This document shows positions 1-64,000 of a stretch of 64,000 nucleotides of DNA, in pieces (within the stretch, counting starts at the first letter, position 1; every line of letters starts with the position of its first letter). This stretch comes from Pseudomonas azadiae. Lineage in GTDB: Bacteria; Pseudomonadota; Gammaproteobacteria; Pseudomonadales; Pseudomonadaceae. A program made the position numbers and the translations under genes. Location: contig NZ_JAHSTY010000001.1 of the NCBI RefSeq assembly GCF_019145355.1, positions 3,348,001 through 3,412,000 of the forward strand. The letters run 5' to 3'. Under the pieces are notes generated by a model. That model was not told the origin of the DNA. It ran no database searches and worked only from the letters and a program-made list of their open reading frames with translations.

Positions 1-660
1 GATCAGCAGCGGTTTGGCGTACTGTTTTTCACTCATGGGCTTGTACTGGATCAGCTCCAGCAGCTCATTGCGAAAGACCACCGAGCCGGACGTGGTGGCG
101 ACCGTCTTGCCCACCTCGAACGCATGCTTGCTCACCTGGCGCGGCAGGCCATTGTTGTGCAGCACGTCTTCGAGCAGGTGGCTCGCGCCGCGCACCACGC
201 TGTGCCCGCCGGAGTTGAGCAGCTCCTTGATGGCCAGTGGGTTGAGCAGGGTGTTGGAGGGCGAAACCGCATCATTGAGCAGCGAGAAAGCGAAGTGCGC
301 ACGCGCTCGATCATCGGCGCTCAGGGTGCTGTCGTCGATCCAGTGGCGCGTCTGCTTCTGCCAGCTCAAGTACGCCTGCAGGCTGCGTCGGTACAGCGGG
401 TTGAGGGCCCAGGTGGGGTCGGTGAAGCGGCTGTCATGGGGGTTGGGCTTGTGCACGGTTTCACCCAGCAGCACGCGGCCCAGTTGACCGCTCAGCGCCA
501 AGGCATGACGAGCCGTATGCAGCGGGTTGCGCAAGCCATGGGCGGCTACGCTGCGCAGCGTCGACAGCAGGTCGCGACCGCGCAGCCCGGTGATCGCATT
601 TTGCGCATTGATGAACGCAGCAGGGGTGGGTGCCGGGTCCGTCATGGGTCTTTCTCGCAT
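1..660 (-). CDS. phaC2: Class II polyhydroxyalkanoate synthase PhaC2 (partial, 3' end outside window)
   Basis: PHA synthase polymerises (R)-3-hydroxyacyl-CoA into medium-chain-length polyester at the granule surface. Only the N-terminal 220 residues or so are in the window, so the catalytic Cys-Asp-His residues are not visible. The visible part is a clear paralogue of the synthase at 1763-3442; both carry VVFRNxxLELIQYKP. The ATG at 660 is preceded by GGAG nine bases upstream; an in-frame ATG at 645 is a weaker alternative. The gene follows phaZ in the usual Pseudomonas order phaC1-phaZ-phaC2, and phaD and the phasin genes would be expected beyond base 1. Identity is certain from homology and order; completeness cannot be judged. 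Confidence 0.93.
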   Translation of the reverse strand, partial: MRERPMTDPAPTPAAFINAQNAITGLRGRDLLSTLRSVAAHGLRNPLHTARHALALSGQLGRVLLGETVHKPNPHDSRFTDPTWALNPLYRRSLQAYLSWQKQTRHWIDDSTLSADDRARAHFAFSLLNDAVSPSNTLLNPLAIKELLNSGGHSVVRGASHLLEDVLHNNGLPRQVSKHAFEVGKTVATTSGSVVFRNELLELIQYKPMSEKQYAKPLLI

Positions 661-749
661 GAGCCAACACTCCTTCGTCAAGCCATCAAACAGGCACGCC
701 AATCCAGAACCATAGTCGGTTCCTGGCAAGTTGCGCGGTGGTGTGGTCC

Positions 750-1595
750 TTACACCGCCGGTCGCGGATGAATCACCGCGCGCATGCGTTCCTCTTCGAG
801 GAATTTCATTATGATCGGCGCCACGGCTTCGGCTCGAGTGATCAGGAACAGGTGGCCGTCATCAATGATGTGCAGTTGCGCGTTGGGAATGCGCCAGGCG
901 AGCATGCGCATGTTGATCAGCGGGATCAGCGGGTCGTCGTCGCCCGCCAGCACCAGGGTGGGTTGGCGGATCTTGTGCAGCCAGTGGATGCTGGTCCAGC
1001 CCAGCCCCGCGAACAGTTGCCAGTAATAGCCCAGCTTGCCGGCCGAGCGCACTTTGCTCGCATGCTCGGCGGCCAGTTTCGCATCGCGGCGGAACGAGCC
1101 GCCGTAAATCATCGGCGCGATGCGCACCACGTGGGACGGCTGGATGTAACGGCGTGGGCTGGCCATCAGCCATAACACCTTGGGTTTGCCCGGCACCATC
1201 ACCGCACCCGCCGCCGTGGCCGCCAGGATCAATTTTTTGCAACGCTCCGGGTAGTCGTAGGCAAATTGCTGCGCCAGCGCCCCGCCCCAGGACACGCCCA
1301 CCGCATTCACCTGGCCGTAGTCGAGGTAATCGAGCATGCGCGCGGTGAGCTTGGCCAAGCCGGGAAATCGGTACGGCCGATTGGGCGTCGACGAACCGCC
1401 CACGCCGGGCACATCGAAGGCGATCACTTCCAGGTCCGGGTCCAGCGCCTGGACGAACGGAAACACCAGCTCAAGGTTGGCGCCGATGCCGTTGAAGATC
1501 AGCAGCGGCGTCAAGTGTGGCTTGCCCGGGCGCACCGCCGTGCGGATGGCTTGGCCATCCAGGTCGATGGTTCGGAAGATGAACGGTTGCGGCAT
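750..1595 (-). CDS. phaZ: Poly(3-hydroxyalkanoate) depolymerase PhaZ
   Basis: Intracellular alpha/beta hydrolase that releases hydroxyacids from PHA granules for carbon recovery. The 281-residue protein has the nucleophile elbow GVSWGG with Ser102, an oxyanion-side stretch FNGIGANLE and the late Asp/His region (AGDDDPLIP and DDGHLF). The ATG at 1595 is chosen over an in-frame TTG at 1601 because the product then begins MPQPFIFR like other pseudomonad PhaZ proteins. It lies between the two synthase genes, as in all medium-chain PHA operons. A REP doublet separates it from phaC1 and may reduce read-through from the phaC1 promoter. Confidence 0.95.
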   Translation of the reverse strand: MPQPFIFRTIDLDGQAIRTAVRPGKPHLTPLLIFNGIGANLELVFPFVQALDPDLEVIAFDVPGVGGSSTPNRPYRFPGLAKLTARMLDYLDYGQVNAVGVSWGGALAQQFAYDYPERCKKLILAATAAGAVMVPGKPKVLWLMASPRRYIQPSHVVRIAPMIYGGSFRRDAKLAAEHASKVRSAGKLGYYWQLFAGLGWTSIHWLHKIRQPTLVLAGDDDPLIPLINMRMLAWRIPNAQLHIIDDGHLFLITRAEAVAPIIMKFLEEERMRAVIHPRPAV

Positions 1596-1635
1596 GCTCA
1601 AGCCCTGTGAAGTGTTACAGCCGGAATGCGGTCTG

Positions 1636-1728
1636 AATGTGGGAGCGGGCTTGCTCGCGAATGCGGTGTGTCAGTACCAGATGTGTTGCCTGACACACCG
1701 TATTCGCGAGCAAGCCCGCTCCCACATT
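1636..1728. repeat. REP doublet, type A
   Basis: Two inverted arms of about 39 bases, each containing GGGAGCGGGCTTGCTCGCGA or its complement, enclose a short loop between phaC1 and phaZ. The structure would form a strong hairpin in the intercistronic RNA. It is one of twelve such elements in the window and carries the GCGGG...CTCGCGA variant. Confidence 0.9.
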
Positions 1729-1762
1729 TGGATCTCATTTCAATCACAAAAATGTGTGTGGG

Positions 1763-3442
1763 TTAGCGTTCGTGAACATAAGTACCCGGCGCGGCTTCGG
1801 CGGCGGCATAGGTTTTATTACCCAAACTCACCGGCGCCTTCTTCAATTTTCCCGCCCGCTCCGCCTGCCATACCTGCCAATGCAGCCACCACGAATCGGT
1901 GTGCTTGGTTGCATTCTCCTGCCACTCAAGGGGTTTGCCCGCCAGGCTGTCGCTGGTCTGATACCGCGCCTTGGGGTTGCCCGGCGGGTTGAGGATGCTC
2001 TGGATGTGCCCGCTGCTGGACAACACGAACTCAACCTTGCCGCCGAACAGTTGCGCCGACTTGTAGCAGGACTGCCACGGTGTGATGTGGTCGTTGGTGC
2101 CGGCCAGGGCGTAAATATCGGCGGTGATTTGCTTGAGGTCGATGGGCGTGCCGCACACCTCCAGGGCGTTGGCGCGCACCAGCGGGTTGTTCTTGAACAG
2201 TTCGATCAGGTCGCCGTGGAAGGCCGCCGGCAGGCGCGTGGTGTCGTTGTTCCAGAACAGGATGTCGAATACGGGTGGTTCGTTGCCCAGCAGGTAGTTG
2301 TTGACCCAATAGTTCCAGATCAGGTCATTGGGGCGCATCCAGGCGAACACCTTGGCCATGTCGCGGCCTTCCAGCACGCCGGCCTGGTAGGAATGGCGCT
2401 TGGCGGCTTCCAGGGTCTGCTCATCGACGAACAGCGCCACCTGGGTGTCCAGCGTGGTGTCCAGCACACTTACCAGCAGCGTCAGGGCGTTGACCTTCTT
2501 CTCCCCCAGCGCCGCATAGTGACCGAGCAGCGCGGTGCAGGTGATGCCACCGGAGCAGGCGCCGAGCATGTTGATGTCCTTGCTGCCGGTAATCGCCGTG
2601 ACCACATCGACCGCCTCCTTGAGCGCCTCGATATAGGTCGACAGGCCCCACTCGCGCTGGGCCTTGGTCGGGTTGCGCCAACTGACGATAAAGGTTTGCT
2701 GATTATTGCGCAGGCAGAAGCGCGCCAGGCTCTTTTCCGGGCTCAGGTCGAATACATAGAATTTGTTGATCTGCGGCGGCACCACCAGCAGCGGACGCTC
2801 GTGCACCTGTTCGGTGATCGGCTTGTACTGGATCAGCTCCAGCACGTCGTTGCGAAACACCACCGCGCCTTCGGTGGTGCCCAGGCTCTTGCCCACTTCA
2901 AAGGCACCCATGTTGACCTGGCTCGGCATGCCGCCGTTGTGCACCATGTCCTTGGCCAGGTGGGACAGGCCATCGAGCAGGCTTTTGCCGCCGGTTTCAA
3001 AGAAGCGCTTGACCGCCGCCGGGTTGGCCGCGCTGTTGGTGGGGGCCATGGCTTCGGTCATCAGGTTGATCACGAAATGGCCGCGGCTGATGTCCTGTTC
3101 GGACAGGTTGCTGTCGCCGATCCAGTCGTGCAGTTCCTTGCGCCACGCCAGGTAAGTCTGCAAATAACGTTTGTAGAGCGGGTTCTGGCTCCAGGCAGGG
3201 TCATGGAAACGACGGTCGTCGCTTTCGGGCACCAGCTGCGACTTGCCGAACATCACGTTCTTGAGTTCCACGCCAAAATGCGCGACGTGCTTGACGCTGT
3301 GCAACGGTTGCTTGATGGCTTGGGTCAGCACCATCTTCGCCGAGGCGAGCAAGTCCTTTTTGCGTAACGCGATGATCGGGTTGAGCCCCAGGGTGTTTTC
3401 CGAGGCCTGGCGTTTCAAGTCATCGTTATTCTTGTTACTCAT
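1763..3442 (-). CDS. phaC1: Class II polyhydroxyalkanoate synthase PhaC1
   Basis: First synthase of the PHA operon; it elongates medium-chain polyester from (R)-3-hydroxyacyl-CoA on the granule. The 559-residue length is typical of class II synthases. The lipase-like box reads GACSGG with the nucleophile Cys296; the later catalytic Asp and His lie in the C-terminal third (AGTNDHITPW and SSGHIQSI stretches). The start ATG at 3442 gives MSNKNNDDLKRQ, the common pseudomonad N-terminus. A sigma-54-type site lies about 120 bases upstream. Downstream, a REP doublet separates it from phaZ. Confidence 0.96.
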   Translation of the reverse strand: MSNKNNDDLKRQASENTLGLNPIIALRKKDLLASAKMVLTQAIKQPLHSVKHVAHFGVELKNVMFGKSQLVPESDDRRFHDPAWSQNPLYKRYLQTYLAWRKELHDWIGDSNLSEQDISRGHFVINLMTEAMAPTNSAANPAAVKRFFETGGKSLLDGLSHLAKDMVHNGGMPSQVNMGAFEVGKSLGTTEGAVVFRNDVLELIQYKPITEQVHERPLLVVPPQINKFYVFDLSPEKSLARFCLRNNQQTFIVSWRNPTKAQREWGLSTYIEALKEAVDVVTAITGSKDINMLGACSGGITCTALLGHYAALGEKKVNALTLLVSVLDTTLDTQVALFVDEQTLEAAKRHSYQAGVLEGRDMAKVFAWMRPNDLIWNYWVNNYLLGNEPPVFDILFWNNDTTRLPAAFHGDLIELFKNNPLVRANALEVCGTPIDLKQITADIYALAGTNDHITPWQSCYKSAQLFGGKVEFVLSSSGHIQSILNPPGNPKARYQTSDSLAGKPLEWQENATKHTDSWWLHWQVWQAERAGKLKKAPVSLGNKTYAAAEAAPGTYVHER

Positions 3443-3559
3443 CTACGACGCTCCATTGTCCGAAAGACGAGTACCGGCGGTGGCGCTGCATCCAGATTGC
3501 GATCCACAACACACGCCAGGTACTGCGACTCGGGTGACCGTTGATACCACATCGTCAAA

Positions 3560-3575
3560 TGCAGGGAACTTGCCA
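3560..3575 (-). promoter_or_regulatory. Putative sigma-54 promoter of phaC1
   Basis: Read on the minus strand this is TGGCAAG-N4-CTGCA, with GG and GC elements ten bases apart as required for RpoN (-24/-12). It matches the consensus TGGCAC-N5-TTGCA at all invariant positions. Start of transcription would fall near 3549, leaving a leader of about 107 bases before the phaC1 ATG. An A/T-rich stretch lies just upstream. RpoN-linked control of medium-chain PHA genes is known in pseudomonads; this exact site is my reading of the sequence. Confidence 0.55.
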
Positions 3576-3692
3576 GCTCCATTGGTTACCCGAGTTTAAT
3601 TTTTTCCGCAAGCGGACCCATCATTGGTCACGCGACAGGGCATTCAAGCAGATGAAATTAGAAAATGCCCTCTAAAGAGCAAGACGCCTGGG

Positions 3693-4070
3693 CTAGAGCA
3701 TCAGCCGCACGACCGATTCACTCGGATCGCGGGTTTTGCCGGCGGCTTTGAGTTCGGCGAGGTAGTCGGCCCACAGCGCGTCCTGACGCACGGCCAACTG
3801 GTAGAGGTAATCCCAGGTGAACAGTCCGCTGTCATGCCCGTCGTCGAAGGTCAGTTTCAGTGCGTACTGGCCGGCCGGTTCGATCTTGGTCAACCGGACG
3901 TTGAGCTTGCCGAATTGGAGGATGGGTTTGCCGTGGCCCTGGACCTCGGCGGAAGGCGAGTGCACCCGCAGGAATTCGGCGGGCAATTGGTAGGTTTCAT
4001 CGGGGCCGTAGGTAAGGCCGAGGGTGTTGGAGGTTTTATGCAGGTTTACAGCAGTGGGAAATTTCGACAT
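3693..4070 (-). CDS. DUF971 protein (gamma-butyrobetaine hydroxylase-like N-terminal domain)
   Basis: A 125-residue single-domain protein matching the DUF971 family, which resembles the small N-terminal domain of gamma-butyrobetaine hydroxylase. The family's biochemical role is not settled; some relatives are linked to iron-sulfur cluster proteins. Visible features are an SPSAEVQGHG stretch and FDDGHDSGLFTWDYLYQLAV in the core, consistent with a single small beta-rich domain. It lies between hslU and phaC1, a conserved position in Pseudomonas. A REP doublet separates it from hslU, and the sigma-54-like site for phaC1 lies beyond its 3' end. Confidence 0.85.
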   Translation of the reverse strand: MSKFPTAVNLHKTSNTLGLTYGPDETYQLPAEFLRVHSPSAEVQGHGKPILQFGKLNVRLTKIEPAGQYALKLTFDDGHDSGLFTWDYLYQLAVRQDALWADYLAELKAAGKTRDPSESVVRLML

Positions 4071-4100
4071 TGGTAATAATCCTGAAGAAACCGGCTCAAA

Positions 4101-4191
4101 AATGTGGGAGCGGGCTTGCTCGCGAAAGCGCAGTGTCAGTCAGTACATCTAGTACTGATACACCGCTTTCGCGAGCAAGCCCGCTCCCACA
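4101..4191. repeat. REP doublet, type A
   Basis: Inverted arms with GGGAGCGGGCTTGCTCGCGA and its complement, between hslU and the DUF971 gene. Same variant as the elements at 1636, 6266 and 14197. Confidence 0.9.
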
Positions 4192-4219
4192 GTAAAGCAA
4201 AGCGGTTTTGCGTTTAGGC

Positions 4220-5557
4220 TTACAGGATATAACGCGACAGATCTTCGTTCTGCGCCAATTCGCCCAGGTGGCTGTTGACGTACTCCGCATCAATCTTGAT
4301 CGCCTCGCCATTCTGCAACCCGGCCATGTCGCCGGCGCTGAAGGACACTTCCTCAAGCAAACGCTCAAGCAAAGTGTGCAGGCGACGCGCACCGATGTTC
4401 TCGGTTTTCTCGTTGACCTGCCACGCAATCTCCGCCAGGCGCTTGATGCCATCGGCCTGGAATTCGATCCCCAGGCCTTCGGTTTTCAGCAGCTCACGGT
4501 ACTGCTCGGTGAGCGACGCGTGCGGTTCGCTGAGAATGCGTTCGAAGTCGCCCGGGGTCAGCGCCTTGAGTTCCACGCGAATCGGCAGGCGGCCTTGCAG
4601 TTCGGGCACCAGGTCGCTTGGTTTGCTCAGGTGGAAGGCGCCGGAGGCGATAAACAGGATGTGGTCGGTCTTGACCATGCCCAGCTTGGTGTTCACGGTG
4701 CAGCCTTCGATCAGCGGCAGCAGGTCGCGCTGCACCCCTTCGCGGGACACATCGACGCCGCCGGAGTTGCCGCGCTTGGCCACTTTGTCGATCTCATCGA
4801 TAAACACGATACCGTGCTGCTCGACGGCTTCCAGCGCCTTGGCCTTGAGCTCTTCCTCGTTGACCAGGCGCCCGGCTTCTTCGTCGCGCACCAGTTTGAG
4901 CGCGTCCTTGACCTTGAGCTTGCGGCTTTTCTTCTTGCCCTTGCCCATGTTGGCGAACAGGTTTTGCAACTGGCTGGTCATTTCTTCCATGCCCGGCGGC
5001 GCGGAGATGTCGACCCCGGAGACTTCGGCGACTTCGATCTCGATTTCCTTGTCATCCAGCTGGCCTTCACGCAGGCGCTTGCGGAACAGCTGACGGGTGT
5101 TGGAATCGGACGACGGTGCGGCGTCTTCGTTGAAACCCATGCGTGCCGGTGGCAGCAGGGCGTCGAGGATGCGCTCTTCGGCGGCATCTTCGGCGCGGTG
5201 GCTGACCTTGGTCACTTCCTGTTCGCGCAGCATTTTCAGGGCGGCGTCGGCCAGGTCGCGGATGATCGACTCGACGTCGCGGCCCACGTAGCCCACTTCG
5301 GTGAACTTGGTGGCTTCAACCTTGATGAAAGGCGCATTGGCCAATTTGGCCAGGCGGCGGGCGATCTCGGTTTTACCGACGCCGGTCGGGCCGATCATCA
5401 AGATGTTCTTGGGCGTTACTTCAACGCGCAGTTCCTCGGGCAGTTGCATCCGGCGCCAGCGGTTACGCAGCGCGATGGCGACGGCGCGCTTGGCATCGTC
5501 CTGGCCGATGATATGGCGGTTGAGTTCATGGACGATTTCACGGGGAGTCATGGACAT
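4220..5557 (-). CDS. hslU: HslU, ATPase subunit of the HslVU protease
   Basis: AAA+ unfoldase that feeds substrates into the HslV peptidase ring in the cytoplasm. The 445-residue protein has Walker A GPTGVGKT at residues 56-63, Walker B with IVFIDEID, an intermediate domain (roughly 110-240), and the C-terminal SRYIL tail that docks into HslV. The start is the ATG at 5557 (MSMTPREIV), because upstream in-frame codons lack homology to the family. The gene is 36 bases downstream of hslV and shares its heat-shock promoter. Confidence 0.97.
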
Positions 5558-5593
5558 AGTGTTTGGCGGCCTCAAGCGGAATAAGCCTACGGC

Positions 5594-6124
5594 TTACTCG
5601 GCGAGGTCCTGCTCCTCAATGGTCTGGTTGTGGTTGGTGAACACGCAGATATCACCGGCGATGCCCAGGGCGGTCTCGACGATTTCGCGGGCCGACAGGT
5701 CGGTTTTTTTCAACAGTGCGCTGGCCGCCGCTTGGGCATAGCCACCGCCGGAACCCATGGCGATCAGGCCATGTTCAGGCTCAACCACATCGCCGTTGCC
5801 GGTGATGATCAGGGACGCGTCTTTGTTGGCGACGGCCAACATGGCTTCCAGGCGGCTGAGGGAGCGGTCGGTGCGCCATTCCTTGGCGAGTTCGACGGCG
5901 GCGCGCACCAGGTGGCCCTGGTGTTTTTCGAGCTGGCCTTCGAAGCGCTCGAACAGGGTGAAGGCGTCGGCGGTAGCGCCGGCAAAGCCCGCAAGAACCT
6001 GGCCGTGGTACAGGCGACGCACTTTCTTGGCGTTGCCTTTCATCACGGTATTGCCCAGGGAAACCTGGCCGTCGCCGCCCATGACAACTTTGCCGTGGCG
6101 ACGTACTGAAACGATGGTGGTCAA
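5594..6124 (-). CDS. hslV: HslV, peptidase subunit of the HslVU protease
   Basis: Threonine peptidase of the proteasome beta fold that degrades unfolded proteins together with HslU. The start is TTG at 6124: after loss of the initiator methionine this exposes Thr1 (TTIVSVRR), which is the catalytic nucleophile, and gives the usual 176 residues. An upstream in-frame GTG at 6139 would bury the nucleophile and is rejected. A GGAG motif sits eight to nine bases before the TTG. The lysine and G-rich loop region ([15 protein letters not shown]) is intact. A sigma-32-type promoter lies about 50 bases upstream. Confidence 0.97.
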
Positions 6125-6171
6125 GGGGAGAGTCTCCACGCAGCGGGGCGAAAATGCCCTGATGGAAACTG

Positions 6172-6198
6172 ATATGGGGGTAGTGGGGGGGATTTCAA
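6172..6198 (-). promoter_or_regulatory. Sigma-32 (heat-shock) promoter of hslVU
   Basis: On the minus strand the sequence reads TTGAAA, 13 bases, then CCCCATAT. This matches the RpoH consensus CTTGAAA-N(11-16)-CCCCATNT at nearly every position. Spacing to the hslV TTG start (about 48 bases) leaves room for a short leader. HslVU is RpoH-controlled in other gammaproteobacteria, so the assignment is strong. Confidence 0.85.
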
Positions 6199-6265
6199 CC
6201 GTAGGGCGTTGGGGCGGACGAGTGGCGTTTATATGTCGGACTCGATCTTCAGATCGATGAAAATC

Positions 6266-6361
6266 AAATGTGGGAGCGGGCTTGCTCGCGAAAGCGGTAT
6301 GTCAGTCGCCGGAAATAGTGACTGATCTACCGCATTCGCGAGCAAGCCCGCTCCCACATTT
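6266..6361. repeat. REP doublet, type A
   Basis: Inverted arms with GGGAGCGGGCTTGCTCGCGA and its complement, between the SPOR-domain gene and the hslV promoter. It could insulate hslVU from read-through out of argS and the SPOR gene. Confidence 0.9.
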
Positions 6362-6382
6362 TGGACCGCTGCGTTTTCAGAA

Positions 6383-7084
6383 TCAGCGGCTCTGGCGCTG
6401 TTGTAACAACAGGTTGCTAAAGCCCGCGCCAGCCAATTGCTTCTGCGCCACGGTCAGCTGTTCACGGTTGCTGAACGGCCCCACCAGCACGCGATACCAG
6501 GTCGCGTCTTTCACCGTGCCGGACTCCACCGTCACCGTCTGGCCGAGCAGAATGATCTGCGCGCGCACGCGATCCGCGTCCGCCTGTTTCGGAAACGAGC
6601 CCGCTTGCAGGAAGAACTTGGTCACCGGCGCGGCCTTGGTCTCGGCCACTGGCGGAGCCGGCGGCGGCGTGATCCCGGCCAGTGCAGCCTGGGCGCGCGC
6701 CGTATCGATTTTCGCCGCTTCCGCCGGGGTAACCGGGGTGGTCGGCACTTGTGGCGTCGGCAGGGTTTTCTCCGGCACGGCGTCGGGCGGCACGATCACT
6801 TCCGATTCCGGCAGCAGCGTGTAGAAGTCGTACTTAGGCTTCACGGGGGCGGTCGGGCTCGGCGCAGTCTTGTTGGCTTCGGCTATTTTCGTGGCCTTCT
6901 GTTGTTCCTGTTTGACGCGTTTGACGTCGTCGCCCTGGCCGGGGTCCAGCTTCATCAGGAAGACGATAAACGCGCCGACCGTGAGGCCGATTGCCATCCA
7001 CAACCAGCCGGGGATCGGTTTCTTCGCCGGGGCCTGGTAGCGGCTGGCGCCGCGCTTGGGTGCAGGTTTTTTCTTGGCGGCCAA
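6383..7084 (-). CDS. SPOR-domain inner-membrane protein (FtsN-like)
   Basis: A bitopic membrane protein of 233 residues. It has a short basic cytoplasmic N-terminus (KKKPAPKR), one membrane segment at about residues 26-45 (GWLWMAIGLTVGAFIVFLM), a proline/alanine-rich periplasmic linker, and a C-terminal SPOR domain (from FFLQAGSFPKQADADRV to the end) that binds denuded peptidoglycan strands. This is the layout of FtsN, and the position between argS and hslV is the usual one for a pseudomonad FtsN-like gene. The start is TTG at 7084, one base after the argS stop, with GGAGCG inside the argS tail. Whether it is the true divisome FtsN is inferred. Confidence 0.85.
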   Translation of the reverse strand: MAAKKKPAPKRGASRYQAPAKKPIPGWLWMAIGLTVGAFIVFLMKLDPGQGDDVKRVKQEQQKATKIAEANKTAPSPTAPVKPKYDFYTLLPESEVIVPPDAVPEKTLPTPQVPTTPVTPAEAAKIDTARAQAALAGITPPPAPPVAETKAAPVTKFFLQAGSFPKQADADRVRAQIILLGQTVTVESGTVKDATWYRVLVGPFSNREQLTVAQKQLAGAGFSNLLLQQRQSR

Positions 7085-7085
7085 C

Positions 7086-8822
7086 TTACATGCGCTCCAG
7101 GGTTTCCAGGCCCAACAGTTCCAGGCCTTGCTTGAGGGTGCGTCCAGCCAGCGCGGCGAGGCGCAGGCGGCTCTGCTTTTGGGCTTCGTCGTCGGCAGTC
7201 AGGATCGGGCAGTTCTCGTAGAAGCTGGAAAACAGCCCCGCGACTTCGTAGAGGTAGGTGCACAGAATGTGCGGCGTGCCTTTTTCGCCGACGCTGTTCA
7301 ATACTTCGCCGAATTGAGCCAGTTTCGCGGCCAGTTCCTGTTCGTGCGGTGCCTGCAGCACGATCCGGCCTTCGACTTCGCTGAAATCCTTGCCCAGCTT
7401 GCGGAACACGCCCGCCACACGGGTGTAGGCGTACAGCAGGTAGGGCGCGGTGTTGCCTTCAAAGTTGAGCATCAGCTCGAAGTTGAAGCTGTAGTCGCTG
7501 GTGCGGTGCTTGGACAGGTCGGCGTACTTCACCGCGCCAATGCCCACCACACGGGCGATGTTGCGCAGGTCGGCCTCGGCCAGCTCCGGGTTCTTTTCCT
7601 TCACCAGGTTGTAGGCACGTTCCTGGGCTTCGGTCAGCAGGTCGATCAGCTTCACGGTGCCGCCGTCGCGGGTCTTGAACGGACGGCCGTCGGCGCCGTT
7701 CATGGTGCCGAAACCCATGTGTTCCATCTGCATCGGGTGGGTGACAAAGCCGGCCTTGCGCGCCACCGCGAACACCTGCTGAAAGTGCAGGGCCTGGCGC
7801 TGGTCGACGAAGTACAGGGCGCGGTCGGCCTTGAGCGTGCCGCTGCGATAGCGTACGGCGGCCAGGTCGGTGGTGGCGTAGAGGTAGCCGCCATCGGCCT
7901 TGACGATAATCACCGGCAGCGGCTCGCCTTCGGCATTCTTGAATTCGTCGAGGAACACACACTGCGCGCCGTTGCTCTCGACCAACATGCCCGCGGCCTT
8001 CAAGTCGTTGACCACGTTGACCAGGTCATCGTTGTAGGCGCTTTCGCCCATCACGTCGGCCATGGTCAGCTTGACGTTGAGCAGCTCGTAGATCTTCTGG
8101 CAGTGCGACAGCGAGATGTCCTTGAACTTGGTCCACAAGGCCAGGCACTCGGCATCACCGGCTTGCAGCTTGACCACCAGCCCACGGGCGCGGTCGGCGA
8201 ATTCCGCGGATTCGTCAAAGCGCTTCTTGGCCGCGCGGTAGAAGTTTTCCAGGTCCGACAGTTCGTCACTGGTGATCGGGTTTTCCTGCAGGTAGGCCAT
8301 CAGCATGCCGAACTGGGTGCCCCAGTCGCCGACATGGTTCTGACGGATGACTTCATCACCCAGGAACTCGAGGACCCGGGCCACGCCGTCGCCGATGATG
8401 GTCGAGCGCAGGTGGCCGACATGCATCTCCTTGGCCAGGTTAGGGGCCGACAGGTCGACCACGGTGCGCTGGGTCGGGCCGGCTTTGCGCGCGCCCACGT
8501 GAGCGTCAGCCAGGGCTGCGTCGAGCCGAGTGGCCAGGGCCTGGGTGTTCTGGAAGAAATTGATGAAGCCAGGACCGGCGATTTCGGCTTTGGTGACACT
8601 CTCGTCGGCAGGCAGCGCGGCAATGATCTTCTCCGCCAGGTCGCGCGGCTTCATACCGGCGGGCTTGGACAGCATCATCGCAATGTTGCTGGCGAAGTCG
8701 CCGTGGGTCTTGTCGCGGGTGTTCTCCACCTGGATCGCCGGCGACAGGCCTTCAGGCAACACACCTTCGTTGACGAGTTGGGTGATGGCTTGTTGGATCA
8801 GCTGGCGAATGGTGTCTTTCAT
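7086..8822 (-). CDS. argS: Arginyl-tRNA synthetase
   Basis: Class I aminoacyl-tRNA synthetase charging tRNA-Arg in the cytoplasm. The 578-residue protein has the HIGH-type signature HVGH within [17 protein letters not shown], an N-terminal tRNA-binding domain (residues 1-90 or so), and the C-terminal anticodon-binding DALR domain ending in [10 protein letters not shown]. The ATG at 8822 ([11 protein letters not shown]) is preferred over a farther upstream in-frame start that adds seven unmatched residues. The SPOR-domain gene follows after a single base, so they are probably co-transcribed. Confidence 0.97.
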
Positions 8823-8940
8823 GGTGTTCTCTTTCGACCGCAAGCGGCGGCGCGCGATGCGCAGGTGGAAAAACTGGGCATTATCCGTGGCGAGGGCGGG
8901 CTTGCCAACCGTTCAGAGCGGGTGGCGGACCTGTGGGCCC

Positions 8941-9015
8941 CATCGCGGGCAAGCCCGCTCCCACATTTAACGGTGTTCACATTTCAAATGTGGGAGCTGG
9001 CTTGCCTGCGATAGG
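8941..9015. repeat. REP pair, tail-to-tail, mixed types
   Basis: One arm reads CATCGCGGGCAAGCCCGCTC and the other GTGGGAGCTGGCTTGCCTGC; they face outward instead of inward as in the other doublets and belong to two sequence variants. A decayed third arm (GGGCGGGCTTGCC) lies near 8895. The array fills the gap between priA and argS. Confidence 0.8.
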
Positions 9016-9023
9016 TCCATCTA

Positions 9024-11243
9024 TCAGTACAAATCCACCGGATCCACATCCAGCGACCATCGCACCTGGCGGCCGCCGGGCATTTGCTCCAGAGCAAGTA
9101 ACCAGCTGCTTAATAGCCGATGCAACGGCGCGCGGGAGGTGGCTTGCAAGAGTAGCTGGGCACGATAACGCCCGGCGCGGCGTTCCATAGGCGCGGGCAC
9201 CGGGCCTAGCAGTTCGATGCCGGTCAGACCCAGTTCGCCAAGCAAACGTTCGGCGGCGCTGCACGCGTCATCCAGGAAACCTTCGGCCTGGCCTGGTTTG
9301 TGGGCTTCGGCGCGCAGCAGCGCCAGGTGGGAAAAAGGCGGCAGGCCGGCGGCGCGGCGTTCGCTCAGGGCCTGCTCGGCGAAGGCAAAGTAGCCTTGCT
9401 CTGTCAGCTGGATCAGCAGCGGGTGGTCGGCCAGGTGCGTCTGGATAATCACTCTGCCTGGCTCCTCGGCGCGGCCCGCGCGGCCGGCGACCTGCACGAT
9501 CAGTTGCGCCATGCGTTCGCTGGCGCGGAAGTCCCCGGAGAACAGCCCGCCGTCGGCATCCAGGATCGACACCAGGGTTACTCGTGGGAAGTGATGCCCT
9601 TTGGCAAGCATCTGCGTGCCGATCAAGATGCACGGCTGGCCTTTCTGGATGGTGGCGAACAACTGGTTCATCGCGTCCTTGCGCGAGGTGCTGTCGCGGT
9701 CGACCCGCAGCACCGGGAAGTCCGGGAACAGAATGCCCAGGCGCTCTTCGGCGCGTTCGGTCCCTGCGCCGACCGGTCGCAGGTCAACTTTGCCGCACTG
9801 CGGGCAGTGGCGTGGTACCCGCTCCACATGGCCGCAGTGATGGCAGCGCAGCTCGCCGTGGCGCTGATGCACGGTCATGCGCGCGTCACAGCGCTCGCAC
9901 TCGGACATCCAGCCGCAGTCGTGGCACAGCAGGGTCGGCGCAAAGCCCCTGCGGTTGAGGAACACCAGGACCTGTTGGCCGGCGGCAAGGGTCTGGCCGA
10001 TGGCTTGCTGCATCGGGCCGGAAATACCGCTGTCCAGCGGGCGGCTCTTGACGTCCAGACGCAGGAAGCGTGGCTGCTTGGCGCCGCCAGCGCGTTCGTT
10101 GAGGCGCAGCAGGCCGTAGCGGCCGGTGTAGGCGTTGTGCAAGCTCTCAAGGGACGGCGTGGCCGAGCCCAGCACAATCGGAATGTCTTCCTGGCGTGCG
10201 CGCACCAGCGCCAGGTCGCGGGCGTGGTAGCGCAGGCCTTCCTGTTGCTTGTAGGACCCGTCGTGCTCCTCGTCGATGATGATCAGCCCGGGGTTTTTCA
10301 TCGGCGTGAACAGTGCCGAGCGGGTGCCGATAATAATGTCGGCCTCGCCATCGCGCGCGGCCAGCCAGGATTCCAGGCGTTCGCGGTCGTTGACCGCCGA
10401 GTGCACCAACGCGATGCGCGCGTTGAAGCGTTGTTCGAAACGCGCCAGGGTTTGCGGGCCCAGGTTGATCTCGGGGATCAGCACCAGGGCTTGTTTGCCG
10501 GCCTGCAGGGTTTCGCGGATCAATTGCAAATAGACTTCGGTCTTGCCGCTGCCGGTGACGCCAGCCAGCAGGAAGGCGTGGAAACTGTCGAAGCCGGCGC
10601 GAATCGCCTCATAGGCGGCGCGTTGTTCGGGGTTCAGCGGCAATTCCGGCTGGGCCAGCCAATGTTCGTGGCGTGGGTCGGGGGCGTGCTTGCGGATTTC
10701 CACCTGCACCAGGCCCTTGGCCAGCAGCAGGTCAAGGCTGTCTTTGCTCAGCATCAGCTTGCTCAAGAGCTGATGCGCCACGCCGTGCGGGTGTTGGGCC
10801 AAGGTCGCCAGGGCTTCACGCTGGCGCGGCGCACGGGCGATGCGCGGGTCGTCGAGGCGTGCGCCGGGCACCGTCGACCAGAAGCGCTCCTGGCGTGCCT
10901 CGGCCAGCTCGCCCTGGCGCAACAGCACCGGCAGTGCCCAGCTCAAGGTATCGCCCAGGCTGTGCTGGTAATACTGCGCGGTCCACAGGCACAGCTTGAA
11001 CAGTGCGGGCGGCAGCGGCGGGGTGGCATCGAGCATGGCCAGGGCGGGCTTGAGTTTGTCCGCGGGCACTTCGCTATGGTCGGCGACTTCCACCAGGATG
11101 CCGATCATTTCCCTGCGCCCGAACGGCACGCGCACGCGCATGCCGGGCTGCAACTGCGCGCGCAGCACGCCGGCCGGGGCCCGGTAGTCGAACAGGCGGC
11201 GCAGGGGCGAGGGCAGGGCTAGGCGCAAAATGGCGTCGGGCAC
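9024..11243 (-). CDS. priA: Primosomal protein N' (replication restart helicase PriA)
   Basis: Superfamily 2 DNA helicase that reloads the replisome at stalled forks. It has Walker A GVTGSGKTEVY, the DEEH box (IDEEHDGSYKQ), and the eight-cysteine zinc-binding insert (CHDCG, CERC, CHHCG, CPQCG). The GTG at 11243 gives a 739-residue product starting MPDAILRLALP, the usual pseudomonad form; an in-frame ATG at 11255 would add four residues and has no better ribosome-binding site, so the exact start is open. It is divergent from rpmE, as in other Pseudomonas. Confidence 0.96.
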   Translation of the reverse strand: MPDAILRLALPSPLRRLFDYRAPAGVLRAQLQPGMRVRVPFGRREMIGILVEVADHSEVPADKLKPALAMLDATPPLPPALFKLCLWTAQYYQHSLGDTLSWALPVLLRQGELAEARQERFWSTVPGARLDDPRIARAPRQREALATLAQHPHGVAHQLLSKLMLSKDSLDLLLAKGLVQVEIRKHAPDPRHEHWLAQPELPLNPEQRAAYEAIRAGFDSFHAFLLAGVTGSGKTEVYLQLIRETLQAGKQALVLIPEINLGPQTLARFEQRFNARIALVHSAVNDRERLESWLAARDGEADIIIGTRSALFTPMKNPGLIIIDEEHDGSYKQQEGLRYHARDLALVRARQEDIPIVLGSATPSLESLHNAYTGRYGLLRLNERAGGAKQPRFLRLDVKSRPLDSGISGPMQQAIGQTLAAGQQVLVFLNRRGFAPTLLCHDCGWMSECERCDARMTVHQRHGELRCHHCGHVERVPRHCPQCGKVDLRPVGAGTERAEERLGILFPDFPVLRVDRDSTSRKDAMNQLFATIQKGQPCILIGTQMLAKGHHFPRVTLVSILDADGGLFSGDFRASERMAQLIVQVAGRAGRAEEPGRVIIQTHLADHPLLIQLTEQGYFAFAEQALSERRAAGLPPFSHLALLRAEAHKPGQAEGFLDDACSAAERLLGELGLTGIELLGPVPAPMERRAGRYRAQLLLQATSRAPLHRLLSSWLLALEQMPGGRQVRWSLDVDPVDLY

Positions 11244-11355
11244 ACGAAGTCTCATCTATAAAGGCAGGCGGTGGTGCAGGGGCGCGAGCCTAGCAGACCG
11301 GCGGTGGGGGTGTCCTGTCTGTGGTGTGGGAATGACGCTGTCGGGATACGGCGCA

Positions 11356-11454
11356 GTTCCTGTGGGAGCCGGGCTTGCGCGCGATGGCGGCGCATCAGTC
11401 GCCAGAGAGGTTGATGGCCCACCGCCATCGCGGGCAAGCCCGCTCCCACAGGAA
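11356..11454. repeat. REP doublet, type C
   Basis: Inverted arms GTGGGAGCCGGGCTTGCGCG and the complement of GGGAGCGGGCTTGCCCGCGA, with matching GGCGG/CCGCC next to the loop. It lies in the 362-base divergent gap between priA and rpmE, upstream of the rpmE promoter. Apart from it and that promoter I see nothing else in the gap. Confidence 0.88.
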
Positions 11455-11508
11455 CTATGGTGTGCCAAGATTTTCTGATGAAAGGAGGTCTTGGGCCGTC
11501 CCCGCCGC

Positions 11509-11536
11509 TTGCGCGTTTAAAAAGGTCTGGTAGAAT
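11509..11536 (+). promoter_or_regulatory. Putative sigma-70 promoter of rpmE
   Basis: TTGCGC, 16 bases, TAGAAT. The predicted start near 11543 leaves a leader of about 60 bases before rpmE. No Zur-like operator is evident, consistent with the cysteine-containing form of L31. Confidence 0.55.
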
Positions 11537-11605
11537 CCGCGGCCTAATTACGTGCGGTATTCGACAATAGTGTCGAGTGGCGGCACGCTAGCCCGAGGAA
11601 GTGCC

Positions 11606-11839
11606 ATGAAAGCCGATATCCATCCAGCGTACGAAACCATCGAAGTCACCTGCAGCTGCGGCAACAAGTTCGAAACCCGTTCGAACCTGTGCAAGCCACT
11701 GGGTACTGACGTATGCAACGAGTGCCACCCGTTCTACACCGGTAAGCAGAAAACTCTGGACACCGGCGGCCGTGTACAGCGCTTCGCAGATCGCTTTGGT
11801 GCTTTCGGCAAGAAGCCTGCTGCTACTCCAGCAGAGTAA
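11606..11839 (+). CDS. rpmE: 50S ribosomal protein L31 (zinc-binding type)
   Basis: Small protein of the large ribosomal subunit. It is 77 residues long and has the zinc ligands Cys16, Cys18, Cys37 and Cys40 of the C+ type. The ATG at 11606 is preceded by GAGGAA with a spacing of five bases. It is transcribed from a putative sigma-70 promoter at 11509-11536 and followed at once by two hairpins with U-tracts. Those hairpins overlap the start of the next gene. Confidence 0.97.
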
Positions 11840-11844
11840 GGCTC

Positions 11845-11863
11845 AAAAGCCTTATGGGCTTTT
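11845..11863 (+). terminator. First terminator-like hairpin after rpmE
   Basis: AAAAGCC, a five-base loop TTATG, GGCTTTT: a perfect seven-pair stem six bases after the rpmE stop. The loop contains the proposed ATG (11854) of the following nuclease gene. Confidence 0.55.
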
Positions 11864-12660
11864 GCCAGCTGTTGAAAAAGGCGTCCCTTGCGGGCGCCTT
11901 TTTTATGCCTGGGATTTGGCTGGCGACCGCCCACGCCGAGGTGTTTTGCCCGGCGCCGGCGTCCGTGGCCCGCGTCGAGGTTCAGCGCGTGGTGGATGGC
12001 GACACGCTGCGCCTGAAGGATGGCCGCGGTGTGCGGATGATCGGCCTCAACGCCCCGGAGACCGGCAAGCGAGGCCGTCCTGACGAGCCCTACGCCATCG
12101 CTGCCCGCCAGCGTCTGCAGGTATTGGTGGATGCCAGCGATGGTCGCGTCGGCCTGGTGCCTGGGCGCGAGAGCAAGGACCGCTACGGCCGCACGCTGGC
12201 CCACCTTTACGCTGCCAACGGTGAAAACCTCGAAGCGCAACTGCTCGCTGAAGGCCTTGGTTATCAGGTGGGCGTCGCGCCCAATGTCGACCTCGTCGCC
12301 TGCCAGCAGGCCGCTGAAAACAGCGCCCGGCACGCACGGTTGGGCCTCTGGCGGCAATCCCCGGTGCAGGACGCGGCGCAACTCAACCAGTCCGGCTTCG
12401 CCCTGGTCAGCGGCCGTGTGAGCAAGATCGAACGCAACCGAGGTGGCATCTGGATCCAACTGCAGGGCGCACTGGTATTACGCATTGCGCCCGACCTCGT
12501 CCGCCAATTCGACTCCGCACTGCTCAATGGTCTGCCAGGCAAGACAATCGAAGCACGCGGCTGGGTGCAGGACCGCGCCCGGCGTGGCGGCCGGAAAAGC
12601 GATCAGGCGCGTTGGTTGCTGCCGTTGACCGACCCCGGCATGCTCAAATCGACTGATTGA
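11854..12660 (+). CDS. Secreted thermonuclease (SNase)-family protein
   Basis: A staphylococcal-nuclease-fold protein of 268 residues. The N-terminus has two lysines, a hydrophobic stretch and a signal-peptidase-like site (ATAHA before EVF), so it is probably exported to the periplasm. The SNase core spans about residues 35-160, with VVDGDTLRLKDG, RMIGLNAPETG and DRYGRTLAHLY, which carry the family's metal-binding and catalytic acidic and arginine positions. The C-terminal 100 residues resemble no domain I recognise. The ATG at 11854 has only a poor ribosome-binding site and lies in a terminator loop; the next ATG (11905) would remove most of the signal peptide. Expression probably depends on read-through of the rpmE terminators or an unseen promoter. 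Confidence 0.85.
   Translation: MGFCQLLKKASLAGAFFMPGIWLATAHAEVFCPAPASVARVEVQRVVDGDTLRLKDGRGVRMIGLNAPETGKRGRPDEPYAIAARQRLQVLVDASDGRVGLVPGRESKDRYGRTLAHLYAANGENLEAQLLAEGLGYQVGVAPNVDLVACQQAAENSARHARLGLWRQSPVQDAAQLNQSGFALVSGRVSKIERNRGGIWIQLQGALVLRIAPDLVRQFDSALLNGLPGKTIEARGWVQDRARRGGRKSDQARWLLPLTDPGMLKSTD
11875..11904 (+). terminator. Intrinsic terminator of rpmE, inside the nuclease signal-peptide codons
   Basis: AAGGCG-T-CCC pairs with GGGCGCCTT around a TTGC loop (one bulged base), followed by an uninterrupted run of T. This is a strong Rho-independent terminator. It lies at codons 8-17 of the downstream nuclease, where it encodes KKASLAGAFF of the signal peptide. Confidence 0.85.
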
Positions 12661-12750
12661 TAAAAAATTGTAGACATTTTTTTATTTGATTGTGAACAGT
12701 TGAGCCCTTGTATCCCGTGGCCTTAGACCAAAGTACGGCTCTTTGGGGCC

Positions 12751-12779
12751 TTGACACCTGTGACTGCCCAGTCTTGTAG
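12751..12779 (+). promoter_or_regulatory. Putative sigma-70 promoter of maeB
   Basis: A perfect -35 TTGACA, 17 bases, then a weaker -10 TTGTAG, about 60 bases before the maeB ATG. Just upstream is an imperfect dyad (CCAAAG at 12728, CTTTGG at 12741) that could be an operator. The 90 bases after the nuclease stop are A/T-rich. Confidence 0.55.
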
Positions 12780-12841
12780 GGACTTTGCGACACGCGTATC
12801 CTCGGCGGTCCGTCGACCAACAGTAAAAGCGGAATGCCGAT

Positions 12842-14110
12842 ATGTCTGATTTGAAAACTGCCGCTCTCGAATATCATGCCCATCCTCGTCCAGGAAAGCT
12901 GAGTGTAGAGCTCACCAAGGCCACTGCCACCGCCCGCGACCTGTCGCTGGCCTACAGCCCTGGTGTTGCCGAGCCCGTACGTGAAATCGCCCGCGACCCC
13001 GAACTGGCGTACAAGTACACCGGCAAAGGCAACCTGGTTGCAGTGATTTCCGATGGCACCGCGATCCTGGGCCTGGGTAACCTCGGTCCATTGGCCTCCA
13101 AGCCGGTCATGGAAGGTAAAGGCGTGCTGTTCAAGCGCTTCGCCGGCATCGACGTTTTCGACATCGAAGTCGACTCCGAAAGCCCGCAGGCCTTCATCGA
13201 CACGGTCAAACGCATTTCCATCACCTTCGGTGGCATCAACCTGGAAGACATCAAGGCACCTGAGTGCTTCGAGATCGAAAAGGCCCTGATCGAACAGTGC
13301 GACATTCCGGTATTCCACGATGACCAGCACGGCACCGCGATCGTTACCGCGGCCGGCATGATCAACGCCCTGGAAATCGCCGGCAAGACCCTGGCTGACG
13401 CCAAGATCGTCTGCCTGGGCGCTGGCGCCGCGGCCATCTCCTGCATGAAGCTGATCGTGAGCATGGGCGCGAAGCTGGAAAACATCTACATGGTCGACAG
13501 CAAGGGCGTGATCCAGTCCGAGCGTACCGACTTGAACCAGTACAAGGCGATGTTTGCCCACCCGTCGTCCAAGCGCACCCTGGCTGATGCACTTGACGGT
13601 GCGGACGTGTTCGTCGGCCTGTCCGGCCCGAACCTGCTGAGCGCCGAAGGCCTCAAGTCCATGGCGGCCAACCCGATCGTGTTCGCCTGCTCCAACCCGG
13701 ACCCGGAGATCTCGCCGGAACTGGCGCACGCCACGCGCAACGACGTGATCATGGCCACTGGCCGTTCGGACTACCCGAACCAGGTCAACAATGTGCTGGG
13801 CTTCCCGTTCATCTTCCGTGGCGCCCTGGACGTTCGCGCCAAGCGCATCAACGAAGAGATGAAAGTAGCGGCCGCCAACGCCCTGCGTGAACTGGCCAAG
13901 CTGCCGGTGCCACAGGACGTGTGCGATGCCTACGGTGGTGCCAAGCTGGAATTTGGTCGTGAGTACATCATTCCCAAGCCGATGGATAAGCGCCTGATCA
14001 CCCTGATCTCCGATGCCGTGGCCAAAGCCGCCATCGAGACGGGCGTGGCCACCCTGCCGTATCCGAAGAACTACCCGCTGCAAAGCGTGGATGATGTGTT
14101 CAACGGCTAA
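12842..14110 (+). CDS. maeB: NAD(P)-dependent malic enzyme (short form)
   Basis: Decarboxylates malate to pyruvate with reduction of NAD(P), linking the TCA cycle to gluconeogenesis and NADPH supply. The 422-residue protein has LAYSPGVAEP, the metal-binding DDQHGTAIV region and a Rossmann nucleotide loop GAGAAAIS. It lacks the C-terminal phosphotransacetylase-like domain of the roughly 750-residue MaeB of enteric bacteria, which is normal for this pseudomonad gene. The gene stands alone with its own promoter and a strong terminator. Confidence 0.93.
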   Translation: MSDLKTAALEYHAHPRPGKLSVELTKATATARDLSLAYSPGVAEPVREIARDPELAYKYTGKGNLVAVISDGTAILGLGNLGPLASKPVMEGKGVLFKRFAGIDVFDIEVDSESPQAFIDTVKRISITFGGINLEDIKAPECFEIEKALIEQCDIPVFHDDQHGTAIVTAAGMINALEIAGKTLADAKIVCLGAGAAAISCMKLIVSMGAKLENIYMVDSKGVIQSERTDLNQYKAMFAHPSSKRTLADALDGADVFVGLSGPNLLSAEGLKSMAANPIVFACSNPDPEISPELAHATRNDVIMATGRSDYPNQVNNVLGFPFIFRGALDVRAKRINEEMKVAAANALRELAKLPVPQDVCDAYGGAKLEFGREYIIPKPMDKRLITLISDAVAKAAIETGVATLPYPKNYPLQSVDDVFNG

Positions 14111-14130
14111 GCCTGCGTAGCGCACCCACA

Positions 14131-14164
14131 AAAAAGCCCCGGCTCTCGCGAGTCGGGGCTTTTT
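14131..14164 (+). terminator. Intrinsic terminator of maeB
   Basis: AGCCCCG pairs with CGGGGCT, with flanking A and T runs; the loop region also contains a self-complementary CTCGCGAG. The A and T runs make it bidirectional, so it may also stop transcripts leaving mrcA on the other strand. Confidence 0.88.
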
Positions 14165-14196
14165 GTTGGCTGTTAATTCAGGGCTTGTGAAGATCA

Positions 14197-14290
14197 AAAT
14201 GTGGGAGCGGGCTTGCTCGCGAATGCGGTGGGACAGTCACCAGATTTATTGACTGATATCCCGCATTCGCGAGCAAGCCCGCTCCCACAT
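14197..14290. repeat. REP doublet, type A
   Basis: Inverted arms with GGGAGCGGGCTTGCTCGCGA and its complement, between the convergent maeB and mrcA genes. No REP follows for the next 15.8 kb. Confidence 0.9.
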
Positions 14291-14317
14291 GGGGTCTGTG
14301 TTGGGACCCAGATTGCG

Positions 14318-16780
14318 TCAGAACAGGTCGATCGGCGCCGCCTCATCCGCCGGCAGCGGGCTGCCCGGCGCAACACCATTGCCCAACTCGTTGACCGACG
14401 GCGGTGTGTCTTCGCTCTTGAACAGCTCGAAGTACGCATTCGGCGTGCTGGGCGAGGCCGCGCGGCCACTGATCGGGTCGATGCGCAGGCTGAGGATGCC
14501 TTCCGGCTCCGGTTGGGTGTGCAGTGGTTTGTCCTTCAAGGCAGCGCCCATGTAGCTCATCCAGATCGGCAGCGCGACGGTGCCACCAAATTCGCGGCGG
14601 CCCAGGCTTTCCGGTTGGTCGTAGCCGGTCCATACGGTTGTCACATAGTCGGCGTTGTAGCCAGAGAACCAGGCATCCTTGGATTCGTTGGTGGTACCGG
14701 TCTTGCCGGCGATATCCGCGCGGCCAAGGGCCATAGCGCGGCGACCGGTGCCCTTCTTGATCACGTCTTCAAGGATGCTGTTGAGGATGTAGGTGGTACG
14801 GCCATCCACGATGCGCTCGGCCACGGCGGGCGTCTGTGATTCAGTAGCGGCAGCGTTGGCGGCCGGCGCAGCGCCCGGGTTTGGCTCGATGGTGATGCCG
14901 CCATTGCTCGGTGCCGCCAGGCCGTCGGTTGCCGCCACACCGTTGACCACGTCACCCGGCACGCGTGGCGGGTTGGCGGTGAACAGGGTGTCGCCGTTGC
15001 GGCTTTCGATCTTGTCGATCAGGTACGGCGCGATCTTGTAGCCGCCGTTGGCAAAGGTGCTCCAGCCGGTGGCGATTTCCATCGGCGTGAGTGTCGCGGT
15101 GCCCAGCGCCAGGGACAGGTTTGGCGGCAGGTCCGACTTGGCGAAGCCAAAGCGCGTCATGTAATCGATGGTCTTGCCCACGCCCATCGCCTGCAGCAGG
15201 CGGATCGACACCAGGTTGCGCGACTTGTACAGCGCCTCGCGGATGCGGATCGGGCCGAGGAAGGTATTGGTGTCGTTCTTCGGACGCCAGACCTTGTCCA
15301 GGTACTCGTCGACAAACACGATCGGTGCATCGTTGACCAGGCTGGCGGCGGTGTAGCCGTTATCCAGCGCGGCGCTGTAAATGAACGGCTTGAAGCTCGA
15401 CCCGGGCTGGCGCTTGGCCTGGATGGCACGGTTGTAGTTGCTTTGCTCGAACGCGAAACCGCCGACCAACGCGCGAATGGCACCGTTCTGCGGGTCCAGG
15501 GACACCAGGGCGCCCTGAGCCAACGGTACCTGGCTGAATTTGAGGCTGTCATCCTTCTGGCGTTGCACGCGGACCAAGTCACCCACCTGCGCCACGTCCG
15601 ATGGCTGCTTGGGCATCGGGCCCATGCTGTTGGTGTTCAGGAACGGGCGTGCCCATTTCATGCTGTCCCACGCCACATGGGCTTCACCGGTGCGGGTCAG
15701 CACCTGCAGGCCGTCTTTCTGAACCTGGGTGACGATGGCCGGCTCCAGGCCGCTGATCGTGCGTTGCTTGCCCAGCTCGGTGGTCCAGGCGCTCAGGGTC
15801 TTGCCCGGCAGGCGCGATTCAGGGCCGCGGTAGCCGTGGCGCTGGTCGTAAGTGATCAGGCCGGAATGCACCGCCTCGTTGGCGATTTCCTGCAGGTCGC
15901 TGGGCACGGTGGTGGTGACACGAAAGCCCTCGGTGTACGCCTCGCTGCCGTAGCGGCCGACCATCTCGGCGCGCGCCATTTCAGCGATGTAGGGGGCGTT
16001 CACTTCCGGCGTCGGTACGTGGTAGCTGGCGTTCAGCGGTTCGGCAACGGCGCTTTCGTAAGCGGCCTGGTCGATCTTGCCCAGCTTGTACATGCGCCCC
16101 AGGATCCAGTCGCGGCGTTCTTTGCTGCGTGCCGGGTTGGCCAGCGGGTTGAAGCGTGAAGGGGCCTTGGGCAGGCCGGCAATCATGGCCATTTGCGCCA
16201 GGCTGGCGTCGCGAATGGACTTGCCATAGTAGACCTGTGACGCCGCTTCGATCCCGTAGGCGCGGTTGCCCAGGTAGATCTTGTTGACGTACAGCTCGAG
16301 GATTTCGTCCTTGGTCAACTGGCGTTCGATCTGCAGCGCCAGGAGGATCTCGGTGGCCTTGCGTGAAAAACTGCGCTCGCTGGTGAGAAAGAAGTTCTTC
16401 GCCACCTGCATGGTGATGGTGCTGCCGCCGGATTGAATGTGTCCGCTTTTTACCAATTGTGTGGCCGCACGCACCAGGCTGCTGGGATCGACGCCATAGT
16501 GGTTGGCAAAATTATCGTCTTCGGCCGAGAGCAGGGCGCTGATGAAATTGGGTGGAATGTCGGCAAAACGGATCGGTGTGCGGCGCATTTCGCCGAACTC
16601 CGCGATCAGTTTTTCATCGCTGCTGTAGACCCGCAAAGGAATCTGCAACTGGATACTTCTAAGGGCCTCTACGGAGGGCAAACCCGGACTAAGGTAGAGG
16701 TAGGCCCCGCTGAACACGAGCAGCAGCCCGCAAACGATGGCGACAATGGAGTACCCGAAAAACTTCAGCAGACGAATCAA
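14318..16780 (-). CDS. mrcA: Penicillin-binding protein 1A (bifunctional peptidoglycan synthase)
   Basis: Inner-membrane class A PBP with glycosyltransferase and transpeptidase activities for peptidoglycan synthesis. It has 820 residues, an N-terminal membrane anchor (about residues 8-30), a GT51 domain with the catalytic AEDDNF motif, an inserted OB-like region, and a transpeptidase domain with SSFKPF (nucleophile Ser), the SRN triad (YKSRNL) and GKTGTT. The start is TTG at 16780, as no ATG exists before the GT domain. It is divergent from pilM, the usual arrangement in pseudomonads, where the gene is also called ponA. Confidence 0.95.
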   Translation of the reverse strand: MIRLLKFFGYSIVAIVCGLLLVFSGAYLYLSPGLPSVEALRSIQLQIPLRVYSSDEKLIAEFGEMRRTPIRFADIPPNFISALLSAEDDNFANHYGVDPSSLVRAATQLVKSGHIQSGGSTITMQVAKNFFLTSERSFSRKATEILLALQIERQLTKDEILELYVNKIYLGNRAYGIEAASQVYYGKSIRDASLAQMAMIAGLPKAPSRFNPLANPARSKERRDWILGRMYKLGKIDQAAYESAVAEPLNASYHVPTPEVNAPYIAEMARAEMVGRYGSEAYTEGFRVTTTVPSDLQEIANEAVHSGLITYDQRHGYRGPESRLPGKTLSAWTTELGKQRTISGLEPAIVTQVQKDGLQVLTRTGEAHVAWDSMKWARPFLNTNSMGPMPKQPSDVAQVGDLVRVQRQKDDSLKFSQVPLAQGALVSLDPQNGAIRALVGGFAFEQSNYNRAIQAKRQPGSSFKPFIYSAALDNGYTAASLVNDAPIVFVDEYLDKVWRPKNDTNTFLGPIRIREALYKSRNLVSIRLLQAMGVGKTIDYMTRFGFAKSDLPPNLSLALGTATLTPMEIATGWSTFANGGYKIAPYLIDKIESRNGDTLFTANPPRVPGDVVNGVAATDGLAAPSNGGITIEPNPGAAPAANAAATESQTPAVAERIVDGRTTYILNSILEDVIKKGTGRRAMALGRADIAGKTGTTNESKDAWFSGYNADYVTTVWTGYDQPESLGRREFGGTVALPIWMSYMGAALKDKPLHTQPEPEGILSLRIDPISGRAASPSTPNAYFELFKSEDTPPSVNELGNGVAPGSPLPADEAAPIDLF

Positions 16781-16998
16781 GGCTTTTGGATTTCCAGAGA
16801 AAAGAATGGGTTAGGCGTCGGGGCGTGCATGGCAAACGATGGATCGACCCGAGCTGCAGATTAAAAGCGGGAAAAAGCGCTGGGCATTAAAGCATTTTTC
16901 AACTTCGGGCGTCATGGGCGCCTGCTCAACAAGTCGACCGAATGCATGGCACGCAGCGGCAATCAGGCGGTATGACCGACAAAGTTTTAGGGAGTTTT

Positions 16999-17652
16999 AT
17001 GGGAAAGGGATTTTTCACCCGAAAAGCCGACACCCTGCTGGGCGTCGACATCAATGACACGATTATCCGGCTCGTCGAGCTGGGCCGTTCAGGCTCTGGT
17101 TATAACATCCAGGGTTATGTCACCCAGGCGTTGCCCAGCCGCGCAGTGGTCGACGGCACATTCCTTGATCTCGAAAGCGTTGGGCGTACGCTACGCAGTG
17201 CCTTGGAGCGGTTTTCGACATCGGTCCGTGGCGCTGCCGCTGCCGTGGCCGGGCCCTCGGTGATCACGCGGATGATCGAGATGGAGGCGGGTCTCACTGA
17301 CGAAGAGATGGCCTGGATGATCCAGGTGGAGGCAGACCAATACGTTCCGTATCCGCTCGATGAAGTGGCCCTCGACTTTCAAGTGCGCGGGCCGGCGGCA
17401 CTCGACCCAGGCCGTGTCGAGGTACTGCTCGCCGCGTGCCTGAAAGAACAGGTGGAGGCCCGCGAGGCGGTTCTGGCCCTGGCCGGGCTGGTGCCGAAGG
17501 TGGTTGATGTCGAAGCGTTTGCATTGGCGCGCGCTTGCGGTCAGGATTTCGCCAGCTTCACGCCGAGCCATCGAGTCGATGGTGCACAATGGGCCGTGGA
17601 TGCCCAAGGGATGGGAATTGCTTGCGGGCTGGCCCTGAGGAGTTTCGCTTGA
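16999..17652 (+). CDS. pilM: PilM-like protein with a large internal deletion
   Basis: PilM is the cytoplasmic actin-fold member of the type IV pilus alignment complex and binds the N-terminus of PilN. This product has only 217 residues; the family normally has about 350. Residues 1-190 or so follow PilM closely (LLGVDINDTIIRLVEL, IEADQYVPYPLDEVALDF-like, VPKVVDVEAFAL), and the last residues (IACGLALRSF) match the normal C-terminus. So the middle of the C-terminal half, including most of the second actin subdomain, is missing in frame; it is not a simple 3' truncation. The ATG at 16999 follows GGGAG. The gene overlaps pilN by four bases. Confidence 0.85.
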   Translation: MGKGFFTRKADTLLGVDINDTIIRLVELGRSGSGYNIQGYVTQALPSRAVVDGTFLDLESVGRTLRSALERFSTSVRGAAAAVAGPSVITRMIEMEAGLTDEEMAWMIQVEADQYVPYPLDEVALDFQVRGPAALDPGRVEVLLAACLKEQVEAREAVLALAGLVPKVVDVEAFALARACGQDFASFTPSHRVDGAQWAVDAQGMGIACGLALRSFA

Positions 17653-18203
17653 AGACACGAATCAACCTATTGCCTTGGCGCCAGGCGCTGGCAGAGCGGC
17701 GGCGCAAGTACCTGCTGGTGTGTTTGCTGGCATTCGTCAGCGCGGCACTCGCGGCTGTGTGGCTGGCGGACCAGGTGATCGACCAGGCCATTGACCGGCA
17801 GGTGGCCCGCAATGATCATCTGGGCAAAGACGTCAGCGGCCTTGACTCACGCATCAGGACCATCGACGACTTGCAGGAGCAAAGCCAGCAATTGGCGCAA
17901 CGCATGAAAGGCGTGCAAGACCTGCACGATGCCCGTTCGTCCGGTGCGCAACTGTTGGATCAGCTGGCACGCGCGGTCCCCGACGGCGTACACCTGCACG
18001 AAGTGGTCGCGAAGGGCGACACGGTAAGTATCAGCGGCAGCGCTGAATCCAGCCAGGATATCGCTCAGTTGATGCGCCGCCTGGAAGCCGCGCAAGGCCC
18101 TCATTCCACACGATTGCAGCACGTTCGGACGGAAGGCGCGCGCGGCAATAATGAGTTCCAGTTGATGGTGCGTCAGGGAGAGGCTTCCGAGGCTCAACCA
18201 TGA
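17649..18203 (+). CDS. pilN: PilN, pilus/secretin assembly protein
   Basis: Bitopic inner-membrane protein linking PilM to PilO. The 184-residue product begins MKTRINLLPWRQ; the INLLP peptide is the PilM-binding motif of the family and is intact. A membrane segment covers about residues 20-45, followed by a coiled coil and a periplasmic ferredoxin-like domain. The start is TTG at 17649, overlapping the pilM stop (TTGA), with GAGGAG ten bases upstream; no ATG is usable. It overlaps the next gene by ATGA. Confidence 0.9.
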   Translation: MKTRINLLPWRQALAERRRKYLLVCLLAFVSAALAAVWLADQVIDQAIDRQVARNDHLGKDVSGLDSRIRTIDDLQEQSQQLAQRMKGVQDLHDARSSGAQLLDQLARAVPDGVHLHEVVAKGDTVSISGSAESSQDIAQLMRRLEAAQGPHSTRLQHVRTEGARGNNEFQLMVRQGEASEAQP

Positions 18204-19171
18204 GCCTGCTTCCAAGGCTCAACTTTTCCGCGCTCACTTACAACGCTGCACAATGGCCACTGCCCGGCAAGGCCCTGTTGGGCTGCGCGCTGGCTGGCCT
18301 AGTGTTCGTGGTGGGTGACCTTGCTTACCTGGGCCCGTCGCGGCAGCGGTTACAACACGTCCAGGCGCAGGAAGTGGCTCTGCAGCAGCAAATCGCTCAC
18401 AAGGCCCCCCAGGCCGCCAGCCTGGAGAAGCGCACCCGTCAGCTTGAGCTTATGCAGGCGGAGGCTGACGCGCTTTTGCATACGTTGCCGGGCAAGTCCG
18501 AAATGCCAGGCTTGCTGGAAGACATCTCGCGCCTGGCACTCGCCAATGGATTGCTGGTTGAGAGCGTCACCCCGTTGGATGCGCAGCCTCGGCTGTTCTT
18601 TTACGAGCAGCCTGTGCAGGTTGGCGTCACGGGGGGTTATCACGATCTGGCCATGTTCCTGAGTAGCCTGGGCGGTCTGTCGCGAATCGCTACCGTGCAT
18701 GATGTCGCCCTGCGGCGTGATGGCAAGCTGTTGCGCCTTGACCTGCTGGCCAAGACCTATTGGCATGCGCAGGCGGGAGGGCGGGGCGGACAGGTCGCGC
18801 AAGGGCAGCCTTTTGTCTACGACTCATCCGGGCTGCGTGATCCCTTCCAACTGCTTGCGGTTCAGGTCGACCACTTGCCGGGGCGGCCTGCCGGTGCGCC
18901 GGACCTCACCCGGCCCCGGGGAATCCTGGAACGCCTTGCAGTGGACCAGTTCGAAATGGTCGGCACGTTGTCCCGCGGGCTGCAGGCGTTCGCCTTGCTG
19001 CGTGCATCCTCCAAGGTGCATCGCCTGGCCATCGGTGATTACCTGGGGCCGGACCATGGCCGCGTCACCGCCATCCATGAGCGCTCCATAGAACTGGTGG
19101 AGCTGTTTCCCGATGGCCAGGGCGCGTGGCGGGAACGTCCGCGCACACTGGTGTTAAACGTCAACTCATAA
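18200..19171 (+). CDS. pilO: PilO-PilP fusion protein
   Basis: A single 323-residue reading frame carries both proteins. Residues 1-190 or so are PilO: a membrane segment near 27-47, coiled coil, and a domain with LPGKSEMPGLLEDISRLA and QVGVTGGYHDLAMFL. Residues 210-323 are PilP: FVYDSSGLRDPF, RPRGILERLAVDQFEMVGTL and the ending VELFPDGQGAWRERP. The PilP part has no signal peptide or lipobox, so instead of being a free lipoprotein it is tethered through PilO. Normally these are two genes. The fusion should still connect the inner-membrane PilN/PilO complex to the PilQ secretin in the outer membrane. Confidence 0.9.
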   Translation: MSLLPRLNFSALTYNAAQWPLPGKALLGCALAGLVFVVGDLAYLGPSRQRLQHVQAQEVALQQQIAHKAPQAASLEKRTRQLELMQAEADALLHTLPGKSEMPGLLEDISRLALANGLLVESVTPLDAQPRLFFYEQPVQVGVTGGYHDLAMFLSSLGGLSRIATVHDVALRRDGKLLRLDLLAKTYWHAQAGGRGGQVAQGQPFVYDSSGLRDPFQLLAVQVDHLPGRPAGAPDLTRPRGILERLAVDQFEMVGTLSRGLQAFALLRASSKVHRLAIGDYLGPDHGRVTAIHERSIELVELFPDGQGAWRERPRTLVLNVNS

Positions 19172-19183
19172 CGGAATCAAACA

Positions 19184-20566
19184 ATGAAAAGGACTTTTTC
19201 GTCCTTCGGTGTGGCGCTATGGATAGCGTTCATGGCACCGATGGCTGTTGCTGTGCCCAACCGCGTGGATCTGATCCAGTTGCCACCCCCCGGTAACGCC
19301 ACGTTAAACGCCTACACAGGCGACAAGCTCAACCTCAACTTCCAGAGCATCGAACTGCGCGCTGCGTTGCAGCAAATTGCCGATGTGGCGGGCCTCAACC
19401 TGGTTGCGAGCGACGATGTGCAGGGTTCGATCACCCTGCGCCTCAAGGACGTGCCCTGGGACCAGGCGCTGGACCTTGTGCTGCAGGCCAAAGGCCTGGA
19501 TAAACGCCTGAAGGCTGGCGTGCTGCTGGTAGCGCCTGCCGAGGAACTGGCCGCGCGCGAGCTGCTGACGCTGGAGTCGCGCAAGCAAATGGCCGAACTG
19601 GCGCCGCTGCGTCGGGAGCTGTTGCAAGTCAATTACGCCAAGGCGGCCGACCTGGCCAAGTTGTTCCAGTCGGTCACGGGCCTTGAAGGCGTGACCGATG
19701 AGCGCGGCTCGGTGGCGGTCGATGATCGCACCAACAACATCATCGCCTACCAGACCGGGGAACGGCTGGAGGAGCTGCGTCGGATCGTGGCACAACTGGA
19801 TATTCCGGTGCGCCAGGTGATGATCGAGGCGCGGATCGTCGAGGCCAATGTGGATTACGACAAAAGTCTGGGCGCCCGCTGGGGTGGGCGGCTCAACCGC
19901 GGCAACTGGGGCGCGGGCGGCATCGCCAAGCCCACGCCTGAGGGCGCTGAACCGCCGCAGAGCCCACCCAGTTCACCCTTTGTCGACCTGGGCTCGCTGA
20001 CCGGCACCTCAGGGCTGGGCATCGCCTTCATCACCGACAACCTGCTGTTGGACCTGGAACTCACCGCCATGGAAAAAACCGGCAACGGTGAAATCGTCTC
20101 GCAACCCAAGGTGGTCACTTCCGACAAGGAAACCGCGCGCATCCTCAAGGGCACCGAGATTCCCTATCAGGAATCCAGCTCCAGTGGCGCCACCTCGGTG
20201 TCATTCAAGGAGGCCTCCTTGTCCCTGGAGGTGACCCCGCAAATCACACCAGACGACCGCGTGATCATGGAGGTCAAGGTTACCAAGGATGAGCCCGACT
20301 ACCTGAACAAGCTCAACGATGTGCCGCCGATCAAGAAAAACGAGGTCAACGCCAAGGTCTTGGTCAAGGACGGCGAGACCATCGTCATCGGTGGCGTTTT
20401 CTCCAATACCCAAAGCAAAGTGGTAGATAAAGTGCCATTTTTAGGCGATGTGCCGTATCTTGGCCGCCTTTTCCGGCGCGATGTGCTGGCGGAGAAAAAA
20501 TCCGAGCTGCTGGTATTCCTGACTCCGCGTATTATGAATAACCAGGCGATTGCTGTGAGTCGTTGA
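19184..20566 (+). CDS. pilQ: PilQ-type secretin, short form
   Basis: Outer-membrane secretin through which a type IV pilus or DNA would pass. It has 460 residues with a signal peptide (cleavage near residue 23, AVAVP), an STN/N0 domain (about 45-95), a short N1-type domain (about 125-200), and the C-terminal secretin domain with [14 protein letters not shown] and [11 protein letters not shown]. Canonical pseudomonad PilQ is about 700 residues because of AMIN domains in front; these are absent. The overall size is closer to HofQ/ComE-type secretins. It follows pilOP after 12 bases and is followed by aroK after four. Confidence 0.92.
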
Positions 20567-20570
20567 TTCT

Positions 20571-21089
20571 GTGCGAAATTTGATTCTTGTAGGACCGATG
20601 GGGGCTGGAAAAAGCACCATCGGCCGTTTGCTGGCCAAAGAGCTGCGCCTGCCATTCAAAGATTCCGACAAGGAAATTGAATTGCGCACGGGTGCCAATA
20701 TCCCATGGATCTTCGATAAGGAAGGCGAGCTGGGCTTTCGTGACCGCGAGCAGGCGATGATCGCTGAACTGTGCGGCTGCGATGGCGTGGTATTGGCCAC
20801 GGGCGGTGGCGCAGTGATGCGTGACGAGAATCGGCGCGCGCTGCATGCCGGTGGTCGCGTAGTCTACCTGCATGCGTCGGTCGAGCAGCAGGTAGGCCGC
20901 ACCGCCCGCGATCGCAATCGTCCGTTGCTGCGCACGGCCAACCCGGAGAAAACCTTGCGGGATCTGCTTGCGCTGCGTGATCCGCTGTATCGGGAAATCG
21001 CCGATCTGGTGGTGGAAACCGATGAGCGGCCACCTCGGATGGTGGTTCTCGACATTCTTGAGCGCCTGCAACGGCTGCAACCCCGTTAA
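20571..21089 (+). CDS. aroK: Shikimate kinase I
   Basis: Phosphorylates shikimate with ATP in the aromatic amino-acid pathway. The product is 172 residues with Walker A GPMGAGKS at residues 8-15, the shikimate-binding FKDSDKEIE and RDRE stretch, GGGAV, and the lid ([11 protein letters not shown]). The start is GTG at 20571, four bases after the pilQ stop, giving [11 protein letters not shown]. It is clustered with aroB as in most gammaproteobacteria. Confidence 0.96.
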
Positions 21090-21211
21090 AGCCAGGCCCG
21101 AAATGCGCTATTCTCGGCGGCGCGCTTTCACCCTAAGGGGTGTGGCGTAGAGCCATCAGGCAGCGTCGGAACCGACGTTACCGGTCGTCAATACATCTAA
21201 CGCGGGGACAC

Positions 21212-22312
21212 ATGCAGACACTTAAGGTCGATCTAGGCGAGCGCAGCTACCCGATCCATATTGGCGAAGGCCTGCTGGACCAGCCAGAGTTGCTTGCCCC
21301 ACATATTGCCGGTCGGCAAGTGGCGATCATCTCCAATGAAACGGTCGCGCCGCTGTATCTCGAGCGTCTGAGCCGCAGCCTGGCGGCCTACTCGGTGATC
21401 TCTGTGATCCTCCCGGACGGCGAAGCCCACAAGAACTGGGAAACCCTGCAACTGATCTTTGATGGCCTGCTGACCGCGCGCCATGACCGTCGCACCACCG
21501 TGATCGCCCTTGGCGGCGGTGTGATCGGCGACATGGCCGGCTTCGCAGCCGCCTGCTACCAGCGCGGCGTGGACTTTATCCAGGTGCCGACCACCTTGCT
21601 GTCCCAGGTTGATTCGTCGGTGGGCGGCAAGACCGGTATCAATCACCCGCTGGGCAAGAACATGGTCGGTGCGTTCTACCAGCCTCAAGCCGTGCTGATC
21701 GACACCGCGACCCTCAACACCCTGCCGCCGCGTGAGTTGTCGGCGGGCCTGGCCGAGGTCATCAAGTACGGGCTGATCTGCGACGAGCCGTTCCTGGCCT
21801 GGCTCGAAGAGCATGTGGATGCGCTGCGCAATCTCGACCAGGTGGCACTCACTGAAGCGATTTCGCGCTCCTGCGCCGCCAAGGCGCTGGTGGTGAATGC
21901 CGACGAGCGGGAGTCCGGCGTGCGGGCTACGTTGAACCTGGGCCACACCTTCGGCCATGCGATCGAAACCCATATGGGCTATGGTGTGTGGTTGCATGGA
22001 GAGGCCGTAGCGGCTGGCACGGTGATGGCACTGGAGATGTCCCAGCGCCTGGGCTGGATCAGCGCCCAGGAGCGGGATCGCGGCATCCGCCTGTTTCAGC
22101 GCGCCGGATTGCCGGTCATCCCGCCGGAGGCGATGACTGAGTCGGACTTCCTCGAACATATGGCGATAGACAAGAAAGTGATCGACGGTCGACTGCGACT
22201 GGTGCTGCTGCGCCAAATGGGCGAAGCGGTAGTGACCGACGATTATCCGAAAGAGATTTTACAGGCCACGCTGGGAGCGGATTACCGCGCCCTGGCCCAG
22301 CTTAAAGGTTAA
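21212..22312 (+). CDS. aroB: 3-dehydroquinate synthase
   Basis: Converts DAHP to 3-dehydroquinate, the second shikimate-pathway step. The 366-residue enzyme has the NAD-binding [22 protein letters not shown] with the substrate lysine, and the metal-ligand region [10 protein letters not shown]. The ATG at 21212 gives the family N-terminus [15 protein letters not shown]; upstream in-frame codons are unmatched. A 122-base gap separates it from aroK, and the damX-like gene follows after nine bases. Confidence 0.97.
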
Positions 22313-22321
22313 CAAGACCCG

Positions 22322-23881
22322 ATGACTAGTTTGCATGCCGACGAGGCGTTCCTCGGCCATTACCAGTTAAGCCATGACCCTTTTGCTCCACGGGTGCCTG
22401 GCTTCAAATTTTTCCCGGCCCAGCGCAAGCCGGTGCTCGGCCAGTTGCACCACCTTGCGCGCTACAGCCAGTTGCTGCTGGTCGTGACCGGGCCGTTGGG
22501 CAGCGGCAAGACCCTGCTGCGCCAGGCTCTGGTGGCCAGTACCAACAAGCAGTCGGTACAGAGCGTGGTGGTGTCGGCCCGTGGTGCCGGTGATGCGGCG
22601 GGCGTGTTGCGCCAGGTTGCACAGGCGCTGGACGTGGCCACTGCCGAGCCGAATGCGATCCTCAAGCAGGTTGTGCAACTGGGCCTGACCGGCCAGGAAG
22701 TCTACCTGCTGGTGGATGACGCCGAGCAGCTCGACGAGTCTGCCCTCGAAGCGCTGCTGGCGCTGGCGGCAGGCACCCCGGAAGGCCGTCCGCATGTGTT
22801 CCTGTTTGGCGAGTCATCGTTGATCGCCGATCTGGAGCAGATCAGCGGTGACCAGGAGTTGTTCCATGTCATTGAGTTGCAGCCGTACGAGGAGGAAGAA
22901 ACCCGCGAATACCTGGCTCAACGCCTGGAAGGCGCAGGGGCGGGTATCGAACTTTTCTCCGCTCAACAGATCTCTGATATTCACGAAAGCGCAGGCGGCT
23001 GGCCTGGCAATATCAATCAGGTTGCCCGCGATGCCATGATCGAAGCCATGATTGCCAGCCGCACCGCGGTCAAGCGTCCAAAGATAGGGTTCACCATGCC
23101 TAAGAAACACGTATTGGCCATTTCCGCCGTCGTGGTGGTGGCTGTCGCCGCTGCCTGGTTGATCCCCGGCCGCAGCAAGGCGCCGACCACCGCTGGCGCG
23201 CCAACCGAACAGGCGCAGTTACCACTGGGCAAGCCCACGCCAAACGTCGAATTCGCCAATTCCGGCCAACCGACCAATCTGCCGATGGTCGGCCAGCCTG
23301 TGATGCGCGGCCCGCTCGCCGAAGAGGCCGGTGGTATTTCCGAAGGTGACGACGGCGTGCCGGTGGAAGGCTCCAGCGCTACACCGCCGACCGTGACCAC
23401 CACCGCGCCACCTGCCGGCGTCCCTGCCGGTACGCCAGCAGCACCCGTTGCGCCAGTCGTCAAGCCGACTCCGACTCCGGCTCCGACGGTCGCCACTGCC
23501 AAGCCTGCTGCACCCGTGGCAAAGCCAGCGCCAGCTCCGGCCGCCAAGCCTGCTGAAAAACCCGCCGCCACCGTTGCCAAGGCCGGCGCTGCCGGTAGCA
23601 GCTGGTATGCCAGCCAGCCAACCGGTAACTTCGTGGTGCAGATCCTTGGCACCAGCTCTGAAGCCAATGCTCAGGCGTTCGTGAAAGAGCAGGGCGGCGA
23701 GTACCGATATTTCAAGAAAGTGCTCAACGGCAAGCCTCTCTACGTGATCACCTACGGCAACTTCCCCAGCCGCGCGGCAGCCGATTCCGCCATCAAGGCC
23801 TTGCCAGCGAAGGTTCAGGCTGGTAAACCTTGGCCTCGCACTGTTGCCAGCGTTCAACAAGAACTCGCAACAACTCGCTGA
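22322..23881 (+). CDS. DamX-like AAA ATPase with SPOR domain
   Basis: Bitopic protein of 519 residues that probably acts in cell division. The cytoplasmic part (about 1-255) is an AAA/ExeA-like ATPase with Walker A GPLGSGKT at residues 57-64 and Walker B-like VYLLVDDAEQ. A membrane segment lies near 264-282 (LAISAVVVVAVAAAWLI). A long Pro/Ala/Thr/Lys linker leads to a C-terminal SPOR domain (about 435-515), which binds denuded septal peptidoglycan. The order aroK-aroB-damX matches enteric bacteria, and the fused ATPase plus SPOR layout is common to pseudomonads. The function is inferred from DamX. Confidence 0.88.
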   Translation: MTSLHADEAFLGHYQLSHDPFAPRVPGFKFFPAQRKPVLGQLHHLARYSQLLLVVTGPLGSGKTLLRQALVASTNKQSVQSVVVSARGAGDAAGVLRQVAQALDVATAEPNAILKQVVQLGLTGQEVYLLVDDAEQLDESALEALLALAAGTPEGRPHVFLFGESSLIADLEQISGDQELFHVIELQPYEEEETREYLAQRLEGAGAGIELFSAQQISDIHESAGGWPGNINQVARDAMIEAMIASRTAVKRPKIGFTMPKKHVLAISAVVVVAVAAAWLIPGRSKAPTTAGAPTEQAQLPLGKPTPNVEFANSGQPTNLPMVGQPVMRGPLAEEAGGISEGDDGVPVEGSSATPPTVTTTAPPAGVPAGTPAAPVAPVVKPTPTPAPTVATAKPAAPVAKPAPAPAAKPAEKPAATVAKAGAAGSSWYASQPTGNFVVQILGTSSEANAQAFVKEQGGEYRYFKKVLNGKPLYVITYGNFPSRAAADSAIKALPAKVQAGKPWPRTVASVQQELATTR

Positions 23882-23887
23882 AGATCC

Positions 23888-23908
23888 GGCGGCCTTACCC
23901 AGGCCGCC
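23888..23908 (+). terminator. Hairpin after the damX-like gene
   Basis: GGCGGCCT, five-base loop, AGGCCGCC: a perfect eight-pair GC-rich stem six bases past the stop. No U-tract follows, so it may stabilise the 3' end or pause polymerase without acting as an intrinsic terminator. In the 355-base gap before gltB the only other items are a looser CCGCAAG/CTTGCGG pair (23932, 23967) and the gltB promoter region. Confidence 0.45.
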
Positions 23909-24062
23909 CTCCCGGCACCTCAAAATACAAACCGCAAGTGCGTGCAGCTTCCTGGAAGCCGCGCGCCTTGCGGTGTCTGCGTCAAAGTAGCTTTTGAGTC
24001 GTAGCGGTCAGAATTAAAAAAGTTTTGACTAGCACAGCATATCGCTTTAAACCTTTCATAAA

Positions 24063-24125
24063 TGCGACATAGATTTGCGACATTTCGTCGCTAAATTTGT
24101 GAGCGTCTGTGTCGGTGTGTACAAT
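24063..24125 (+). promoter_or_regulatory. gltBD promoter region with repeated TGCGACAT motif
   Basis: TTGTGA at 24097-24102, 17 bases, TACAAT at 24120-24125 is a good sigma-70 promoter; the leader would be about 105 bases. Immediately upstream are two direct TGCGACAT copies (24063 and 24076), the second forming a perfect dyad GCGAC-N5-GTCGC (24077-24091) that touches the -35 region. This is a plausible regulator site. Confidence 0.55.
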
Positions 24126-24236
24126 GACCTCCCTTTTGCCCCCGCTAAGCCGGCGTACGTTCGGCGTGGAAGGTAACCGGTTGAATTGAAAAGAAATTTG
24201 CCTCGATATAAGAGGCAGCCTGGTGAGAAAGTGTCT

Positions 24237-27200
24237 ATGAAAGCAGGTCTGTACCAACCCGATGAATTCAAGGATAACTGTGGTTTCGGCCTGATAGCCC
24301 ACATGCAGGGCGAGCCCAGTCATACCCTTTTGCAAACGGCCATCGAGGCCCTGACCTGCATGACCCACCGCGGTGGGATCAACGCCGACGGCAAGACCGG
24401 TGACGGTTGCGGCTTGCTGATTCAAAAGCCCGACCAGTTCCTGCGCGCTGTCGCCAAAGAGCACTTTGCGGTTGACCTGCCCAAGCAGTACGCCGTGGGC
24501 ATGGTGTTTTTCAACCAGGACCCGGTAAAAGCCGAGGCCGCTCGCGAGCACATGAACCGCGAGATCGTCGCCGCCGGCCTGCAACTCGTCGGCTGGCGCA
24601 AAGTGCCGATCGACACCAGTGTGCTCGGCCGCCTGGCCCTGGAGCGCCTGCCGCAGATCGAACAGGTGTTCATCGCTGGCGACGGCCTGAGCGATCAGGA
24701 CATGGCGATCAAGCTGTTCACCTCCCGTCGTCGTTCGTCGGTGTCCAATGCCGCCGACACCGAACACTACATCTGCAGCTTTTCCCACAAGACGATCATT
24801 TACAAAGGCCTGATGATGCCGGCGGACCTCACCGCCTTCTATCCGGACTTGAGCGATGAGCGCCTGCAGACCGCAATCTGCGTGTTCCACCAGCGCTTCT
24901 CCACCAACACCCTGCCGAAATGGCCATTGGCCCAGCCGTTCCGCTTCCTTGCCCACAACGGCGAGATCAACACCATCACCGGCAACCGCAACTGGGCCGT
25001 GGCCCGTCGCACCAAGTTCGCCAACGACCTGATGGACCTCGAAGAGCTCGGCCCGCTGGTTAACCGCGTAGGCTCCGACTCCTCAAGCATGGACAACATG
25101 CTCGAGTTGATGGTCACCGGCGGTATCGACCTGTTCCGTGGCGTGCGCATGATCATTCCGCCAGCGTGGCAAAACGTCGAAACCATGGACCCGGATCTGC
25201 GTGCGTTCTACGAGTACAACTCGATGCACATGGAACCGTGGGACGGCCCGGCTGGCGTGGTCATGACCGACGGTCGCTACGCCGTCTGCCTGCTCGACCG
25301 TAACGGTCTGCGCCCGGCGCGCTGGGTCACCACCACCAACGGTTTCATCACCCTCGCGTCGGAAATCGGTGTGTGGAACTACCAGCCTGAAGACGTCATC
25401 GCCAAAGGCCGTGTGGGCCCTGGGCAGATCCTCGCCGTGGACACCGAAACCGGGCAGATCCTCGACACCGACGCCATCGACAACCGCCTGAAGTCGCGTC
25501 ACCCGTACAAGCAATGGCTGCGCAAGAACGCCCTGCGCATCCAGGCGACCATGGAAGACAACGACCACGGTTCGGCTTTCTACGACGTCGACCAGCTCAA
25601 GCAGTACATGAAGATGTACCAAGTCACGTTCGAAGAGCGCGACCAGGTGCTGCGTCCGCTCGGCGAGCAAGGCTACGAGGCGGTCGGCTCCATGGGCGAC
25701 GATACGCCGATGGCCGTGCTGTCCCAGCGCGTGCGCACGCCGTACGACTATTTCCGCCAGCAGTTCGCCCAGGTGACCAACCCACCGATCGACCCGCTGC
25801 GCGAAGCCATCGTGATGTCGCTGGAAGTGTGCCTCGGTGCCGAGCGCAACATTTTCCAGGAATCGCCGGAGCATGCTTCGCGCGTAATCCTCAGCTCGCC
25901 GGTCATTTCTCCGGCCAAGTGGCGTTCGTTGATGACCCTGGAACGCCCAGGTTTCGAGCGGCAGATCATCGACCTGAACTACGACGAGAGCCTCGGCCTG
26001 GAAGCCGCCGTGCGCAACGTCGCCGACCAGGCCGAAGAAGCCGTGCGCGCCGGCCGTACCCAGATCGTGCTGACCGACCGCCACATTGCCCCGGGCAAGT
26101 TGCCGATCCACGCCTCGCTGGCCACCGGCGCGGTGCACCACCGCCTGACCGAAAAAGGCCTGCGCTGCGATTCCAACATCCTCGTGGAAACCGCCACGGC
26201 CCGCGATCCGCACCACTTCGCGGTGCTGATCGGTTTCGGCGCCTCGGCGGTCTACCCGTTCCTGGCCTACGAAGTGCTGGGCGACCTGATCCGCACCGGT
26301 GAAGTGCTGGGCGACCTCTACGAGGTGTTCAAGAACTACCGCAAGGGCATCACCAAGGGCTTGCTCAAGATCCTGTCGAAGATGGGCATCTCCACGGTTA
26401 CGTCGTACCGCGGCGCTCAATTGTTCGAAGCCATCGGCCTGTCCGAAGAAGTCTGCGATTTGAGCTTTCGTGGCGTGCCGAGCCGTATCAAGGGTGCGCG
26501 TTTCGTCGACATCGAAGCCGAACAGAAAGCCCTGGCGGCCGAAGCCTGGAGCGCGCGCAAGCCGATCCAGCAAGGCGGCCTGCTCAAGTTTGTGCACGGT
26601 GGCGAATATCACGCCTACAACCCGGACGTGGTCAGCACCCTGCAAGCCGCCGTGCAGCAAGGCGACTATGCCAAGTTCAAGGTCTACACCGCGTTGGTGG
26701 ATAACCGCCCGGTGTCGATGATCCGTGACCTGTTCAAGGTGAAAACCCTGGACACGCCACTGGCCATCAGCGAAATCGAGCCGCTGGAATCGATCCTCAA
26801 GCGCTTTGACTCCGCCGGTATTTCCCTGGGTGCCTTGTCGCCAGAGGCGCACGAAGCCCTCGCCGAAGCCATGAACCGCCTCGGTGCGCGTTCCAACTCC
26901 GGCGAAGGCGGCGAAGACCCGGCGCGCTACGGCACGCTCAAGAGCTCGAAGATCAAGCAGGTTGCCACCGGCCGTTTCGGTGTGACGCCGGAATACCTGG
27001 TCAATGCCGAAGTGCTGCAGATCAAGGTGGCCCAGGGCGCCAAGCCCGGCGAAGGCGGCCAGCTGCCAGGCGGCAAGGTCAACGGCCTGATCGCCAAGCT
27101 GCGTTACGCGGTGCCGGGCGTGACCCTGATTTCGCCGCCGCCGCACCACGACATTTATTCGATCGAAGACTTGTCGCAGCTGATTTTCGACCTCAAGCAA

Positions 27201-28682
27201 GTCAACCCGCAGGCTCTGGTCTCGGTGAAACTGGTGGCGGAAGCCGGCGTGGGCACCATCGCCGCCGGTGTGGCCAAGGCTTATGCCGACCTGATCACCA
27301 TTTCCGGCTACGACGGCGGTACCGGCGCTTCGCCGCTGACCTCGATCAAGTACGCCGGCGCACCGTGGGAACTGGGCCTGGCCGAAACGCACCAGACCCT
27401 GCGCGGCAACGACCTGCGCGGCAAGGTCCGCGTGCAGACCGACGGCGGCCTGAAAACCGGCCTCGACGTGATCAAGGCCGCGATCCTCGGCGCCGAAAGC
27501 TTCGGCTTCGGCACCGCGCCGATGATCGCCCTGGGCTGCAAATACCTGCGCATCTGCCACCTGAACAACTGCGCCACCGGCGTCGCCACCCAGAACGAAA
27601 AGCTCCGTAAGGATCACTACATCGGCACCGTCGACATGGTGGTGAATTTCTTCACCTACGTCGCCGAAGAGACCCGTGAGTGGCTGGCCAGGTTGGGTGT
27701 GCGTTCGTTGGAAGAGCTGATCGGGCGTACCGATCTGCTGGAAATCCTCGAAGGCCAGACCGCCAAGCAGCAACACCTGGACCTGACGCCACTGTTGGGC
27801 AGCGATCACATCCCGGCCGACAAGCCGCAGTTCTGCCAGGTGGACCGCAACCCGCCGTTCGACAAAGGCTTGCTGGCCGAGAAGATGGTCGACATGGCCG
27901 GCTCGTCGATCAACGACGCCAGCGGTGGCGAATTCGCCCTGGATATCTGCAACTGCGACCGTTCCATCGGCGCCCGCGTCTCTGGCGAAATCGCGCGCAA
28001 GCACGGCAACCAGGGCATGGCGAAAGCGCCGATCACTTTCCGCTTCAAAGGCACCGCAGGCCAGAGCTTTGGCGTGTGGAACGCCGGCGGCCTGCACATG
28101 TACCTCGAAGGCGACGCCAACGACTACGTGGGCAAAGGCATGACCGGTGGCAAGCTGGTGATCGTTCCGCCTGCCGGCAGCGTCTACAAATCCCAGGAAA
28201 GCGCCATCATCGGCAACACCTGCTTGTACGGCGCCACCGGCGGCAAGCTGTTCGCCGCCGGCACTGCCGGTGAGCGCTTCGCCGTGCGTAACTCCGGTGC
28301 CCACACCGTGGTGGAAGGCACCGGCGATCACTGCTGCGAGTACATGACCGGTGGTTTTGTCGCGGTACTGGGCAAGACCGGTTACAACTTCGGCTCGGGC
28401 ATGACCGGCGGTTTCGCCTACGTGCTCGACCAGGACAACACCTTCGTCGACAAGGTCAACCACGAGTTGGTCGAGATCCAGCGGATCAGCGGCGAAGCCA
28501 TGGAATCCTACCGCAACCACTTGCAGCATGTGCTGGACGAATACGTCGAGGAAACCGGCAGCGAATGGGGGCGTAACCTCGCCGAAAACCTGGACGATTA
28601 CCTGCGTCGTTTCTGGCTGGTCAAGCCCAAGGCTGCCAACCTGAAATCGTTGCTTTCCAGCATCCGTGCCAACCCGCAGTGA
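24237..28682 (+). CDS. gltB: Glutamate synthase (NADPH) large subunit
   Basis: Transfers the amide nitrogen of glutamine to 2-oxoglutarate; main ammonia-assimilation route together with glutamine synthetase. The 1481-residue protein begins with a short propeptide and the class II amidotransferase nucleophile Cys15 (in [10 protein letters not shown]). The central and FMN-binding domains follow, with [11 protein letters not shown] and [10 protein letters not shown]. The 3Fe-4S cluster cysteines are in [12 protein letters not shown], and the C-terminal part is the Gly-rich beta-helix. The ATG at 24237 is used; an upstream in-frame TTG would add a sequence unlike the family. gltD follows after 32 bases. 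Confidence 0.97.
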
Positions 28683-28705
28683 TATGCGCCTGAAGAGTTT
28701 GATGA

Positions 28706-30133
<1,428 letters not shown>

Positions 30134-30150
30134 TTTGAAATACGGTCAAC

Positions 30151-30241
30151 TGTGGGAGCTGGCTTGCCTGCGATAGCGGTGTAACAGTCAAATGGATGTA
30201 TCGACTGGACCACCGCCATCGCAGGCAAGCCAGCTCCCACA
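30151..30241. repeat. REP doublet, type B
   Basis: Inverted arms GTGGGAGCTGGCTTGCCTGC and its complement, 18 bases after the gltD stop. First of the type B elements, which carry AGCTGG...CCTGCGAT where type A has AGCGGG...CTCGCGA. Confidence 0.9.
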
Positions 30242-30303
30242 TAAACCTCATTCCACATTGAGGTTTGTGAGACCAGCCCTTGCGACAAATTGACCCGATA
30301 GAC

Positions 30304-30331
30304 AAAAGGCACGGCTCACTCCGTGCCTTTT
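30304..30331 (+). terminator. Intrinsic terminator between gltD and hemE
   Basis: AAAAGGCACGG pairs perfectly with CCGTGCCTTTT around a six-base loop, an 11-pair stem ending in a T run. It closes the gltBD transcript. Just before the hemE ATG another small hairpin (CCGCA, seven-base loop, TGCGG at 30354-30370) could affect hemE translation. Confidence 0.8.
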
Positions 30332-30378
30332 GCGTCGCGCTCTGAGAAAATGCCCGCACTTTTTTTGCGGATGCCGAC

Positions 30379-31446
30379 ATGACTGCCCTCAAGAACGACC
30401 GTTTCCTGCGTGCCCTGCTCAAGCAACCCGTGGACGTCACCCCTGTGTGGATGATGCGCCAGGCTGGTCGCTACCTGCCGGAATACCGCGCCAGCCGCGC
30501 CCACGCCGGCGACTTCATGAGCCTGTGCATGAATCCTGCGTTCGCCTGCGAAGTCACGATGCAACCGCTGGACCGCTACCCGCAACTGGATGCGGCCATC
30601 CTCTTCTCCGACATCCTCACCATCCCTGACGCCATGGGCCAAGGCCTGTACTTCGAAACCGGCGAAGGCCCGCGCTTCAGGAAAGTCGTCAGCACCCTGG
30701 CCGATATCGAGGCCCTGCCGATTCCCGATCCGCACAAAGACCTCGGTTATGTGATGGACGCCGTGAGCACCATCCGCCGTGAACTCAACGGCCGCGTGCC
30801 GCTGATCGGCTTCTCCGGCAGCCCCTGGACCCTGGCCACCTACATGGTCGAAGGCGGCTCGTCGAAAGACTTCCGCAAGACCAAGGCCATGCTCTACGAC
30901 AACCCGCACGCCATGCACCTGCTGCTCGACAAGCTGGCGCAGTCGGTCACCTCGTACCTCAACGGCCAGATCATGGCCGGCGCGCAAGCCGTGCAGATCT
31001 TCGACACCTGGGGCGGCAACCTCTCGGCGGCGGCGTACCAGGAATTCTCCCTGGCCTACATGCGCAAGATCGTCAGCGGCCTGATCCGTGAACACGAAGG
31101 CCGCAAGGTCCCGGTGATCATGTTCACCAAGGGCGGCGGCCTGTGGCTGGAAAGCATCGCCGACGCCGGTGCTGACGCACTGGGCCTGGACTGGACCTGC
31201 GACATCGGCGAAGCCCGCCAGCGCGTCGGCAACCGCGTTGCGCTGCAGGGCAACATGGACCCGACCGTGCTGTACGCCAAGCCGGAAGCGATCCGCACCG
31301 AAGTCGGGCGCATCCTCGCCAGCTACGGCAAGGGCACCGGGCACGTGTTCAACCTTGGCCATGGCATCACCCCGGAAGTGAACCCGGAGCATGCTGGCGC
31401 GTTCCTGCGTGCGGTGCACGAATTGTCGGCGCAGTATCACGAGTGA
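30379..31446 (+). CDS. hemE: Uroporphyrinogen decarboxylase
   Basis: Converts uroporphyrinogen III to coproporphyrinogen III in heme synthesis; cytoplasmic TIM-barrel enzyme needing no cofactor. The 355-residue product has the signature [14 protein letters not shown], the substrate Asp region [13 protein letters not shown], the [16 protein letters not shown] loop and DTWGGNLS. The ATG at 30379 is unambiguous. A terminator follows 17 bases after the stop. Confidence 0.97.
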
Positions 31447-31462
31447 TCGGCGCGCAATAGAA

Positions 31463-31490
31463 AATGCCCGGTTTGTGCCGGGTATTTTTT
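31463..31490 (+). terminator. Intrinsic terminator of hemE
   Basis: CCCGG, six-base loop, CCGGG, extended by AAAT/ATTT pairing and ending in six T. It marks the end of the conserved core block; accessory genes follow. Confidence 0.88.
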
Positions 31491-31511
31491 GATACAGCAG
31501 AAATAACGCGC

Positions 31512-31539
31512 TTGCAATGTCCGTTATTACGGACATACT
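31512..31539 (+). promoter_or_regulatory. hipB promoter with palindromic operator in the spacer
   Basis: TTGCAA, 16 bases, CATACT. The spacer is filled exactly by the palindrome TGTCCGT-TATT-ACGGACA (31518-31535, running into the -10), and another half-site GTCCGTTA lies at 31559 beside the start codon. This is the expected arrangement for autorepression by a HipB-like antitoxin. Confidence 0.7.
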
Positions 31540-31565
31540 GACGTCGCTAGTCATTAAAGTCCGTT

Positions 31566-31829
31566 ATGGGTGACATTATGTTGCTGGCCAATCCGCCCGA
31601 GTTGGGTGACAGAATACGACAGCTGCGTCGCGCCAAAGGCTATAGCCAGGCGCAACTGGCGGAGCGGGCCAAGTGCAACCGCAAGACCATAATGGATCTT
31701 GAAGCAGGTGAAAACGTCGCGATGTACACGGTGTTCCGGGTAATTTCTGCGCTGGGAATGGCCCTGGACGTTGTCGATAAACGCATCGATCTCAAGTCCC
31801 TGGCCGATCTGGTGGAGCATGATGAGTAG
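31566..31829 (+). CDS. HipB-like antitoxin (XRE-family DNA-binding protein)
   Basis: An 87-residue protein consisting of one Cro/C1-type helix-turn-helix (about residues 12-68; RIRQLRRAKGYSQAQLAERA then RKTIMDLEAG). In HipBA modules this protein binds its own operator and neutralises the HipA kinase. The start could be ATG 31566 or, with a better GGGTGA ribosome-binding site, ATG 31578. Its 3' end overlaps by eight bases the ATG of a broken hipA, so it is now an antitoxin without a working partner in this window. It may survive as a plain repressor. Confidence 0.85.
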   Translation: MGDIMLLANPPELGDRIRQLRRAKGYSQAQLAERAKCNRKTIMDLEAGENVAMYTVFRVISALGMALDVVDKRIDLKSLADLVEHDE

Positions 31830-31982
31830 AGTCAAATTACTCAACGTCGTCACCCCCCCATGGACATTCAGGCGAACTGTCAAAGGGTTCGCAGTTCTCG
31901 TTCGCTTATTCATCCGCCGATGCCGAGCGCGAGGCGTCGCTGGTGATGCCCTACAACCCGACGCCTACGGTCAGTAACTTAA
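31822..31982 (+). pseudogene. hipA-like toxin kinase remnant (frameshifted and truncated)
   Basis: The ATG at 31822 overlaps hipB as in intact hipBA operons and opens MSRVKLLNVVTP. A run of seven C (31853-31859) then shifts the frame. Dropping one C restores HGHSGELSKGSQFSFAYSS, followed by DAEREASLVMPYNPTPTVSN, the N-terminal subdomain of HipA-family kinases. Homology stops after about 55 codons, next to a run of nine T, and the 3' end of the adjacent transporter gene begins. The roughly 350-residue kinase body is absent, so the toxin is dead even if the frameshift were a sequencing error. Confidence 0.8.
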
Positions 31983-32005
31983 AGCGGTTTTTTTTTGAGC
32001 CCGCA

Positions 32006-33280
32006 TCAGGTCGCTGTTCGCCCCAACGGCGGCAACTTCGCCAACCTCAATGCCACCAGCAACGCGCCAATCAACAACGCCACGATAAACGCGCCAATCC
32101 CGTTCCATCCGCCGAAGTGCCAGAAGAACCCGCCCGCCGTCCCGGCAATGCTCGATCCTGCGTAGTAGCTGAACAGGTACAGCGACGATGCCTGCCCCTT
32201 GGCTTTCACCGCGCGGCGGCCGATCCAGCTGCTGGCCACCGAGTGGGCGCCGAAGAAGCCGAAGGTGAAGACCAGCATGCCTGGCACCACCAGCCAGAGT
32301 GGGGTGAACAGGGTCATGGCCATGCCGGCGAGCATCAGCACGATCGTGGCCCAGAGCACGCGGCGGCGGCCCAGGCGGTCGGCCAGCGAGCCGATTTTCG
32401 CCGAGCTGTAGATGCCCGAGAGGTACACCAGCGACAGTAGGCCAACCACAGCCTGGCTGAGGTCATAAGGGTCTGCCAGCAGGCGGTAACCGATGTAGTT
32501 GAACAGGGTCACGAACGCACCCATCAGCAGAAAGGCTTCGAGGAACAACCACGGCAGGCCGGCGTCCTTGAAGTGCATGACGAAGCCATCCATCAGGCTG
32601 CGTGGCTTGAGGCTGGTGGCGCGGAAGTTGCGCGATTCGGGCAGGATTTTCCAGAATACCATGGCGGCGATCAGTGCCAGGGCGCCGATGATCAGCATTG
32701 CGGTGTGCCAACTGACGAAGTCGATCAACACGCCGATGATCAGCCGTCCACTCATGCCGCCAATCGCGTTGCCACCGATGTACAGGCCCATGGCCAGGCC
32801 GATGTGCTGCGGGTGGATCTCTTCGCTCAGGTAGGTCATGGCTACGGCGGCCAGGCCGCTCAGTGACAGGCCCACCAGCGCGCGCATCAGCAGGATGCCT
32901 TCCCAGCTCGGCATCAAGCCGCTGGCAATGGTCGCCAGTGCCGCGCAGAACAGTGCGCAGACCATCACCGGCTTGCGTCCCAGTCGGTCGGAGATCGGCC
33001 CGGTGATCAGCAAGCCGAATGCCAGCATCGCGGTAGCCACAGACAGGATCAGGCTGCTCTGCGCGGCATTGATGGAAAACTCATGGGACAGCGCCGGCAT
33101 CATCGGTTGCACGCAATACAGCAAGGCGAAGGTGGCAAAACCGCCGCAGAACAACGCCAGCACCGTACGCATGAACATCGGCGTGCCTTTTTCGATGTAC
33201 GCATCATTGAGTTGGGCCACCCCTTCATCCAGGGCGGTGGAAGGGCGTTCTTGAGCGAGTGGAGCGACAGCAGCTTTCAC
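32006..33280 (-). CDS. Major facilitator superfamily transporter
   Basis: Inner-membrane secondary transporter of 424 residues with about twelve hydrophobic segments. The MFS loop motif is GPISDRLGRKPV between segments 2 and 3, and a second copy GSLADRLGRRRV lies in the C-terminal half. It resembles the YnfM/arabinose-efflux subgroup; the substrate is unknown. The start is taken as GTG at 33280, with GAGG five bases upstream; GTG 33298 is possible. The protein has an unusual 40-residue polar N-terminus before the first membrane segment. It is divergent from a LysR regulator, which probably controls it. Confidence 0.88.
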   Translation of the reverse strand: MKAAVAPLAQERPSTALDEGVAQLNDAYIEKGTPMFMRTVLALFCGGFATFALLYCVQPMMPALSHEFSINAAQSSLILSVATAMLAFGLLITGPISDRLGRKPVMVCALFCAALATIASGLMPSWEGILLMRALVGLSLSGLAAVAMTYLSEEIHPQHIGLAMGLYIGGNAIGGMSGRLIIGVLIDFVSWHTAMLIIGALALIAAMVFWKILPESRNFRATSLKPRSLMDGFVMHFKDAGLPWLFLEAFLLMGAFVTLFNYIGYRLLADPYDLSQAVVGLLSLVYLSGIYSSAKIGSLADRLGRRRVLWATIVLMLAGMAMTLFTPLWLVVPGMLVFTFGFFGAHSVASSWIGRRAVKAKGQASSLYLFSYYAGSSIAGTAGGFFWHFGGWNGIGAFIVALLIGALLVALRLAKLPPLGRTAT

Positions 33281-33318
33281 GGGGACCTCGGGGCGCACGA
33301 GCGTGCCAGGAGCGGCAA

Positions 33319-33354
33319 TGGAAAAAGAATATAGCTGGCTAATGATTCTTTCCA
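33319..33354. promoter_or_regulatory. Dyad in the divergent MFS/LysR promoter
   Basis: TGGAAA-A-AGAAT (33319-33330), 14 bases, then ATTCTTTCCA (33345-33354): an almost perfect inverted repeat in the 123-base gap between the two divergent starts. Its position and symmetry suit a LysR-type regulator site controlling both genes. Confidence 0.55.
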
Positions 33355-33403
33355 ATATATTGTTCGACCTGTTTGATAGCTTTAACGACCTAATGAGGTG
33401 TGC

Positions 33404-34297
33404 ATGGAATTGCGTCACTTGCGGTACTTCATCGCCGTTGCCGAAGAACTGCATTTTGGCCGCGCCGCGCAGGTGCTGGGCATCTCGCAGCCGCCGCTGA
33501 GCCAGCAGATCCAGGCGCTGGAACAGCAAGTGGGCGCGCGGTTATTCGAGCGGACCAATCGCCGGGTCGAGCTGAGTGAAGCGGGCCGATTATTCCTGCA
33601 CGAGGCACGATTGGTGCTGGCACAGGTCGACAAGGCGGCGGATGTGGCGCGTCGTGCGCAGTTGGGCGAGCTGGGTGAATTGAAGATCGGCTTCACCTCG
33701 TCGGCGCCGTTCAATTCCAGCATTCCCCAGGCGATCTTCGCGTTTCGCCAAGCGTTCCCGGCGGTGCACCTCAATCTGCAGGAGATGAGCAGCACAGAAG
33801 TGGCCGAGTCGCTGGTGGATGAGTCGATCCAGGTGGGGCTGATGCGACCGCTGCCGTTGCCGGACTCGCTGAGCGTGGTCGAGCTGATGCGCGAGCCGCT
33901 GGTGGCCGTGTTGAATGCCGACCACCCACTGGCAGAGGGCAGCGAGCGGGGCGTGCACCTGGCGCAACTGGCGCAGGAGCCGTTCGTGTTTTTCCCGCGC
34001 GCCTACGGCAGCGGTCTGTATGCGCAGTTGCTCAGCCTGTGCCGTGACGCCGGCTTCAGCCCCCACATCGCCCAGGAGGCGGGGGAGGCGATGACCATCA
34101 TCGGTCTGGTGGCGGCGGGATTGGGCGTGTCGGTGTTGCCGGCGTCATACCAACGCATACGGATCGATGGCGTGGTGTATCGCACGTTGCTCGACCCCGA
34201 GGCGGTGACGGCGGTGTGGCTGGTGCAACGCAAGGGCGCGCAGACGCCGATGGCGAAGGCGTTTGTGGAGTTGTTGACGCGTAAGGCAGTGCTGTAG
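33404..34297 (+). CDS. LysR-family transcriptional regulator
   Basis: A 297-residue LysR-type regulator: N-terminal winged helix-turn-helix (about 1-60; FGRAAQVLGISQPPLSQQI), linker helix, then a periplasmic-binding-protein-like effector domain (about 90-295). The start MELRHLRYFIAVAEELHF is typical of the BenM/CatR branch, whose members often sense aromatic or small organic acids; the effector here is unknown. It is divergent from the MFS transporter, with a dyad between them, which suggests it regulates that gene. Confidence 0.92.
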   Translation: MELRHLRYFIAVAEELHFGRAAQVLGISQPPLSQQIQALEQQVGARLFERTNRRVELSEAGRLFLHEARLVLAQVDKAADVARRAQLGELGELKIGFTSSAPFNSSIPQAIFAFRQAFPAVHLNLQEMSSTEVAESLVDESIQVGLMRPLPLPDSLSVVELMREPLVAVLNADHPLAEGSERGVHLAQLAQEPFVFFPRAYGSGLYAQLLSLCRDAGFSPHIAQEAGEAMTIIGLVAAGLGVSVLPASYQRIRIDGVVYRTLLDPEAVTAVWLVQRKGAQTPMAKAFVELLTRKAVL

Positions 34298-34383
34298 CGC
34301 GGACACATATCAGGTAACGCAACCGGCTTAGTTATTCGCCGAAAAGTTACGCAGAATCGCTTTTTCTCAAGCGAGTGATATGG

Positions 34384-34770
34384 ATGGCACTTCTCTATCA
34401 GCCCAAGGAGGGCAGCGTGTTGATGTGTGATTTTCGAGGCTATGAGGCCCCGGAAATCATAAAGATCCGACCGGTAATCGTGGTACGCAAGCACCGAACC
34501 AATAAGTTGCTGGTGACGGTTGTGCCACTGAGCACCACTGCGCCGCAGACGGTCTTGGAGCACCACTTGCAGCTCGATAGTCATCTTCAAGGAGCAAGCC
34601 CTGTCTGCTGGGCAAAATGTGACATTGTGGCGACTGTCAGCCTGGGCAGGCTCGACCGGATCAAAAGCAAAGATCGTCACGGCAAACGAACTTACAAAAT
34701 CGCTGAACTCACCTATGATCAATTCTTAGCAATAAAGGCGGCGGTGCGCAGTGCGCTGGGGCTGCATTGA
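34384..34770 (+). CDS. PemK/MazF-like endoribonuclease toxin, no antitoxin visible
   Basis: A 128-residue protein of the PemK/MazF fold, recognised from the N-terminal strand pattern (GSVLMCDFRGYEAPEIIKIRP), VIVVRKH, TVVPLSTT and the core SLGRLDRIK. Such toxins cleave mRNA and are normally paired with a small antitoxin encoded just upstream. Here the 86 bases upstream contain no reading frame of suitable size and the next gene is LysR, so it looks orphaned. The ATG at 34384 is preferred over GTG 34375. Some members of this subgroup may not be toxins. Confidence 0.75.
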   Translation: MALLYQPKEGSVLMCDFRGYEAPEIIKIRPVIVVRKHRTNKLLVTVVPLSTTAPQTVLEHHLQLDSHLQGASPVCWAKCDIVATVSLGRLDRIKSKDRHGKRTYKIAELTYDQFLAIKAAVRSALGLH

Positions 34771-34795
34771 GGGATGAACGGCATTTTGCCACGGG

Positions 34796-34823
34796 TTGCC
34801 GTTAAGCTGTTTTCAGGCATACT
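34796..34823 (+). promoter_or_regulatory. Promoter of a candidate small RNA
   Basis: TTGCCG, 16 bases, CATACT. It lies 26 bases past the PemK-like stop, and no reading frame follows it on this strand before the terminator at 34930. Confidence 0.5.
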
Positions 34824-34829
34824 GCCCAA

Positions 34830-34952
34830 GTTCCCGAAAGGGGCTTGTGAGACTCTGAGGATCCTGGGCAACCAGCCATCGCAGAGCCAGGCAGGACGAG
34901 GCGATGACAAGCCAACCTGTTTGTGAAGAGGGCGCCGAGAGGCGCCCTTTGT
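34830..34952 (+). ncRNA. Candidate small RNA of about 120 nt
   Basis: Between a promoter-like sequence (34796-34823) and an intrinsic terminator (34930-34950) lies a non-coding segment with internal structure. GGCTTGT at 34842-34848 pairs with ACAAGCC at 34907-34913, enclosing an inner region with TCGC (34879) and GCGA (34901) also complementary. No conserved protein is encoded on either strand. I do not recognise the family. It ends next to the 3' end of the minus-strand lipoprotein gene, with which it converges. Confidence 0.55.
34928..34950 (+). terminator. Intrinsic terminator of the candidate small RNA
   Basis: GGGCGCC, GAGA loop, GGCGCCC, then TTTG: a perfect seven-pair stem with a stable tetraloop. 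The U-tract is short. On the other strand the same hairpin could end the aryl polyene operon, which stops 30 bases away. Confidence 0.7.
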
Positions 34953-34979
34953 CGTTTCTGAAGCCTGAGTGCCTCAGTT

Positions 34980-35426
34980 CTACTTGGTAGTCCCGGTCTG
35001 CTCAAACAACTGCGCCGCCGACCCCGCCTCGCCACTCACACCATTGCTGCGCAAGCCCGCCATGATGTCGCTGTCCAGGTTGTTCACCCAGCGGTTGTAG
35101 TTGCGATGGATCTTGCCGTCCTTGTAGCCCAGCTGTCGGCTGTCGCGGTAGGTGATGGTGTAGCTGTTGCGGGTGTAGCGGATGTCGATGGCCGCGTAGT
35201 ACTGATTACGCACGGTAATCTCGGCCTGCACCAGGTGCGGGCTCAGGCGTTGTACCGTCCATTCGCGTTTTTGCAGGGCGTTGACGATCACCGTTTTCAT
35301 TTTTTCTTCACTGACCTGGGCGTTGGCCGGCAGGTCGTGCTGGGTATTGAGGATCGGTTTGCTGGTGCAGCCGGCTGTCGTCAGCAGGGCCAGGGTGATC
35401 AGGGTCGCGCGTAGCAAGGAAGACAT
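34980..35426 (-). CDS. Small lipoprotein, last gene of the aryl polyene operon
   Basis: A 148-residue exported lipoprotein: signal sequence with lipobox TAGC and lipidated Cys20. The remainder has a pattern of alternating strands (KREWTVQRL, QAEITVR, AIDIRYTRNSYTITYRDS) and no enzyme motif that I recognise. It follows the ketosynthase after 27 bases with GGAG before the ATG, so it is probably the distal gene of the pigment operon. A role in placing the pigment in the outer membrane is possible but unproven. Confidence 0.75.
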   Translation of the reverse strand: MSSLLRATLITLALLTTAGCTSKPILNTQHDLPANAQVSEEKMKTVIVNALQKREWTVQRLSPHLVQAEITVRNQYYAAIDIRYTRNSYTITYRDSRQLGYKDGKIHRNYNRWVNNLDSDIMAGLRSNGVSGEAGSAAQLFEQTGTTK

Positions 35427-35453
35427 TCCGTATTCTCCAATCGATTAAAAAAG

Positions 35454-36680
35454 TCAGGACCAGCGGCGGAAGATCAGCGAGGTGTTGACGCCGCCAAAGG
35501 CAAAGTTATTGTTCATCACGTAATCGTGGTGCATCTCGCGAAACTCACCTTGCAGGTAATCCAGTTCGCCGCATTGCGGATCGACCGAATCCAGGTTGAA
35601 GGTATGCACGTACTGGTTGCGGTTCATCATCTCGATGCTGAACCACGACTCCAGCGCGCCGCACGCGCCCAAGGTATGGCCCAGAAAGCTCTTTTGCGAA
35701 CTGATGGGCATGCGGCTGCCGAACAGGCTGCTGGTGGCCAGCGTTTCGGCGATATCGCCCTGGTCAGTGGCGGTGCCATGACCATTCACGTAGCCGATCG
35801 AGGAAGGCTCTAGCCCGGCATCTTCCAAGGCCAACTCCATCGCGCGGCGCATGGTTTTCTGTTCCGGACGTGTGGTGTGCTGGCCGTCGGCGTTGCTGCC
35901 GAAGCCGACCAGCTCGGCGTGGATATGCGCACCGCGCGCCAGGGCGTGTTCCAGTTCTTCGAGCACCAGCATGCCGCCGCCTTCGCCGATCACCAGGCCA
36001 TCGCGCCCGCTGTCATAGGGGCGTGGGCTGGTTTGCGGGGCATCGTTCTTCAGGCTGGTGGCGTACAGCGCGTCGAACACCATGGCTTCGGTAGGGCACA
36101 GCTCTTCGGCGCCACCGGCCAGCATCAACGGCAGGCGGCCGAACTTGATCGCTTCATAGGCATAGCCGATGCCCTGGCTACCGCTGGTGCAGGCGCTGGA
36201 CGTGGGGATCAGCCGCCCGGTGAGGCCGAAAAAGATGCTGATATTCGCCGCCGTGGTGTGCGGCATCATGCGCACATAGGAGTTGGCGTTCAGCCCCTCG
36301 GCCACTGAATTGAGCAACATGTTGCCGAACGCCTTGATCTCGTCGGTGCTGCCGGTGGACGAGCCACAGGCCACGCCCATGCGTCCATCCTTGATCGATT
36401 CGTCGCCGAGCAGACCGGCGTCCTGCAACGCCTGTTCCGCCGCCCATACCGCCAGGCGCGAGACGCGGCCCATGCTGCGCAGTTGCTTGCGCGTCCAATG
36501 GGCGGGCACGACAAAGTCGTCGATCGGCCCGGCCAGGCGCGTGTTCAATTCGGTGAAGCGGTCCCACTCGTCCATGCGCCGGATGCCACTGCGGTTGGCG
36601 CGAAAGTTGGCCGAAATGGTGTCCCAGTCACCGCCCAGGGAGGTCATGCCGGCCATGCCGGTGACGACGACGCGTTTCAT
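35454..36680 (-). CDS. Beta-ketoacyl-ACP synthase (elongating ketosynthase, ApeO-type)
   Basis: Condensing enzyme of 408 residues with the KS triad: Cys in SSACTSGSQG, His in NGHGTATDQGD, His in FLGHTLGACGALE. In aryl polyene systems such a KS pairs with an inactive chain-length-factor partner to extend the chain on ACP; here the candidate partner is the 239-residue protein at 51792-52511. The ATG at 36680 overlaps the ketoreductase stop by one base (TGATG), with a G-rich ribosome-binding site. The assignment to ApeO is by analogy. Confidence 0.9.
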   Translation of the reverse strand: MKRVVVTGMAGMTSLGGDWDTISANFRANRSGIRRMDEWDRFTELNTRLAGPIDDFVVPAHWTRKQLRSMGRVSRLAVWAAEQALQDAGLLGDESIKDGRMGVACGSSTGSTDEIKAFGNMLLNSVAEGLNANSYVRMMPHTTAANISIFFGLTGRLIPTSSACTSGSQGIGYAYEAIKFGRLPLMLAGGAEELCPTEAMVFDALYATSLKNDAPQTSPRPYDSGRDGLVIGEGGGMLVLEELEHALARGAHIHAELVGFGSNADGQHTTRPEQKTMRRAMELALEDAGLEPSSIGYVNGHGTATDQGDIAETLATSSLFGSRMPISSQKSFLGHTLGACGALESWFSIEMMNRNQYVHTFNLDSVDPQCGELDYLQGEFREMHHDYVMNNNFAFGGVNTSLIFRRWS

Positions 36681-37408
36681 CAGCACAACCCCCCATTCAC
36701 CGCCAGGACTTGGCGCGTGATATAGCCCGCCTCGGCCGACATCAGGAAGTTCACCGCGCCGGCCACTTCTTCGGGCGTGCCCATGCGTTGTGCCGGGATC
36801 ATTTTCATTAACTCGTCGACCGGCACGTTTTCATCCAGCATGGCGGTGTCGATCAGGCCGGGGGCGACGCAGTTGACGGTGATCTTGCGCTTGCCCAGCT
36901 CGATGGCCAGGGCCTTGGCCGCGCCGATCAGGCCGGCTTTCGAGGCGCTGTAGTTGACCTGGCCGCGATTGCCGATCAACCCGGAAACCGAGGTGATGCA
37001 TACGATACGCCCGGCCGCGCGCCGGCGAATCATCGGCATCATCACCGGGTGCAGCACGTTGTAGAAACCGTCGAGATTGGTGCGCATCACCACGTCCCAG
37101 TCGTCTTCGGACAAGGCCGGGAAGGCGCCGTCACGGGTCAGCCCGGCGTTGAGCACCACGCCGTAATAGGCGCCATGTTGCTCCACATCGGCCTCAAGGA
37201 TTTGCCTGCAAAGGGCGCGATCCGCCACGTCGAATTGCAGCACCCGCGCCTGGCGGCCCAGCGCTTGAACCTCGGCCTGCACCGCGCAGGCTTCGGCATG
37301 GCCACTGCGGCAGTGCAGCACGATGTCATGCCCGGCCTGGGCCAGGCGCAGCGCAATGGCGCGGCCGATGCCACGGCTGGAGCCTGTGACCAGTACGGAT
37401 TCAGTCAT
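36680..37408 (-). CDS. 3-ketoacyl-ACP reductase (FabG-like, ApeQ-type)
   Basis: Short-chain dehydrogenase/reductase of 242 residues that would reduce the beta-keto group after each condensation. It has the Rossmann motif TGSSRGIGRAIA (about residues 7-18), NAG, and the catalytic Ser-Tyr-Lys set with YSASKAGLIGAAKA. It overlaps the dehydratase gene upstream by eight bases and the ketosynthase downstream by one, indicating tight coupling. Confidence 0.92.
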   Translation of the reverse strand: MTESVLVTGSSRGIGRAIALRLAQAGHDIVLHCRSGHAEACAVQAEVQALGRQARVLQFDVADRALCRQILEADVEQHGAYYGVVLNAGLTRDGAFPALSEDDWDVVMRTNLDGFYNVLHPVMMPMIRRRAAGRIVCITSVSGLIGNRGQVNYSASKAGLIGAAKALAIELGKRKITVNCVAPGLIDTAMLDENVPVDELMKMIPAQRMGTPEEVAGAVNFLMSAEAGYITRQVLAVNGGLC

Positions 37409-37865
37409 GACGTTCGTCCTTCGATTCAGCTAAATAGTTGGCCGCCTGGGGCGGTCGAAATACATTCAAGCGGGCGCTGGCCTGGATACCGTCGCCGGTC
37501 AGGTGGCATTCGAACACACCCATGCCGTTGTCGTCTTCCAGGGAGCGCAGGCCGTGGATCGTCAGTTCGGCGCCGGCGGGAAAGTGTTCCACGTTGCACT
37601 CGAACTTACGTGTGCCGAGCAGAAAGCCCAGTTCCACAGCTTCGCCTTTCTGGCGCGCGCGGCAGCCGGCATAGGCGGCGACGCTTTGCGCCATCAATTC
37701 GATGCCGACCCAGGCGGGCAAGCTGCCGTCCGCGCGATTGAACAGGCCGCCGTGCTGGACGGTGGTACGGGTGTGAATCTGCTCTTCGTCAAACGACAGC
37801 ACCTGGTCGATCAGGATCATGTCGCCGGCATGGGGCAGCAGTTCGGCGAGTGGCCAATTGATCAT
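37401..37865 (-). CDS. 3-hydroxyacyl-ACP dehydratase, hotdog fold (ApeP-type)
   Basis: A 154-residue single hotdog-fold protein related to FabA/FabZ-like dehydratases of aryl polyene clusters, beginning MINWPLAELLPHAGDMILID; the N-terminal LLPHAG is the usual active-site His region of this subgroup. It would remove water after ketoreduction and so keep the double bond, giving the conjugated polyene. The second dehydratase of the pathway is fused to the ligase at 48284-49954, and in described systems two such subunits form a heterodimer. The ATG at 37865 overlaps the preceding ketosynthase stop (ATGA). Confidence 0.88.
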   Translation of the reverse strand: MINWPLAELLPHAGDMILIDQVLSFDEEQIHTRTTVQHGGLFNRADGSLPAWVGIELMAQSVAAYAGCRARQKGEAVELGFLLGTRKFECNVEHFPAGAELTIHGLRSLEDDNGMGVFECHLTGDGIQASARLNVFRPPQAANYLAESKDERHD

Positions 37866-39028
37866 GGGGCCTCTGCGATAATCAGGCTGACATTGTTGCC
37901 ACCGAAGGCAAACGAGTTGCTCATCAGGCAGCGTTTTTCCAGGCCGGCTCCAGCCTGTGCCCACTGCAAGGCAGGCAGCAGCGGGTCGGCCCGGCCGTCC
38001 CAGACATGCGGCGGCACGCGGTTGTGAACCAGGCTCAACCAGCAGAATGCCGCCTCCAGTGCGCCGGCTGCGCCCAGGGTATGGCCGCTCATGGGTTTGG
38101 TCGACGAGCAAACAACGCCCTCGGGGAACAGGCTGGCGACGGCCAGGCTTTCCATGGCGTCGTTATGCTGGGTGGCGGTGCCGTGCAGGTTCAGGTAACC
38201 GATCGCCTCGGGCAGCAGTTTGGCACTGGCAAGTGCCTTGCGCATCGACTGCAACGCGCCTTTGCCGGTGGGTTCAGGCGCGGAGATATGGTACGCATCG
38301 CAGCTGGCGCCGCTGCCCAGCAGGGCGATGGCTGCGGGTTCCTTGCTCATCAGGAACAGCACTGCCGCCTCACCGATGTTGATGCCGTTGCGGTTCACCG
38401 AAAACGGGTTGCAGCGCTGGTTCGACACGGCTTCCAACGCGCTGAAGCCGTTGAGCGTGAGCTTGCACAGGCTATCGACACCGCCGCAAATCACCGCATC
38501 GCACAGGCCCAGGTCCAACAGGCGCTGGGCGCTCATCAGTGCGCGGGCGCTGGAGGTGCAGGCGGTGGAAATCACATAGGCCGGGCCGCTCAGCTGCAGC
38601 CAGTCAGCCAGGAAGTTGGCTGGGGCGCTGAGTTCCTGCTGCTGGTAGTCGTAGTCGCCCGGGAACCGGTTTTCTCGCAGGTACTGGGCCATCCCGCGAC
38701 TGGCTTCGTCGATGCCCGACGTGCTGGTACCGAGCACGACGCCGACCCGTGAGGCGCCATGGGTCTGGATTGCCCGGCGGATCTGGCCCTCGATCTGCAG
38801 CGCCGCTTCCAGCAACAATTGGTTATTGCGGCTGCTTTGCTGGCCCAATTGCGCGGGGATGCTCGCCAGTTCGCCGCGCACGCCGGCGACCGGCAACTCG
38901 CGCTCCGGCACCCAGCCGCTCTCGACGCGCATGCCCGAGCAGTCACCGGCAAACAGGCGGCGGCTGACTTCAGCCTGGCCACGGCCAAGGGCGCAGATGA
39001 TGCCCAGGGCGTTGAGGTAGGCGGTCAT
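37862..39028 (-). CDS. Beta-ketoacyl synthase (second ketosynthase, ApeR-type)
   Basis: A 388-residue ketosynthase with Cys in STACTSSARAL, His in LHGTATQHNDA and His in MSGHTLGAAGALE, so it is probably active. Aryl polyene clusters usually encode this additional KS besides the elongating pair; it may start chains or widen substrate range, but its role is less clear. ATGA overlaps join it to the lipoprotein gene upstream and the dehydratase gene downstream. The ATG at 39028 gives MTAYLNALGI. Confidence 0.88.
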   Translation of the reverse strand: MTAYLNALGIICALGRGQAEVSRRLFAGDCSGMRVESGWVPERELPVAGVRGELASIPAQLGQQSSRNNQLLLEAALQIEGQIRRAIQTHGASRVGVVLGTSTSGIDEASRGMAQYLRENRFPGDYDYQQQELSAPANFLADWLQLSGPAYVISTACTSSARALMSAQRLLDLGLCDAVICGGVDSLCKLTLNGFSALEAVSNQRCNPFSVNRNGINIGEAAVLFLMSKEPAAIALLGSGASCDAYHISAPEPTGKGALQSMRKALASAKLLPEAIGYLNLHGTATQHNDAMESLAVASLFPEGVVCSSTKPMSGHTLGAAGALEAAFCWLSLVHNRVPPHVWDGRADPLLPALQWAQAGAGLEKRCLMSNSFAFGGNNVSLIIAEAP

Positions 39029-39507
39029 CGGCCAGCTCCGAGCGGCGTGACGCGGTAGCTCAACGGCTGCCCGGTCATGTTCACGCTGAAGACTTCGGAA
39101 GACTGATACACGATCTGCCAATGGCCCGGCAGGGTGCGCGTCAAGTCCCTCGCCTGAGCGCTGGGGTACAGCGCGCGCACGTCATCGGCCGAGGTCAACG
39201 CAAACAGCAACGCGGCAAACAGCTCGCGCGCCTGGGGGTTGGGCGGCAGCAGGCCATCGGCCTGCCACTGGCCATCGATCAGTTTTTGCCGGGCCTGGGG
39301 GATGCCCAGCGGGTCCATCATCGACCAGCGAATGCCGCCGCCTTCGCGCTGGATCACCAGCAACCAGTCCTGGCTCTGGCCGTCGGCCAGGCGTTGCACG
39401 TGCAGTTGCAACGGCAACGCCAGGGCTGGGGGCTTCCCAGGCAGCGGTGGCTGGCTGGCGCAGGCGCTGAGCAGCAACAGGCAGCCGATCAACAGCATGC
39501 GCATCAT
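39025..39507 (-). CDS. DUF3261 family lipoprotein
   Basis: A 160-residue exported lipoprotein with a short signal sequence and lipobox LSAC (Cys16). The rest fits the DUF3261 proteins that occur in aryl polyene operons, with GIPQARQKLIDGQW in the middle. It may assist, with the LolA-like protein and MMPL exporter, in carrying the pigment lipid to the outer membrane; this is inference from context. It overlaps the methyltransferase stop (ATGA; ATG at 39507, a second ATG directly after). Confidence 0.85.
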   Translation of the reverse strand: MMRMLLIGCLLLLSACASQPPLPGKPPALALPLQLHVQRLADGQSQDWLLVIQREGGGIRWSMMDPLGIPQARQKLIDGQWQADGLLPPNPQARELFAALLFALTSADDVRALYPSAQARDLTRTLPGHWQIVYQSSEVFSVNMTGQPLSYRVTPLGAGR

Positions 39508-40253
39508 GGCGCGGCACTCGCCAAGGGTTTGCGTGCCACGCAGTTGACCAGGGTCTCTTCGCGCTGGCCCACCGGCGGCGCCTTGCGCAGGCCCCAGCGT
39601 TCCAACAGGCCGAAGTCGCTGGAGCGGCTCCACCACAGATACGGGTACGAGACGTTCTGCGGGCCGAATTCAAAGCCCTGCTCGCGGATCATTTGCAGGT
39701 ATTGCTCGGCGCTTTTCTGCACCTGCATCGGGTGGCGGAACAGCCAACGGATCACCCAGGTATCGATATAGGCTTCGGTGGACTCGGCAAACAGCAAGTA
39801 ACCGCCCGGCTTGAGCACACGGTAGAACTCGTTGAGTGCGCGATGCTGTTCAACCAGATGGTGGAAGGTCTGGTGACAGAACAGGATATCGACGCTGGCG
39901 TCCGGCACTTGCAACGTGGCGCAGTCGCTGCCGATCAACTCGACGGCCAGGCCCTGGCGCGCGGCTTCTTCACGGCTTAACTCGAGGCTGTGAAGGTCGG
40001 CGTCCAGGCCGATCAGCCGCCCAGGCGCGAACACCTGGTGCAACAGCTTGAAGGATTTGCCCTGGCCACAACCGGCGTCCAGCAGTACCGGCGCCGGTGG
40101 CGGCGACTCGGTAAACAGGCTGCGCAAGTCGTTGATCGCCACACGCAACACGCGGTGCTGCCAGGTGTGGCTGCGCAGGAACCAGAAGCCGAACCGGGTT
40201 TCTTCGACATAGTTGCTGCTCAAACAGGTCTTTTCCAGCGGCGCACTGCTCAT
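39504..40253 (-). CDS. SAM-dependent methyltransferase
   Basis: Class I methyltransferase of 249 residues with motif I LLDAGCGQGKSF (about residues 57-68), a motif II acidic residue in IGLDADLHS, and the post-motif FYRVLKPGGYLLF. In aryl polyene pathways a methyltransferase modifies the aryl head group; that role is assumed here. It overlaps both neighbours by ATGA (start 40253). Confidence 0.88.
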   Translation of the reverse strand: MSSAPLEKTCLSSNYVEETRFGFWFLRSHTWQHRVLRVAINDLRSLFTESPPPAPVLLDAGCGQGKSFKLLHQVFAPGRLIGLDADLHSLELSREEAARQGLAVELIGSDCATLQVPDASVDILFCHQTFHHLVEQHRALNEFYRVLKPGGYLLFAESTEAYIDTWVIRWLFRHPMQVQKSAEQYLQMIREQGFEFGPQNVSYPYLWWSRSSDFGLLERWGLRKAPPVGQREETLVNCVARKPLASAAP

Positions 40254-41497
40254 ACCGGCTCACTCGCACAGATTTCCGACAACATCCGCAACCGTCGCTT
40301 GGGCTCGCTCACGAACGGGTTGCGCTCATCCCAGGCGTACCCGGCAAGGATCGCGCTGATCATCCGCCGAATCTCCGGCGAGCTGCCCGGGTGGAAAATC
40401 ACATCCTGGAAGGTCCCGGCGTACCAGCCCTCGACGTAGCAGCGGAAGGTTTCGACGCCGCGCTTCAAGGGTTCGGCGAACTCGGTTTGCCAGTCCACGG
40501 TTTCGCCTTTGAGCTGACGATGCAACACACCGGCCGCCATGCTCGCCGAGCGCATGGCAATGGTCACGCCGGACGAGAACACCGGGTCGAGAAATTCCGC
40601 GGCGTTGCCCAGCAGTGCAAAACCCGGGCCGTGCAGGGTTTTGACATTGGCCGCGTAGCCGCCGATGCTCCGCGCCGGCGTATCCCACACGGCGTTGTTC
40701 AGTACGCCGGAGAGGCTCGGGGTCTCGTCGATAAAGCCGCGCAGGCAAGCGTCAAGGTCAGTGTCACGGCCTTCGAAATGCGCCTTGGCCGCGACCACGC
40801 CGACCGAGCAGCGGCCGTTGCTGAACGGGATGGTCCAGAACCAGATATCGCGCTGGGTCGGGTGAGTCGTGACCAGAATTTTGGTGCGGTCGAAGCCTGG
40901 GTGTTCGATCCGGTCTTCAACGTGGGTGAACACGGCCTGGCGCACCGGGAAGTCCGACGGCATGTCCAGGTCCAGCAGGCGCGGCAGCACACGGCCATAG
41001 CCGCTGGCGTCGAGCACGAACGTGGCCTTGAGGTGGTACTCGCTGCCGTTCTCGCGGCGAACGTGCAGGTAGCGGCACTCGCCCTTGAAATCCACGCCGA
41101 CGATGGTTTCGCCGTAGCGAATCTCCACGCCCTGCAGCGCGGCCTGATCGGCCAGCAACTTGTCGAACTCGCCACGCTGCACCTGGAAGGTGGTGGGCTT
41201 GCCGTTGCTGAAGGTGTCGCCGAAATCAAACGCGCTGTAGCGCTCGCCCCAAGCGAACGCGGCACCGGTCTTCAGTTGGAAACCTGCGGCCTGCACGGCC
41301 TCGAGCATGCCGGCTTCTTCGATAAAGTCGATGCAGTGGGACAGCAGGCTTTCGCCAATCGAGAACCGTGGGAAATGCTGGCGCTCGATGATCAATACAT
41401 CATGCCCTTTGCGCTTGAGCAGCGCGGCGGCGATGGCCCCGGATGGACCGGCACCGATCACCACCACCTGGCGACGTTCCATTTCAACTGTGGGCAC
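40250..41497 (-). CDS. FAD-dependent oxidoreductase of the aryl polyene operon
   Basis: A 415-residue flavoprotein of the geranylgeranyl reductase/halogenase-like group: GxGxxG dinucleotide fold VVIGAGPSGAIAAALL near the N-terminus, and later FALLGNAAEFLDPVFSSGV, the second FAD contact. No halogenase WxWxIP motif is seen, so reduction or hydroxylation is more likely than halogenation. It may act on the aryl head or the polyene. The GTG at 41497 has GGAG five bases upstream and is preferred over an internal ATG at 41482. Confidence 0.85.
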   Translation of the reverse strand: MPTVEMERRQVVVIGAGPSGAIAAALLKRKGHDVLIIERQHFPRFSIGESLLSHCIDFIEEAGMLEAVQAAGFQLKTGAAFAWGERYSAFDFGDTFSNGKPTTFQVQRGEFDKLLADQAALQGVEIRYGETIVGVDFKGECRYLHVRRENGSEYHLKATFVLDASGYGRVLPRLLDLDMPSDFPVRQAVFTHVEDRIEHPGFDRTKILVTTHPTQRDIWFWTIPFSNGRCSVGVVAAKAHFEGRDTDLDACLRGFIDETPSLSGVLNNAVWDTPARSIGGYAANVKTLHGPGFALLGNAAEFLDPVFSSGVTIAMRSASMAAGVLHRQLKGETVDWQTEFAEPLKRGVETFRCYVEGWYAGTFQDVIFHPGSSPEIRRMISAILAGYAWDERNPFVSEPKRRLRMLSEICASEPV

Positions 41498-41530
41498 GAG
41501 GGCTCCTTGCCGTTCTGGCGATAATCACAT

Positions 41531-43843
41531 TCATAAGGCGTGTTTCTGTTGTCCGGCCCAGGGCGCCAGCATAAAGCTGAATGCCAGGCCCAGGCTGACC
41601 GATAAGCCGAAATTACTCACCGCCGGCGTGCTGGACACCGCCAGCAGGCCAAACGATAACCAAGTCGTCAGCGCCGCCAGCAGGGTTCCCAACAGGCTGA
41701 CCGCGGGGCCGCCGATTTGCTCGCGCATCAGGATCGCATAATCGACGCTGATAGCCGTGACCAACAGCAAGCCGAACAGGCTGAACAGTGTCAGCGGCTG
41801 GCCCAGCCAGCCGAGGCTGGCCAGGCTGCACAGCGCCGCCAGCAGCGGCAGGGCGACGATGCGCAAGGCCCCACCAAAGCCAAACGGCAGGATCAGCAGC
41901 AGTACGATCAGTACACAGGACATCAGTTTCAATTCGGCGGCGCTGATTTGTGTGTCGGCGAACACCCGGTTCAAGTCGCCCAGGCGGTCCACCAACTGCA
42001 CACCCGGTAAGTCCAATGCTTGCACCCGCAGCAGCGCCGGGTCGTTCAAGCCCTGCAGGCTGACCATTGCCGCCACGCCACCTTCGATCGGGCCAAGCCA
42101 CAGGGTGCGCCAAGGTTCGGCCAGCGGGCCTATGAGCGCGGCGTCGATGTCTTCGATGGGCAGAGCCTGCAACCGGGCAACTTCGGCGTGCAGCGCGTCG
42201 GCAGGCACGCCCAGGTCAAGCAGCGGCTGCCAGTGTTGCGGCAGTTGGTCCAGGGCATCGCGCAGCTGTTGCTGCTCGGCGGGCAGGCTGACCAGTTGAT
42301 TGAGCGCCAGGTAGCCCTTGAGTTTGTCCCTGTGCACCAGTGGGTCCAGGCGCTGCGCCAACGCAGCCTGGCGCTCCAGCAACTGTTGCTGAGTGTCTGC
42401 GCGCACCAGGAAGAACTGGCTGGTGGGCTGGAACCCGGTAATGCGCGCCACGGCCTGGGCTTCCTGCAGCAATTGCGGCGGCGCGCCGATCCACTGGCGA
42501 ATATCGTTTTTGCTGTTCAAGTGCCATAAGCCACCTGCGCAAAACAGCAGCAGCGCCCCCAGCAATACCGGGCTCGGCACGCGCTTGAGCAGCGATACGC
42601 GCGCGCGCCACATCCATTCGGCGATGCGCAACGGCCATTGCGCCGGGCGCAGCTCTACGCCTTTGAGCAGTGCCGGCAGCAGGCACACGGCGCACAAGTA
42701 GGCGCCGACCAAACCCGCGGCAGAGAACACCGCGATTTGCGTCAACGCCGGGAACGGCGTCCAGGCCAGCGCCAGATACCCGATGCAGCTGGTCGCCAGG
42801 CTCAGGCTCAAGCCAGGCAGCGTCAGGCGCAACGCCGGCCAACTGCGCCATGGGCGCAGGCTCCAACTTTTCGACAGGTAATGCAGCGGGTAGTCCACCG
42901 CCACGCCGATCAGGCTGGAACCCAGCACCAGCGTCATCACATGCATATGGTCAAACAGCGCAACACAGGCCACCGCGCCAAACAGCATGCCCACCAGCAC
43001 CGGCACAAAGGCCAGCAGCACGCGCCATCGACGGAACGCGAGCAACAGCAGCAGCAGGATACCGACGGTCGCGCCGCCGCCGACCCAGGTGATTTCCCGG
43101 GTGGCCTGCTGCTGACCATTGGCCGCGTAGAGCAAGCCGCTGGCGGCGAGCAACTGGGCGCCGTGTTCTGCGGCCTCTTCGCGGCTGGCCTGGAGCAGAT
43201 CCGCCACCTGCAGCGGCAATGTCATATCGAAGGCATTGCCGGTGGTGCGCGCGCGCAGCAACACCCAGCTTTTGCCGTCGGCATCGGCGATCAGCGCGCC
43301 GCTGCCGATATCCAGCTGGACGGCGCCGCGCTGCGGCTGGCTGTTCTGGATGCGCCCGGTCAGGCCCAGCCAGTCGTCCTGGCTGGGTACCAGGCTGAAA
43401 CCGGTAAAGGGGTCGAACAGCGCCTGTACGCGCTGTTGGATAAACGCATCAGGCTGTTCGATCAGCTGCTCGCGGTCCTTGGCCGAGAGCATGGCCAGGC
43501 GTCCGCGCAGCAATTGCTCGCGCAGTGCCGGCAAGTCGGCCTGCAGGTTCCACTGCACCCTTTCAAACAACCCGCTGGCCTGCCAGCGCTCGCCCAATTG
43601 TTGGGCCACGGCCACGGCTTGCTGGCGGTCGGCATGCCCGACCAGCACCAGCACTTCGCGGTTCAGCGGTTCTTGCATGCGTTGTTCGGCTTGCTGTTCC
43701 AGCGCATCCGGCGTGCTGCCCGGCACCAGTTCCATCAGGTTGGCCGACAACGGCGCGCCGTGACGCCACTGCCAGCCGGCCAGGGCCAGCATGGCGACCA
43801 GCAGGATCAGGAACAGGCGCGGCAGCAGGCGCTCACTGGGCAA
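41531..43843 (-). CDS. MMPL/RND-family exporter
   Basis: Inner-membrane transporter of 770 residues with two repeats, each having one N-terminal membrane helix, a large periplasmic domain and a bundle of five helices (first bundle about 240-400, second about 620-765). The pattern matches MMPL lipid exporters, and such a protein is standard in aryl polyene clusters, where it probably moves the polyene lipid across the inner membrane. The start is TTG at 43843, overlapping the LolA-like stop by 11 bases, with GGAG ten bases ahead; no ATG comes before residue 18. Confidence 0.88.
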   Translation of the reverse strand: MPSERLLPRLFLILLVAMLALAGWQWRHGAPLSANLMELVPGSTPDALEQQAEQRMQEPLNREVLVLVGHADRQQAVAVAQQLGERWQASGLFERVQWNLQADLPALREQLLRGRLAMLSAKDREQLIEQPDAFIQQRVQALFDPFTGFSLVPSQDDWLGLTGRIQNSQPQRGAVQLDIGSGALIADADGKSWVLLRARTTGNAFDMTLPLQVADLLQASREEAAEHGAQLLAASGLLYAANGQQQATREITWVGGGATVGILLLLLLAFRRWRVLLAFVPVLVGMLFGAVACVALFDHMHVMTLVLGSSLIGVAVDYPLHYLSKSWSLRPWRSWPALRLTLPGLSLSLATSCIGYLALAWTPFPALTQIAVFSAAGLVGAYLCAVCLLPALLKGVELRPAQWPLRIAEWMWRARVSLLKRVPSPVLLGALLLFCAGGLWHLNSKNDIRQWIGAPPQLLQEAQAVARITGFQPTSQFFLVRADTQQQLLERQAALAQRLDPLVHRDKLKGYLALNQLVSLPAEQQQLRDALDQLPQHWQPLLDLGVPADALHAEVARLQALPIEDIDAALIGPLAEPWRTLWLGPIEGGVAAMVSLQGLNDPALLRVQALDLPGVQLVDRLGDLNRVFADTQISAAELKLMSCVLIVLLLILPFGFGGALRIVALPLLAALCSLASLGWLGQPLTLFSLFGLLLVTAISVDYAILMREQIGGPAVSLLGTLLAALTTWLSFGLLAVSSTPAVSNFGLSVSLGLAFSFMLAPWAGQQKHAL

Positions 43844-44528
43844 AGTCGTGTTGCTCCGAGTCAGTCAAGGGTTGGCTCGCCGTGCTGTCCTGCATGCGCA
43901 GTACGGTGCTGTCGCCCTGGGTTTCCAGCAATTGGATTCTCTGCACCAGCTCGCCACCGTCGATATTGATCTGGGTGAAGACTTGCTTGAGCAGCAGCGA
44001 GCGCGGCACCAGGGTCAATGTCCACTGTTTGGCCTCGCCTTGCAGTTGCAGGTCGAAGTCACGTTGCAAGCCGCTGCTGTCGCCCTGGAGCACGGCGAGG
44101 AACAGGCGGTTCTGTTCGGCGCCGGCGCTTTTGTTCGGCAACAGTTGCCAGCCGTTGGCATCACGCCGGGCGATGCCCTGGGCGCTGATGCGGTAGTCCT
44201 GTTGCAGCGGGGTTTTGAGCAGCCATAGCAGGCCGTGGTCCTTGGCCAGGACGAAGGTGCCTTTGCTGACGAGGGGCTGGGGCAGGGCGCGCAGGTGTTT
44301 TTCCTGGGTGAAGCTGCCGTGGATGACGGTGGGTTTGGCGAGTTGGTCGCTGAGTTGCTGCAGGTCGAAGGCGTGTGCCAGGCCTGGAATGCTTAACAAC
44401 AGGATAAACGCGACTAATGTGGGAGCGGGCTTGCCCGCGAAGAACCTGAGGGCGCCGCAGCGTGTCAGGTACCCAGCGATATCGTTGACGACCTTCGCGA
44501 GCAAGCCCGCTCCCACAGGGGATCTCAT
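43833..44528 (-). CDS. LolA-like carrier protein with a REP element in its 5' coding region
   Basis: Periplasmic lipid-carrier-like protein. The mature part (AFDLQQLSDQLAKPTVIHGSF to the end, about 180 residues) resembles outer-membrane lipoprotein carrier LolA and, with the MMPL exporter, would shuttle the pigment. The hydrophobic signal core LVAFILLLSIPGLAHA has no usable start directly in front of it. The only good start is the ATG at 44528, which overlaps the thioesterase stop as ATGA, and the reading frame then runs through a complete REP doublet, coding about 40 extra residues ([16 protein letters not shown] and onward). Whether the elongated signal sequence still works is unknown. Confidence 0.8.
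   Translation of the reverse strand: MRSPVGAGLLAKVVNDIAGYLTRCGALRFFAGKPAPTLVAFILLLSIPGLAHAFDLQQLSDQLAKPTVIHGSFTQEKHLRALPQPLVSKGTFVLAKDHGLLWLLKTPLQQDYRISAQGIARRDANGWQLLPNKSAGAEQNRLFLAVLQGDSSGLQRDFDLQLQGEAKQWTLTLVPRSLLLKQVFTQINIDGGELVQRIQLLETQGDSTVLRMQDSTASQPLTDSEQHDFAQ
44416..44517. repeat. REP doublet inside a coding region
   Basis: Arms GTGGGAGCGGGCTTGCCCGC and the complement of GGGAGCGGGCTTGCTCGCGA with a 50-base centre. Unlike the other elements it lies within an open frame, between the ATGA start of the LolA-like gene and its signal-peptide core, and leaves the frame open. Confidence 0.88.
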
Positions 44529-44950
44529 TTCAGGGCTCTCTCTACGGCGTCTGTGAATATTTTGGGGGAAGCGAGTTGCATCTCGCGGGTCGCGACTTCC
44601 ACCGCGACTTGCACGGTGCTGGCGCGGGTCAGGCGCTCGCCGCTGGCCAGGTCGGTAATCAGGTAATTGACCTTCAAGCGGTTCTCCCACTCCACCAGGC
44701 TGGCGCGTACGTTGATGGTCTGGCCAAACACCGCGCCGCGCACGTAGCGCAGCTGCATGTCGATCACCGGCCAGGCATAGCCGGACTCGAGCATCGCTGT
44801 GTAGTTGTGGTCGAGCTTGTCCAGCAGCGCGCAACGCGCCACTTCCAGGTATTTCACGTAATGCCCGTGCCAGACGACGTTCATGGTGTCGACGTCAAAA
44901 AACGGCACGAGGATTTCAGTGTCGCAATGCAGCACGCCCTGGCTACGCAT
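44525..44950 (-). CDS. Acyl-ACP/CoA thioesterase, YbgC-like hotdog (ApeK-type)
   Basis: A 141-residue 4-hydroxybenzoyl-CoA thioesterase-family protein with the catalytic-region motif PFFDVDTMNVVWHGHYVKYL (Asp followed by VWHG). In the pathway it may release the finished or aberrant acyl chain from ACP. The ATG at 44950 overlaps the end of the ammonia-lyase gene by eight bases, and its stop overlaps the ATG of the LolA-like gene. Confidence 0.9.
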   Translation of the reverse strand: MRSQGVLHCDTEILVPFFDVDTMNVVWHGHYVKYLEVARCALLDKLDHNYTAMLESGYAWPVIDMQLRYVRGAVFGQTINVRASLVEWENRLKVNYLITDLASGERLTRASTVQVAVEVATREMQLASPKIFTDAVERALK

Positions 44951-46484
44951 GCAGCCTCCAGTGTTGCTCGGCGATGCGTTGCAGGCACAGGCGCAGCTCG
45001 CCTTCCAGGGCGCGGTCTTCGATGACCGGCGGGAAGTCTTTGGCGAGCGCTTCGTGCATCGCCGCCAGCGCTGGCGGCAATGGCCGCGCATCCTCGGCCT
45101 GGGCGCGCAGCCACACGCCCTGGTTGGCGGCAAGCAAGGTCGCCGCGGCGACTTGTTCGGTCAGTTCCAGCACGCGGATCGCATCGCGGGCAGCGATGGT
45201 GCCCATGCTGACCTTGTCCTGGTTATGGCACTCGGTGGAGCGCGAGAACACGCTGGCCGGCATGGTGTTTTTCAGCGCCTCGGCGGTCCAGGCGCTGGTG
45301 CCGATCTGCACGGCCTTGAAGCCATGGTTGATCATCGCGCGGTCGGCCGGGGCGCCGGACAGGTTGCTCGGCAAGCCGTGGTTGTAGCGCACATCCACCA
45401 GCAGTGCGAGCTGGCGGTCGAGCAGGTCGGCGACGTTGGCCACCAGGGTCTTGAGGCTGTCCATGGCGAAGGCGATGTGCCCGCCGTAGAAGTGCCCGCC
45501 GTGCAGCACGCGTTCTTCTTCGGCGTCGATGATCGGGTTGTCGTTGGCGCTGTTCAGTTCGATCTCAATGAAGGCGCGCAGCCAGTTCAGGCTGTCGGCC
45601 AGCACGCCGAGCACATGGGGCGCGCAACGCAGCGAGTAACGGTCCTGCAGGCGATGCAGCGGCGCGGTCGGCGCGTCGATCGCCAGGTCCTTGCGCAGCC
45701 ACGCGGCGACTTGCATCTGCCCCGGGTGCGGCTTGGCGGCGAACAGGCGCTCGTCGAAATGTTCCGGGTTGCCTTGCAGCGCCACCACGTTCAACGCGGT
45801 GATGCGCGTGGCCAGTTGCAGCAGGTAGTCGGCGCGGGCGAAAGCCAGGCAGGCCAGGCCGGTCATCACGGCGGTGCCATTCATCAGCGCCAGGGCTTCC
45901 TTGGGGCGCAGCACCAGCGGCGCCCAGCCCAGTTCGCGGTGTACCTCGGCGGCCTGGCGGCGTTCGCCACGGAACATTACTTCGCGCTCGCCGGAGAGCG
46001 TTGCGGCCACGTAGGACAGCGGCGTCAGATCACCGCTGGCGCCTACCGAACCTTCTTCGGGGATCAGCGGCAATAGGTCGTGTTCGAGGAACGCGTGCAG
46101 GCGCTCGAGCAACTCCACACGCACCCCGGAAACGCCGTGGCACAGCGACTGCAAACGCGCGGCCAGCACTGCTCGGGTGGCTTGGGCGTCGAGCAACTTG
46201 CCCAGGCCGCACCCGTGAAAGGTGTACAGATGACGCGGCAAGGCCTCGACGTGCTGCAATGGCACGGCAACCACGCAGGAGTCGCCATAACCGGTGGTCA
46301 CGCCATAGATCACGCCTTCCTTGTCCAGCAGCGAATCGAGAAACTGTGCGCCCTTGGCGATGCGCTGGCGATAAGCGGCATCGCCCTGCAATTGGGTCGG
46401 CGCCTGACGGTTGGCCAACGCCAGCACGTCTTCGATGCGCAATGCGCGTTCGCCAAAGGTTACCGGCTCAAGATGCGTCGTCAT
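44943..46484 (-). CDS. Aromatic amino acid ammonia-lyase (HAL/TAL/PAL family)
   Basis: MIO-dependent lyase of 513 residues that would make the cinnamic or 4-coumaric starter acid of the aryl polyene by removing ammonia from Phe or Tyr. The MIO cofactor forms from Ala149-Ser150-Gly151 (GSVGASGDLTPLSY); Tyr60 in IYGVTTGYGD is the catalytic tyrosine. By direct alignment with the Rhodobacter tyrosine ammonia-lyase, whose numbering coincides, the selectivity pair His89-Leu90 is replaced by Phe89-His90 (YTFHGCG). It is annotated easily as HutH, but it sits in a pigment operon without other histidine-utilisation genes. Which substrate it uses is unresolved. Confidence 0.9.
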   Translation of the reverse strand: MTTHLEPVTFGERALRIEDVLALANRQAPTQLQGDAAYRQRIAKGAQFLDSLLDKEGVIYGVTTGYGDSCVVAVPLQHVEALPRHLYTFHGCGLGKLLDAQATRAVLAARLQSLCHGVSGVRVELLERLHAFLEHDLLPLIPEEGSVGASGDLTPLSYVAATLSGEREVMFRGERRQAAEVHRELGWAPLVLRPKEALALMNGTAVMTGLACLAFARADYLLQLATRITALNVVALQGNPEHFDERLFAAKPHPGQMQVAAWLRKDLAIDAPTAPLHRLQDRYSLRCAPHVLGVLADSLNWLRAFIEIELNSANDNPIIDAEEERVLHGGHFYGGHIAFAMDSLKTLVANVADLLDRQLALLVDVRYNHGLPSNLSGAPADRAMINHGFKAVQIGTSAWTAEALKNTMPASVFSRSTECHNQDKVSMGTIAARDAIRVLELTEQVAAATLLAANQGVWLRAQAEDARPLPPALAAMHEALAKDFPPVIEDRALEGELRLCLQRIAEQHWRLHA

Positions 46485-47403
46485 CGGTCTTCCAGAAAGG
46501 GTAAAAGTTGAACCACTGTTGGGGCGCTTCCAGGCAAAACTGGCCCAGGCGTGCGGCGTAGCGCGCGGTCCACAGGGCGATGACCTGCTCGCGGGTGCTG
46601 CGTTTCCATTCGATCAATTCGGCGAAAGGCTCAATGCTCAGGCGATAGCGCTGCTTGTGCTTGAGGCACATCAGCAGGTTCACCGGGCATTTGAGCAGGC
46701 CGGCCAGCAGCCACGGACCTTGCGGGAAAGCGGCGGCATGGCCGAGGAAGTCTACGCGCACCGTGCGCCCGCCGTGCAGCGGTACGCGGTCGCCGGCAAT
46801 CGCCAGCCACTCGCCATCGTCCAGGCGCTGGCTGAGCAGCAGCATGGTGGCCGGGTCCAGTTCGCTGACTTGGATCAGGCGCAAGTGGGTCGCCCCGGCT
46901 TCGCCCAGCAGGCGGTTGAATTGTTCAGCATGCTTGGTGTGCACCAGCACGTTCATGGTGACTTGTTCACCGATTTCGGCGAGCGCGCGGCACACTTCCA
47001 GGTTGCCCAGATGCGCGCCCACCAGCATCTGCCCGCGTGCGCCACGCAGTTGCCCGCGCAACTGCGCCGGGTCGTTGATCTCGATCTGTTCCAGGCGCAG
47101 CTTGCCGTTCCATACGTCGAGCTTGTCGAGCAGCGAGTCGGCAAAGGCCATGAACTGGCCAAAGACTTTGCGGTGGGTGGGGCGCAAGTGCTCACGCCCG
47201 CTCCAGTCGGCCAGGCGCTGTTGGTACTGCCAGGCGCTTTGGCGCGCGGTGCGGCCGAACAGGAAAAAGTACAACACAATGCCGTACAGCACCGGGCTCA
47301 ACACACGGCGGCCGAGGACCCTGGCGGCGAATGCGGTGAGTTTCATCAGCCGGTAGCTGCCGCGTTCCTCGCGGTCGGCCCAATGTTTGGTGCTGTCGCT
47401 CAT
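46468..47403 (-). CDS. LpxL/HtrB-like lysophospholipid acyltransferase
   Basis: Membrane-bound acyltransferase of 311 residues with an N-terminal hydrophobic anchor (around residues 30-50: VLSPVLYGIVLYFFLFG) and the family HxxxxE-type catalytic motif within GAHLGNLEVCRAL. In aryl polyene clusters such an enzyme is thought to attach the polyene or a fatty acid to a glyceride or sugar anchor. In the E. coli-type clusters glycosyl- and acyltransferase functions occur on one protein; here they are two genes joined by ATGA (start 47403). It overlaps the ammonia-lyase start by 17 bases. Confidence 0.86.
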   Translation of the reverse strand: MSDSTKHWADREERGSYRLMKLTAFAARVLGRRVLSPVLYGIVLYFFLFGRTARQSAWQYQQRLADWSGREHLRPTHRKVFGQFMAFADSLLDKLDVWNGKLRLEQIEINDPAQLRGQLRGARGQMLVGAHLGNLEVCRALAEIGEQVTMNVLVHTKHAEQFNRLLGEAGATHLRLIQVSELDPATMLLLSQRLDDGEWLAIAGDRVPLHGGRTVRVDFLGHAAAFPQGPWLLAGLLKCPVNLLMCLKHKQRYRLSIEPFAELIEWKRSTREQVIALWTARYAARLGQFCLEAPQQWFNFYPFWKTDDDAS

Positions 47404-48134
47404 GCCTGCCACCGTCGCCACAGGATCATCGGCGCACGCACCAGCATGCCGAAGAACAAGCGGGTGTGCATCGCCGAGATGCGCACGTTGTCGTGAAACA
47501 GGCGAAAGTGCGACAGGCCGTCGGCCGGGTAGTGCACCTGGGTCGGCAACCAGCGCATCGGCTGGTTGCGCCAGGCCAGGCGCACCAGGATGTCGGAGTC
47601 GAAATCCATGCGCGTGCCGATGTAGGCCGAGTCCATCAGCGACAGCACCGGCGTCAGCGGGTACACGCGAAAGCCGCACATCGAGTCGCGAATCTGCAGC
47701 GACAGGGTGTTGATCCACACCCACACGTGGGTCAGGTAGCGCGCGTACAGGCGGCCTTTGGGCACGCTGTCGTCGTATTCGGGGTAGCCGCAGATCACCG
47801 CATCGGGATGCCGGCGCGAGAGGTCGAGGAAGGTTTCGACTTCGCGCAGGTCGTGCTGGCCGTCGGCGTCCACTTGCAGGGTATGGGTGTAGCCCAGGCG
47901 TGCAGCTTCGCGGAAACCGGCCATCACCGCGCCGCCTTTGCCCTGGTTGTTGGGCAGGGTCAGCAGGGTAACGTTGTCGAGCGTCGCCAGTTGCGCCAAT
48001 ACCGCTGCGCAGGCCGGGCTGCTGCCGTCGTCGACCAGCAGGCAGGGCAGGCCATTGCTCAACAGGCGGCGGACCACGGCGGGTACGGCGGCTTCGTGGT
48101 TGTAGACCGGGATCAGGGCGCAGGGGTTATGCAT
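47400..48134 (-). CDS. Family 2 glycosyltransferase
   Basis: Cytoplasmic GT-A fold glycosyltransferase of 244 residues resembling dolichol-phosphate mannosyltransferase-type enzymes: ALIPVYNHE at the N-terminus, LLVDDGSS, and the DxD-type motif LQVDADGQHD. It would transfer a sugar in building the aryl polyene lipid anchor. The ATG at 48134 is chosen; sequence upstream is a REP pair, not coding. A 149-base gap to the ligase gene, filled by the REP pair, is the largest inside the operon. Confidence 0.88.
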   Translation of the reverse strand: MHNPCALIPVYNHEAAVPAVVRRLLSNGLPCLLVDDGSSPACAAVLAQLATLDNVTLLTLPNNQGKGGAVMAGFREAARLGYTHTLQVDADGQHDLREVETFLDLSRRHPDAVICGYPEYDDSVPKGRLYARYLTHVWVWINTLSLQIRDSMCGFRVYPLTPVLSLMDSAYIGTRMDFDSDILVRLAWRNQPMRWLPTQVHYPADGLSHFRLFHDNVRISAMHTRLFFGMLVRAPMILWRRWQA

Positions 48135-48165
48135 GGAGGAGGGCTCCTGATACACCGCGTCGACT

Positions 48166-48262
48166 GCATCGCAGGCAAGCCAGCTCCCACATTTGAACGG
48201 CTGTGCACATAAGACTTGTGGCTGGCGCAGGTCCAGTGTGGGAGCTGGCTTGCCTGCGATTG
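48166..48262. repeat. REP pair, tail-to-tail, type B
   Basis: GCATCGCAGGCAAGCCAGCT and, 40 bases later, GTGGGAGCTGGCTTGCCTGC: two type B arms facing outward, in the largest gap within the pigment operon. It may alter RNA stability between the ligase-side and glycosyltransferase-side halves. Confidence 0.85.
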
Positions 48263-48283
48263 AGCGCGAAGCGCTCACCTGGC

Positions 48284-49954
48284 TTACGCATTGACACTCT
48301 CCAGCACTATCCGGCCGCTTGAGCAGGCTGCGACCCCGTTGCGATAGGCGAAATACAACTTGCTGCGCTCCGGGTCAAAGCGCAGGTGCAATTCGATGTG
48401 GTCACCGGGGCGCACCAATTGCTGGAACTTGAGCACTTCCATGCCGGCGAACGTCGCCGGCAAATCCAGCAGGTGTTGGCCCAGATTGAACGCCCATTCC
48501 ACCTGCACCACGCCCGGCAGCACCGGCGTGACCGGGAAGTGTCCGCTGAAGTAGGCGAGGTCCGGCGGTACGCTCAGTTGCAAGGTCCATTCGCCGTCGG
48601 CTTCGGCTTGTTCCAGTACTTCGGGCGCTTTCGGCCTCGGGGCCAGCAGCAGCGCCTCGACGTCGGCCTGGGGCAGCTTGCCCTGGCTGTTCAGCGGCAG
48701 TTGCCGCAGCAAACGCCAGCGACGCGGCAACGCCAGGGCTTCGCAATGTTGGCTCAAGTGTTGGCGCAGGTTCTGGGTGAGCATGCGCCGGCCCTGATTG
48801 CGCAGGGCATGCAAGCCTTCGGCGCTCAACACCACCAGGGCGCCGAGGGAGGCGCGGTTTTCCTGGACCACGCCCAGGCGGGTTTCCGCGACCCATGGGT
48901 GGGCCATCAATGCGTTTTCCAGCATGGGCAGGGAAATGCGTTTTTCTTCCAGCTTGACGATCCGATCCAGGCGGCCCAGCAGCTCGAAACGGCCATCGGC
49001 ATGGATACGCGCGGCGTCGGCGGTGTGTTCGATATGCCCGGCGGGCAGGTAGGGCGAAGCGATGCGCAGGGCGCCGTCGGCGTCCTGGCTCAGTTGCACA
49101 TCGGCGAACGGCTGCCAGGGCTGCGCGCCTTGACGCCAGGCGATGCCACCGGTTTCCGAGCTGCCGAGGATCTCGGTCGGCCATTGCTGCAACCGGTCGT
49201 ACAGGCTGCCGGCGGCTTCCACGGGCAACGCGCCGCCGGACGAAAACACCCGGGACACTTGGCTCAGTGCGGGCCAATCGAGGTTATCGCCCATGCGCTT
49301 GAGCAGCGCCGGGCTGGCGACCCAGGCAAAGTGTGCGTGCTCGCGGCTGGCGCGCTGCAAATCCTCGGGGAAGGCCAGTTGTTTGCGCACAAACGTACGA
49401 CCGGCGCACAGCGGCCATAGCACTCGGAACAGCAAGCCGTAGATATGCTGGGTGGCGACGCTGCCAATGATGCAGGCGTTTTCAAGGTCCGCGCCCCACA
49501 GCGCCTCCAGGGCCTCGACTTCGTTGGCCAACTGGCGCAGGGTCTTGTCGATGCGCTTGGGTTCGCCACTGGAACCGGAGGTGCACAGGCTCAGTTGGCA
49601 GGCATCCAGGTCCAGCACGGCAGCGCTCAATGGCGCTTGATACAGCGCGTCCAGGTCGGCCGCTGCGGTCAGCCAGGCATCGACCACAGTGTCCCAGCGT
49701 TGGCGGGTCTGCGGTTGCAAATCGGCGGGCAGCAGCACACTGACCCCGGCCCGCCAGGCGCCCAGCAGGGCAATCGCCAGCAGGCCTGCATCTTCCAGGT
49801 GCACGGCCAGGTGCCGGATGCCCCGCGCCTGCAGCCCCGCCGCCAGGCTCAGTGCGTGCTCCCACAGCTGTGCGTGGCTCATTTCAGGTTCGGTGGTCAC
49901 CCAACGCTGTTGCAGCGGCTCAAGCAGCAAGTGCTCAAGTTTCAACCCATTCAT
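48284..49954 (-). CDS. Acyl-AMP ligase fused to a FabZ-like dehydratase (ApeH-ApeI fusion)
   Basis: A 556-residue bifunctional protein. Residues 1-435 or so are an ANL adenylating domain with the P-loop [30 protein letters not shown] and [15 protein letters not shown]; it would activate the cinnamoyl-type starter and load it on ACP. The last 110 residues or so are a hotdog dehydratase with the FabZ-like active-site pattern [15 protein letters not shown]. In several described aryl polyene clusters these are separate proteins (ligase and one dehydratase subunit). The ATG at 49954 overlaps the upstream membrane-protein stop (ATGA). Confidence 0.9.
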
Positions 49955-50496
49955 ACGCGGCCTCGAACCCTTTGTCGTACCAGCCATTCCACGGCAAACA
50001 ACAACCCCATCAACCCGTAAGCGATCAAGCCGTTGTACAACGTCCACCAGCTCAGCGGCGCCCACAGGGTGAGGGCGGCGGCGAGCAGGCCATTACACAG
50101 AAAAAACGCGCTCCACACCACGGTTACCTGGCGGGTATACAGCACAGCGTGGGGCGGCAATACGGGGTCGGCCATGCGCGCCAGGCGCTCGACCATCGGC
50201 GGGCCATACCTGAGGCTCAAGCCAAACAACAACAACATGAATGCGCTGACCAGGCTCGGGTACCAACGCAGCAGGTGCGGGCTGTCGAACCAGGCCAGCG
50301 CCAGGCAGAACACAATCACCGCCCCTGCCATCCAGCGGGTGCCGGGGCGTCGCGCACCGATCAGCGCCCGTAACAGCCACAGGCCGCCCAACAGCAGGCC
50401 GAATTGCCACGGCGCAAAGTGCTCGGTGCCGAAATACACCGCAAAGGGGTACAGCAGCCCCGCCAGCAACAGGCCAAGGGCAATCAGCCGGCTCAT
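49951..50496 (-). CDS. Membrane protein of aryl polyene operon (COG4648-like)
   Basis: A 181-residue integral membrane protein with five to six hydrophobic segments (for example IALGLLLAGLLYPFAVYFG at the N-terminus, FGLLLGGLWLLRALIG, WMAGAVIVFCLALAW). No catalytic motif is recognisable. Proteins of this size and hydrophobicity accompany ACP and ligase genes in aryl polyene clusters; the function is unknown. ATGA overlaps join it to the ACP gene before it and the ligase gene after it. Confidence 0.8.
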   Translation of the reverse strand: MSRLIALGLLLAGLLYPFAVYFGTEHFAPWQFGLLLGGLWLLRALIGARRPGTRWMAGAVIVFCLALAWFDSPHLLRWYPSLVSAFMLLLFGLSLRYGPPMVERLARMADPVLPPHAVLYTRQVTVVWSAFFLCNGLLAAALTLWAPLSWWTLYNGLIAYGLMGLLFAVEWLVRQRVRGRV

Positions 50497-50747
50497 GCGG
50501 CCGGTTGGACCAGACGGTACACCGCCTCAACCACGTCGTTCACGGTACGCACCGCCTTGAATTCTTCGGCGGCGATCTTCTTGCCGGTCTGGCGCTTGAT
50601 ATGGTCGATCAAGTCCACGGCGTCGATGCTGTCGATTTCCAGGTCCTGGTACAGGTTGGCGTCAAGGGTGACGCGGGCAGGCTCCAGTTCAAACAGTTCC
50701 ACCAGAGCATCGCGCAGGGTGTTGAAAATATCGTCACGAGTTTGCAT
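50493..50747 (-). CDS. Acyl carrier protein, second copy
   Basis: An 84-residue ACP with the phosphopantetheine attachment Ser40 in LEIDSIDAVDL. Aryl polyene systems use two ACPs, one usually carrying the starter and one the elongating chain; which is which cannot be told here. It is nine bases downstream of the first ACP gene. No phosphopantetheinyl transferase gene is present in the operon, so the cell must use one encoded elsewhere. Confidence 0.93.
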   Translation of the reverse strand: MQTRDDIFNTLRDALVELFELEPARVTLDANLYQDLEIDSIDAVDLIDHIKRQTGKKIAAEEFKAVRTVNDVVEAVYRLVQPAA

Positions 50748-50756
50748 GGTCCGGTC

Positions 50757-51026
50757 TCAAGCTGCCTGTCTGGCTGTGACGAATGCCGCAAGGCTGGCCA
50801 CGTTGGTGAAGTGATTGCGGGTGTCCTTGGCGTCGGCATCGATCTTGACGCCGTACTTTTTCTGGATCGCCAGGCCCAATTCCAGGGCGTCGACCGAATC
50901 CAGGCCCAGGCCTTCGCCGAACAGGGTTTGCTCGCTGCCGATGTCGTCGACGCTGATGTCTTCCAGGCCCAGGGCCTCGATGATCAGCGCCTTTATGTCG
51001 TGCTCAAGGCGGTGTTGGTCGCTCAT
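50757..51026 (-). CDS. Acyl carrier protein, first copy
   Basis: An 89-residue ACP with attachment Ser44 in GLGLDSVDALEL. The acidic helix II region LDSVDALELGLAI is typical. It overlaps the acyltransferase gene by 23 bases, and the second ACP follows closely. The two ACPs are clearly diverged, which fits separate roles. Confidence 0.93.
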   Translation of the reverse strand: MSDQHRLEHDIKALIIEALGLEDISVDDIGSEQTLFGEGLGLDSVDALELGLAIQKKYGVKIDADAKDTRNHFTNVASLAAFVTARQAA

Positions 51027-51816
51027 CTTCGGCGAGCTCCTTAATAAAAAAGTGGTGCAGGTAATCGTTGAGCTTGCGTGAGGCTTGGGGCGCGGGGCCC
51101 AGTGTTGCGAACGCCTGTGGTTCTATATCGGCACCTACGCGCAAACTGAAGTGAAAGCGGCGTTTGGGAATGCGATACCAGGGTTCGGCCTTGGTCAACG
51201 TGGTGGGGCTGACCTTGATCACTACGGGGGTGATGATTGTCGCACCCCGCAGCGCAATGGCGGCGGCACCGCGATGAAAGGCAGGAGCGGCGCCGGGCGT
51301 GGTGCGGGTGCCTTCGGGAAAGATGATCAGGGTCTGGCCCGCGCGCAGGGCGTCGGCGGCGGCGTCGAGCATGTCTGCGCTGCCGTCATTGCTGATGTAG
51401 CCGGCATCCCGTACCGGGCCTCGGGTGAACGGGTTTTGAAACAGGCTCTGCTTGACCACGCAGTTGGTTTGGCGCATCAGGCCGATCAGGAACACCACGT
51501 CGATCAGCGAGGGGTGGTTGGCGACGATCATCTGGCCGGGACGGCCGAGTTTTTCGGCGCCTTCGACACTGAAGGTCAACACGCCGGCACGCTGCATCAG
51601 GCGGATAAAGAACCAGAACAGTTTACTGATGGTATGGCGGGCTCGGCGCTGGTGTTTTGCGGCACTGCCCGGCAGGCAACCGAGCAGCGGAAATACCAGC
51701 AGGCGCAGGCACAACCCGCCGACGCCGAACAGCGTGAAACTGGCGGCAGTGGCGAACAGGCGCCAGTAATAGGCATCCCGTGGTTTATCAGTCACGACTT
51801 GCGTTGCCAGTTCCAT
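51004..51816 (-). CDS. 1-acylglycerol-3-phosphate acyltransferase-like protein
   Basis: PlsC-type acyltransferase of 270 residues with the HxxxxD motif NHPSLID and the substrate-binding IFPEGTRTTPG. A hydrophobic N-terminal stretch (about residues 20-45) would anchor it in the inner membrane. It probably transfers an acyl group to the aryl polyene lipid anchor. The ATG at 51816 with GGAAGAA ahead is preferred to farther upstream codons; it overlaps the preceding gene by 25 bases. Confidence 0.88.
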   Translation of the reverse strand: MELATQVVTDKPRDAYYWRLFATAASFTLFGVGGLCLRLLVFPLLGCLPGSAAKHQRRARHTISKLFWFFIRLMQRAGVLTFSVEGAEKLGRPGQMIVANHPSLIDVVFLIGLMRQTNCVVKQSLFQNPFTRGPVRDAGYISNDGSADMLDAAADALRAGQTLIIFPEGTRTTPGAAPAFHRGAAAIALRGATIITPVVIKVSPTTLTKAEPWYRIPKRRFHFSLRVGADIEPQAFATLGPAPQASRKLNDYLHHFFIKELAEDERPTPP

Positions 51817-52511
51817 ACGCGGTTCTTCCAGGCATGTTGGCAGGCGGCCTGTTCGGTGAGCAGGGCGCGCAGCAGATTCAGGGCGTGAGGCCACTGTGTT
51901 TGGGTGAGTTGGACCGCACCGCCGGTTAGTTCCAGTTGCCACTCGTCGCCGGGTGTCAGCAGCAGGCCGACAGCGTAGGGGAACGGCACATCAACGATCC
52001 AGCTGGCGTAAGCATCGGGTGCCTGTTCTTCGGTGATCACCAGCAGTACCGCCTTGGCGCCTTCGCTAAGCAGCGCGGCGGCTTCAAGCATGCCGTGTTC
52101 CAGTCCATCGCCAGCAGCCGCGAGGGCGGTCATCTCGCTGGTTTCATTGCGCAGGATCGACCACAAACCAATCACCGCGTTGTGCACCGACAGGCTGAAC
52201 TGGGTCGGCGAGAGCGGCTGGTTGTTGGCCAGATCGCTGAGGATGTCGAGGGTGCGCGGGGTTTCGCCGTGCCGGGACACAAACACCAGAGGCAGGCTCT
52301 CAAGGCCCTCGGCCAGCGGCCAGCCTACGCTGAACGCCATGCGCGCCAGGCGGCTCAGGCGGCGGCGCTGCATGGCCGGCAGGAAAGACACGTCGGGGCA
52401 TGCCTGGCTTACGGGCAGCAACACCGGGGCGTGGCACCATGCATGCCAGTCGTCCACGCTATCGAGCCCTGGGGCCCAGGCGCGCCATTGCGCGATGTTG
52501 AAAGTGATCAC
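51792..52511 (-). CDS. Ketosynthase-like chain length factor, N-terminal domain only (ApeC-type)
   Basis: First gene of the aryl polyene operon. The 239-residue protein matches the beta-ketoacyl synthase N-terminal-like domain found in aryl polyene clusters (VFVSRHGETPRTLDILSDLA, SPTQFSLSVHNAVIGLWSI). It has no KS active-site cysteine or histidines and is half normal KS length, so it should be a non-catalytic partner of the elongating ketosynthase and may set chain length. The start is GTG at 52511. A sigma-70-like promoter is found about 90 bases upstream. Confidence 0.87.
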   Translation of the reverse strand: MITFNIAQWRAWAPGLDSVDDWHAWCHAPVLLPVSQACPDVSFLPAMQRRRLSRLARMAFSVGWPLAEGLESLPLVFVSRHGETPRTLDILSDLANNQPLSPTQFSLSVHNAVIGLWSILRNETSEMTALAAAGDGLEHGMLEAAALLSEGAKAVLLVITEEQAPDAYASWIVDVPFPYAVGLLLTPGDEWQLELTGGAVQLTQTQWPHALNLLRALLTEQAACQHAWKNRVWNWQRKS

Positions 52512-52597
52512 TGAGAAGGTATCCCGCCCCTGCGGGCTTCCATGTGCAGCCGTTGGCCCCCGATACAGGGACAGGGAACGATAGCCGAATGGCGCGC

Positions 52598-52626
52598 ATT
52601 ATCCCGGTGCCGTGGGGTTCTAGCAA
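52598..52626 (-). promoter_or_regulatory. Putative promoter of the aryl polyene operon
   Basis: On the minus strand: TTGCTA, 17 bases, GATAAT, giving a leader of about 80 bases before the GTG start. Upstream is a GTAAT/ATTAC dyad (52633-52637 and 52654-52658) around a GTGCAC core that may bind a regulator. No regulator gene is adjacent. The 348-base divergent gap to parA otherwise holds only a small CCCGC/GCGGG hairpin near 52525 and the parA -10 element. Confidence 0.55.
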
Positions 52627-52821
52627 ACATTGGTAATGAATTGTGCACGGCCGATTACAAAATAGTCGGAAGAATTTACAGATTGTCCTCTGCGTCGCGC
52701 TGGATGGGGTGTCGGACCGTTCTTTTTACCTTGTAGGCTGCGTATGACACTCAGGTCGTCAATGGTTCCGTGATGCTGTAATGCATGGACGAACGAGGTA
52801 GCTAACAGTCGCTTTTGCCCT

Positions 52822-52828
52822 CTACACT
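52822..52828 (+). promoter_or_regulatory. RpoS-like -10 element of parA
   Basis: CTACACT, the -10 consensus of stationary-phase sigma-S promoters in pseudomonads, 31 bases before the parA ATG. No clear -35 hexamer precedes it, as is common for such promoters. Confidence 0.4.
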
Positions 52829-52859
52829 CGGACATTCATTGATACACGGAGGTTTTTCC

Positions 52860-53630
52860 ATGCGGCGTGTGGTGTTCAATCAGAAAGGCGGCGTCGGCAA
52901 GTCCAGCATCGCCTGCAACCTGGCGGCAGTCAGCGCCAGCGAAGGCTATCGAACCCTATTGGTGGACCTCGATGCACAAGCCAACTCAACCCAGTACCTC
53001 ACCGGGCTGACCGGCGACGATATTCCCATGGGGATCGCGGATTTTTTCAAGCAGACCCTGTCTTCCGGGCCGTTTTCCAAGAAGAACAAGGTGGATATCT
53101 ACGAAACGCCGTTCGACAACCTGCATGTGATCACCGCAACCGCCGAGCTGGCGGACCTGCAGCCCAAGCTCGAGGCCAAGCACAAGATCAACAAGCTGCG
53201 AAAACTGCTGGATGAATTGAGCGAAGATTACGATCGGATTTATCTGGATACCCCGCCAGCGCTGAATTTTTATGCGGTTTCGGCGCTGATTGCCGCTGAT
53301 CGTGTGCTGATCCCTTTCGATTGCGACAGCTTCTCGCGCCAGGCGCTCTATGGGCTGCTGGCTGAAATCGAAGAACTCAAGGAAGACCACAACGAAGGCC
53401 TGGAAGTCGAAGGCATCGTGGTCAACCAGTTCCAGGCGCGGGCCAGTTTGCCGCAGCAAATGCTTGATGAGTTGATTGCCGAAGGCTTGCCGGTATTGCC
53501 GGTGTACCTGGCCAGCTCCGTGCGCATGCGCGAGTCGCATCAGGAGAACAAACCGCTGATTCATCTGGACCCACGGCATAAGTTGACGCAACAGTTTGTG
53601 GAATTGCATAACCTGCTGGAAAACGCGTGA
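52860..53630 (+). CDS. Orphan ParA-family ATPase
   Basis: A 256-residue cytoplasmic ATPase of the ParA/Soj group: deviant Walker A KGGVGKS at residues 9-15 (Ser in the last position), VDLDAQANST, and the Walker B-like YLDTPPALN. No ParB gene or parS-like site is nearby, so a plasmid- or chromosome-partition role is unlikely; orphan ParAs often position protein complexes. It is divergent from the aryl polyene operon. The ATG at 52860 follows GGAGG by seven bases and an RpoS-like -10. Confidence 0.9.
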   Translation: MRRVVFNQKGGVGKSSIACNLAAVSASEGYRTLLVDLDAQANSTQYLTGLTGDDIPMGIADFFKQTLSSGPFSKKNKVDIYETPFDNLHVITATAELADLQPKLEAKHKINKLRKLLDELSEDYDRIYLDTPPALNFYAVSALIAADRVLIPFDCDSFSRQALYGLLAEIEELKEDHNEGLEVEGIVVNQFQARASLPQQMLDELIAEGLPVLPVYLASSVRMRESHQENKPLIHLDPRHKLTQQFVELHNLLENA

Positions 53631-53670
53631 TCTGCCAGGCACCACAAACCTGAATGTGAAATGCAGTCCA

Positions 53671-53759
53671 GTGTGGGAGCTGGCTTGCCTGCGATGCAGA
53701 CACCTCGGTGTATCAGGCGCACCGAGTGGATGCCATCGCAGGCAAGCCAGCTCCCACAG
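53671..53759. repeat. REP doublet, type B, left member of an inverted pair
   Basis: Arms GTGGGAGCTGGCTTGCCTGC and complement; the centre contains CACCTCGGTGTATCAGGC. Reverse-complementing the element at 54360 gives almost the same sequence, with two differences across about 86 bases. Confidence 0.9.
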
Positions 53760-53922
53760 GTTGTTCTGCATTTTGGCAGATGGATTTGTCCCACAGAGGC
53801 TGTAGGACGGGTCTGGCAATAAGCCTTGTGCCTTGTAACGTTGCCTACAGCTAAGCCAGAATCGCCCGGCTTGTGCGTCTGGATGGGCTTCTCTTAAGGT
53901 TCTCGGGCCGCTGAATGTTCAG

Positions 53923-54095
53923 TGGTCGGGTTTAGTAGCCCTACCGACCAAAGCATGTGCACCGCTCCAAAGCATGGCGTTTTCTTGCCTATCTTATGGT
54001 GGCTGTACGCAGGGCACCTCCGGGTGCGCCGGTCTTTGCTTTGTTCTCCGGTCTACTAACCTGTGTACAGCTGCCACCCTTCGTTTAGTAGCGAA
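53923..54095 (+). promoter_or_regulatory. Structured leader with two TTTAGTAG loops and a shared complement
   Basis: Hairpin 1: TGGTCGG (53923-53929) pairs with CCGACCA (53944-53950) and its loop contains TTTAGTAG (53931-53938). Hairpin 3: TTCG (54080-54083) and CGAA (54092-54095) close a loop that is exactly TTTAGTAG. Between them CTACTAA (54053-54059) is complementary to both loops. It lies inside a long stem, GGTGGC+TGTAC (53998-54008) with GTACAGCTGCCACC (54065-54078), which also encloses GCACC/GGGTGC. A direct repeat CCAAAGCATG occurs at 53948 and 53967. The rest of the 495-base gap holds a REP doublet and no gene. Confidence 0.55.
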
Positions 54096-54125
54096 AAGGT
54101 GATAGCCCTATCAGAGAACAAATGC

Positions 54126-54350
54126 ATGTCTATTAGTCTTTTCACTGTTGCGCCCAACCTCCCCACCGAAACCCTCGCCCTCAACAGCTACGAAACCTTC
54201 TCTTCCGTCCGTACCTTGCTACTCAACCTGTCCAACGACCTCACCGGCGAGCACCGCGACGTGGCCTTGGCCATCCACCAATTGAGCGAACTCGGCGTAT
54301 TGCTGGTCGGCCAGATGATGGACCGTGAAGCCCCCCTGACCTCAATCTGA
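54126..54350 (+). CDS. Small DUF6124/DUF3077-like protein
   Basis: A 74-residue soluble helical protein, SLFTVAPNLPTETLALN at the start and GEHRDVALAIHQLSELGVLL near the end. It resembles the short DUF6124/DUF3077-type proteins common in Pseudomonas, whose function is unknown; I recognise the LFTVAPN and acidic-helix pattern rather than a firm domain. The ATG at 54126 lacks a good ribosome-binding site. It lies directly behind the structured leader at 53923-54095, which may control its translation, and it is closed off by a REP doublet. Confidence 0.7.
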   Translation: MSISLFTVAPNLPTETLALNSYETFSSVRTLLLNLSNDLTGEHRDVALAIHQLSELGVLLVGQMMDREAPLTSI

Positions 54351-54359
54351 AATGCAATC

Positions 54360-54451
54360 AATGTGGGAGCTGGCTTGCCTGCGATGGCATCAACTCGGTG
54401 TGCCTGATACACCGAGGTGTCTGCATCGCAGGCAAGCCAGCTCCCACATTT
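54360..54451. repeat. REP doublet, type B, right member of an inverted pair
   Basis: Arms as in the element at 53671, but the central sequence (CTCGGTGTGCCTGATACACC) is in the opposite direction. It separates the small gene from the convergent trxC. Confidence 0.9.
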
Positions 54452-54459
54452 TGACCGAG

Positions 54460-54894
54460 TTACACACCCTGGCCACGCAACCAACTCATCAACTGCGGCA
54501 GCGGAAACGCCCCGCTCTGGCGCGCCACTTCCCGGCCATTCTTGAACAGAATCAAACTGGGAATCGAGCGAATCCCCAACTGCGCCGACAACGGCTGGTT
54601 GGCCTCGCTGTCCAGCTTGGCCAACCGGCACTTGCCTTCCAATTGCCCGGCCGCCTGCTCAAACACCGGCGCGAACGATTTGCACGGCCCGCACCAATCG
54701 GCCCACACATCCACCAGCAACGGCAGGTCGCCCTTGATCTGGCTGGCGTAGTCGCCCTGTTTCAATTCAAAAGGCTTATTCAGTAAAACCGCTTGTTTAC
54801 AGCGCCCACACTTGGGCGCGTCACCCAGCCGTTCACCGGGGATGCGGTTGAGGCCGTTGCAATGTGGGCAGGGGATGACGAGCGATCCGGACAT
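54460..54894 (-). CDS. trxC: Thioredoxin 2 (TrxC)
   Basis: Cytoplasmic thiol-disulfide reductase. The 144-residue protein has the N-terminal zinc ribbon of TrxC (Cys9-Cys12 and Cys29-Cys32) and the active site WCGPC (Cys68, Cys71), with cis-proline in SIPSLILF. The ATG at 54894 gives MSGSLVIPCPHC; upstream codons are unmatched. No OxyR-like site is obvious upstream. Confidence 0.95.
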   Translation of the reverse strand: MSGSLVIPCPHCNGLNRIPGERLGDAPKCGRCKQAVLLNKPFELKQGDYASQIKGDLPLLVDVWADWCGPCKSFAPVFEQAAGQLEGKCRLAKLDSEANQPLSAQLGIRSIPSLILFKNGREVARQSGAFPLPQLMSWLRGQGV

Positions 54895-55040
54895 TGAGGA
54901 CTCCTGGGGTGTTTCAGATAGAGTGTATTTGGAGCCAGGCCTACTGTTTATCAAGGCTTGGCGGACATGACTCGTCCCCTCACAGTTTGGCTTGTGGTGG
55001 AGCGAGGTCGTCTGTCTAAGCTGTTGGAGCTTGTTTTGTT

Positions 55041-55120
55041 TTGCGCCATCGGTCTGTTAACGACTATAGCAAATTGCGATAGTTCGAATTCGGGTTTAAC
55101 CTTCATAGCAAGATGCGATA
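55041..55120 (+). promoter_or_regulatory. higBA promoter with two operator copies
   Basis: TTGCGC (55041-55046), 18 bases, TATAGC (55065-55070). The -10 lies inside TATAGCAAATTGCGATA (55065-55081), and a second copy CATAGCAAGATGCGATA occurs at 55104-55120, up to the ribosome-binding site. Each copy is an imperfect palindrome. Two operators 39 bases apart fit cooperative binding by HigA. Confidence 0.7.
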
Positions 55121-55130
55121 AGGATGTTGC

Positions 55131-55427
55131 ATGCGAGTGATCAGCGAGAAAAGGATCTGGGAAGCAAAGGAAAAGTGGCCGCGTTCGGCAACAGCGTTGG
55201 ACCAGTGGTATCGCGTAATGAAGCGAAACTACCCCAAAGACTTCGCCGCAATGAAAACCATGTTTCCCGCAACGGATAAGGTCGGGGAGTTCCACGTATT
55301 CGATATCGGAGGCAATAAACTGAGGTTGATTGCTAACGTGGAGTATCGGGCACAGCGCGTTTATATCAAGCACCTGCTTGACCACCGCGATTATGAGAAA
55401 GACAAATGGAAGGAAAAAATCAGATGA
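55131..55427 (+). CDS. higB: HigB-family mRNA interferase toxin
   Basis: RelE-superfamily toxin of 98 residues that would cleave mRNA on the ribosome. It shows the HigB pattern: RIWEAKEKWPRSATALDQWY, FDIGGNKLRLIANV and YIKHLLDHRDYEKDKW, with the basic and tyrosine residues typical of the active face. The gene precedes its antitoxin, as is characteristic of higBA, and overlaps it by ATGA. AAGGA six bases ahead supports the ATG at 55131. Confidence 0.92.
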   Translation: MRVISEKRIWEAKEKWPRSATALDQWYRVMKRNYPKDFAAMKTMFPATDKVGEFHVFDIGGNKLRLIANVEYRAQRVYIKHLLDHRDYEKDKWKEKIR

Positions 55428-55825
55428 GCGCGCTTATGCGAGTCGCTGCCGAACACTGGCAATTCGTTTCGCCAGTGCTGCGCAAGCCAGAGAACGAGGC
55501 TGACTACGATGCTCTCGTGTGTGGTTTGGATGAGTTGTTAAGCCTGATGGGTGAAGATGAGGACAGTCCGCTGATGAGCCTGGTGGACATTATCAGTGAC
55601 TGGATCGAAGCCTACGATCATGAGCATCGCCCCATGCCCGTGGCCAGTGGTGTCGATGTGCTGCGCTACATGATGCGTGAACATAATCTCACTCAGAGCG
55701 ACCTGCCGGGCGTTGGTGCCCAATCGGTCGTCTCTGAGGTTTTGAGCGGAAAGCGCCAACTCAATATACGGCAAATTCGGTGGCTGGCTGAACGCTTCGG
55801 CGTTTCGGTAGAGACCTTTATCTGA
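55424..55825 (+). CDS. higA: HigA-family antitoxin with XRE helix-turn-helix
   Basis: A 133-residue antitoxin of the longer HigA type (COG5499): an acidic N-terminal region that binds the toxin and a C-terminal Cro-like helix-turn-helix (about residues 75-130; REHNLTQSDLPGVGAQSVVSEVLSG). It would neutralise HigB and repress the operon through the two operator copies upstream. The module looks intact. It converges with selO, whose stop is three bases away. Confidence 0.92.
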   Translation: MSALMRVAAEHWQFVSPVLRKPENEADYDALVCGLDELLSLMGEDEDSPLMSLVDIISDWIEAYDHEHRPMPVASGVDVLRYMMREHNLTQSDLPGVGAQSVVSEVLSGKRQLNIRQIRWLAERFGVSVETFI

Positions 55826-55828
55826 GGC

Positions 55829-60729
<4,901 letters not shown>

Positions 60730-60778
60730 AGAGACCGGTCTTGCAAGGTGAAGAATCGGGGCATCGTTGCCCCGCAGT

Positions 60779-62521
60779 TTAGAGGAAGAGTCCGGGGCCC
60801 GGGCGACTTCCTTCGGGGAATCTGACGCCGACTTTGCCGATCTTGTTCCCGTCCATGACCGCGACGGTCCAGATGGTGTTGTTCCATTCCACCTGGTCGC
60901 CGACGATAGGGGCGCCGCCGACTTTCTGGGTGATGAAACTGCTCAGCGGCATGTCCGGGTCGATGCCATCGAGCTTGAGGCCATACAGGGCGGAAACCGC
61001 GCCCAGCTGGGCGTCGCCTTCCAGCACGAAGTCGCCGAAGAAGCGCAGGTCCAGACCGCGTTGCGGCGCCTGGCTGAAGAGTTTACCCAGGGCCGGCAGG
61101 TTGTGTTCATGGCCGATCACGCAGAGCAGATCACCGACTTCCAGCACCGTACTACCCGACGGATGGAGCAGTTGCTGGCCACGGAACAGGGCGGCGATCC
61201 GCGTGCCCTCAGGCATTTTCAGCTCGCGCAGCGCGGCGCCGATGCACCATTTTTCAGCGCCCAGGCGGTAGACGAACAGCTCCCATTCACTGGTGACGTG
61301 TACTTCGAGGGCGGCGCGCGAGATCGGCGCCGGGTCCGGCGGCACGGTGACTTTGAGCAGCTTGGCCACCCACGGCAGGCTGGTGCCCTGCACCAGCAGC
61401 GAGACCAGCACGATAAAGAACGCCAGGTTGAAGTACAGCTGCGCGTGGGGCAGGCCAGCCATCAGCGGGAACACCGCGAGGATGATCGGGACCGCGCCGC
61501 GCAGGCCGACCCAGGCGATAAAAGCCTTTTCGCGGTCATGGAACGCCTTGAACGGCAGCAGGCCGACCATCACCGACAGCGGCCGCGCGAACAGGATCAT
61601 CCACAGCGCCAGGCCCAGGGCCGGCAGGGCGATCGGCAGCAAGTCATGGGGCGTGACCAGCAGGCCCAGCACCAGGAACATGCCGATCTGTGCCAGCCAG
61701 GCCATGCCGTCGAGCATGTGCAAGATGCCATGGCGGCTGCGCACCGGGCGGTTGCCGATCACCAGGCCGCACAGGTACACGGCGAGGAAGCCGCTGCCGT
61801 GCAGGGCGTTGGTCAGGGCGAAGACGAACAGGCCGCCGGCGATCACCAGGATCGGGTACAGGCCGTTCGCCAGGTTGATCCGGTTGACCATCTGCAGCAT
61901 CAGCCAGCCGCCGCCGAGGCCGACGATACCGCCGATGCCGAATTCGCGGATCAGATGGGTCAGCAGGCTCCAGTGCAGGCCGGTCTCGCCGCTGGCGAGC
62001 ATGTCGATCAGGGTGACCGTGAGAAACACCGCCATCGGGTCGTTGCTGCCGGACTCGATTTCCAGGCTGGCGGAGACCCGTTCGTTCAGGCCCTTGCCGC
62101 CGAGCAGCGAAAACACCGCCGCGGCGTCCGTCGAGCCGACAATCGCGCCGATCAATAAGCCTTGGATGATATTGAGGTCAAACAGCCAGGCCGCGGCCAT
62201 GCCAGTGAGGCCGGTGGTGATCAGCACCCCGACCGTGGCCAGCGACAACGCCGGCCACAGCGCTACGCGGAAACTGGCCACCCGTGTGCGCAACCCGCCG
62301 TCGAGCAGGATCACCGCCAGGGCGAGGTTGCCCACCAGGTAGGCGGTCGGGTAGTTGTCGAAGATGATGCCGCCGCCATCGACGCCGGCGATCATGCCCA
62401 CGGCCAGGATGATCACCAGAATCGGAATGCCTAAGCGGGACGAAAGAGAACTCACCAGAATGCTCGCACTCACCAGCAACGCGCCGATCAAGAACAGGCT
62501 GTTGATGGTCGTCGCATTCAA
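60779..62521 (-). CDS. nhaP2: CPA1-family cation/proton antiporter (NhaP2/CvrA type)
   Basis: Inner-membrane K+ (or Na+)/H+ antiporter of 580 residues. About twelve membrane helices include the exchange-site region [15 protein letters not shown] (Asn-Asp pair). A cytoplasmic RCK-C/TrkA-C-like regulatory domain follows (about 400-480; [11 protein letters not shown]), then a CorC/HlyC-type C-terminal domain ending [11 protein letters not shown]. The start is TTG at 62521 with GGAGT seven bases ahead, giving the family length; an ATG at 62566 would add 15 unmatched residues. It follows the same strand as mscK, and both serve osmotic/ion balance. Confidence 0.92.
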
Positions 62522-62660
62522 AGGCAGTACTCCATGGGCAAACAAGACGGGGCGCAAACTGACCATGCAGTCTGCGTGCCAGCGATTCTAACCTGTTGAA
62601 TTGCTGCGCTGTCAAAAAGCTTTTTCTGATTCGCGCATAACTAAATGTGGCAGCGGGCTT

Positions 62661-62750
62661 GTGTGGGAGCTGGCTTGCCTGCGATGGCATCACCTCGGTT
62701 TTCCAGGTGGACCGAGGTGATGCCATCGCAGGCAAGCCAGCTCCCACAGG
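62661..62750. repeat. REP doublet, type B, with a decayed third arm
   Basis: Arms GTGGGAGCTGGCTTGCCTGC and complement with a CACCTCGG/CCGAGGTG inner stem, so nearly the whole 90 bases is one palindrome. Directly before it (62643-62660) is a partial type A arm, AAATGTGGCAGCGGGCTTG, with one changed base and its end missing, suggesting a newer type B element landed in an older one. Confidence 0.88.
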
Positions 62751-62779
62751 GGGCCGGCGTCGGTTTGGCAGGCTTTATT

Positions 62780-64000
62780 TCAAAGGCGGAAGCGACCGAC
62801 CATCCCATTCAAATCCACCGCCAGGCGCGACAGTTCACTGCTCGCCGCGCTGGTCTGGCTGGCGCCAGTGGCCGATTGCACCGACAGGTCGCGGATATTC
62901 ACCAGGTTGCGGTCCACTTCCCGCGCGACCTGAGCCTGCTCTTCCGCCGCGCTGGCAATTACCAGGTTGCGCTCGTTGATCTCGACGATCGCCGTATTGA
63001 TCGTGTCCAGCGACATCCCCGCGCCTTTGGCGATATTCAGCGTCGATTCCGCGCGTTCAGTGCTGTTGCGCATCGAATCCACCGCATGTTCGGTCCCGGC
63101 CTGGATGCTGCCGATCATCCGCTCGATCTCGCTGGTCGACTGCTGGGTGCGATGAGCCAGAGCCCGCACTTCGTCGGCGACCACGGCGAAGCCGCGGCCG
63201 GCTTCACCGGCGCGTGCCGCTTCGATCGCGGCGTTCAGGGCCAGCAGGTTAGTCTGGTCGGCCAGGCCGCGAATCACGTCCAGCACCTTGCCGATATCGC
63301 GCGACTCGTTGGCCAGGTCGCCAATCAGCGTGGCGGTAGCCTGTACGTCGCCGCTCATGCGTTCGATGGCGCTGACGGTCTCCTGCACCAAGTCGCGGCC
63401 ATCACCGGCGGACGTGGTGGCGTTGCGCGAGGCTTCAGAGGTGCTGACCGCATTACGTGCAACTTCTTCGACGGCACTGGTCATCTCGTTGACGGCCGTG
63501 GCAGCTTGTTCGATCTCGTTGTTTTGCTGGGTCAGGCCACGCGCGCTTTCGTCGGTGACGGCGTTGAGCTCTTCAGCCGCGGACGCCAACTGGGTGGCCG
63601 AGCCGGCAATCCGCTGCAGGGTGTCACGCAATTTGTCCTGCATCTTGGCCATGGCGGCCAGCAGGCGCCCGGCTTCGTCGTTGCCGTCGACCTTGATCGG
63701 GCGCGTCAGGTTGCCTTCGGCCACTTCTTCGGCAGCTTCCAGTGCCTGGGAAATCGGCAAGGTAATGCTGCGGGTCAGCAGCCAGGCGAACAGCAGGGTC
63801 AGCAGCGTGGCGATCACCAAAAGGCTCACGACCATGTTGAAGGCCATGTCGTATTGGTCCTCGGCTTCCTTGTTGGTGGCCAGGGCCATCTCGTTATTGA
63901 TGTCCAGCAGGCGTGTGAGCACGGCGTTGACTTGTTCGGAGTTGCTGAGCAATTCGGTGTTGAGCAGGCTGCGCAGCTCGTCCACCTGGTTGGCCCGTGA
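62780..64000 (-). CDS. Methyl-accepting chemotaxis protein (partial, 5' end outside window)
   Basis: Chemoreceptor cut by the window end; the visible 406 residues lack the first membrane segment and most of the sensor domain. Present are the end of a four-helix-type ligand domain, the second membrane segment ([22 protein letters not shown]), a HAMP domain ([19 protein letters not shown]), and the long cytoplasmic coiled coil with the hairpin tip [19 protein letters not shown], which contacts CheA/CheW. No C-terminal CheR-binding pentapeptide is seen. The ligand cannot be inferred. Confidence 0.95.

Follow-up and report, generated by a model that had tools for sequence, protein, structure and literature searches.

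We found that the leader of a small DUF6124 gene in Pseudomonas azadiae is, with high probability, a chromosomal C4 antisense RNA cassette of the phage P1 immI type that likely represses translation of its own DUF6124 mRNA. The gene lies in a stretch of 64,000 nucleotides that we analyzed as a whole (hereafter the window, whose numbering is used throughout). Sequence comparison shows the C4 fold, four target sites and their order, the joint change of codes and sites (between paralogs and, for the b code, among orthologs), and selection on the encoded protein.

A search of the whole window against Rfam returned two matches above threshold, one of them to the C4 antisense RNA family (RF01695; 53992–54081, plus strand) with 75.3 bits against a cut-off of 45 and over the full length of the model (positions 1–87 of 87). 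The three-stem C4 fold with free a' and b' segments was present, closed by GG/CC end pairs, and by analogy with P1 the mature RNA is predicted to span 53998–54078. A permissive Rfam scan placed c4-a1b1 (RF03163), the family describing the a1/b1 targets of C4, at 53894–53946 with 28.9 bits, below its gathering score of 46.7; the upstream a1/b1 pair was recognized by complementarity (7 bp + 7 bp). isrK (RF01394) reached 19 of the 50 bits of its threshold at the locus, with no terminator. Under the same models, the P1 stretch scored 68.8 bits for C4 and 51.0 bits for c4-a1b1. The P1 record (AF234172) orders its features as a1, b1, c4 (77 nt), a2, b2 and icd, with the P1 C4 at 344–420 in the stretch L043, and the leader of the DUF6124 gene has this immI order of a1-b1-C4-a2-b2-small gene. 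The likeness to the C4 system of P1/P7 (immI; RF01695, targets RF03163) thus extends to the fold, the a'/b' codes, the four sites and their order, as well as to a small gene (73–74 aa) that adjoins b2 in both, whereas the Pseudomonas C4 is chromosomal, exists in dozens of copies and is joined to a DUF6124 gene instead of icd-ant. The phage location and the icd and ant genes of a P1-type immunity operon were absent from the window locus, which has a single chromosomal DUF6124 gene. Homology of DUF6124 to Icd was considered and rejected, as Icd matches NF033153 and no DUF6124. On the features assessed, the sequence of the window element identifies it as a member of the C4 family. The original prediction had rightly recognized a regulatory RNA in this region but stated that no named RNA family fits; this was mistaken, given that RF01695 does and that the P1 record annotates the same a1, b1, a2 and b2, and an unnamed RNA family is ruled out by the Rfam matches. 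Elsewhere in the window, Rfam asponA matched at 16508–16801 (159.2 bits).

All elements of the cassette lie on the plus strand. The predicted start of the leader transcript is marked by promoter-like boxes, TTGTGC / TTAAGG(T), at 53871–53900, which are kept in the alignment of 28 ortholog rows described below; by eye, TATAGT-, CTAGTCT- or TAAGGT-like boxes occur at the same place in other cassettes and in P1. A strict sigma-70 scan gave no match at the window locus, where there is no consensus promoter, and a terminator scan gave no terminator-like site. The leader folds into a first hairpin (GGCCGCUGA-AUGU-UCAGUGGUC, 53906–53927, within the c4-a1b1 match at 53894–53946), followed by the a1 hairpin (53928–53941) with its target TTAGTAG at 53932–53938 (7 bp with a') and by the b1 target CAAAGCA at 53949–53955 (7 bp with b'), the latter in the first copy of a direct repeat. 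Within C4, b' forms the loop of the third stem (54037–54048) and is complementary to b1 and b2, and a' (CTACTAA, 54053–54059) is complementary to a1 and a2. The a2 hairpin, TTCG-TTTAGTAG-CGAA (54080–54095), carries the target TTAGTAG at 54085–54091 (7 bp with a'). The b2 target GAGAACAAA (54114–54122; 9 bp with b') lies over an SD-like GAG, overlaps the ribosome-binding site and ends 3 nt before the start codon at 54126. The putatively regulated gene (54126–54350) encodes a 74-aa DUF6124 protein (PF19619; 90.4 bits with a query that started one codon before the ORF, at 54123) and has as its neighbors a parA-like gene and a convergent trxC-like one. Palindromic repeats (GTGGGAGCTGGCTTGCCTGCGATG...), which we take to be REP-like, flank the cassette on both sides (53674–53760 and 54363–54450); microRNA-family and DUF3800-IV matches at 54361–54450 were both below threshold.

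Much of the original prediction agrees with this anatomy. TTTAGTAG was found at 53931–53938 and 54084–54091 and CTACTAA at 54053–54059, exactly as it had claimed, the ORF of the DUF6124 protein has its start at 54126 as well, and its proposal of two sites competing for one complement by loop pairing proved right for a1 and a2 versus a', with b' (54037–54048) and b2 (54114–54122) having been missed. Two hairpins were recovered as described, but the octamer was not wholly unpaired as their loop: in single-strand RNAfold predictions, U-G and U-A pairs closed inside both TTTAGTAG hairpins, leaving UAGU as the loop. Similarly, the stem-enclosed segment said to contain CTACTAA exists and is the C4 fold, but CTACTAA itself is unpaired, lying between the third stem and the closing stem of C4 (mean unpaired probability 0.99, RNAfold). 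The direct repeat CCAAAGCATG is likewise present (53948–53957 and 53967–53976); its first copy holds b1 and changes jointly with b' in orthologs such as L046, L047, L060 and L061, and the second copy is kept or altered independently. The repeat motif alone is only moderately unusual: dinucleotide shuffling of the 173-nt stretch reproduced the arrangement (a repeated 7-mer with its reverse complement between the copies) in 8 of 5000 trials, but within the actual 64 kb it turned up in 26 of 1277 windows. The motif would not convince on its own; the comparative evidence does.

Next, we examined the C4 copies of the same genome (6.1 Mb, 3 contigs), which yielded 36 C4 matches, all above the cut-off, compared with none in 14 control genomes. 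Across the 36 copies, 951 of 972 base-pair cells of the C4 fold were standard pairs, 12 of 27 pairs had changes on both sides, and the GG start and CC end pairs were present in every copy (36/36). The genome also contains 26 DUF6124 matches, 25 of them above the family cut-off, and 10 DUF3077 matches, three of which fall on genes also matching DUF6124. By position, a DUF6124 gene follows 23 of the 36 C4 copies (one of these genes being below the Pfam cut-off), and a DUF3077 gene follows six others. Among the remaining seven, L002, L006, L011 and L015 have proteins of one family of alike members and L014 and L016 share another; a scan of one member of each family gave no Pfam or NCBIfam match. 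The cassette gene of L019 (G000:C1 near 2982753) encodes a Bro-N domain (PF02498) and neither DUF6124 nor DUF3077; P1 Ant1 has an antirepressor domain, ANT, different from this Bro-N. Conversely, three of the 26 DUF6124 genes (L037–L039) had no nearby C4 match. In L038 (G000:C2:909800-911000, minus strand), a c4-a1b1 match of 62.2 bits at about 650–790 precedes the DUF6124 gene with no C4; on visual comparison, its a1/b1 letters are similar to those of L135, a cassette from a different genome, and C4 may have dropped out between b1 and b2. The DUF6124 gene of L039, likewise lacking C4, has a PrrF RNA match nearby (160.9 bits). Finally, the cassette L029 has a1, a' and b' without an a2 site.

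The 36 cassettes carry 20 distinct a' segments, 36 distinct b' segments and 36 distinct (a',b') pairs. When unrestricted duplex energies were calculated over whole flanks, the own site was best or tied in only 7 (a1), 7 (a2), 8 (b1) and 15 (b2) of 36 cassettes, with the a2/b2 stretch shortened at some loci by a misassigned gene start. For summed energies, the own site was best in 17/36 (a2+b2) and 12/36 (a1+b1), and the own means beat all 5000 permutations. As the own site was best in few loci by this measure, strict specificity or orthogonality was not borne out. Pseudoknot-free cofolding gave no gain for a2/b2, which is expected with loop-loop pairing yet provides no support. Following the weak per-locus result of the duplex-energy test, we compared exact Watson-Crick runs of 7 or more in fixed position windows between own and other-code sites. 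Such runs were found for a1 in 27/36 own versus 16/1190 other-code comparisons, for a2 in 30/36 versus 14/1190, for b1 in 23/36 versus 36/1260 and for b2 in 22/36 versus 57/1260, and none of 2000 shuffled pairings reached the own mean for any of the four sites. The own site was strictly the best against all other-code loci in 19 (a1), 24 (a2), 15 (b1) and 17 (b2) of the 36. The a' of the window is common to seven of the 36 cassettes, itself included, and its address is unique only through b. A second Pseudomonas genome, with 55 C4 matches (52 above the cut-off), gave comparable data: among the best 30 of the 55, own runs were found in 28/30 (a1), 28/30 (a2), 14/30 (b1) and 19/30 (b2), versus 30/828, 21/828, 20/870 and 31/870 for other-code runs, and all 30 (a',b') pairs were distinct. 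Codes and target sites change jointly between paralogs.

We then turned to the orthologs of the window locus. A scan with the window protein gave 156 relatives, from which 80 loci were kept; 26 of these had both parA-like and trxC-like neighbors and one more, L057, which lies at a contig end, had the parA-like one. These 27 loci and the window formed a syntenic set of 28 rows, the other 53 loci lying elsewhere. As the original prediction implied, the loops and their complement were conserved: the two copies of TTTAGTAG and the CTACTAA between them were unchanged in 28/28 rows, all from fluorescens-group-like Pseudomonas. The compensatory changes also implied by it were present in the companion b code of the orthologs, as well as between the paralogs. 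By the analyst's own sorting, the ortholog b code fell into two classes of 15 and 13 rows, with 12 distinct b' segments. b2 paired with its own b' over 6 bp or more in 25/28 rows and in 0/390 comparisons across classes; b1 was weaker, with 6-bp runs in 20/28 own rows versus 62/390 across classes. Eight rows of the first class have an additional C in b', matched by an additional G in b2. b1 matches this additional C fully (9 bp) in four of the eight (L046, L047, L060 and L061); of the other four, L054 has a b1 pairing of 7 bp, whereas that of L049, L067 and L068 is limited to 5 bp. In P. paracarnis V5/DAB/2/5, the orthologous gene (L064) has a shifted frame near its start.

For the window protein, we obtained a dN/dS of 0.043 (mean dN 0.024, dS 0.569; 25 of the 28 ortholog sequences, 50 codons), and on these sequence estimates the gene is under purifying selection. 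AlphaFold predicted a two-helix hairpin (mean pLDDT 84.8, pTM 0.67), for which none of 290 Foldseek matches had an E value at or below 0.001. Among the 50 of 290 matches listed were Rop variants (E 2.5–3.6) and the ferritin-like EncC (E 3.0–3.2); with no significant structural match, we drew no fold-based function for DUF6124 from either.

Across Pseudomonas, where at most 61 best candidates were scored per genome, C4 was present in 54 of 59 genomes, our own included (53 above the cut-off), with a median of 17 copies, 20 or more in 26 genomes, and a maximum of 54. C4 and DUF6124 counts were correlated over the 59 genomes (Spearman 0.88, Pearson 0.86). All five genomes without C4 were also without DUF6124; seven of the 12 genomes without DUF6124 have one to three C4 copies, and some genomes combine many C4 with few DUF6124 (38 and 2 in G009, 28 and 3 in G025). 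A survey of Gammaproteobacteria, scoring the best 15 candidates per genome (by which our own genome gives 15 instead of 36), found C4 in 18 of 274 genomes, our own included; each of the other 17 had between 1 and 6 copies. Of 185 genomes of the class, our own was the only one with a DUF6124 match. One protein cluster among the relatives listed has a Klebsiella name (P0195). Outside the genus, L154 (G319:C9:1000-4500) has four C4 copies in about 1.4 kb, alternating with sub-threshold isrK-like matches.

The available portions of PMC5320573 and PMC12197685 describe how, in P1/P7, RNase P cuts C4 from a longer transcript, with b' covering part of the ribosome-binding sites and a' conferring specificity; in Acinetobacter baumannii, 21 C4-like sRNAs have read patterns fitting the same cut (PMC5320573, in part). 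Extrapolating from these systems, we infer that the leader transcript would be cut, probably by RNase P at the GG at 53998, to release a C4 RNA of ~81 nt, which would then bind a2/b2 on intact transcripts. With b2 over the ribosome-binding site, this pairing would block translation of the own mRNA. By analogy, a1/b1 would probably offer C4 an additional binding site or serve as a decoy, keeping the amount of free C4 down and setting the point at which derepression begins; in Salmonella Gifsy-1, the short IsrK RNA similarly relieves repression of its own mRNA. According to the available text of PMC4825925, IsrK of Gifsy-1 is a terminated leader RNA that activates its own mRNA in trans; a co-expressed downstream RNA piece enhanced, rather than relieved, growth arrest, and the roles of the pieces are left unsettled there. 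IsrK (RF01394) resembles the window locus in that a leader RNA precedes a processed RNA and a small ORF, with a short form that relieves repression of the own mRNA (PMC4825925, in part), and differs in that the window lacks an IsrK-type terminator (19 bits versus a cut-off of 50) and is followed by no antirepressor gene. The private code pairs likely let the 36 cassettes work side by side.

Attenuation of the phage P4 type, in which C4 bound to a1/b1 would stop RNA polymerase before C4 and the gene, appears unlikely at the window locus. In the available text of PMC4825925, the P4 CI RNA with seqA and seqC resembles C4 in that one antisense RNA is flanked, within its own transcript, by two sites complementary to it; it differs in its described action, which is on replication genes through termination of transcription. 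The Rfam matches of the window included no P4 family. Between b1 and C4, 16 of the 36 own cassettes, L001, L018, L019, L025, L033 and L034 among them, have a run of at least five T, a feature that would suit termination; the window cassette has none. Thirteen of the 16 T-runs follow a predicted hairpin of -4 kcal/mol or better, taken as the best of several lengths without a shuffled control. Attenuator-like alternatives were indicated in 11 of the 16 from crude registers, some of them spurious, with L001, L019, L025 and L033 as the four clear cases; here the end of b1 overlaps, in this crude assignment, a strand able to pair with the 5' arm of the terminator. The isrK family, a terminated a1b1-like RNA, also matches corresponding stretches elsewhere, above its cut-off in L157 only. 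At the window locus, however, there is no terminator-like site and isrK attains 19 of 50 bits, and in the orthologs b2 over the ribosome-binding site tracks the code, a match that termination alone does not need. Attenuation may add to control in the other cassettes with T-runs.

A switch acting exclusively in cis, with a' pairing either a1 or a2 within one molecule to open or close the ribosome-binding site and no C4 being released, is a little less probable again. All sites do lie in one leader, and two alternative structures have been described for the Salmonella IsrK read-through mRNA (available text of PMC4825925). Against such a switch, the C4 fold in the central part and the GG/CC ends are kept in 36/36 copies, features that are tied to RNase P release in P1/P7, with such release proposed for A. 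baumannii, and the described mode of the C4 family is that of a released, trans-acting RNA (PMC5320573, available portions). An antisense RNA that is cut from the leader and acts in trans is more likely than either this switch or a protein-binding site, both of which the original prediction had raised.

We consider it improbable that the C4 RNAs are directed in trans against other genes or incoming phages, the role proposed by the authors of the A. baumannii study. C4 does determine immunity in P1/P7 (PMC12197685 and PMC5320573, in part). In a search for exact sites, though, the combined a2 and b2 pattern of the window (TTAGTAG-N10-40-GAACAAA) occurred once in its own genome, at its own mRNA (a reversed control pattern also occurred once), the codes track their own flanking sites in two genomes, and a tblastn search of 50,697 phage and 72,556 plasmid records gave no match to the window protein. 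A decaying prophage remnant without function would fit the clear phage-type anatomy, the loss of a2 in L029 and the DUF6124 gene of L038 that keeps a1b1 without C4, but is scarcely credible because the protein is under selection (dN/dS 0.043) and codes covary in a coordinated manner, with 27 genomes among the 80 loci kept from the protein scan retaining the gene beside the parA-like gene and 26 of them also beside the trxC-like gene.

The repression of the own DUF6124 mRNA by a released C4, which we favor, has its closest chromosomal parallel in the Group 1 C4-like sRNAs of A. baumannii, which are likewise multi-copy and have variable a' loops; this set has 21 members, six of them truncated, and is expressed and apparently processed (PMC5320573, in part). 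It differs in that the paper proposes varied bacterial or phage targets, whereas the Pseudomonas cassettes carry their own targets and a small gene. In the portions of the sources at hand, C4 is recorded for Proteobacteria and phages (PMC2864571), Pseudomonadales are named for C4 (PMC5320573), and isrK and C4 are adjacent in a table of B. cenocepacia RNAs (PMC4603805). The literature searched, seen in part and with subscription papers mostly outside it, contained no link of C4 to DUF6124 or DUF3077 and no description of a Pseudomonas expansion; within the same scope, DUF6124 was not mentioned and DUF3077 had no RNA link. What sets these cassettes apart from known C4 systems is the gene under putative control, its location on the chromosome and the large number of copies with separate codes. 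Taken further, and with doubt and conviction evenly weighed, the data would describe a phage immunity device from which Pseudomonas has built, across its chromosome, a bank of dozens of antisense switches with private addresses. Each C4 RNA would bear a two-word address fitting its own leader; the two words would drift separately, a being common to subfamilies and b particular to a single gene, and every switch would hold back one small protein, mostly of a Pseudomonas-centered helical family, with a1/b1 as decoy.

If true, few single bacterial chromosomes would carry a larger set of self-addressed antisense cassettes (one genome has 55 matches, of which 52 exceed the cut-off). C4 is a classic RNA of phage immunity; in Pseudomonas, its cassettes would provide a natural collection of candidate orthogonal antisense switches in which to study how short loop codes stay specific and change without losing control. 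Our reading also offers an interpretation for the C4-like sRNAs of A. baumannii, whose targets were left open (PMC5320573, in part), namely that they may act on their own leaders. For the DUF6124 and DUF3077 proteins, the C4 link provides a first handle: if the model is right, they would normally be silent, and ordinary expression data may therefore miss them.
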